Program-made: the position numbers and the translations under genes
Virus record (IMG/VR): IMGVR_UViG_3300030090_002668
Span: 1-29,660 of that record
Strand: one strand, 5' to 3'
DNA length: 29,660 nucleotides
Source: a virus
Notes under the pieces: model-generated
Database searches by the model: none
What the model was told of the DNA's origin: nothing
Seen by the model: only the letters and a program-made list of their open reading frames with translations
Part shown: positions 1 through 29,660 of the stretch, one piece after another
How positions within the stretch are numbered: position 1 is the stretch's first letter
How the letters are laid out: the number at the start of each line of letters is the position of its first letter

Positions 1-1
1 T

Positions 2-295
2 AGGGATGTGTGGCGTGGCATTAACAATTTAAGAAGCCTGCTGCACAAGTCCTACTTTTATCGCCCCAACATGGAGGATGGCCTTAAAATGTTGCAGCAG
101 TATAGGGCCAAGAAAAATGACGCTGCTGGAATACTGGGCACTGTTCCTGTTCACGATTTTACTTCTCACGCCGCTGACGCTGCTAGGTATGTAGCGGAAG
201 GCATCGAGCATGGCTTACTCAGCACAACGGTCGGGTATACTCAAGATAAACGCAAAGGGCCGGTCTATGTTGAGGAACCGGTTAATGGTTTTTAA
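2..295 (+). CDS. terL: Terminase large subunit, C-terminal end (truncated by window edge)
   Basis: The frame is open to the left edge, so this is the tail of a longer gene; the apparent GTG at base 8 is not its start. The visible 97 codons look like the end of the RNase H-like nuclease domain of phage large terminases, which cuts concatemeric DNA at the procapsid portal. The clearest marker is FTSHAADAARY followed by VAEG near the C-terminus, matching the family's final D/H-x3-D-A-x-R-Y block. The preceding segment PNMEDGLKMLQQYRAKKND is the usual helix before it. The ATPase domain lies outside the window. It sits directly upstream of other packaging genes, with two bases before the next ATG. 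The identity rests on these C-terminal motifs only. Confidence 0.8.
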   Translation, partial: RDVWRGINNLRSLLHKSYFYRPNMEDGLKMLQQYRAKKNDAAGILGTVPVHDFTSHAADAARYVAEGIEHGLLSTTVGYTQDKRKGPVYVEEPVNGF

Positions 296-297
296 TT

Positions 298-648
298 ATG
301 ACAAATATAAGAGACATACAAGAAAAAGACGTAGAAGAACTAGTAGACATAGCCAAAAAGGACGGCCACGGACTATGGCGACCAACCAGCATTATTGAAG
401 TGGACGGGAAAATTAAGGGTAGTCTATCAATTGGTGGGGTACCGCTAATAACTGCTTTTATATCTAAGGATGTTGAATCGCCTTATGTTTTTAAAGAAGT
501 TATGAATCAAGGTAGGAAGACGATTTCAGACATTGGATTCCAAGACTTCTTAGTGGCCTTAAATGACGACAGTCCAGCATTTAGATTTATGCCTGCATTT
601 GGTTTGCAGCCTTATCAGTCAGTTATGTGGTATGGGCAAGCACAATAG
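298..648 (+). CDS. GNAT-like small protein (T7 gp13-like position)
   Basis: A 116-aa protein starting MTNIRDIQEKD. The opening pattern (R-x-I-x-x-x-D, then helix EELVDIAKKDG, then a strand with GKIKGSLSIGGVPLI) resembles the first half of the GNAT acetyltransferase fold. I do not see a convincing acetyl-CoA loop (R/Q-x-x-G-x-G/A), so catalysis is doubtful. Short GNAT-like proteins near the terminase occur in T7-like and other podoviruses, where T7 gp13 is needed for virion assembly; the same role here is inference. It is flanked by the large terminase and a TerS-like gene and overlaps the latter by 17 bases. No clear Shine-Dalgarno precedes the ATG. Confidence 0.5.
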   Translation: MTNIRDIQEKDVEELVDIAKKDGHGLWRPTSIIEVDGKIKGSLSIGGVPLITAFISKDVESPYVFKEVMNQGRKTISDIGFQDFLVALNDDSPAFRFMPAFGLQPYQSVMWYGQAQ

Positions 649-1099
649 ATTTACAGATGACAAGTATGCGGAGTACGCTCTTCGCATTCACAAGAAAGAC
701 GCATCGCAAACTATACCAAAGATAGCTTCTGCGGTGTTTGGAGTTAGCCTTAGCTATGCTCAGCAAAAAGCCTGGGACTGGATGAAGCATGCCGAGTTTA
801 TTCGTGAGAAGGATAGGCTTGAGCAAATTGAGACTTCCAGTGATCCCATGACTAAAGATGAAAAGCTTATCCAGAATCGGGTGCTAATTGACGAGGCCTA
901 CCGGATTAGGGACAAAGAAAACTACATTAAGCTAGTGCGTATGGACAATGAAATGCAGGGGCACACAAGGTCTGACGAACAAGGGGATGCGAAGTTGCAG
1001 CAAGGCAATGCCCTTATTGGCGAACTCATGAAACAGCTACGAGAAAAGAACAAAGATATTAAAGAAGCCGAAAGGGTTATAGACATTTCCGAAGAGTAG
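632..1099 (+). CDS. terS: Probable terminase small subunit (TerS-like)
   Basis: I start at the ATG at 632 (MGKHNRFTDDKY), giving 155 aa. An in-frame ATG at 563 would lie deep in the upstream gene. Residues about 10-60 look like the helix-turn-helix of small terminases: a short helix, IPKIASAVFGVSLSYAQQKAWDWMKHAEFI, then a coiled-coil-like helix. Residues about 85-110 (LIDEAYRIRDKENYIKLVRMD) resemble the oligomerisation helix of Terminase_2-type proteins. TerS would recognise the packaging site and stimulate TerL. It lies downstream of TerL rather than upstream, an unusual order. It ends in EE followed by a T-rich run and promoter P1. A DNA-binding regulator is the alternative. Confidence 0.5.
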   Translation: MGKHNRFTDDKYAEYALRIHKKDASQTIPKIASAVFGVSLSYAQQKAWDWMKHAEFIREKDRLEQIETSSDPMTKDEKLIQNRVLIDEAYRIRDKENYIKLVRMDNEMQGHTRSDEQGDAKLQQGNALIGELMKQLREKNKDIKEAERVIDISEE

Positions 1100-1115
1100 T
1101 TTTTTTATTTTTTAC

Positions 1116-1144
1116 TTGACAATTAATGTTTAATAGTGTATAAT
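1116..1144 (+). promoter_or_regulatory. Sigma-70-type promoter P1
   Basis: TTGACA (1116-1121), a 17-base A/T-rich spacer, then TATAAT (1139-1144): both hexamers are perfect consensus. The preceding TTTAC and the spacer end (AATAGTG) recur at P2, and partly at P3. Expected transcription start is near 1151, only about 14 bases before the ATG at 1165. It would drive the portal-scaffold operon. Confidence 0.88.
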
Positions 1145-1164
1145 GTTCGGCAACTTTTATTACT

Positions 1165-1503
1165 ATGGGTAATTTTATACCAGCATTTGTTAGTGCTTTA
1201 AAAGGAGGAACTATAGGAGCGGGAGCAGGGGCTACGGCAAAAACTGCTGCCTTTGCTGCTAAAGCTGTTAAAGTAGCAACCCCAATAGCTAAGACCGCAG
1301 CTAAATTTGGTGGACCTGCTATTGTTTCATCTGCGATAACAAAAGCGGCTGCACCCAAACCTCCAGCTACGCCGACTCAAATTAGTAAACCACCTACGGT
1401 AGAAACGGCTCAAGTGCAATATGAAATGCCGGAAGACCGTCGCCAAATGGATTTGCTTAGTACAATTATTGCTGGGCGAGAAAGAAAAAATAAATTAGGA
1501 TAA
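1165..1503 (+). CDS. Small Ala/Lys-rich protein of unknown function
   Basis: A 112-aa protein, first gene after P1. Residues 1-65 are built of small residues with regularly spaced lysines (GAGAGATAKTAAFAAKAVK, TPIAKTAAKFGG), which would form amphipathic or membrane-associating helices. Residues 65-80 are a Pro/Thr linker (APKPPATPTQISKPP). The charged C-terminus is MDLLSTIIAGRERKNKLG. I do not recognise a family. Its place next to the portal gene, which it overlaps by one base (TAATG), suggests a minor virion or membrane-interacting protein; this is inference. No Shine-Dalgarno is visible in the very short leader. Confidence 0.6.
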   Translation: MGNFIPAFVSALKGGTIGAGAGATAKTAAFAAKAVKVATPIAKTAAKFGGPAIVSSAITKAAAPKPPATPTQISKPPTVETAQVQYEMPEDRRQMDLLSTIIAGRERKNKLG

Positions 1504-3164
1504 TGCCTCAAGAAGATTCATCAAGGGCGAGAGCCATCCTTGCTGACTTCAACGACTTTCCAGAAATGGAAAAGTGGAAGTCTTACGCAAACAACATAGC
1601 AATTTATGGAGAGGAGCGTAAGTCTGGACAAGTTGGTGGTCGCACCGCAGGTCAGATTGACAGCACTCGCATATTCGACACTACATTTCGTGATGCCCTA
1701 GAGGTATTTAGTGCTGGCATTGTGTCGGACTTAACTCCGCAAAACGAGCGTTGGCTAGAACTTGAGTCACAAAGTTTTGACCCAGAAGTTATAGAAAGCG
1801 AGCGTCGCTTCTATAATGGTGCGTCAGATCGCATTCGCACTCGCATTGGTCAGTCTAACTTCTACCGTGCATTTCATGAGGCAGTGCATAGTGGCGGCAT
1901 GTTTGGTACGTTTTGCTTGGCTATGATGCCATCCAAGAAACGTGCGTTTAATTTTGTAGAAATTCCGTTTGGCAAGTTTAGATTCCGCGAGGATGAAGAC
2001 GGGTATGCTACTACGGTATTTCATGAGTGGGACGGTAAGACGGCTGAGCAAATTTATGCTTATTTTAAGGACGACATAGAAGATGGTAAGGCAGAGCTTC
2101 CAGAGGTTATTATGGACGCAATGAAGTCCGACCATCCTTCTTCTCGCAATAAAAAGTTTACCATTATCCACATGGTAAAGCCACGCCTAGGCTCAGAAGG
2201 CAACATACCGGCTGCACCAGAAAACCGTCCGTTTGAGTCGGTGTATGTTTGCAAAGAAAGCAGCAGCGTTATCCTAGACAATGATGGCCTGTACTACCAA
2301 CCTTACATTGTAACTCGCATACTTAAAAGCAGGCACGATGCAGGCTTTGGCCGTTCTCCTGGAACGCAAGCATACCCAACTGTCCGAGTTCTAAATCGTG
2401 CTATACGCGACATTAGCGTGGCAGTGGAGAAAGGTGTGCGTCCTCCAATGCTGGTGCCCAAGGATAGTTCTTATCGCAAGGACGACCGTGCCGGTGGGGA
2501 AATAATGTTTGACCCACACACTCCCAACGGAGTACCTCAACCATACATTGTCCCATTTAACATTCAAAGTGTTGATTGGTTTGTTCGTAGGCTTGAGGGC
2601 CAAGTTCGCTCTGCGTTTTTTAATGAGATGTTTAAGTTTTTTACTCAGCAGGACATTGCCACTACTGAGAAGACAGCATTTGAGGTTCAGATGCAGGCAG
2701 AAGAACAGCTTAAACTTTTTACCCCTATATTCCAAAACATCGTAGACGAGTGTTTAAATCAAGTTATTGAAAACGTGTTTATCCAAATGTCTTTAGTCGG
2801 GGATTTTGATGACATACTTGAGGAATCGGGACTTGAAGACATTAGCAATTTTAGCGTAGTATACAATAGCCGCATTGCTTTAGCAGTTAAGGCACAACGC
2901 ACACAAGGCTTGGTTAGGGTGGCTCAAGCTGCACAGGTTGTAGAAGCGTTTGTACCTGGTGCCGGAGCAAGGTCCCTTGATTGGGAGCGTGGCTTAAAAG
3001 AAATTGCCATTAACTCTACGGTGCCTGCCGAAATTGTTAATGATGATGCTACGATAGACCAGCTTAAGCAACGCGATGAGCAAATCGCAATGCTTACTCA
3101 GCAGTTGCAGCAATTGCAAATGGCTGGGCAGGCCGTATCCCAAATGGGTGCTGCTGGTCTTTAA
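1503..3164 (+). CDS. Portal (head-to-tail connector) protein
   Basis: The 553-aa length and sequence pattern fit the podovirus head-to-tail connecting protein family (T7 gp8-like). The dodecameric ring sits at one capsid vertex, is the channel for DNA packaging and ejection, and docks terminase and tail. Supporting segments are IDSTRIFDTTFRDALEVFSAG and then DLTPQNERWLEL near residues 50-85, the usual connector core, and a mid-protein PTVRVLNRAIRDISVAVEKG helix with RPPMLVP following. The C-terminus is Gln-rich coiled coil (QLKQRDEQIAMLTQQLQQLQ). It overlaps the upstream gene at TAATG, with a weak AGGA upstream. Confidence 0.88.
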   Translation: MPQEDSSRARAILADFNDFPEMEKWKSYANNIAIYGEERKSGQVGGRTAGQIDSTRIFDTTFRDALEVFSAGIVSDLTPQNERWLELESQSFDPEVIESERRFYNGASDRIRTRIGQSNFYRAFHEAVHSGGMFGTFCLAMMPSKKRAFNFVEIPFGKFRFREDEDGYATTVFHEWDGKTAEQIYAYFKDDIEDGKAELPEVIMDAMKSDHPSSRNKKFTIIHMVKPRLGSEGNIPAAPENRPFESVYVCKESSSVILDNDGLYYQPYIVTRILKSRHDAGFGRSPGTQAYPTVRVLNRAIRDISVAVEKGVRPPMLVPKDSSYRKDDRAGGEIMFDPHTPNGVPQPYIVPFNIQSVDWFVRRLEGQVRSAFFNEMFKFFTQQDIATTEKTAFEVQMQAEEQLKLFTPIFQNIVDECLNQVIENVFIQMSLVGDFDDILEESGLEDISNFSVVYNSRIALAVKAQRTQGLVRVAQAAQVVEAFVPGAGARSLDWERGLKEIAINSTVPAEIVNDDATIDQLKQRDEQIAMLTQQLQQLQMAGQAVSQMGAAGL

Positions 3165-3167
3165 TTT

Positions 3168-3425
3168 ATGGAAAAAGGAGAAAAGGACTTAGTTAAAGCA
3201 TATCAAGAATGTTTTAATAACGATTATGGCGAAACTGTTCTGAACCATCTTAAAGATGTTTGTCGGATGAACCAGTTTGGCGTAGACCCAAATGTAACCA
3301 ATGACGAGCTTAGGAGCTATCATCTTCTAAGCCGTATAGTTAATTACATTGAGTACATGCGGGGGCTTGAGAACTTTCAAAGACCTGAAATGGATGGTCC
3401 ATTTCGGATAATCAACGAAGTATAA
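3168..3425 (+). CDS. Small Bbp19-like phage protein
   Basis: An 85-aa acidic protein lying three bases after the portal stop. The layout (YQECFNNDYGETVLNHLKDVC, then an aspartate/asparagine-rich loop, then SYHLLSRIVNYIEYM) resembles the small Bbp19-type phage family, whose members have an early YxxxFxxxxGxxVLxxL helix and a final R-x-x-x-x-x-I helix near portal and scaffold genes. The function of that family is not known to me. The match is by eye and moderate. It ends by overlapping the next ATG (TAATG). Confidence 0.55.
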   Translation: MEKGEKDLVKAYQECFNNDYGETVLNHLKDVCRMNQFGVDPNVTNDELRSYHLLSRIVNYIEYMRGLENFQRPEMDGPFRIINEV

Positions 3426-3838
3426 TGCCTACAAAAAAAACAGTAAAAAAGGTTACCAAAAAGGTAGCCACTAAAACTGCGTCTAAACCCAAGGGTCCGA
3501 CGCTTGAAGAAAGACTAGACATGCCCATTGAAGAGGCTTATCCCGATGCTCCAGGACTCTGGAGTTCTCACGGAGATAAAGACCCTGACTTTGTGACATG
3601 GTTAAAAAAGAACTATCCTAAAGACTACGAAGCTAGGTATAAATATAGATATACCATCCTTGATAGTCGGGAAAAAGAAAGCGGTCCATCGCTTACTAGA
3701 CAGTGTGTAGACGCACAGAAACGTGGCTTTCAAGATGCTAGATCTCGTGCAGGATACAATGCTGACGAGTATGGTTATGAGGGCTTGGTTAAACACGAGT
3801 ATAATGTTGGGTATGAAAATGGTGGAGGTAAACTATGA
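3425..3838 (+). CDS. Hypothetical protein with Lys-rich N-terminus
   Basis: A 137-aa protein. Residues 1-25 are strongly basic (KKTVKKVTKKVATKTASKPKG), resembling a disordered nucleic-acid-binding tail. The remainder is rich in Tyr, Asp and Arg (YPKDYEARYKYRYTILDSREK; NADEYGYEGL). I recognise no family. It is translationally coupled on both sides (TAATG before, ATGA after) between a Bbp19-like gene and the scaffold gene, so it is probably made with the head proteins. A minor capsid or DNA-contacting role is only inference. Confidence 0.6.
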   Translation: MPTKKTVKKVTKKVATKTASKPKGPTLEERLDMPIEEAYPDAPGLWSSHGDKDPDFVTWLKKNYPKDYEARYKYRYTILDSREKESGPSLTRQCVDAQKRGFQDARSRAGYNADEYGYEGLVKHEYNVGYENGGGKL

Positions 3839-4728
3839 GCGAAGAAACAACTAACCCACTTGCAGCAGAGCCGACAGAAGCACCAGCAACCGAACAAGTC
3901 GAAGCGGCACCTGCTGCCCCTGCGGAGCCGGTTGCTACAGCAAACCTAAAAGAGTTTGTTGGCGATGACTTGTCGTTTAAGGAAAACATATTTGACAGAT
4001 TGCCTTTGGAAGAAGGCGAGAACGTCGATAAGTATAAAGCCCTTGGCGACAAATTCAACTCAGTTAGTAGCTTAGCTAAATCCTACCTTAACCTAGAACG
4101 CATGCTTTCTAAGGAAAAGATGCCCATCCCAACAGATAATGATGGCGATGAAGTATGGGATCAGGCTTATAAAGCTATGGGAAAACCAGAGTCTCCTGAA
4201 GGCTATCAAGCCCCAGAAGGAATAGATCCAGAAGCTAAAGCTGCAACTGATGCTATTTTTCATGATGCAGGGCTTTCGCAACGTCAAGCATCTAAGCTTT
4301 ATGGGCAAATTGCTAAAGCCCTTGAAGACAATGCAAGCAATCAGCAAGAGCAATCTACTCAAAGCGTAGAGCAGGCAGTTCAAGCACTAGAGGCAGACTT
4401 TGGTCCACGAGGTGGCGAAGGCTACCAGCAGGCCTTGGACAAAGCCCAAGTGGTTGCTAAGCACCTAGGACTAGACGTTGCCGACTTTTGGACTATGCCT
4501 GGGTTTGCTTCTCGTTTGGCGTCTCAGTACGATACGTTAATGGGGTCTAAGATTAGGGGTGTTGAAAATACTAGCATAACGTCATCTCAAAGTATTGACG
4601 AGCAGATTCACGACATTCAAAACAATCCGTCAAATCCTTATTACACTGCGTATCGGGATGGAGATCGCGCCGCTCATCAAAAGGTTTTAAAACTTTTTGA
4701 GGAAAAGGCAGAACTAGCCCTTGGGTAA
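3835..4728 (+). CDS. Capsid assembly scaffolding protein
   Basis: A 297-aa acidic protein directly before the capsid gene, the normal place for a scaffold. Residues 1-37 are a disordered Ala/Pro/Glu tail (EAPATEQVEAAPAAPAEPVA). There follows a segment typical of phage scaffolds (LAKSYLNLERMLSKEKMPIPTDND, residues about 80-105), then a Pro/Glu-rich GKPESPEGYQAPEG and a long helical C-terminal part (QASKLYGQIAKALED; FEEKAELALG). Scaffolds of this type guide procapsid formation and are then lost. A good Shine-Dalgarno (GGAGG) lies before the ATG, which overlaps the upstream stop as ATGA. Confidence 0.82.
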   Translation: MSEETTNPLAAEPTEAPATEQVEAAPAAPAEPVATANLKEFVGDDLSFKENIFDRLPLEEGENVDKYKALGDKFNSVSSLAKSYLNLERMLSKEKMPIPTDNDGDEVWDQAYKAMGKPESPEGYQAPEGIDPEAKAATDAIFHDAGLSQRQASKLYGQIAKALEDNASNQQEQSTQSVEQAVQALEADFGPRGGEGYQQALDKAQVVAKHLGLDVADFWTMPGFASRLASQYDTLMGSKIRGVENTSITSSQSIDEQIHDIQNNPSNPYYTAYRDGDRAAHQKVLKLFEEKAELALG

Positions 4729-4744
4729 TTATTTAAAATTTTAC

Positions 4745-4773
4745 TTGACATTTTAAATAAAATAGTGTATAAT
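4745..4773 (+). promoter_or_regulatory. Sigma-70-type promoter P2 (major capsid gene)
   Basis: TTGACA (4745-4750), 17-base spacer ending AATAGTG, TATAAT (4768-4773), preceded by TTTTAC; both hexamers are perfect. The expected start is near 4780, which leaves a leader of about 100 bases before the capsid ATG. It would boost the most heavily needed virion protein independently of P1. Confidence 0.9.
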
Positions 4774-4779
4774 ATGCAC

Positions 4780-4882
4780 CATTCCAATCAGACAAGCTTT
4801 ATGCCCTGTGTCGGAAGCCCCTGCCAGCGTTGACTGGGAACAGGAAATAAACCTGAACTATAACAACTAATTATATTACAAT
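4780..4882 (+). promoter_or_regulatory. Structured 5' leader of the capsid mRNA
   Basis: About 100 bases without a longer ORF. A hairpin forms at 4820-4844: CCTG and CCAG pair with CTGG and CAGG around a CGTTGA loop, with a GAA bulge on the 3' side. A tiny ORF at 4801-4833 (MPCVGSPCQR) overlaps its 5' arm but has no ribosome site. Downstream is unstructured AT-rich sequence with ATAACAACTAAT (4860-4871), nearly repeated before the gene at 16090. No Shine-Dalgarno is present. A role in mRNA stability or translation control is inference. Confidence 0.45.
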
Positions 4883-5776
4883 ATGTCCTCACAATATCCT
4901 AATGCATTCTCACAGAAGTTTGCTTCGGACGTACATATTCAATACCAGCAGGGAGCTTCTCGTTTAAAGGGCAAGCTCGCTGAGCGTAGCATGGTTGGTG
5001 GAGAAGCTATGTTTTTGCCCCAGGTTGGAGCAATTTCTAGCGGAACTTCCTACACTCGCGGCTCTGACACTGCGTATATTGATACGGTACACGAAACTCG
5101 CAAGCTTACTGCAACTCCAACTCGTTGGGCAGATCTTATCGACATGCCTGACCGCAATCGTAGCGTTGCCGACTTCCTCGGACCATACGTCGAAATAGCG
5201 TCTGCCTTTTTTGGCCGTTCTTACGACTCCACGGTTATCGCGGCTGCTTTGGACGCTGCTACGGCTAAGCTCTCTGGATCTACTTCCGAGTCTTCGGTTA
5301 GCCTTCCTGCTTCTCAGAAGGTTGTCGTTAACTTGAGCGGTTCCAACGAAGGCTTGACTCTTGCCAAGCTCATCGAAGCCAAGTCTATTCTTGGCAAGAA
5401 TGAGACTCCAATGGGTGAGCAAAAATACTTCGTTCACCGCCAAGAGCAGTTGGACGATCTATTGAACAACGTAAACCAAGTCAGCGACTCTGACTTTGCT
5501 GCTGTTAAGGCTCTCGTAAACGGTGAAGTTAATTACTTCATGGGATTCGAGTTCTGCCCAACTCAGCTAGTTGCCGTTGATGGAAGCGACATTGCAAGCA
5601 CGTTTGCCTACACTCGTAGTGCCGTCGTAGCTGGCATCACTTCTGCGTTTGAAGCTCGCGTTGAGCAGATTCCAACCAAGAACTACTCATTCCAAGTTTG
5701 GTGTGAGCAGGACATTGGTGCTACTCGCGTTCAAGAAGAAGGCGTAGTAGAAGTTCTCTGCGATCAGAGTCCATAG
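4883..5776 (+). CDS. Major capsid protein (Phage_capsid_2-like)
   Basis: A 297-aa protein after the scaffold gene. The N-terminus (FASDVHIQYQQGASRLKGKL), the following G-rich strand region and WADLIDMPDRNRSVADFLGPYVEIASAFFGRSYDSTVIAAAL fit the capsid family in which an 'A-x-Q-Y-x-x-x-V-x-x-x-Y-Q' start is followed by 'D-x-x-D' and 'R-x-x-D-x-x-I-x-x-AL' helices. The fold would be HK97-like. Codon use differs from its neighbours, with many C-ending codons (GAC, TTC, CTC), as expected for a very highly expressed gene. It has its own promoter P2 and is followed by strong hairpins. No Shine-Dalgarno is visible. Confidence 0.82.
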   Translation: MSSQYPNAFSQKFASDVHIQYQQGASRLKGKLAERSMVGGEAMFLPQVGAISSGTSYTRGSDTAYIDTVHETRKLTATPTRWADLIDMPDRNRSVADFLGPYVEIASAFFGRSYDSTVIAAALDAATAKLSGSTSESSVSLPASQKVVVNLSGSNEGLTLAKLIEAKSILGKNETPMGEQKYFVHRQEQLDDLLNNVNQVSDSDFAAVKALVNGEVNYFMGFEFCPTQLVAVDGSDIASTFAYTRSAVVAGITSAFEARVEQIPTKNYSFQVWCEQDIGATRVQEEGVVEVLCDQSP

Positions 5777-5788
5777 ACTCTTTAAATT

Positions 5789-5846
5789 CTAGGTTCTTCC
5801 TAGTCTCCTTGGCTCATCCCTTTCGGGGGGTGGGCTTAGGGGTTTA
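5789..5846 (+). terminator. Tandem hairpins after the capsid gene (terminator or attenuator)
   Basis: Two stem-loops. CTAGG-TTCTT-CCTAG lies at 5789-5803. A stronger hairpin at about 5807-5840 pairs GCTCATCCC with GGGGGTGGGC around a TTTCG-type loop, extended by CCT/AGG. Only a short T run (GGTTTAAC) follows, so termination would be partial. This would give abundant capsid mRNA and reduced read-through into the tail genes, or protect the capsid mRNA 3' end. Confidence 0.6.
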
Positions 5847-5859
5847 ACACACAAGAAGC

Positions 5860-6471
5860 ATGGCAGTAACAAAAACCGATATAGTAAATTTAGCGGCAAC
5901 CCATTTAGGGGAAAAAAGGTACACAGACCCTTTTACCGACACTAGTCCAACAGCCGAGCTTCTTAGCTTTCGGTATGACTTTAGCAGGAAAGAAGTGCTA
6001 AGGTCGCACACCTGGGGATGTGCTAAAAAAGACACTAGCCTCTCCGAAGATGCAACGGCTCCGGTCCATACATGGAGCAAAAGGTATTTAGTTCCTCAAG
6101 AGTCCTTAAGGCTTGTTAATATAGCTGATACGGACCTAGACGATTTACACTTTAAGGAGTACGAACTTAAGGGGCAGTACATACACACTGACTTAGCTGC
6201 TCCTTTAAAAATTACTTACATTAGGGATGAGGAAGACACTTCTTTATTTGATGCGTTGCTTATAGAGTCTATGGCACTTCACTTGGCGGCGTCTTGTTCA
6301 ATGGCTATTGCTGATGACAAGGGGCTTACCCAAGGATTGTTTAGGTTATATGACAGCAAAGTAGAGGAAGCTAAATTTACGGATAGTCTGCAACGTCGCA
6401 GGCCAGTTGACAACATGTACGCTTCTTCTGCTTGGGATTCTCTCCACCACGGCGGCGAAGGAGCGATATGA
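5860..6471 (+). CDS. Tail tubular protein A-like adaptor (T7 gp11-like)
   Basis: The 203-aa length suits the adaptor that joins portal to tail nozzle. The N-terminal part has the family pattern: IVNLAATHLGEKRYTDP, then FRYDFSRKEVLRSHTWGCAKKDTSL, equivalent to the 'R-x-x-L-x-x-H-x-W-x-x-A-x-K-x-x-x-L' segment of gp11-like proteins. A strand-rich part with KRYLVPQESLRLVNI follows, then a helical C-terminus (LFDALLIESMALHLAASCSM). It directly precedes the nozzle gene and overlaps it at ATGA. The Shine-Dalgarno is weak (AAGAAG). Confidence 0.75.
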   Translation: MAVTKTDIVNLAATHLGEKRYTDPFTDTSPTAELLSFRYDFSRKEVLRSHTWGCAKKDTSLSEDATAPVHTWSKRYLVPQESLRLVNIADTDLDDLHFKEYELKGQYIHTDLAAPLKITYIRDEEDTSLFDALLIESMALHLAASCSMAIADDKGLTQGLFRLYDSKVEEAKFTDSLQRRRPVDNMYASSAWDSLHHGGEGAI

Positions 6472-9275
6472 GTTTGTGGACTAGAATAAACCGATTTAAC
6501 AGTGGGTTGTGGTCGCCTTTATTGCATGGGCGTACAGACTTAGAAGACTACGACTCAGCTCTTAAAACCTGCACGGGCTTTATTCCGCTTAAATATGGCC
6601 CCGCTGAACGCATGTGGGGTTTTGAGTATGCGGCTGAGGCTAAGACTAGCAGCAGCATATTGTTGCCATTTAAGTTTAGCCAATCGGTAAATTATATTAT
6701 TGAAACCGATGGAACGTACATGCGTTTCTTTGATAGTTCTCAAGCCAACATTGGCAGTACCCAGGTTACGGTTGACATAGGAGATGTGTCGGCTTGGGCG
6801 GCAACCACTGCATACAGATACGGTCAATTAGCCAAAAATGGTGGGGTTGTGTATGCGTTTAAAACCCTAGGTGGTGGCACTTCCGCTGGCACATTCACCG
6901 CAGGCAATTGGCATGCTTTGACGGAAACTGAAACAACAGGCACGTTTATTTACGAAATTCCGTTGCCAATGAGCCAGTTTACTTCTTACCTAGATTACCC
7001 GATGAGGGCACAGGTAAACGATGTAGTCTATTTAGTAAATGAAAATTACGAGCCACTAACCCTGTCTCGTTACGGGGCAACCGACTGGCGTATAGAACAA
7101 GTCGATTTTACCCTACCTCCGGTTATTGAGCAAAACACTAGCACAACTACGCTTGCCATTAACTCATATCACGGAACTGGAGCTACAGTTACGGCTTCAG
7201 CAAATTTATTTGAGTCAGGGCATGTAGGCAGTTATTGGGAAATACGAGAAAAACGTGAGGCCCAGAAAGCGTCACTAGACTTGCAAGGTACTACCGGAGG
7301 AGCAGGGAATGATAATAGTAATCAAATCCCCGTGCTAGGAGATTGGAAGTTTACCACATCTAAAGATTGGTCTGGTATATTGCACATACATAGGTCCATT
7401 GATAATTGGTCAACAAATGAAATAATACACACTGTTCAAAGCGAAGGTGAAGATAATTTTATTATAACAGGTTTTGAGTCAGACAATAGGGCACAATACC
7501 AAATAAAAGAAGATTCTTCAACCGCACTTACCAGCGGGAGTTCTGGCTCGCTAGCATTACTAACTGTTCCCGCTATAGAGGCTAAGGGAAGTTTTAAAAT
7601 TACTAATTACAGTGGAGCAACCAGCGTTACTGCTGATTGGATAGAGCCAATCAGGGTAGATTCAGGTTCTCTAGCAGCTACAACATTGTGGTCCGAAGGT
7701 GCATTTAGTAGTGTTCAGGGCTATCCCGCTGCTGTTTGTTTTTACCAAAGTCGAATTTGGTTTGGTGGCACAGACAATCGCAAGCAAACTATTTGGGGAT
7801 CTGCAATTGACGACTTTAAGAATTTTGGAACAACATTCCCCAATGTGCTGGCAAGCGACGGTGTTAGCTACACTGTGTCTAGCGTGGAGCAGAACAAGAT
7901 AAGATGGATGCTTGGCAAGGATGCTTTGCTAATAGGAACATCTGGAGAAGAATATTCTGTGCGTGGTGCAGACAGCAATGCCGTATCTGCTACCTCTGCT
8001 CCCTTAATTGAGGTTCAAAGTTCTATTGGCAGTGCGTACATACAGCCAAGGCAAGTTGGAGAAAGTGTTGTTTTTGTTAGTCCAGAAAGACAACGCTTAT
8101 ATGAGATTGCCTATAACTGGAGATCTAGGGGGCATGTTACTGAAGACTTAACTAGGCTTAACGCCAAAAACACTGGAGCTACCGGTCGGGCGTACACCCA
8201 AATTGCTTACAGCCAAGATCCGTATAGGATATTGTGGCTACCCAACACAGGACAAATTGATTGCTTGATTTGGGAAAAGCAAGAAGATGTTCAAGCTTGG
8301 TTTGAACGCAAGCCAAACGAAAATGAACTAGACCAGTTTTTGAGCGTCGCGTCGGTTTACGGACAAGATGAAGATGACGTTTGGGTTGTTTATCGCAATT
8401 ATATTACCGGAGTTTTGGACAGCAAGATCCAAATAATGCGCTTGCGTCCTTCCGAAAATACAAGAAATTACCAATGGTTTTTAGATGCTGGCACGGTTGT
8501 AACTGGGGCAGAAAGCGACACAACGTACCCTGACCCCGACCTTGGCAGCGAATTTACTCTTGTTACGGGAGCAGAGCATTTAGGCTCTTACTCGTCGTTA
8601 AGCGGAACTATTAGCTCTAGTGGCACAACGGTAACTGGAACATCAACCACCTTTACTTCCGATCTTTCCGTTGGAAGCTACATTAAAGCCGGTGGCAAAA
8701 CTCAACGTGTGGCGTCAATTGATAGCGACACTTCTTTGACCACGACAAACGCTTTTAGTCCAGCATTGTCTGGGGCTTCGTTTGAGCTTGCCCGTGGAAG
8801 GAATGATGTTTTTGTTCTGGGCAATGGATTGGTTCTTGGTCCATACCAGGTACACGGAGATAGGTTCAGTGTAGATGGGGAGTTTAGCTCTGGTGCCCAT
8901 TCGATTATTTACGGGATAGCTTACCCATCAGAAATTGAGACAATGAAGTTGCGGGCACCAGCAGGCGACGGCATGTCTCGAAGCAAAAACAAAAGGGCAG
9001 TTAATGTAGGGGTTGGTTTCTTTAGAACACTAGGTGGAGACATTGGTGTAAGGTATGACTACGAAGATGGTCAAACAGGAGAAAGCTCTTACGAGATACA
9101 GTTTCGCACACCCCAAGACAACATGGACACAGCGATTCCCGTCTTTACAGGCGAAAAGATTTTGCCATTACCACATGGGAACTTTAGATTCTTTTCTTTA
9201 TTTTACAAACAAACTAAACCACTTCCCGCGACAATACAATATATGTCGCCACAAATTCTACCTAAAGGACAATAA
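6468..9275 (+). CDS. Tail tubular protein B-like nozzle (T7 gp12-like)
   Basis: I choose the ATG at 6468, giving 935 aa. It has a good AAGGAG ribosome site and overlaps the upstream stop; the ATG at 6432 would lie inside the adaptor gene. The start (INRFNSGLWSPLLHGRTDLEDYDSALKTCTGFIPL) is the hallmark of podovirus nozzle proteins ('FNxGExSPxLxGRxDLxxY...xxNFxPxxxG'). The body is beta-rich and forms the lower tail tube through which DNA leaves. At residues about 712-772 there is a GTISSSGTTVTG...DTSLTTTNAFSPALS module that is also found in the tail spike at 20225. It is translationally coupled to the next gene at TAATG. Confidence 0.82.
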   Translation: MSLWTRINRFNSGLWSPLLHGRTDLEDYDSALKTCTGFIPLKYGPAERMWGFEYAAEAKTSSSILLPFKFSQSVNYIIETDGTYMRFFDSSQANIGSTQVTVDIGDVSAWAATTAYRYGQLAKNGGVVYAFKTLGGGTSAGTFTAGNWHALTETETTGTFIYEIPLPMSQFTSYLDYPMRAQVNDVVYLVNENYEPLTLSRYGATDWRIEQVDFTLPPVIEQNTSTTTLAINSYHGTGATVTASANLFESGHVGSYWEIREKREAQKASLDLQGTTGGAGNDNSNQIPVLGDWKFTTSKDWSGILHIHRSIDNWSTNEIIHTVQSEGEDNFIITGFESDNRAQYQIKEDSSTALTSGSSGSLALLTVPAIEAKGSFKITNYSGATSVTADWIEPIRVDSGSLAATTLWSEGAFSSVQGYPAAVCFYQSRIWFGGTDNRKQTIWGSAIDDFKNFGTTFPNVLASDGVSYTVSSVEQNKIRWMLGKDALLIGTSGEEYSVRGADSNAVSATSAPLIEVQSSIGSAYIQPRQVGESVVFVSPERQRLYEIAYNWRSRGHVTEDLTRLNAKNTGATGRAYTQIAYSQDPYRILWLPNTGQIDCLIWEKQEDVQAWFERKPNENELDQFLSVASVYGQDEDDVWVVYRNYITGVLDSKIQIMRLRPSENTRNYQWFLDAGTVVTGAESDTTYPDPDLGSEFTLVTGAEHLGSYSSLSGTISSSGTTVTGTSTTFTSDLSVGSYIKAGGKTQRVASIDSDTSLTTTNAFSPALSGASFELARGRNDVFVLGNGLVLGPYQVHGDRFSVDGEFSSGAHSIIYGIAYPSEIETMKLRAPAGDGMSRSKNKRAVNVGVGFFRTLGGDIGVRYDYEDGQTGESSYEIQFRTPQDNMDTAIPVFTGEKILPLPHGNFRFFSLFYKQTKPLPATIQYMSPQILPKGQ
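8601..8790 (+). repeat. Beta-rich module copy 1 (nozzle), shared with the spike
   Basis: This stretch encodes about 60 residues beginning SGTISSSGTTVTG and ending near DTSLTTTNAFSPALSG. The spike gene encodes a matching module at 20225-20415; over the alignable stretch about 37 of 59 residues are identical by eye. The DNA is more diverged than the protein, so the copies are not recent. Confidence 0.75.
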
Positions 9276-9766
9276 TGGGAGACTTCGCACAAGCTATATT
9301 TGGCGGCATAGAAGGCGGTGCTCAAATTGCAATGGGCCGCCAGCAAAGAGCGTTAGCTGAACACAATGCCAAGATTGCAGAACTAGACGCACAGCAGGCA
9401 ATGCAGGATGCAGAAACTCAGGCGTTTAATGAATTGCAAATGGGTCGCATGGTTGCTGCTGAACAAAGGGTTGGATTTGCAGCAGGTGGTGTTGTAACAA
9501 CCACCGGCACACCTGCAGTTTTAGCCGCTCAGGAGGCCGCTATGGCCGCTCAAAGAGTTGGGAATGTTATGATGCAGGGTCAGGCTGAAGCTGCCCGTTT
9601 GCGACGTGGTGCAGAGGCTATGAGATTCCAGGGACGTAGTGCCCAACTTGCTTCTACTGTTGGAGGCTTAACGTCAGTAGGTAGGGGAATATTTAAAACA
9701 TCAGAAAGAATTAAAGCTAGAGAAACCAGCGGATCTACTGGACCAGTTCCAGAAGTAGGAGGATAG
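9275..9766 (+). CDS. Internal virion protein (T7 gp14-like)
   Basis: A 163-aa protein with a small-residue N-terminal hydrophobic patch (FAQAIFGGIEGGAQIAMG) and then a long Ala/Gln/Glu-rich helix. Segments such as ALAEHNAKIAELDAQQAMQDAETQAFNEL and EQRVGFAAGGVVTTTGTPAVLAAQEAA match the usual layout of gp14-like proteins ('YNAxxA...A...R...QR..yAASGV...GSxL.V'). In T7 such proteins leave the virion first and form the outer-membrane part of the ejection channel. The Shine-Dalgarno AAAGGA lies before the ATG, which overlaps the nozzle stop. Two larger internal virion proteins follow, as in T7. Confidence 0.68.
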   Translation: MGDFAQAIFGGIEGGAQIAMGRQQRALAEHNAKIAELDAQQAMQDAETQAFNELQMGRMVAAEQRVGFAAGGVVTTTGTPAVLAAQEAAMAAQRVGNVMMQGQAEAARLRRGAEAMRFQGRSAQLASTVGGLTSVGRGIFKTSERIKARETSGSTGPVPEVGG

Positions 9767-9770
9767 CACC

Positions 9771-11510
9771 ATGCCTAGAATACCCACAAGCAAGCCACAA
9801 GACGTTAAGGCTAGGCCATCTATTGGGGGCCAAGTAAATATTAGCTCTCAGGATGCGTTTTTTAAAAGCATTGCTGCAGCTTCAGCCGAAGCCGGTCAGT
9901 TATTTGAAAAGGCTCAAATTGAAAAACAACAGTCGATTGATACTGCAGAAGCTAATTCGATTAGAATCTTTCAAATAGAAAGGGAGGCTGAACTTGAAAA
10001 CAGGCTTAGAGAGGCTGACGTTTCTGAGCATACAGCAATTATAGATGAATTTGCTGCACAAACTCAAAAGATTGCATTTAAACCTGGAGTAAGCAATAAA
10101 GCAAGAGAAACGCTTCAGCAGGGCAACGATTTGTGGATTCAAGGACTTTATTCAAAAAGCATGTCTTGGAGTGCAGAAAAAGCTGATAAGCAAAAAAGAG
10201 AAACTTCTGAAACTCTTTTGTCAAATGCAATTAATTCTGGCAATATTATGGATGCCATTTCATCCATAGATAATATGGGGTTGCCAAAGCATTTAGCTGA
10301 TGCCAGAAAAGAAGAATCAAGAATTAAAATTGATAAGATTTTAAAAGATACAGAAACAGCTAATGCTGTAAATTCAGAAAAATCAATTACCGATTTGCTG
10401 AATGTCCAAAAAGAATCAAAATCAATTGCTGGCCTAGATAGCATTAAAGCATATTCTCAAGATCAGGGAACTTGGAACAATTCACTTGAAGCCAAGTATT
10501 TGGGAATTAAAAATTCCATACAAAAAGAACAATTTGATGAAGCATCAAAGCAAATTGTTTCTTCGGTTTCTTTGCAAATTGCTGAAACTCAAAACATGGA
10601 TGGGATTAAAACCAATACGTCTTTAATACAGCAATTGCTTGACGAAGGGAGAATAACTCTTGTTCAGGCAAATTCCGAAAGGGAAGCTAACGAGGCAAGA
10701 AGAAGAACATTAATAACTGAAGATACAACTAAGTTGAGAAGCGATTTATCTCTTTTATCTAGCCTTAAAACGCAAGCCCAACAAGGTATTTTAAACGAAT
10801 TTGAATTAGAAGAGTACAAAAGCACTTTGGGAAACGATGCATATGAAGCACTTCTTGATATTAATAAAGGACAGCTTGGCTCAAAGGGAACAGACTCAGA
10901 AGAATATATAGATTCTCAAAAGCGATTAGAGCAATTTATTTCACAAGGAAGTTTTTTGGGCATACACTGGGACGCTGACAAAGAAGACTTAGAAGGCATT
11001 AATGATTTAATTACAAGCGAAGATTTTACTCAAGATGCAAAATTAAAACTAATGTCAACCTACCTAGCAGCTTTATACAAAGATGCTACTAAGGATGATA
11101 TTTTAATTTTTGCATCTGGAGGCGAAAGCGACCTTTTTAAAGAATTTGATGCAAAGGAAATTCACAGAAATTTTGCCAAGCATATCGCAACTAAGTTGTT
11201 TGACAAAACTGCGGCTCCTCGTGCAATTGTTGTTGACGGAGACGTTTTAAGCAAAGAAGAAACTATTGATATTGCTAAGCGGGCTTCTGCAAAAACTTCT
11301 TTGCTTGACGCAGAAGACGCTTATGATTTGCTTTCAACATACTGGAATACAGCATTTCTTCAATCAATTACTGATGATAATTATGAAGAACAAGTTAAAA
11401 GTTTTAATAATATTTTAAGCGAAAAAATTAGAAACTCTGGTACAAACATAATACAAAGGAAATTTAATAAATACAGAGGCAACATAAGCCAAAATTACCG
11501 TGCCAAGTAA
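9771..11510 (+). CDS. Internal virion protein (T7 gp15-like)
   Basis: A 579-aa, almost entirely helical, highly charged protein between the gp14-like and giant gp16-like genes. The start (PRIPTSKPQDVKARPSIGGQ) is disordered and followed by long helices (AAASAEAGQLFEKAQIEKQQSIDTAEANS; EREAELENRLREADVSEHTAI). This resembles gp15-like proteins, which form a tube inside the capsid and then in the periplasm during DNA entry. No enzymatic motif is visible. A strong Shine-Dalgarno (GGAGG) lies just upstream. From here to about 16000 the DNA is more AT-rich than in the capsid gene. Confidence 0.65.
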   Translation: MPRIPTSKPQDVKARPSIGGQVNISSQDAFFKSIAAASAEAGQLFEKAQIEKQQSIDTAEANSIRIFQIEREAELENRLREADVSEHTAIIDEFAAQTQKIAFKPGVSNKARETLQQGNDLWIQGLYSKSMSWSAEKADKQKRETSETLLSNAINSGNIMDAISSIDNMGLPKHLADARKEESRIKIDKILKDTETANAVNSEKSITDLLNVQKESKSIAGLDSIKAYSQDQGTWNNSLEAKYLGIKNSIQKEQFDEASKQIVSSVSLQIAETQNMDGIKTNTSLIQQLLDEGRITLVQANSEREANEARRRTLITEDTTKLRSDLSLLSSLKTQAQQGILNEFELEEYKSTLGNDAYEALLDINKGQLGSKGTDSEEYIDSQKRLEQFISQGSFLGIHWDADKEDLEGINDLITSEDFTQDAKLKLMSTYLAALYKDATKDDILIFASGGESDLFKEFDAKEIHRNFAKHIATKLFDKTAAPRAIVVDGDVLSKEETIDIAKRASAKTSLLDAEDAYDLLSTYWNTAFLQSITDDNYEEQVKSFNNILSEKIRNSGTNIIQRKFNKYRGNISQNYRAK

Positions 11511-11522
11511 GCAAATTCTACC

Positions 11523-14500
11523 GTGAGCGATAGTTTAACATCTTCCATCGAACCAGAAAGTAAACAGTCTGCTCTTTCTGAAAGAGAGTTGCTGGATCTT
11601 TATGAAAATCCAGATCTATTTAAGTCTATAGTTGGCGGGGACGCATTTAACGCTATTGAAGAAATAGAGCCAGAGTATGTAAATAAATTTATTGTTTCTA
11701 ATTATTTATCCGAATCTCAAAACATTGATTCTGTACAAATTTTAGAAAACTACGAATCGTACTCAAAATCCCTTGGGCTAACTGGCATTTCAGCAAACGA
11801 TGCCAACGACATTGTTTCTGATATAAGAAGAACTCAAAATTTATCTTTGCAGGAAATCAAGCCAGTTACCTTTAAAGAAGGTGTATCTGGAGCAGCACAA
11901 AGGGGTATTCAAAATTTGTCTCAAGCGTATTCCTTAATGGGAATATCCGACCCCACTTACCAGTCTCTTATTGATGGGAAAATTTCTGAAATCAATCAAT
12001 TAGATAAAGTTTTAGAATCTGGGTTAAGTGCTGGAGCAAAAGAAAGAGCAAGAAGGCAACAAGAATCTGCAAAACAATTTGTTGCGGGAACATTGTTGTT
12101 AAAATCAAATGAAATTAAAAACTTCATTGATGCTCAATCTAAAATAGAGTCAGCTAAACTTTCTGAGGGCTATAAATCTTTTGTTGACAGCGGGAATATC
12201 CCGACGTCTCCCAAGGCTTTTGCGGAATTTTTAGTTGGTTTTATGACCGAGCAATCGGTTCAGCAAGCTCCTACGGCACTCAAAACAATGATGTCTGGGT
12301 TTGCTGGGTCTCCAACAGTTGTAGCTACAGTTTTTTCAGAATCATTCCATCAAGAACGTGCATTTGAAATGTTGCAGCACTTGAGGGAAAATGGTGTAAA
12401 CTTTGATGACCAAGAGTCTTTAAATGCGGCATTATCTAATGATGAGTTAATGTCTGACGCTATGCTTAGGGGCATGAATAAGAGTTTGCCAATTGCAATT
12501 ACGTCTGCACTTAGTGCGTACTTGCCGATAAAGGGTAAAACCGTATTTGGCAAACTTGGCAAAGAAGTCGTTACCCAGGCTGGATTAGACTCTGTTGGGG
12601 AAGTTTTGGGGCAATCATTTGCTACCGGAGAGGTAGACATGCAAGAGGTAATGCTAGAGGTTTTGGGAGGCACCACCCAGAGCGTTGCCGAGTTTACCGC
12701 AAAAGTAGGAACTAACATAGCTAAAAGCCCAATTAATGATATTCTTAAGAACGAAGACGGGTCAATTAAATCTCGGAAAGAAGTAGCGGCTCTTTCAGAA
12801 TATTTGCCCGACGATTTTGCAGAAGAAATATCCGAGGTAGATCCAGTTACTGGGAATTTGGTTGTTGAAGCGACTAGAGGTAATTCTGAAGCTTATGACA
12901 GTTTAGTTTCTGTTATTCGATCAGTCGAAGAAGTCGAGGTGGAGGTTTCTCCAGAATTAAAGAAACTATCTGATGCAGTAAACGAACTTGAAAGCATAAC
13001 TACTGAGATTCAAACCGAATTTGAGTTTACAGAAGAAGATGTTCGCGATGCTAGGCTTGAAGAATTTAAGGAAAGAGAAATAGTTAAAGGGCGTCCTGCT
13101 CCTGTTACTACTCAAGAAAAAATTGACAACCTTAAAGAAAGGCAAGAACAGTCTCGCAGAAAAGCAAAAGATGCCGCTAAAGAAAGATTTTCCAAAATGG
13201 AAAGTCGCTACAAGGAAAGGGTGGCAAAACTTCAAGAGGAGGCCAAAGATTTAAAAGTTAAAAATAAACAAGCTTGGGTTGACGAAAGAGCTGATGTTAA
13301 GGAGTTGTCTAAGCAGATTCAAGAATTTCTTAATGTCTTGCCGCCTGCCAGCAGGGGTAAGGTTAAGTTTGTTCGCAAAATGGCAAACGCCACAACTGTG
13401 GATTCACGTCTCAAGGTTTTGCAAGGAGTCGTAGATCGGGTAAATAGTTTAATAGACGAAGACTTTACCAAAGGCAGAAAAGCTCTTTTGCGTACAGTTG
13501 TTAAAAAAGCTACCAAAGGCGATGCCAAGGCCGTTTCTAAAAGACTTGGGCCTAATGCGGAAATTGTCCAGAAGATTGACCGCATAATGAAGAGCAGTGC
13601 GGAAGACAATCAAGCGGCAATGCTTGAAGAACTGTCCCAACTTCCAGAAGATAGCGAAGAGGGAAGGGCTGTTTCTACTCTTTACGATGCGTTTTCTAAC
13701 ATTAATGCTAAGGAACCTAAAGAACTTAATGCATCTATAGCATTGGTCGAAGCAATAATTCAGGACGGCAAAGATTTTAGAAAAAGATTTAAAGCTAAAA
13801 GTGAAAAAGAAATTCAGGATGTAGCCGATAATCTTTTGGAAGAAATGCAGGTTGTTGACCCAACTAAGCCCATTAAGGCTCTCCCTGCTAAGGGTGAAAG
13901 AAAAGTTGATGCTCTTATGCCTGATAGTGAAATTCAAGCAAAGGAAGAGCTAAAAGGAGTATGGGACAGAATGCTTGACGGAGCCGATTTTTATCTATCC
14001 AAGCATGATGGCATAGAGCAGCTTATTGAAAATTTATTAAGAGTTCCTGGTACTCAGTACAAAGGAAAGACTCACGAGGCTTTGACAAAAGAATCATTTG
14101 TTGCGTCTGAAAAATTCCAAACAAGACAAAGGCAAATGAGAGAATCTGCCTTTGATGTTTTTAGTTCTGTGCTTAAGAAGGCGGGTTCAAGCATTCAAGA
14201 AATAAAGGAGCTTTTTACAAACTTAAGAAAGACTCCTAATTTTAAAAAAGGCGAAACTACCGGAGTTTATTTTGAATCTCAACCAGGTTTTGGAGTAAGG
14301 GAACAGCCAATATCCAAGGATCAAGGCATACAATTGTGGATGTGGCGTCAAGACAAAACATTGCAAGGATCATTTGATACCATGCAATGGGATGAGCAAG
14401 TCGACTCTCAGCTTGAATCATACATTGGCGAAGAGGGAATGGCTTTAGGCAAGCATATTCTAAAAATGTACAAGTCTTTGGGCTTGGAAATGAATGATGT

Positions 14501-16019
14501 TTTATTTGAGGTTGAGGGCTGGAAACTTCCCTTAATTGAAAATTATTCTCCCGTTTCCAAACACGCAAAAGACGCCAAGGTAGATATTGATGAGGCAATG
14601 AAGGGTGGGGTTGTTCGAGCCACAGAAAAAAACAATTCCATGAAGCTTCGATTAGATGAAAAAGCAGCTTTAGATTTTTCATTAGGGGCAATTGGCACTC
14701 TTGATAGGCACTTAACGGAGATGAACCACTACATAACTCATGGAAAGGCTATCCATCGCATGAGAAATGTTTTTAACAAAAAAAGCGTTCAAAGTGCTAT
14801 TCGTCAACTTTATGGGAAAAACCGCATTAAGGTTATTAATCGCATGATTGATAACTTTACCAGAGGTACAATTGATTACAGTAAGCAGGATGGTTTTGTT
14901 TCTGCTTTAATTAGAAATGTTGCCGTAGGTAAACTTTCTTTAAACCTGCCATCAGCCACTAAACAGTTAGGGTCCATACCGGCTTATGCTAATTCTATGC
15001 CAGCTAGTGAGTTTGCTGCTGGGCTTGGTTCTTTTTTGCGTCACCCAATAGATAAGATTAAAATTCTTTTAGAAACTGATTATATTAAAAATAGATTAAG
15101 CACAACTGGAGATCGCGACCTGAGGGCCTTGGCAGAAAATAAGTCTTTTCAACAGGCAGCAATGAAATCAAGAAATTGGCGTGATCGGTTAATGATTTTA
15201 ACAAGGCTTGGTGATGTTGGGGCGATCATGGCTGGTGGTTGGCCTATATACAAAAAAACTTACGATCAAGCAATTGCAGATGGGAAATCTATATCGGAAG
15301 CAAAAAAGGCCGCAGAACTTGAGTTTGCCTTTATATCCGACAGGTCTCAGCAATCAAGTAAGATTCAAAATTTATCTTGGTTTCAAACTGGAGGATCGTT
15401 CGCAAAATTGTTTACGATGTTCATGACTTCTCCAATTCAATATACAAGAATTACAGCGTCTGCTATTAAGGCGGCTGCTAAGGGCAGGATTAGGAAAAGA
15501 GATGCGTTAAAAACATTTGCAATTTACCATGTTATATTGCCTCAAATTTTTACAGCTATGGGGTCAATGGGAATTGGCATATTTTCTGATGATGAAGAAA
15601 AACAAGAAGCATGGCTTCGCAGGCAAGCTTGGGCTTTAGCTATGGGCAATCTTAATTCTCTTTTTGTTTTAGGCGACGGAATCGACGCAATTCTTGGGGG
15701 CATGATAAAAGGAGAAAGTTTCTTTGATCTTTCCAACCCCGTATCATCCGAGCTTTCTAAAATTTCCAAAGGACTTTCTAAGCTAGGAACAGGAGAGCTA
15801 GATACATTCGAAGAACAGTCCGACCTAGTTGGGGGCATGTTGTTACTTTTCGGCGGAATTCCTTATGACACTATATCTAGGGAGTTTGAAGCCAAGTATG
15901 AGCTATTGCAAGGAGATGACGTGTACCAAAACATATGGGGCATATCTGATTATTCAGCTTTTGAAGCCAAAAAGAAAAAGAAGAAAAAGAAAAGCACTAG
16001 TTCCTACTACTTCGATTAA
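11523..16019 (+). CDS. Giant internal virion / ejection protein (T7 gp16-like position)
   Basis: A 1498-aa protein with a GTG start and no good Shine-Dalgarno; no nearby in-frame ATG offers an alternative. Residues about 490-640 are coiled coil (NLKERQEQSRRKAKDAAKE; KVAKL-type repeats). Residues about 600-660 (FLNVLPPASRGKVKFVRKM) match a segment I associate with large polyvalent phage proteins. The last 350 residues contain hydrophobic stretches (SPIQYTRITASAIKAAAKG; HVILPQIFTAMGSMGIGIF; LFVLGDGIDAILGGMIKG) that could enter the host membrane. The C-terminus carries eight consecutive lysines before STSSYYFD. I see no lytic transglycosylase domain as in T7 gp16. Role by position: the inner-membrane part of the DNA ejection channel. 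Confidence 0.7.
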   Translation: MSDSLTSSIEPESKQSALSERELLDLYENPDLFKSIVGGDAFNAIEEIEPEYVNKFIVSNYLSESQNIDSVQILENYESYSKSLGLTGISANDANDIVSDIRRTQNLSLQEIKPVTFKEGVSGAAQRGIQNLSQAYSLMGISDPTYQSLIDGKISEINQLDKVLESGLSAGAKERARRQQESAKQFVAGTLLLKSNEIKNFIDAQSKIESAKLSEGYKSFVDSGNIPTSPKAFAEFLVGFMTEQSVQQAPTALKTMMSGFAGSPTVVATVFSESFHQERAFEMLQHLRENGVNFDDQESLNAALSNDELMSDAMLRGMNKSLPIAITSALSAYLPIKGKTVFGKLGKEVVTQAGLDSVGEVLGQSFATGEVDMQEVMLEVLGGTTQSVAEFTAKVGTNIAKSPINDILKNEDGSIKSRKEVAALSEYLPDDFAEEISEVDPVTGNLVVEATRGNSEAYDSLVSVIRSVEEVEVEVSPELKKLSDAVNELESITTEIQTEFEFTEEDVRDARLEEFKEREIVKGRPAPVTTQEKIDNLKERQEQSRRKAKDAAKERFSKMESRYKERVAKLQEEAKDLKVKNKQAWVDERADVKELSKQIQEFLNVLPPASRGKVKFVRKMANATTVDSRLKVLQGVVDRVNSLIDEDFTKGRKALLRTVVKKATKGDAKAVSKRLGPNAEIVQKIDRIMKSSAEDNQAAMLEELSQLPEDSEEGRAVSTLYDAFSNINAKEPKELNASIALVEAIIQDGKDFRKRFKAKSEKEIQDVADNLLEEMQVVDPTKPIKALPAKGERKVDALMPDSEIQAKEELKGVWDRMLDGADFYLSKHDGIEQLIENLLRVPGTQYKGKTHEALTKESFVASEKFQTRQRQMRESAFDVFSSVLKKAGSSIQEIKELFTNLRKTPNFKKGETTGVYFESQPGFGVREQPISKDQGIQLWMWRQDKTLQGSFDTMQWDEQVDSQLESYIGEEGMALGKHILKMYKSLGLEMNDVLFEVEGWKLPLIENYSPVSKHAKDAKVDIDEAMKGGVVRATEKNNSMKLRLDEKAALDFSLGAIGTLDRHLTEMNHYITHGKAIHRMRNVFNKKSVQSAIRQLYGKNRIKVINRMIDNFTRGTIDYSKQDGFVSALIRNVAVGKLSLNLPSATKQLGSIPAYANSMPASEFAAGLGSFLRHPIDKIKILLETDYIKNRLSTTGDRDLRALAENKSFQQAAMKSRNWRDRLMILTRLGDVGAIMAGGWPIYKKTYDQAIADGKSISEAKKAAELEFAFISDRSQQSSKIQNLSWFQTGGSFAKLFTMFMTSPIQYTRITASAIKAAAKGRIRKRDALKTFAIYHVILPQIFTAMGSMGIGIFSDDEEKQEAWLRRQAWALAMGNLNSLFVLGDGIDAILGGMIKGESFFDLSNPVSSELSKISKGLSKLGTGELDTFEEQSDLVGGMLLLFGGIPYDTISREFEAKYELLQGDDVYQNIWGISDYSAFEAKKKKKKKKSTSSYYFD

Positions 16020-16027
16020 CTTTTTAC

Positions 16028-16056
16028 TTGACAATTAAACATTAATGTGGTATAAT
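16028..16056 (+). promoter_or_regulatory. Sigma-70-type promoter P3
   Basis: TTGACA (16028-16033), 17-base spacer, TATAAT (16051-16056), preceded by TTTTTAC. Unlike P1 and P2 it has TGG before the -10 box, an extended -10. Its early transcribed bases (CACATTCC) resemble those of P2 (CACCATTCC). It would drive the block from the small virion proteins and lysis genes to the spike. Confidence 0.9.
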
Positions 16057-16089
16057 ACGCCACATTCCTCATAACAACCAATACGAATT

Positions 16090-16344
16090 ATGGCACAAAC
16101 ACTAGGATCACCAGCAGAAGTTTATAAGACAGTAACTCCCCACGACACTAATAGGGTGTATACTGACTCTAAGTTTCAGTGGATATATGTAGGTGGAACG
16201 GCTGGAAACGTTGTTATAAACCCTGGAAACGGGCAAAGCAACGTAACCATTCCCTCGGCTGCTAACAGCTACCACCCAGTGCAAGGCACTCACATTCTAT
16301 CTACCGGAACCACTGCAACTCCAATTATAGCTGCTAGAATATAA
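16090..16344 (+). CDS. Small beta-rich virion protein (spike-base/decoration-like)
   Basis: An 84-aa protein. The order AEVYKTVTPHDTNRVYTDS, FQWIYVGGTAGNVVIN, VTIPSAANSYHPVQG, THILSTGTTATPIIAARI matches a common small phage family with 'A-x-x-V-T-P-x-D', 'A-L/I-x-V-G-x-x-G-x-V' and a closing 'TGTTAT-x-I-x-A'. Members are annotated as spike base or decoration-like proteins, for example the RCAP_Rcc01079 type of gene transfer agents. Its role as a minor virion part is likely. It is the first gene after P3. The leader carries ATAACAACCAAT (16071-16082) and no Shine-Dalgarno. Confidence 0.55.
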   Translation: MAQTLGSPAEVYKTVTPHDTNRVYTDSKFQWIYVGGTAGNVVINPGNGQSNVTIPSAANSYHPVQGTHILSTGTTATPIIAARI

Positions 16345-16514
16345 TGTCTGCAATTCTTGTCAAAGTTGCAACTCTTGTCGGTGCCCTGACAACGGGGTCG
16401 GCTGATGGGGTTGTGCTGCATGAGGGGTTCCTTGTGAGTGACGGGTCTGGAGGACACGAGTATTTTAGAAGCGTTACCGGAGGCACAACAGAAGCATTTA
16501 ACGTTACAAAATAA
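16344..16514 (+). CDS. Small hypothetical virion-region protein (56 aa)
   Basis: A complete 56-codon ORF beginning MSAILVKVATLVGAL and ending TEAFNVTK. It is linked by TAATG junctions on both sides: its ATG shares a base with the upstream stop, and its stop shares a base with the next ATG. That exact tiling makes it very likely to be real although short. The composition is beta-rich with Gly/Ser turns (FLVSDGSGGHEYFRSVTGG), like its virion-protein neighbours. I recognise no family. Confidence 0.65.
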   Translation: MSAILVKVATLVGALTTGSADGVVLHEGFLVSDGSGGHEYFRSVTGGTTEAFNVTK

Positions 16515-17371
16515 TGGCATACAATAGTACACACACAGGAGCAACAATAGACAGTGCAATAACCAAAGTTGCGGCTGCATCTGGGGCACTCATTGACGGA
16601 TCTGGGACAGCAAACAAGGTTTCTAAATTCTCCGCCGCTAACACAATAGCCGACAGCATTATCACTGACAACGGATCTACGGTTACCGTTGGAGGGGGCT
16701 TGAGCATTACTGGAGACACGGTTATTGATAATGACCTAGAACTAAACGTTAATGGTGCAAGCAATGGCAGCAAAGCAATTGTTATAAATAGCAGCGGAAC
16801 TAATTTTGAGTCTGATGCTGGCATAATAAGAGTTCTTCACCCAAGTACCGGAAGTGGTGCTTTGACAGGTGGGTACTTTTTAAAATTTAATGCGAATTCT
16901 TCTGACAAGTTTACAGTTAAAGGTAATGGCGACACAGCCATAACTGGGGCACTATCCAAGGGGTCTGGATCTTTTACAATTCCTCACCCGTTAGAAGACA
17001 AAGCAGACACTCACAACCTGGTTCATTCGTTTGTTGAAGGACCCCAAGCGGATTTGATCTACAGAGGTCGCGTCGATCTTGTTGATGGGTCTGCCACTGT
17101 TAATATAGACATGGCCTCGGGAATGACCGACGGAACCTTTGAAGTCCTTTGTCGAGACATTCAGTCTTTTACGACTAATGAGTCTGGGTGGACTGCTGTA
17201 AGATCTAGTGTTGAAGGAAACATTTTAACTATTGAGGCTCAAGACTCTGATTGTACCGACTCGATTAGCTGGATGGTAATTGGGGAGCGTAAAGATCCGC
17301 ACATGTATGAAACGGATTGGACTGACGCAGATGGCAAGGTTATTGTGGAGCCTGAATTGCCGGAAGAATAA
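16514..17371 (+). CDS. Tail fiber-like structural protein
   Basis: A 285-aa protein. The N-terminus (MAYNSTHTGATIDSAITKV) is a short repeat type often found at the base of phage fibers. The middle is Gly/Ser/Thr/Asn-rich beta structure with 'GGGLSITGDTVIDND', as in trimeric fibers. Residues about 150-195 (GSGSFTIPHPLEDKADTHNL, then a VEGPQADLIYRG block) match a conserved domain seen in structural proteins of marine phages. The acidic C-terminus ends IVEPELPEE. It is probably an appendage or fiber protein acting beside the larger spike at 18860. It starts at a TAATG junction and ends at another. Confidence 0.65.
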   Translation: MAYNSTHTGATIDSAITKVAAASGALIDGSGTANKVSKFSAANTIADSIITDNGSTVTVGGGLSITGDTVIDNDLELNVNGASNGSKAIVINSSGTNFESDAGIIRVLHPSTGSGALTGGYFLKFNANSSDKFTVKGNGDTAITGALSKGSGSFTIPHPLEDKADTHNLVHSFVEGPQADLIYRGRVDLVDGSATVNIDMASGMTDGTFEVLCRDIQSFTTNESGWTAVRSSVEGNILTIEAQDSDCTDSISWMVIGERKDPHMYETDWTDADGKVIVEPELPEE

Positions 17372-17415
17372 TGGTAAACACCAAAATAAAAGTCGTTACG
17401 GTCGTTGTTAAATAA
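17371..17415 (+). CDS. Putative 14-codon mini-gene
   Basis: ATG at 17371 shares a base with the upstream stop (TAATG), and the frame reads MVNTKIKVVTVVVK before TAA at 17413-17415, four bases before the holin ATG. The TAATG coupling is the same device used for many real genes here. The product would be a hydrophobic, basic peptide. It may be a translated relay keeping ribosomes moving to the holin gene, a remnant of a larger gene, or chance. Confidence 0.3.
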   Translation: MVNTKIKVVTVVVK

Positions 17416-17418
17416 ACT

Positions 17419-17883
17419 ATGGAATGGCTTCAAGCATTGACTAATGCAGGAACTGGCGGTATTTTAGGTATCGCCGGTTCTATTGCGTCTGGGTGGATGA
17501 AAATTAAGGGCATGAAAGCCCAGGCTGAAATTGAAAGGGAACTGCTAAAGCTCCAAATCGACAAGGGCACTGTAGAAGCCGATAGTGCCGACTTCCAGGC
17601 ATCACAAAAAGCCGCACAAAAGGAAAGCGATGCCCTGATATCTATCTCACAAATTGCCGACAAGCCTTGGCAGAGGGGACTGCTTGTTCTTCATTTTGTT
17701 TTTAAAGGCAGCGTTCGTCCAACATTGGCATTAGGTGCCCACGTTATTGCCGCAGTTTTGTATTTTAAAATGCCAGAAGAGTATCAGAACATTATACTTA
17801 ATCAAATCTTCACTATAGCCTTTGCTTATGGGGGTTGGTATTTCGGACAACGGGATTTAAATAAGAGGTTATTTTCGCAATGA
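17419..17883 (+). CDS. Holin of the 3TM type (probable)
   Basis: A 154-aa protein. Residues 10-25 (AGTGGILGIAGSIASGW) form a first hydrophobic segment. A charged helix with many Lys/Glu/Gln follows (residues 30-75). Then come FKGSVRPTLALGAHVIAAVLYF and NQIFTIAFAYGGWYFGQRDLNKR, two further membrane segments. The 'R-P-x-L' before the second and 'G-x-W-x-F-G-x-R' at the end are typical of 3TM holins of phages and gene transfer agents. Such holins make the membrane lesion that times lysis. No endolysin is visible nearby. It overlaps the next membrane-protein gene by four bases (ATGA). Confidence 0.68.
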   Translation: MEWLQALTNAGTGGILGIAGSIASGWMKIKGMKAQAEIERELLKLQIDKGTVEADSADFQASQKAAQKESDALISISQIADKPWQRGLLVLHFVFKGSVRPTLALGAHVIAAVLYFKMPEEYQNIILNQIFTIAFAYGGWYFGQRDLNKRLFSQ

Positions 17884-18098
17884 ACATAGAGGCAGCACAC
17901 GAGTCCTTTGTTAAGGGTTTTGGTTTTTCTTTCGGGGGGTTAATAGCTGCAACGGGCACTATGATAGACAAATTAGCTGAGCTGAACACTGTGCTGTCAA
18001 TGGTAGGCGGCGTACTTAGTATTGTATCTACTGGCCTTGGAATATATTTCGTGGTGCTAGGCATCAAAATCAGAAAACAAGAAACAAAGGATAAGTAA
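17880..18098 (+). CDS. Small membrane protein, possible second holin or antiholin
   Basis: A 72-aa protein with two predicted membrane segments: GFGFSFGGLIAATGTMI (residues about 13-29) and VLSMVGGVLSIVSTGLGIYFVVLGI (residues about 38-62). The cytoplasmic C-terminus is basic (KIRKQETKDK). The start overlaps the 3TM holin stop at ATGA, so the two are made together. Paired small membrane proteins at lysis loci often act as holin and antiholin; I see no spanin-like periplasmic domain. The function is inferred from topology and place. Confidence 0.5.
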   Translation: MNIEAAHESFVKGFGFSFGGLIAATGTMIDKLAELNTVLSMVGGVLSIVSTGLGIYFVVLGIKIRKQETKDK

Positions 18099-18099
18099 A

Positions 18100-18162
18100 A
18101 TGGCTTACGGAATGAAGAAACCCAAGGGATACGGAACCAAGGGCAAAGGTAGAAAAAAATAG
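18100..18162 (+). CDS. Tiny Gly/Lys-rich protein (20 aa)
   Basis: ATG at 18100 opens a 20-codon frame rich in Lys, Gly and Tyr (MAYGMKKPKGYGTKGKGRKK). It lies one base after the preceding stop and two bases before the next ATG. Very short 'YGKKK'-type peptides of this kind occur beside the following gene family in marine phages, to my recollection. A polycation of this size could bind DNA, RNA or the acidic face of a virion protein; its function is unknown. Confidence 0.5.
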   Translation: MAYGMKKPKGYGTKGKGRKK

Positions 18163-18164
18163 CA

Positions 18165-18305
18165 ATGCCTAAAGACGCTTGCTACAGAAAAGTTAAAGCA
18201 CGGTACAAGGTTTTCCCATCTGCGTATGCAAGCGGGGCTATAGCTAAGTGCCGTAAGGTGGGTGCTGCCAATTGGGGCAATAGTTCCAAGAAAAAAAAGA
18301 AGTAA
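18165..18305 (+). CDS. Small conserved basic protein (46 aa, PKDACYxKVK type)
   Basis: A 46-codon frame: MPKDACYRKVKARYKVFPSA followed by a YASGAIAKCRKVGAANWG block and a run of lysines. I recognise this as a small protein widespread in marine phages, with conserved 'C-Y-x-K-V-K-x-R-Y-K-V-x-P-S-A-Y-A-S-G-A-x-x-K-C-R-K-V-G'. Its function is unknown. Two cysteines (C6, C29) are kept. Its stop overlaps the next ATG (TAATG), tying it to the next basic protein. Probably a structural or DNA-associated protein; inference only. Confidence 0.7.
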   Translation: MPKDACYRKVKARYKVFPSAYASGAIAKCRKVGAANWGNSSKKKKK

Positions 18306-18586
18306 TGGCTGTACGCAAAACAAAAGAGGGGGCTGCTCTTAGGCGGTGGTTCAAGGAGAAGTGGGTAGATGTACGCACTGGCAAACCTTGTGGAAGACAA
18401 AAGGGAGAGAAGCGTGGCACTCCTTATTGTCGCCCCTCCAAGCGTGTTAGCAAAAAGACTCCCGTAACAGCAGGTGAAATGTCTAAGTCACAGAAGGCAT
18501 CAAGAATTAAACAAAAGAAAAGTTTGGGTCAACCAGCAGGTAAACCAAGAAGAGTAAAGGCGGTACGACGTGGCAAAAAGTCCTAA
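18305..18586 (+). CDS. Basic DUF5872-like protein
   Basis: A 93-aa, very basic protein. The conserved block ALRRWFKEKWVDVRTGKPCG, then a CRPSKRVSKKTP stretch (residues 11-53), matches a small family I know as DUF5872, found in marine phages and some large eukaryotic DNA viruses: 'W-x-D-V-x-T-G-K-P-C-G-R' and 'C-R-P-S-K-R'. Function is not established. The cysteines at about 29 and 42 might bind a metal. It overlaps the upstream gene at TAATG and the next gene by 17 bases. Confidence 0.6.
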   Translation: MAVRKTKEGAALRRWFKEKWVDVRTGKPCGRQKGEKRGTPYCRPSKRVSKKTPVTAGEMSKSQKASRIKQKKSLGQPAGKPRRVKAVRRGKKS

Positions 18587-18863
18587 AGCATCTATGAAGT
18601 GTGGGCAGGTGAAGAAAAGCACCCGCCCTGGTAAGAAGATAATGAAGCTCTATTGTATAGACGGCAAGAAAAAGCTGGTCCATGCTGGGGCTACTGGCTA
18701 CGGGCACAACTACTCTGCTGCTGCTCGCAAATCCTTTAGGGCTAGGCACAAGTGTAGCACAGCAAAACCAGGAACAGCAAAACATTTAGCATGTACCGAA
18801 TTATGGGCAGGCAAAGGTGGCAGGACTAAAAGTTCACCAAAAGGTAGAAAAGCAAAGAAATGA
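18570..18863 (+). CDS. Basic conserved phage protein with RARHxC motif
   Basis: A 97-aa protein. After a basic start comes QVKKSTRPGKKIMKLYCIDG (two strands), VHAGATGYGHNYS, KSFRARHKCSTAKPGTAKHLACTELW and a Lys/Gly-rich tail. The middle resembles a small family with 'V-H-F-G', 'R-R-x-x-F-R-A-R-H-x-C' and a closing Trp, seen in marine phages; a loosely similar DUF5754 occurs in large eukaryotic viruses. Several Cys and His residues could bind zinc. The function is unknown. It starts within the preceding gene and overlaps the spike ATG at ATGA. Confidence 0.6.
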   Translation: MAKSPKASMKCGQVKKSTRPGKKIMKLYCIDGKKKLVHAGATGYGHNYSAAARKSFRARHKCSTAKPGTAKHLACTELWAGKGGRTKSSPKGRKAKK

Positions 18864-20971
18864 GTGTATCATCAGAACTTTATAAAGTGAATGTGGTTGG
18901 CGACGGGTCAACTCCAACAATTGCGTTTAATCGCAAAGTGTTTAACTCAACCGATATCAAGGGGTTTAAGTACGACACTACCACATACATCGAGACAGCG
19001 TTAGTCAATGGCACTGACTTTACCGTAGCAGGTGCAGGGGACACGTCCTCTAGTGTTACCATTACTCCGGCAACTTCTATTCCTACGGGAACAAACTGGG
19101 TAATATTTTCCGACGCTGGAAACGCCCAGTCCACAACGCTAGCTACTGCTGGCGAGTTCCCTGCCAAGTCTTTGGAGTACACGTTTGACAAGTTAGCCAT
19201 TGGCACCCAAGAAGCAGACGGTAAAGCCGACCGTGCATTGAAGCTGCCCATTAGCGACACAGCGTCTACGGAAATACCCAACGCTACGGACAGAGCCAGC
19301 AAGGTTTTGGGCTTTGACGCTAACGGTGCGATCCAGGCGGTTACTGCTAGTGCCTTAACTCCAGAGTACAAGTCGGTAACGGATTTTGGTGCTGTTGGTG
19401 ATGGCGTAGCAGACGATACGGTTGCCTTGCAAGCAGCATTGGACAGCAATGCTTTGGTTATAATGCCAGCGGGAAAATACCGCACTACAGCGAACCTAGT
19501 CATAGACCCTATTCGCAATCGCAATTGTGGCTTTATCGGGTCTGTCCAACCTTCTCTTTACGTTGCGACCCAGCAAACAGGTGGCCCTGCATGGGACGGC
19601 ACTAAGGAGTGTCAGATTTTTTATGATGGCTCTGCTGGAGCGACCACTGCGGTTATTGCAATTAGTGCTGAGGCCGTAGGTACGGAACCTAGCTCTGCTT
19701 TTGAGAACACCATATACGGCGTGTGCTTCCAGAACATTACGTTTAACGGAAACGACAAGGCTCAGTACGGATTTTATGCTGCTCGTTTGCAACAGGCTTA
19801 CGTCACAAATTGTATTGCCCGTCAATGTGAAGGTGATGGATGGTACATCAACGGAGCCTACAGTGGGTTGTTCCAAAGCATAACGGCCAGAAACAACGGT
19901 GGTCGTGGTATTAGCGTTGGGGCTGCTGGGTTAGACCTAGGATGGACCACAAACAATAAGGTTAATGCGGTGTTGTTTTCTAACCTGTGGGCGGTTAATA
20001 ACGGACTAGACGGCGGCTTTGACCACTCACATGCGTCTAACCATACCAAGGGTGCAGGGGTTTTCTTTAGGCCACACAGGGGTTGCACAATTGATCGTGT
20101 GACCTCAGAAGTAAATGGCGGTGCTGGAATTGTTTTTGCTCCGACTAGCACGAACAACAGCATAAACAATATATACACTGAGCTAAACGACAGCCACAAT
20201 ACGGGCAACTCTACGCCTACTATGACTGGCACCATTAGCAGCAGTGGCACGACCGTTACAGGCAGTGGAACCAAGTTTACCACAGAACTAAAAAGCGGTG
20301 ACACTATTAACGCTGATGGTCAGTCAAAAATAGTTGACGTCATTACTAATGACACGTCTCTGACTACGACAGTTGCGTTCTCCCCTGCTCTTAGTTCCGA
20401 TACGTTTACCAGGAACACAGACTTCGGGGTCATCTTTGAGGGCATCTCAGGCGGCGTCAGCTATGGCAATGTCATAAACAACGCATTTATGGCTTCTGAG
20501 GAGCTTTACCTCAAGGGCACCGAACCTTCTGCTGGAAGAGCGGAGAACGCTCCAGAGTTTAGAAACTTTACTGGTGGATCTGGGATCACTGCGGAGTGGG
20601 ATAACTACAAGATTGTTTCCTTTGCCGAAGAGTTTACCGAACGCATAACTGGATCGGCTTCTGTTTTTGATAAGGAGATTGCCGCAGTAGCCCATGCTAC
20701 ATTCGATGCTAGTGCAGGGTCTATGACCACAACGGCTTCTTTTGGTTGCAGTCTAACCTATAACGCTGTTGGAACCTACGACGTAAGTTTTACTACTGCT
20801 ATGCCAGATGCTAACTACAGTGTGTGTATGACATCGTCTGCTGCCAACAGGGGTATTTCGGTTTCATCTCAATCAACCAGTGGCTTTAGGATTCTGCACT
20901 TTAGCGTAGGGTCATACGCATTAACTGATACGAGTGCGGTGCTGTCCTTCATTGTATTTGGCAAAAGATAG
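18860..20971 (+). CDS. Tail spike with beta-helix (depolymerase-like) domain
   Basis: A 703-aa protein, last of the plus-strand block. Residues 1-135 resemble the T7 fiber-type adaptor that attaches to the nozzle (VNVVGDGSTPTIAFNRKVF; LEYTFDKLAIGTQEADGKAD). Residues about 172-195 (SVTDFGAVGDGVADDTVALQ) are the classic start of a pectate-lyase-3 right-handed beta-helix, followed by N/G-rich coils (NITFNGNDKAQYGFYAARL; ITARNNGGRGISVGAAG). Residues about 456-520 carry the GTISSSG module also present in the nozzle. The C-terminus is beta-rich and ends VLSFIVFGKR. It likely binds or degrades host surface polysaccharide; catalytic residues cannot be named from sequence. Confidence 0.78.
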   Translation: MSVSSELYKVNVVGDGSTPTIAFNRKVFNSTDIKGFKYDTTTYIETALVNGTDFTVAGAGDTSSSVTITPATSIPTGTNWVIFSDAGNAQSTTLATAGEFPAKSLEYTFDKLAIGTQEADGKADRALKLPISDTASTEIPNATDRASKVLGFDANGAIQAVTASALTPEYKSVTDFGAVGDGVADDTVALQAALDSNALVIMPAGKYRTTANLVIDPIRNRNCGFIGSVQPSLYVATQQTGGPAWDGTKECQIFYDGSAGATTAVIAISAEAVGTEPSSAFENTIYGVCFQNITFNGNDKAQYGFYAARLQQAYVTNCIARQCEGDGWYINGAYSGLFQSITARNNGGRGISVGAAGLDLGWTTNNKVNAVLFSNLWAVNNGLDGGFDHSHASNHTKGAGVFFRPHRGCTIDRVTSEVNGGAGIVFAPTSTNNSINNIYTELNDSHNTGNSTPTMTGTISSSGTTVTGSGTKFTTELKSGDTINADGQSKIVDVITNDTSLTTTVAFSPALSSDTFTRNTDFGVIFEGISGGVSYGNVINNAFMASEELYLKGTEPSAGRAENAPEFRNFTGGSGITAEWDNYKIVSFAEEFTERITGSASVFDKEIAAVAHATFDASAGSMTTTASFGCSLTYNAVGTYDVSFTTAMPDANYSVCMTSSAANRGISVSSQSTSGFRILHFSVGSYALTDTSAVLSFIVFGKR
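20225..20415 (+). repeat. Beta-rich module copy 2 (spike), shared with the nozzle
   Basis: This copy encodes TGTISSSGTTVTG, then a variable middle, then DTSLTTTVAFSPALSS. It aligns without gaps to the nozzle module at 8601-8790, with about 60 percent residue identity by eye. It interrupts the beta-helix region of the spike. Confidence 0.75.
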
Positions 20972-21409
20972 TTAGCCGTGTGCGTGTGACCAGTCGTGTG
21001 GTGGCGGGTATGTCTTTGTGGCGTCCCGCAATGCCCTTTCGTCTGCCGACTTGAGTTTGTGGCACCCTTTGCACAATGCTTGGAAGCCATCGATTTCGCA
21101 GTAGAGTCGTTGGATTAGCTCATTCCAGTTGTAGCCCAAGTAAGTTTCTCCGACAAATCCCTCAATGGGGACCACTGGATTAACGTGATCAGCGGCCATG
21201 TCCTTTTGGGGGAACAGGTTTCCGCATTGGGCACACTTGTGAAGTTTGCACTTGCGTCCAGTTGCAGGATTGACCCCATCCTTAACGTAGGCATTCTTAA
21301 TCGCTTCGTACTTTACTGGCCATTTGGCACCACGCAAAGCAGACATAACAAAGCTACGTTTGCGAGCGTCGGTCCATTGACCTGAATTGTGTGGTTTAGG
21401 TTTTTTCAA
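20972..21409 (-). CDS. HNH endonuclease
   Basis: A 145-aa protein with a TTG start whose last bases overlap the upstream stop (TTGA). The N-terminal part WTDARKRSFVMSALRGAKWP is conserved in this phage HNH type, which supports the TTG over the later ATG. Zinc ligands are C59-x2-C62 and C113-x2-C116; the HNH core contains D74-H75 (MAADHVNPVVP) and H117. Free-standing HNH nucleases in phages either home into genomes or assist packaging; with no visible split gene, a non-homing role is as likely. It is the last gene of the minus-strand operon, and its stop codon abuts the spike stop. Confidence 0.82.
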   Translation of the reverse strand: MKKPKPHNSGQWTDARKRSFVMSALRGAKWPVKYEAIKNAYVKDGVNPATGRKCKLHKCAQCGNLFPQKDMAADHVNPVVPIEGFVGETYLGYNWNELIQRLYCEIDGFQALCKGCHKLKSADERALRDATKTYPPPHDWSHAHG

Positions 21410-21783
21410 GATTTGAATCTCCGTTTTTTAAAAAGGGTTGATGCTTCCTCTTTAGATATTCCCAACAGGGGTCTTAGTTCTTTTTTGAACTGGTGCCCTG
21501 ATACATCTCCCACGAAATAGTCCAGACATAGGTTGTAAAGCTTGCCATAGTTCTTTTTGAGGGGCTTTAGCTCCTCTTCTATTACCTCGCGTATGGCGGC
21601 TTTTAAGGCGTTCTGCTGTTTTCCCTCGGGGCTAGAATGCAATACTTTGTCGCCCCCCATATCAGGGTATGGGTCTTGGCTTTTTGCGTAAAGTATTAGG
21701 CCCTCTAGATCTTGAAAAAACTTCCCGTTAATTTGAATGTTGAATGGATAATTGTTGTCTGTTTTAATCATTTTTGTCTTCAT
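21406..21783 (-). CDS. Hypothetical protein
   Basis: A frame opens at 21822, but the first 13 codons lie inside the upstream gene. I prefer ATG 21783 (MKTKMIKTDNNYPFN, 125 aa); ATG 21771 is equally possible, and neither has a good Shine-Dalgarno. Visible features are a strand-rich start (YPFNIQINGKFF), an acidic helix in the middle (AAIREVIEEELKPLKKNYGKL) and a basic end (TLFKKRRFKS). I recognise no family. Coupled upstream and downstream (TTGA), it probably belongs with the DNA-metabolism genes. Confidence 0.6.
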   Translation of the reverse strand: MKTKMIKTDNNYPFNIQINGKFFQDLEGLILYAKSQDPYPDMGGDKVLHSSPEGKQQNALKAAIREVIEEELKPLKKNYGKLYNLCLDYFVGDVSGHQFKKELRPLLGISKEEASTLFKKRRFKS

Positions 21784-21970
21784 ATTTTTGCAAAGCACTC
21801 CACACTGATAGCAAGCAATCAATTTCTGCCCTTTTCCAAGTGTCCCACAGCTCTGGCATTTGGGAGTATGCCTCTGGGTCTACGGCCTGGATTCCCCTAA
21901 TGGCTTTTGATAACTCAAAATAGGCTAGTTCTACTGTTCCTGCTTCTGGCTCCTTAGTTGGCGAACTCAT
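21764..21970 (-). CDS. Hypothetical protein (68 aa)
   Basis: A small acidic helical protein starting MSSPTKEPEAGTVELAYFEL and ending ALQKYEDKND. Its start overlaps the helicase C-terminus by 17 bases. It contains three Trp residues in a helical stretch (PELWDTWKRAEIDCLLSVWSA). The family is not recognised. A promoter inside the helicase gene (22000-22028) lies 30 bases upstream, so this may be the first gene of a small separate transcript with the next hypothetical and the HNH gene. Confidence 0.55.
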   Translation of the reverse strand: MSSPTKEPEAGTVELAYFELSKAIRGIQAVDPEAYSQMPELWDTWKRAEIDCLLSVWSALQKYEDKND

Positions 21971-23291
21971 ACTGCTGATCTGGTTCTTTAAATTCTGCTA
22001 TTGTAGATGATATGTCCCCGTGTGTCAAGGGTCTATTGATCGTAAGTCCAGATAAAGAGGTGACTCGGCTCACTGCCACATAGAGCAACCCGAACCAATC
22101 CTTCATAACCCGACTAGGCAATTCCAGGTGGACACGCTGCAAAGTTAGCCCCTGACTGGCGTGTACCGTAAGGGCGTAGCCTAGCCGCACGGGATACTGC
22201 TTAAAATAGGCAACCTCTTTGGACTCAATGTTGCCGTCCTCGTCCATCTCGTGCTTGAACTTGCTTTCCTTTTCTTGCCCAATGTAAACGTAGTCGCTGT
22301 CACTGTCCCTGATAATGACCAGCCTCTGGTACTTGTCCATACCCACGAAGGTGCCAGTGTCTCCGTTCACAACGTGCTGTATCTGCCCCCTAATCTTTTT
22401 GCGAATGTTCTTCTTTATGATAACACGGCATCCCTCCCTAAGAGTGAGAGTGCGGTCCATGTTTCTCACCTCATCCATGTCGCCCTTCTGCGTACCCTCG
22501 AACACATACTCCTTGCTCTTTAGCTCGGACAACCTAGCCTCGTTAATCTGGCTGGCTCTCTTGCGGTATGGGGTCAAAATCATAGCAGCGTTATGAGGCT
22601 TCCCCACCCTGCTGTTTATTAGTCGCAGGTCTATGTCAGTCTGCTGCCCCACCTTTACACGCTCCAATATGTTCGCCTCAATTGGATTGGACTGTCGGAA
22701 AATGTGGTTAAGACTGCAAATCCGTATGTGATTCACGTTGTCACGCCAGAACCTAGACTGCTCCAACCCAAATGGGGGAGGGTAGTTGTAACTCAGCAGG
22801 GTCTTGGTATCCTTCTCGTCGGCCACTGGCAGCAATTGCCCTGGACCTCCGACAAACAACACATGCTTGCCGCCAAACGCCTCTGGGTTCCCAGTAGCCC
22901 TACGCATTGCCTTGTCGATAAAGTCAATGTGGTCGCACCTGACCATCGTGTACTCCTCGATTACGATCCAAGAGATGCCCTGTAGAAGTCGATCCTTCTT
23001 GCGTCCAAAGAATCTGGTTTGGATTTGCTTTGCTCTGAGTGTAGTGACTCTCTCGTCTGGGTCAAGCGATCCCTCACTCGGGACGCCAAACATTCTATAG
23101 AGAGTTTCGCCTCGAACGTTGGAGGCTGCTCTGCCTGTTGGGGCGACGATGCAAACTGCTGTGTCATACTTTCTGATCTCGTCTATGAGGTAGCTCTTGC
23201 CAGTGCCAGCCGATCCATCGAGACGAACAAACTTGCACCTGCGTGACTTGATAAGGTCAAATACCTCTTGTTGTTGTTGGGATAGGCTCAA
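21954..23291 (-). CDS. SF1B DNA helicase (Pif1/RecD2/Dda-like)
   Basis: A 445-aa protein with the SF1 motifs in order: Q-motif (LSQQQQEVFDLI), Walker A (GSAGTGKSYLI, residues 26-36), APTGRAASN, Walker B-like (WIVIEEYTMV), motif III-like (FVGGPGQLLPV), motif V (ALTVHASQGLTLQRVHLEL), motif VI (LYVAVSRVTSLSGL). It would unwind DNA 5'-3' in replication or recombination. Oddities: Walker B is Glu-Glu instead of Asp-Glu, motif III is GGxxQ instead of GDxxQ, and motif V has HASQG instead of HKSQG. Its start overlaps the upstream nuclease gene by four bases, suggesting that the two work together. Confidence 0.88.
   Translation of the reverse strand: MSLSQQQQEVFDLIKSRRCKFVRLDGSAGTGKSYLIDEIRKYDTAVCIVAPTGRAASNVRGETLYRMFGVPSEGSLDPDERVTTLRAKQIQTRFFGRKKDRLLQGISWIVIEEYTMVRCDHIDFIDKAMRRATGNPEAFGGKHVLFVGGPGQLLPVADEKDTKTLLSYNYPPPFGLEQSRFWRDNVNHIRICSLNHIFRQSNPIEANILERVKVGQQTDIDLRLINSRVGKPHNAAMILTPYRKRASQINEARLSELKSKEYVFEGTQKGDMDEVRNMDRTLTLREGCRVIIKKNIRKKIRGQIQHVVNGDTGTFVGMDKYQRLVIIRDSDSDYVYIGQEKESKFKHEMDEDGNIESKEVAYFKQYPVRLGYALTVHASQGLTLQRVHLELPSRVMKDWFGLLYVAVSRVTSLSGLTINRPLTHGDISSTIAEFKEPDQQYEFAN
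22000..22028 (-). promoter_or_regulatory. Sigma-70-type promoter inside the helicase gene
   Basis: On the minus strand: TTGACA (22028-22023), 17-base spacer, TACAAT (22005-22000). One mismatch in the -10 box. Expected start near 21993, about 23 bases before the ATG of the 68-aa gene. It would let the last three minus-strand genes be expressed apart from the helicase. Confidence 0.6.
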
Positions 23292-24046
23292 AGTCCAGTA
23301 AAGAAGTTGTATGCTCCGTTTAGGTAATCGAACGCCTCAATGCCCCACTCGACCTTGTGTAGCGGCCACTTCTTGACGTGCATCTGGGCAGTCTCGCAGT
23401 CAAAGATAACACTGTAGCAGTCAATGTCGCAAAGCTCGAAGCCCCACTCCTCGGCTATTATGTCTGCCTCCACCGCAAGCTGGCACAGGTCAGTCTCGTA
23501 GCTCTTCTTGCGTGGATCTCCTTGGCGAAACTTAAAATCCATCAACACTGGCTTGTCGTCACGCTCTCCTATAAAGTCGATCATGCCTGCCACCCTGCGT
23601 TCAGTGTCGATAACCGAGTGCTCCACCAGTTGAGGGTAAATCCCAAGGGAGTCTATCCAAACAAGGAATGGCTGGTAGAAGTGGCGGTACTCGCTATGGT
23701 AGTCTGCCCCTAGCATACGCTGGTTAATCGCCTCCTCCATCTCTGCGTGTAGCTTGGTCCCAAACTCTGATGAGGTTATTTCGCTTCCATCAAGGTCGGT
23801 GCGGTAGCCCCACAGTCTTTCTCTGAGCTTGTCCTCCGTGTCTTCGGGGAATTCCCTGGCTAAGTGGACCAGCTTACGCTCACGCCATTCGTTAATATCA
23901 AAGCCACGCAGTTGCCTGGGAAACAAAGACAGGACGGTGGTGACGCTCTTGACGCAGTTGCCGTGACTTCGGGCCTTGGCGATTGTGTCGATGCTCTTCA
24001 GCAGCTTCACCTTGCCGTTCTTTTGCTGTGTATAAAAATGACTCAT
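23288..24046 (-). CDS. PD-(D/E)XK nuclease (RecB/Cas4-like exonuclease)
   Basis: I start at ATG 24046 (252 aa), which overlaps the upstream stop as ATGA; the frame runs 30 codons further upstream but into that gene. The motifs fit the RecB-type nuclease core: SSEFGTKLHAEMEEA with H100, AGMIDFIG with D157, VLMDFKFR with D170-x-K172, and the following helix YETDLCQLAVEA with Q189. The second acid is Asp, not the commoner Glu. No iron-sulfur cysteine cluster is evident. It would digest host or phage DNA ends or process recombination intermediates, probably with the helicase that follows at a four-base overlap. Confidence 0.8.
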   Translation of the reverse strand: MSHFYTQQKNGKVKLLKSIDTIAKARSHGNCVKSVTTVLSLFPRQLRGFDINEWRERKLVHLAREFPEDTEDKLRERLWGYRTDLDGSEITSSEFGTKLHAEMEEAINQRMLGADYHSEYRHFYQPFLVWIDSLGIYPQLVEHSVIDTERRVAGMIDFIGERDDKPVLMDFKFRQGDPRKKSYETDLCQLAVEADIIAEEWGFELCDIDCYSVIFDCETAQMHVKKWPLHKVEWGIEAFDYLNGAYNFFTGL

Positions 24047-24351
24047 AAGCTGTCGGTAAACAATTCCACTGCTGAGAATATCATCGCAAGCAGCATACCC
24101 TTGGCATCGTAATCGGTAAGCCCATCGCAACGCCATGCCGCTATCTTCTCTCCTTCAAAATCGTAGTCTGTTAAATAGTATGTCGCTGGCCCCAATTCAT
24201 GGGTGGGGTTTTCCCTGTCAATGGGCCAGGTCTTGCCGTGGGCAGGTCCACCCACCACAATCCCAATGCTCTCATTGGTAAACCGAGAGCCGCCTGTCAT
24301 CCAGTCTCGGCACTCTCTTACTACATGTGGTATATCTTCTTCTGTGTACAT
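24043..24351 (-). CDS. Hypothetical protein with GGPAHGKT motif
   Basis: A 102-aa acidic protein. Residues about 30-41 (IVVGGPAHGKTW) fit the Walker A pattern G-x4-G-K-T. However, the protein is short, shows no Walker B, and the segment resembles a 'GGPxxGxxW' beta-turn seen in small phage proteins, so ATP binding is doubtful. The end is hydrophobic (MLLAMIFSAVELF), possibly an amphipathic helix. Coupled at ATGA to the nuclease gene, three bases after the Nmad1-like gene. Function unknown. Confidence 0.6.
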   Translation of the reverse strand: MYTEEDIPHVVRECRDWMTGGSRFTNESIGIVVGGPAHGKTWPIDRENPTHELGPATYYLTDYDFEGEKIAAWRCDGLTDYDAKGMLLAMIFSAVELFTDSL

Positions 24352-24354
24352 AGT

Positions 24355-24669
24355 TTACGGATATTGCTTTTCGCTCAACATTGCCAACGCCAAAACCGAG
24401 TAACCAATCAGGTCCCTGAACGCATCGTCCACCGCCTCATTCTGAACCCTCAACTCTCCATTCTTGCAGAATGTCTGGACTCGTTTAAATTTATCTCCCA
24501 TGCGAATGCAAAGGGCTATCAATGGGTCTACCCCGAACTCCTCAGACTGCCTAAAGTTGGCAAATGCGTCGCCACTTAGGGACGTGTAGTCGTGGTTCTT
24601 CCCTTTCAGGATTGCCTCCATCCTCTCAAACAGGACGGGGATGTATTCTTCTAGTTGTTTGTTTGTCAT
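24355..24669 (-). CDS. Nucleotide-modification-associated domain 1 protein (DUF1599-like)
   Basis: A 104-aa protein matching the Nmad1/DUF1599 layout: GKNHDYTS (residues 23-30), FANFRQSEEFGVDP (36-49), RMGDKFKR (56-63), NEAVDDAFRDLIGYSVLAL (77-95). These all-helical proteins, conserved in phages, are associated with nucleotide or DNA-base modification gene sets and may resemble MazG-type folds. The exact reaction is not known. It overlaps the phosphoesterase gene by four bases, and the genome also has a cytosine methyltransferase, fitting a role in nucleotide handling. Confidence 0.75.
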   Translation of the reverse strand: MTNKQLEEYIPVLFERMEAILKGKNHDYTSLSGDAFANFRQSEEFGVDPLIALCIRMGDKFKRVQTFCKNGELRVQNEAVDDAFRDLIGYSVLALAMLSEKQYP

Positions 24670-25313
24670 AATTCCATTAGAAAGTTGGTCGCCACTTTGC
24701 CATGCTCAACTACTCCACACCCGATGGCAGGGTGCGGCCCATATTTACCGTAGGCCATTGCATACGAGTCTTTGTCGATCCCGTTGCCCACTTGCATTCC
24801 AAACACTTTGCACTTGGCTCCCGTGTGCCACTGAACGTAGCACTCTGAGTGCCAGTGACCTTGAACCACGCTCTGCATGTCTTGCTTGGCTCGCTGAATG
24901 GCCTTCTTTCCGTCCCCGTGGCAGTAGACCACGTTGTCGATACAGACCGACTCAACAAACTTCCAGCCAGGTGCCTCGAACATTTCGTTATAGTCCCTGA
25001 CCCATCTTTTGGATATGCCAGCACTGTACGCCTTGCGATGTACCAACCGGTCGTGATTGCCAATGCAAACGTGTGCCTGTGGAAACGCCTTGTACCATTT
25101 CTGAATCTCGGAGATCGCCCTGTCTAGCTCCTCACCTGCACTAAAACCATCTGGGTCAGTCTCGTGATAGGAGCTATAGTGGTTGTCAATAACATCGCCA
25201 ATAAACACCACTTGGTTGCAGCCCATCTTGCGGTCCACGTTTTTACAGAACCGCAAGTATTTCTTGAGGGTAAATGGGCAATGCAAGTCCCCTACTACCA
25301 ATACCTTAGCCAT
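24666..25313 (-). CDS. Calcineurin-like metallophosphoesterase
   Basis: A 215-aa protein with all metal-binding motifs of the family: GDLHCP (D9, H11), GDVIDNH (D40, N44 region), GNHDR (N86, H87), CHGDG (H132) and GHWHS (H153, H155). It should be a two-metal phosphodiesterase or phosphatase; phage members act on nucleic acid ends, cyclic nucleotides or modified nucleotides. The substrate cannot be deduced. The start ATG overlaps the upstream small gene by eight bases, and the stop overlaps the Nmad1-like gene at ATGA. Confidence 0.88.
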   Translation of the reverse strand: MAKVLVVGDLHCPFTLKKYLRFCKNVDRKMGCNQVVFIGDVIDNHYSSYHETDPDGFSAGEELDRAISEIQKWYKAFPQAHVCIGNHDRLVHRKAYSAGISKRWVRDYNEMFEAPGWKFVESVCIDNVVYCHGDGKKAIQRAKQDMQSVVQGHWHSECYVQWHTGAKCKVFGMQVGNGIDKDSYAMAYGKYGPHPAIGCGVVEHGKVATNFLMEL

Positions 25314-25500
25314 TGTCAGAAATCACTGCGACAGAGACTCCCCCGTCATCTTCCAGATCACACCTAATAATCTTGCCATTAACAACGGCAGTTATGCTAA
25401 CCTCATCCACTGGCAAAACCTCAATAATCTTGCCGATCACCCCGACAAGGACCTCGTGATCCTCCACATCTTCTAGTTTGTCGTTGTATCTATAGCTCAT
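25306..25500 (-). CDS. Hypothetical protein (64 aa)
   Basis: A small acidic, strand-rich protein beginning MSYRYNDKLEDVEDHEVLVG, with regularly alternating hydrophobic residues (GVIGKIIEVLPVDEVSITAVV) suggesting a small beta-barrel. The family is not recognised. It overlaps the sigma-like gene at ATGA and the phosphoesterase by eight bases, so it is part of the same translation chain. Confidence 0.55.
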   Translation of the reverse strand: MSYRYNDKLEDVEDHEVLVGVIGKIIEVLPVDEVSITAVVNGKIIRCDLEDDGGVSVAVISDNG

Positions 25501-26009
25501 AAAAATTTCCTAGCGTATCTCAAACCACTGTCTATTGCCTGCTTGCTTACCCCAACGTGTCTAGCCAATTCCGAAAAATTAAAGATCTCATTGTCCATAG
25601 CAAGCTTAATTCTGCTGGAAATAAGTTTCCCTTGTTTCCCCTTGTTTGAAAGCATTTTGCAGATTTCAACCAGTTTCGCCTTTGCTTTTTTTCTGTTCCT
25701 CTGGGCCTCAAGGCAATCTTGAACAGAGTCATAGCTGGCGTCATTTTGAAACGTCTCAGCAATTTCCTCTGCTGACGACTCGATCTTATTGCTGATTCGG
25801 ATTCTCTTAAGAATCCGTTCTTTCAATATAAGCGGGATAGAAACCTTGACATAGCCCACGGCGTTTCTCTTGGCTGTTCCCTCTGTCCTTCTGCAAAATA
25901 CATCGTAAGCCTCAGAGGCAAGGTCCTCAGCGGTTGGCTTGCCCAGCTTTCGGGCATACCTACGGATGGAACAACCCATCGCAAATTTCCATATTTGCTC
26001 GTCGGTCAC
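25497..26009 (-). CDS. Sigma-factor-like DNA-binding protein
   Basis: A 170-aa protein with a GTG start overlapping the upstream stop (GTGA). Residues about 10-66 resemble sigma-70 region 2 in a reduced form: basic helix (IRRYARKLGKP), TAEDLASEAYDVFCRR (cf. 'D-A-E-D-L-x-Q-E-A-F'), then AVGYVKVSIPLILKERILKR. A charged linker follows (residues 70-140). Residues about 145-168 (FSELARHVGVSKQAIDSGLRYARKF) form a helix-turn-helix like sigma region 4. It could redirect host RNA polymerase or bind DNA as a regulator. The region-2 match is partial, so a plain HTH regulator remains possible. Confidence 0.5.
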   Translation of the reverse strand: MTDEQIWKFAMGCSIRRYARKLGKPTAEDLASEAYDVFCRRTEGTAKRNAVGYVKVSIPLILKERILKRIRISNKIESSAEEIAETFQNDASYDSVQDCLEAQRNRKKAKAKLVEICKMLSNKGKQGKLISSRIKLAMDNEIFNFSELARHVGVSKQAIDSGLRYARKFL

Positions 26010-26389
26010 AGTTGCCCCCGCTCCATATTCTTTACCGCTCTCTCTGCTGCCAGCATCTTAATCGTCTCTAGGTCCATCTCGATGTTTGCCGCCTCGAACA
26101 CACTGACTGCCAGTGCCTCCAGGAATCCAATAATGTACTGAGTGTCAGGGATAGAGCCACGCTCTGGCGGTTCCTGTCTGTTGCCATCTTGGTCTACATA
26201 AGCGGGAGCAGGGACTTCCGTGTAGGCCATTGTGCCGTCCTCCTTGGTTGCCGTGTACTCGGTCCACCAATTAGCCTCGTCGCCAACCTTGTGCTGGCTT
26301 GGGTCAATCATCTTAATCAAGACCCGATCTCCTTGTTCAGTTAGGCAATCTGCCCACTGCCCTTGTATTGTTTTTATTGTCGCTTTCAT
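26006..26389 (-). CDS. Hypothetical protein (127 aa)
   Basis: An acidic protein. The N-terminal half is strand-rich (MKATIKTIQGQWADCLTEQG; ANWWTEYTATKEDG), then a Pro-rich linker (VPAPAYVDQDGNRQEPPERG), then two helices (YIIGFLEALAVSVFEAANIEM; MLAAERAVKNMERGQL). I recognise no family. Start and stop both overlap their neighbours (ATGA before, GTGA after), so it is coupled to the sigma-like gene. Confidence 0.55.
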   Translation of the reverse strand: MKATIKTIQGQWADCLTEQGDRVLIKMIDPSQHKVGDEANWWTEYTATKEDGTMAYTEVPAPAYVDQDGNRQEPPERGSIPDTQYIIGFLEALAVSVFEAANIEMDLETIKMLAAERAVKNMERGQL

Positions 26390-26586
26390 CGTAATTCGCT
26401 TATGCCTAGCAGGTAGTCGTCACTGCCAAATGGCTCCAGTTCAATTTCAATTCTTCGTTCAACGTAGTCACCAATGTCATGGATCTGCTCGTCGCTACAA
26501 TGCCTCTCGATGGCCTCCTCTATTACCGTCACAAGGATCTCGACCTCCTCCTCGTCTGTTGGGTTTATCAGTCTTACGAAATCCAT
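26386..26586 (-). CDS. Hypothetical acidic protein (66 aa)
   Basis: A very acidic, mostly helical protein (PTDEEEVEILVTVIEEAIER; RRIEIELEPFGSDDY). Small acidic phage proteins of this kind are often inhibitors or DNA mimics, but nothing specific is recognisable. It overlaps its upstream neighbour by 13 bases and its downstream neighbour by four (ATGA). Confidence 0.55.
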   Translation of the reverse strand: MDFVRLINPTDEEEVEILVTVIEEAIERHCSDEQIHDIGDYVERRIEIELEPFGSDDYLLGISELR

Positions 26587-26870
26587 CCGATAGTTTCCTG
26601 TCTAAATTTGTCTAGCACTGAATCCGTAACTCTGTAGTGCCTGGGTTGATCGACGGCATACTGGTCGCCAATTAGGTTCTTTTTGATCCAGTCAATTCGG
26701 GCCTTGCCGCTCTCGGTTAGCTGGACAAAATAAAGGTTCCCGTAAGTACATATACCGATCACCTCTGTGATCCCGTTGCGTTTCTTTACGGCTAGAGTGG
26801 TCTTCCACTTCTGGTCATCTTGACCATTGTGGTTTGCGACTAGTGAGTCTAAAAGTTTTTTTGTAATCAT
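26574..26870 (-). CDS. Hypothetical protein (98 aa)
   Basis: I start at ATG 26870 (MITKKLLDSLVANHNGQDD). A TTG at 26918 would give 16 more codons but would place a strong hairpin (26882-26905) inside the coding sequence. Residues form a strand-rich core (TTLAVKKRNGITEVIGICTYG; NLYFVQLTESGKARIDWIKK) resembling a small winged-helix or SH3-like domain, then a basic helix. I cannot assign a family. The role is probably in DNA metabolism, given its place after the SSB-like gene. Confidence 0.55.
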   Translation of the reverse strand: MITKKLLDSLVANHNGQDDQKWKTTLAVKKRNGITEVIGICTYGNLYFVQLTESGKARIDWIKKNLIGDQYAVDQPRHYRVTDSVLDKFRQETIGWIS

Positions 26871-26881
26871 GGTAAGTTTAA

Positions 26882-26905
26882 CCCCACCCTCCGAAGAGGG
26901 CAGGG
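26882..26905 (-). terminator. Hairpin with UUCG tetraloop after the SSB-like gene
   Basis: On the minus strand, CCCTC-TTCG-GAGGG forms a five-pair stem closed by a C(UUCG)G tetraloop, extended by a CCC/GGG stem across a 2x2 internal mismatch. It begins 14 bases after the SSB-like stop. No T run follows, so it may attenuate transcription, protect the upstream mRNA from 3' decay, or mask the GGAGG in its 3' arm. Confidence 0.6.
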
Positions 26906-26918
26906 CATATAACGACAA

Positions 26919-27563
26919 CTAGAACGGGCAGTCTGCCAAAGGATCTGCTGATTGAGCAGCGGCTTTCTCGTTTTCAGTAGGCTCCCGAGCGGCCTTCGCT
27001 TCATCAAGTTTGCCTTTGTTGGCAACGATGAATGCCTCGACCTGCTCCTCAAGGGCCTTAAAAAGAGGCTCGGTATTCCAAACCTTCTTTGACCCAACCA
27101 TAACTGGCTCAATCTTGGGCTGCTTCTCCCTAGTTAAAGCCTCAGCAACTGGCTTTATCCCGCCCTGGTAGGGAAGAATGAATAATTTGTCGTAGTCACT
27201 GTTCTCTGGCCTGAACTTCCACACCTTCAGCTCAAGCATTTTGTTTATGTCGAAGTTGCATACTCGCTTGGCGAGGTAGGCGTAGGCAGGCACGGGCCAG
27301 TCGCTGTTCTGCTTGTGTGTAGGCACTTGCAAAACGTCAACGCCTGCACTGTTCTGCAAGCCAATGCAGAGGTGCTGCCCGTATGGGCCATCGTCCAGAT
27401 ATAAGGACTCAATGTGACCCGCAAGCATAGGCACTTGCAATTGCCACTTGAATCCGTTGGTACACATAGAATGCTCGTACTTGACGGCACCTGGTGTGTT
27501 TTCATTAACCTTGCAGCAAAGTTGCCCAAGGTCGTTGTTACATTTCCAATATCGTGTTTCCAT
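26919..27563 (-). CDS. Probable single-stranded DNA-binding protein
   Basis: A 214-aa protein. The N-terminal two thirds is strand-rich with aromatics (METRYWKC; FKWQLQVPMLAGHIESLYL; VWKFRPENSDYDKLFILPY), as in an OB fold. The last 50 residues are a flexible Lys/Glu/Ala tail (ANKGKLDEAKAAREPTENEK) ending in SADPLADCPF, an acidic tip with terminal Phe like those of bacterial SSBs (DDIPF) and phage SSBs. This tip usually recruits replication and repair proteins. It is early in the operon, followed by a strong hairpin. Shine-Dalgarno GGAG is present. No closer family match can be claimed. Confidence 0.5.
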   Translation of the reverse strand: METRYWKCNNDLGQLCCKVNENTPGAVKYEHSMCTNGFKWQLQVPMLAGHIESLYLDDGPYGQHLCIGLQNSAGVDVLQVPTHKQNSDWPVPAYAYLAKRVCNFDINKMLELKVWKFRPENSDYDKLFILPYQGGIKPVAEALTREKQPKIEPVMVGSKKVWNTEPLFKALEEQVEAFIVANKGKLDEAKAAREPTENEKAAAQSADPLADCPF

Positions 27564-27576
27564 TATCGAGTCTCCA

Positions 27577-27735
27577 TTAGTTGTATGCTATGTAGAAGGT
27601 TAGTGTTAGTATGGACGCTATTACGGCCATGAGTGCGAACTGCTTAATCGACTGCCACCTGAGCTGCCTGCGCATCTCGTAGTGAGTGTCTCTTTGCGAG
27701 TTCCTGCGGTTTATGTCTCTAAGGATACTATCCAT
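27577..27735 (-). CDS. Small membrane protein (52 aa)
   Basis: I prefer ATG 27735 (MDSILRDINRRNSQRD) because GAGG stands just upstream. In-frame ATGs at 27744 and 27786 and a TTG at 27810 would lengthen it to at most 77 aa. The N-terminal part is basic and helical (YEMRRQLRWQSIKQ). The C-terminal 20 residues (FALMAVIASILTLTFYIAYN) form one membrane anchor. It is the first gene after the promoter at 27879-27907. Function unknown; an early anti-host or superinfection-related role is possible but not shown. Confidence 0.5.
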   Translation of the reverse strand: MDSILRDINRRNSQRDTHYEMRRQLRWQSIKQFALMAVIASILTLTFYIAYN

Positions 27736-27810
27736 TTTCCTCATAAAATATGCTAATGATAGCGTACTGTCAACAATTATTTTCATGATTGGGCAACTAA
27801 GGCAAAACAA

Positions 27811-27860
27811 TTAACTACAATTATGATTATTACAATTATGATTAACTACAATTATAGTTT
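27811..27860 (-). repeat. Three tandem AT-rich repeats (operator-like)
   Basis: TACAATTAT occurs at 27816, 27831 and 27847, spacing 15 and 16 bases. The first two copies extend to TACAATTATGATTA, and the outer two are preceded by TAAC. The last copy is a near-perfect inverted repeat (AACTA-CAATTA-TAGTT). They lie 10-60 bases downstream of the predicted transcription start. Candidate uses: regulator operators, a replication initiator site, or an mRNA leader element. Confidence 0.6.
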
Positions 27861-27878
27861 AATTAGGCCGACTAGGCC

Positions 27879-27907
27879 ATTATAGCCTTGTCTTAATTGA
27901 CTGTCAA
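27879..27907 (-). promoter_or_regulatory. Sigma-70-type promoter for the minus-strand operon
   Basis: On the minus strand: TTGACA (27907-27902), 17-base spacer, TATAAT (27884-27879), both hexamers perfect. The -35 box overlaps the methyltransferase stop codon. Expected start near 27872, giving a leader of roughly 90-140 bases that contains the AT-rich repeats. It would drive the small membrane protein, SSB-like and downstream genes. Confidence 0.88.
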
Positions 27908-28821
27908 GCAGAAAAATTATCTGTTAAAATTCTCCATGCTGTTGCAGCCACTGCTGGAACCTGTCCGTTTCCAATGGCCTTAATTCTGTCCACCCGACGG
28001 GCCAGCCCATGAGCCATTCTACCCACGCTGGGTTCAGATGCCCACCAACTTGGCCTGGAAGATCCTTGCCCTTCTGAAAGCCCCCTGACGTTCCCTTCCA
28101 GTCTCGCGACTGAGGAGTGCGGTATTTCACCGCATTTGGCAACTGGTCCATCCTGCTTTTGCCGTCCTTGCGTGTCAGACCCTCTGGCGAGTTTGTCCCC
28201 TTGTAGTCTCTGCGAGTCGGGGTCGGCCACATCTGGTCCCAACCTTTCCTGCCCTTGGCTACATCGCTCAGACAATCCCCGTATCCTTCGCTCGTTGACC
28301 CTGGCTCCTGCGCTCTGGGAGTTGGAGCGAGCTTTGGCAAGTACCCACATCCTGTTTCTCTTGTGGGGCGCGCCGACGTGCCAAGCTCCCAGCACACACC
28401 ATCTTGCATCATACCCCAACTCGGACAAGTCCCCGAGGACAACGTCAAGCCCGCGACCCCGCAGTAACGGGGAGTTTTCCGCGAAGATAAATTGAGGCCG
28501 TATTTCGCGAGCAATTCGTGCATATTCTTTCCATAGTCCAGAACGCTTTCCTCCAATACCGGTTCCTTTTCCCGCTGCACTAATGTCCTGGCAGGGAAAC
28601 CCTCCGCAAATAACATCAACTGCTCCCCTCCAAGGGGTTCCGTCGAAGGTGGTGATGTCGTCCCAGATGGGAAACTTGGGCAACACTCCGTCTCGTTGGC
28701 GCTGGAGCAAAATCTGTCTTGGGTACTCTTCAATTTCAACAGCACAGACTGTGGTATGTCCGAGCAGCTGTCCACCGAGGATACCTCCCCCTGCTCCTGC
28801 AAAAAGGTGTAACTCATTCAT
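27904..28821 (-). CDS. dcm: C5-cytosine DNA methyltransferase (Dcm type)
   Basis: A 305-aa protein with the C5-MTase motifs: I FAGAGGGILGG (7-17), II VCAVEIEEY (25-33), IV GGFPCQDIS with catalytic C77, VI AENSPLL (ENS where ENV is usual, 114-120), VIII APHKRNRMWVLA (151-162, the Q/H-x-R-x-R block), X RIKAIGNGQVP (near 279-289). It transfers methyl from SAM to C5 of cytosine in DNA. Residues 165-255, the target-recognition region, are low-complexity and basic (NSQSAGARVNERRIRGLSE). It has no restriction partner, so protection of phage DNA is likely. Shine-Dalgarno AAAGG. The region looks richer in G+C than its neighbours. A second ORF lies inside it. Confidence 0.92.
   Translation of the reverse strand: MNELHLFAGAGGGILGGQLLGHTTVCAVEIEEYPRQILLQRQRDGVLPKFPIWDDITTFDGTPWRGAVDVICGGFPCQDISAAGKGTGIGGKRSGLWKEYARIAREIRPQFIFAENSPLLRGRGLDVVLGDLSELGYDARWCVLGAWHVGAPHKRNRMWVLAKARSNSQSAGARVNERRIRGLSERCSQGQERLGPDVADPDSQRLQGDKLARGSDTQGRQKQDGPVAKCGEIPHSSVARLEGNVRGLSEGQGSSRPSWWASEPSVGRMAHGLARRVDRIKAIGNGQVPAVAATAWRILTDNFSA
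27924..28817 (-). CDS. Nested gene in the +1 frame of the methyltransferase
   Basis: A 297-aa frame starting at an ATG four bases after the methyltransferase ATG, using the same AAAGG, and ending 20 bases before its stop. The product looks like a real protein: Ser/Cys-rich start (EVSSVDSCSDIPQSVLLKL), LMLFAEGFPARTLVQREKE, SRKTPRYCGVAGLTLSSGTC, two 'W/Y-x-T-P' repeats (MWPTPTRRDYKG; KYRTPQSRDWKG) and LNPAWVEWLMGWPVGWTEL at the end. I recall many phage proteins ending in 'LNPxWVEWLMG(W/F)PxGWTxL' with WPTP repeats, annotated hypothetical or as methyltransferase-associated. Its function is unknown. It could also be a conserved shadow of the methyltransferase frame. Confidence 0.5.
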   Translation of the reverse strand: MSYTFLQEQGEVSSVDSCSDIPQSVLLKLKSTQDRFCSSANETECCPSFPSGTTSPPSTEPLGGEQLMLFAEGFPARTLVQREKEPVLEESVLDYGKNMHELLAKYGLNLSSRKTPRYCGVAGLTLSSGTCPSWGMMQDGVCWELGTSARPTRETGCGYLPKLAPTPRAQEPGSTSEGYGDCLSDVAKGRKGWDQMWPTPTRRDYKGTNSPEGLTRKDGKSRMDQLPNAVKYRTPQSRDWKGTSGGFQKGKDLPGQVGGHLNPAWVEWLMGWPVGWTELRPLETDRFQQWLQQHGEF

Positions 28822-28829
28822 TGCCTTTC

Positions 28830-29006
28830 TTATTTAATTCCGTACTCTTGGCAGGCATCATCTATTGCCCCCAAGTCGTCGCATTCTGGCGGGTATGCTT
28901 CAAACCCTTTCAGAATGTTCTCGATCTCTTTAGCCACTATGGGATCGCGTGGCCGTGCAATCGTTTTTACTTCTGTAGCTGGCTCTTGCCATTCTCTTAA
29001 ATCCAT
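28830..29006 (-). CDS. Small hypothetical protein (58 aa)
   Basis: Minus-strand ATG at 29006 opens a 58-codon frame beginning MDLREWQEPATEVKTIARP and ending DDACQEYGIK before TAA. It fills the space between the 64-aa gene (two bases upstream) and the methyltransferase (eight bases downstream), which makes it very likely real. AAAGGG lies 10-11 bases upstream of the start. The sequence is acidic and helical in the middle (AKEIENILKGFEAYPPECDD). No family recognised. Confidence 0.65.
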   Translation of the reverse strand: MDLREWQEPATEVKTIARPRDPIVAKEIENILKGFEAYPPECDDLGAIDDACQEYGIK

Positions 29007-29008
29007 TT

Positions 29009-29203
29009 TTAAAAAACCCTTTCTATTACTTTTTCATAAACAAAACTACTGTCGTCGTTCAACTCGTCAAGCTCCTTTTCGGTAGCTTCTCGGCCATCAA
29101 TTTCTGCGTAGCTAATGTACGCATCACAGAAATCTGGGTAGTCAGAGGGGTCAATCCCCTCGACCTCCAGGCTTTCGATCTTCGCGTTTTCAGGTATTGG
29201 CAT
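29009..29203 (-). CDS. Small acidic hypothetical protein (64 aa)
   Basis: An acidic protein (MPIPENAKIESLEVEGIDPS; TEKELDELNDDSSFVYEKVI) with about one third Asp/Glu. It overlaps the upstream gene by 14 bases, and its stop lies two bases before the next start. Small acidic early phage proteins can bind and block host enzymes, but nothing specific is recognisable here. Confidence 0.55.
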   Translation of the reverse strand: MPIPENAKIESLEVEGIDPSDYPDFCDAYISYAEIDGREATEKELDELNDDSSFVYEKVIERVF

Positions 29204-29387
29204 TTAAAAACCTTTCTATTGTGCAAAGGTCTGCCTCATTTAAAATAGCTTGTATGCACTGGTCGTTTCCGTCCAGCCACACTCCGTTGAGAATGACGTC
29301 TCCGTCGTCTAGGTAATATTGTACCGTGAGATTGTAAATCTTTTGAGGCAGCCCCAAAAGAATCTCAATTTCTTTTTCTATATCCAT
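29190..29387 (-). CDS. Small hypothetical protein (65 aa)
   Basis: Starts at a TAATG junction (ATG 29387) with the upstream 30-aa gene. The layout is helix (MDIEKEIEILLGLPQKI), three strands with an acidic turn (YNLTVQYYLDDGDVILNGVWL), then helix (IQAILNEADLCTIERFLNA). This compact alpha-beta design suggests a folded small domain. Family unknown. Confidence 0.55.
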   Translation of the reverse strand: MDIEKEIEILLGLPQKIYNLTVQYYLDDGDVILNGVWLDGNDQCIQAILNEADLCTIERFLNANT

Positions 29388-29479
29388 TATCCAATTTGGT
29401 TAATTAAAATTGCAATTGTAATTCCCAGCAGCCCCGCTATCAGCAGGACCGCCGTTATTGTTTCGAGGAACCTATCCAT
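29387..29479 (-). CDS. Tiny single-pass membrane protein (30 aa)
   Basis: ATG 29479 gives 30 residues beginning MDRFLETI and ending AILINQIG, almost entirely one membrane helix. A longer in-frame start at 29590 would run across the upstream gene, whose reading frame is clearly open to 29472, so the short form is preferred. It overlaps that gene by eight bases and the next by one (TAATG). Similar tiny membrane peptides in phages modulate host membrane enzymes; this is inference. Confidence 0.5.
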   Translation of the reverse strand: MDRFLETITAVLLIAGLLGITIAILINQIG

Positions 29480-29660
29480 GAGTAGGACCGCTCCCCTCCT
29501 TCGGGGCATAAACATCCCTAAGACTCTCGAAGTAGCTACCAATCGAATCGGAAGCAGCCATCGTCGCCTCGAAGCGCTCGTTGTCATCATTACGGGCCTG
29601 CAATGCCTGCCCGTGCTCCTTGCCAGCTTTAAAGCAGGCTAGAGCGTCCTCGGGGAAGTG
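29472..29660 (-). CDS. C-terminal end of an unidentified gene (truncated by window edge)
   Basis: Reading in from the right edge on the minus strand, a frame stays open for 62 codons and stops at 29472-29474. The fragment (HFPEDALACFKAGKEHGQAL ... YAPKEGSGPTHG) is helical with an acidic middle (NDDNERFEATMAASDSIGSYF). It is too short to classify. Its overlap with the next ATG fits the coupled layout of this operon. Confidence 0.5.
   Translation of the reverse strand, partial: HFPEDALACFKAGKEHGQALQARNDDNERFEATMAASDSIGSYFESLRDVYAPKEGSGPTHG

Follow-up and report, generated by a model that had tools for sequence, protein, structure and literature searches.

Near-completely overlapping phage genes that probably encode both subunits of a C5-cytosine DNA methyltransferase

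Judged from its two reading frames and their relatives, one stretch of viral DNA very probably encodes both subunits of a single heterodimeric C5-cytosine DNA methyltransferase of the M.EcoHK31I kind. The stretch lies in an IMG/VR record that was analysed over its whole length of 29,660 bases (the window), and whose major head protein, tail proteins and Dda-like helicase give it a tailed-phage character. Two same-strand open reading frames of 305 and 297 codons, here called alpha and beta, are nested at a +1 offset, with ATGs 4 nt apart (ATGAATGAG) and respective stops 20 nt apart. An earlier sequence-only reading had pointed out this arrangement, and its coordinates, starts, stops and single AAAGG were all as described there. 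The locus is laid out as follows.

27904-28821, minus strand: alpha, a C5-cytosine methyltransferase with motifs I-VIII and X (305 aa; PF00145 and phrog_363)
27924-28817, minus strand: beta, the nested ORF in frame +1, with recognition-type repeats and motif IX (297 aa; phrog_1008)
28815-28821, minus strand: overlapping starts ATGAATG (alpha ATG 28819-28821, beta ATG 28815-28817)
28824-28828, minus strand: AAAGG, candidate ribosome-binding site common to both, 2 nt 5' of the alpha ATG and 6 nt 5' of the beta ATG

Two motif overlaps noted previously were found again in the sequence: GGFPCQDIS of alpha (motif IV) overlies AEGFPARTL of beta, and IKAIGNGQVP of alpha (motif X) overlies ELRPLETD of beta. 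The higher G+C content of the methyltransferase gene was likewise reproduced, at 55% compared to 45% for the whole window and 46% for each flank.

The assignment of alpha is supported by matches to PF00145 over residues 3-172 (Pfam, E 2.6e-34), to phrog_363 over residues 1-299 and to M.HhaI chains (3.8e-22). C5-cytosine methyltransferase motifs I, IV (PCQ), VI (EN) and VIII are present in its catalytic domain, in columns that are invariant in alignment A2. The following alpha features are used below.

28771-28806, minus strand: motif I, LFAGAGGGILGG, residues 6-17 (alignment A2, M.HhaI match)
28579-28605, minus strand: motif IV, GGFPCQDIS, with the catalytic Cys, residues 73-81 (alignment A2, M.HhaI match)
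28336-28365, minus strand: motif VIII, HKRNRMWVLA, residues 153-162 (alignment A2, M.HhaI match)
28036-28326, minus strand: VIII-X segment, a near-neutral, predicted disordered linker, residues 166-262 (dNN/dSN, pLDDT)
27955-27984, minus strand: motif X, IKAIGNGQVP, residues 280-289 (GNGQ invariant in A2)

Motif IX, which would lie between motifs VIII and X, is not recognisable in the alpha frame and is found in the +1 frame instead. Between these motifs alpha is variable across relatives in alignment A2, and a single-chain AlphaFold model is confident over about residues 1-167, with pLDDT below 50 over residues 168-292. The sequence-only reading had remarked on an odd, low-complexity target-recognition region here and had suggested the overlap as its cause. 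Near-neutral evolution as a linker, together with the low pLDDT, accounts for the low complexity of this segment.

The nested protein matched phrog_1008 (E 1.5e-23), which places it in that family, and phrog_26627 (7.3e-16), and its C-terminus matched three families of function not assigned (phrog_26627, phrog_35493 and phrog_27243). These four families correspond to the conserved C-terminus of phage proteins named in the sequence-only reading, which is real. A Pfam search returned no domain in beta, and profile searches of the PDB returned no relevant solved relative. Modelled alone by AlphaFold, beta gave a low-confidence structure (mean pLDDT 46), which counts for the two-subunit reading but is weak evidence given about 20 aligned sequences. 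Its recognisable elements are the following.

28389-28439, minus strand: core element SSGTCPSWGMMQDGVCW, near the start of the conserved core, residues 127-143 (conservation; also in separate beta-type genes)
28197-28229, minus strand: recognition-type repeat 1, WPTPTRRDYKG, residues 197-207 (similar repeats in single-chain methyltransferases)
28092-28121, minus strand: repeat 2, RTPQSRDWKG, residues 233-242 (nested-frame conservation)
27990-28037, minus strand: motif IX, LNPAWVEWLMGWPVGW, residues 261-276 (hhalign to single-chain methyltransferases, probability 93%, E 2.9e-7)

The repeats follow the pattern WPTPxxRDxKG and motif IX the pattern LNPxWVEWLMGWPxGW. The beta motif LNPAWVEWLMGW has the same spacing as motif IX of E. 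coli Dcm, RLTPRECARLMGF, and both precede motif X; this likeness to Dcm rests on spacing, and in hhalign the single-chain phage enzymes matched Dcm over their N-terminal part only.

Relatives outside the full overlap, where the sequence-only reading had suggested looking for further copies of the nested protein, comprise genes for separate subunits as well as the C-terminal halves of methyltransferases made as one chain. In four such single-chain enzymes, DLane gp65, Raleigh gp38, Neville gp75 and Inspectinfecti gp5, PF00145 matches the N-terminal end and phrog_1008 the C-terminal end. LPTPxASD-type repeats occur in the DLane and Inspectinfecti enzymes, and the last elements of the single-chain phage enzymes are an EWMMG motif and, after it, GNxV. 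Using hhalign, alpha aligned to the N-terminal part of these enzymes (E 1.5e-36); beta matched them at motif IX (E 2.9e-7) and, over 119 columns, the separate beta-type subunits (E 8.7e-15). Such separate genes include RedFox gp43, adjacent to gp42 without overlap, Zaka gp90, which overlaps gp91 by 179 nt, and Jinkies gp3. At four further loci (L118, L125, L173 and L241), alpha terminates past motif VIII, and motifs IX and X follow one another in the beta ORF.

Based on the single-chain homology, the separate beta genes, the IX-X intermediates and the Dcm-like spacing, we infer that beta consists of a recognition region plus motif IX. The sequence shows the motif order to be split, with I-VIII and X in alpha and the conserved part that normally lies between VIII and X in beta, and the position of the beta repeats suggests a role in target recognition. 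Since beta carries a conserved motif IX that is absent from alpha, beta is likelier to be an obligatory subunit than an accessory, and is most likely the missing half of the enzyme. The previous suggestion of an "accessory or specificity protein" came close as regards specificity, while "accessory" is probably too weak a term for a chain with a motif that alpha lacks. Long viral overlaps often reflect the overprinting of unrelated accessory proteins, and beta, having no Pfam domain, could in principle be an independent protein of this sort (for example anti-restriction or regulatory) that stands outside the enzyme. We regard this as improbable, given that single-chain C5 methyltransferases have a C-terminal half homologous to the conserved beta core, that beta provides a motif absent from alpha, and that it accompanies alpha in nearly all loci examined.

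Consistent with beta being a real gene, the nested frame is open far beyond chance. The null was generated by shuffling synonymous codons, which left each alpha protein and its codon usage unchanged. For this gene 6.0 nested-frame stops were expected, and the frame was open in none of 200 shuffles. Relatives were gathered from IMG/VR, phage GenBank records and prokaryotic genomes. Among 97 non-redundant viral relatives, part of which had been fetched with beta as query and are to that extent biased toward open frames, we counted 13 nested-frame stops versus 517 expected, all of them at the natural end of beta, and 86 fully open nested frames versus 0.23 expected. Viral loci fetched with alpha as query showed the same stop pattern. 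In the 57 prokaryotic relatives, 13 stops were seen versus 240 expected, and 50 frames were open versus 0.95 expected. The near absence of stops in homologues, on which the sequence-only reading had staked its proposal, therefore extends to both sets. The +2 control frame of the viral relatives contained 1600 stops versus 1379 expected and was thus without depletion. Divided by region, the viral nested frames had no stops in codons 1-30 (48 expected), 31-60 (20), 61-100 (67) and 101-160 (170), nor in the recognition region (91), amounting to 0 versus about 396 over these parts of the 97 loci. Beta lay at +1 relative to alpha in 90 of 91 phage and prokaryote loci; at L146 and L156 it had been missed by BLAST, yet was present at +1 on inspection.

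Selection on the two frames was estimated by an OLGenie-like count over 62 independent pairs, with each sequence used once. Along the gene, dNN/dNS of beta was 0.66 (0.59-0.74), 0.48 (0.43-0.54), 0.42 (0.32-0.53) and 0.33 (0.27-0.38), compared to about 1.2-1.45 (1.21-1.45) for the equivalent measure in the +2 control frame. The corresponding dNN/dSN values of alpha were 0.13, 0.20, 0.86 (0.77-0.94) and 0.47, with 0.86 belonging to the segment between motifs VIII and X. Constraint on alpha is therefore strong at the motifs and almost absent in the VIII-X interval, where beta has its repeats, and beta is only mildly constrained (0.66) up to about residue 115. This provides a built-in control, in that the alpha frame is nearly free where alpha is a linker and beta bears the constraint. 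In the beta core element, nested-frame conservation was 3.72 versus 1.18 in the shuffle null, and that of the +2 frame 1.75 versus 0.64; because relatedness raises the +2 control as well, conservation z-scores were not used alone. Per-frame dN/dS and synonymous-site constraint, proposed earlier as checks, gave constrained synonymous sites in the methyltransferase and a dN/dS below 1 in the nested frame, indicating that purifying selection acts on both frames.

The stop depletion and purifying selection go beyond what the alpha frame imposes and, together with the phrog_1008 and phrog_26627 matches, form the basis for treating beta as a real gene. The gene is richer in G+C than its surroundings, which favours long chance ORFs and speaks for a nested frame left open merely by methyltransferase composition and codon usage. 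We give this practically no weight, since none of the 200 synonymous shuffles left the frame open, stops are depleted about 40-fold in relatives and not in the +2 frame, and dN/dS is below 1 in the +1 frame only. A composition artefact is ruled out by the codon shuffles and the +2-frame controls.

Conservation of the beta start was also evident. The beta ATG exists because the alpha Asn2 codon is AAT, and AAT is used in 151 of the 153 genes with Asn2; elsewhere in the same genes AAC outnumbers AAT as Asn codon, by 580:388 in the viral set and 306:176 in the genome set. All 21 genes without ATG, GTG or TTG at alpha codon 1 retain the beta ATG, preceded in 15 of them by a Shine-Dalgarno match at a distance of 5-8 nt. 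Among relatives, the commonest Shine-Dalgarno spacing is 8 nt from the beta ATG (56/134), equivalent to 4 nt before the alpha start. These data bear on whether the active enzyme could be one frameshifted chain, in which programmed ribosomal frameshifting fuses the beta recognition region to alpha. With a +1 shift past motif VIII, the motifs would come in the order of the single-chain enzymes (I-VIII, TRD, IX), and in L118, L125, L173 and L241 motif X would be gained as well. However, beta retains its own start and Shine-Dalgarno spacing, its first 100 codons are open (0 stops versus about 136 expected), and at the window locus motif X would be lost unless a second alpha chain provided it, making this a very improbable account.

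More distant relatives, namely K1ind2, the Paenibacillus phages and ShroomBoi, have a later beta ORF start, which makes the N-terminal part of beta an extension of variable length; the conserved beta core begins near residue 115. It is nevertheless quite possible, and we put this forward tentatively, that the full-length 297-residue beta functions, such that about 97% of the DNA is under selection for two full-size subunits at once. The N-terminal half of beta, overprinted on the first alpha motifs, would then have its own job in assembly or DNA binding, and few long same-strand gene overlaps in phages and prophages would be as widespread as this layout.

In the two-subunit enzyme that we favour, ribosomes served by one Shine-Dalgarno site would start at either of the two ATGs, 4 nt apart, and make both chains from one message. 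Beta would dock on alpha and supply the DNA-reading small domain, restoring the order I-VIII, TRD, IX, X, and the alpha VIII-X segment would be a mere linker tethering motif X to the large domain. The substrate of the alpha-beta enzyme would be phage DNA, whose methylation would probably serve as protection from host restriction.

Two-chain C5 methyltransferases have precedents. The smaller gene of M.EcoHK31I (about 176 aa) likewise lies within the larger one in another frame. M.EcoHK31I (YGGCCR) has motifs I-VIII and X in its larger chain and IX in the smaller (PMC3404938), the same motif layout as alpha and beta. It differs in that here beta has 297 aa, the overlap with alpha is near complete and the starts are 4 nt apart. 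In addition, its predicted TRD was assigned to the larger subunit (PMC3404938), whereas the recognition-type repeats here lie in beta, and this counts against a heterodimer with its TRD in beta. M.AquI (CYCGRG) is likewise one C5 methyltransferase formed from two chains, split as I-VIII and IX-X (PMC3404938). This division is common to Zaka gp91/gp90, RedFox gp42/gp43, L118, L125, L173 and L241; the window locus, unlike M.AquI, keeps motif X in alpha and has a near-complete overlap. Single-chain phage C5 methyltransferases (phrog_116 or phrog_363 with phrog_1008, such as Mycobacterium phage DLane gp65) share the motifs, motif IX and similar recognition-type repeats, all encoded by a single reading frame as one polypeptide. 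Phage ShiLan also has a second protein read out of frame within a methylase gene (PMC11855218), but there it is an HNH homing endonuclease insertion, in contrast to what is probably the enzyme's own other half at the window locus. Given M.EcoHK31I and M.AquI, the two-chain mechanism is not new in kind. In the open-licence literature on overlapping or nested methyltransferase genes, we found no report of this alpha/beta family, nor of its near-complete overlap, shared start region, breadth or quantitative dual selection.

The alpha/beta arrangement recurs across many phages and bacteria, with beta usually unannotated. The overlap occurs in phages and prophages and across several phyla, one archaeal MAG among them. 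As an instance of dual coding it is unusual in its length and taxonomic breadth and can be interpreted mechanistically. Close relatives of the enterobacterial copy used as query occur in 4 of 5,426 complete E. coli genomes, and the RefSeq annotation of E. coli PT62, whose prophage copy lies at L268:1501-2238, shows alpha only. Many phage and prophage cytosine methyltransferases annotated as complete may thus be half enzymes, the other half residing in the same DNA and usually being missed. If alpha were cloned in codon-optimised form, beta would be lost unnoticed; this could account for clones without activity and for remarks such as "may be inactive" for phiBT1 gp9.1.

Several loci merit separate mention. 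In Streptomyces phage phiBT1 (L256:1026-2073), gp9.1, a methylase by annotation with the remark "may be inactive", is the alpha half only; positions 1144-2073 hold an unannotated +1 ORF with recognition repeats, motif IX and motif X. In Mycobacterium phage Llama (L169:975-1891), a one-base shift near residue 124 affects the alpha frame as well as the beta frame, so that gp74 and gp75 are pieces of the two frames, and several related phages have the same split, which could reflect either a degenerate gene or a frameshift. A single TGA interrupts alpha in L021, L126, L208 and L197, in the first two at the same conserved Arg (EI*PR and EV*PR); in L195, L203 and L124 the stop is a TAA or TAG and lies past motif VIII. 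The locus L110:2500-4084 is a very long dual-coding relative, with an alpha frame of 528 and a nested frame of 508 codons, both open. In Gordonia phage Inspectinfecti (L258:626-1081), an endonuclease gene is annotated within the methyltransferase gene and resembles the out-of-frame HNH insertion described in PMC11855218. Finally, L144:2389-4105 carries two methyltransferase-like ORFs in tandem on one contig.
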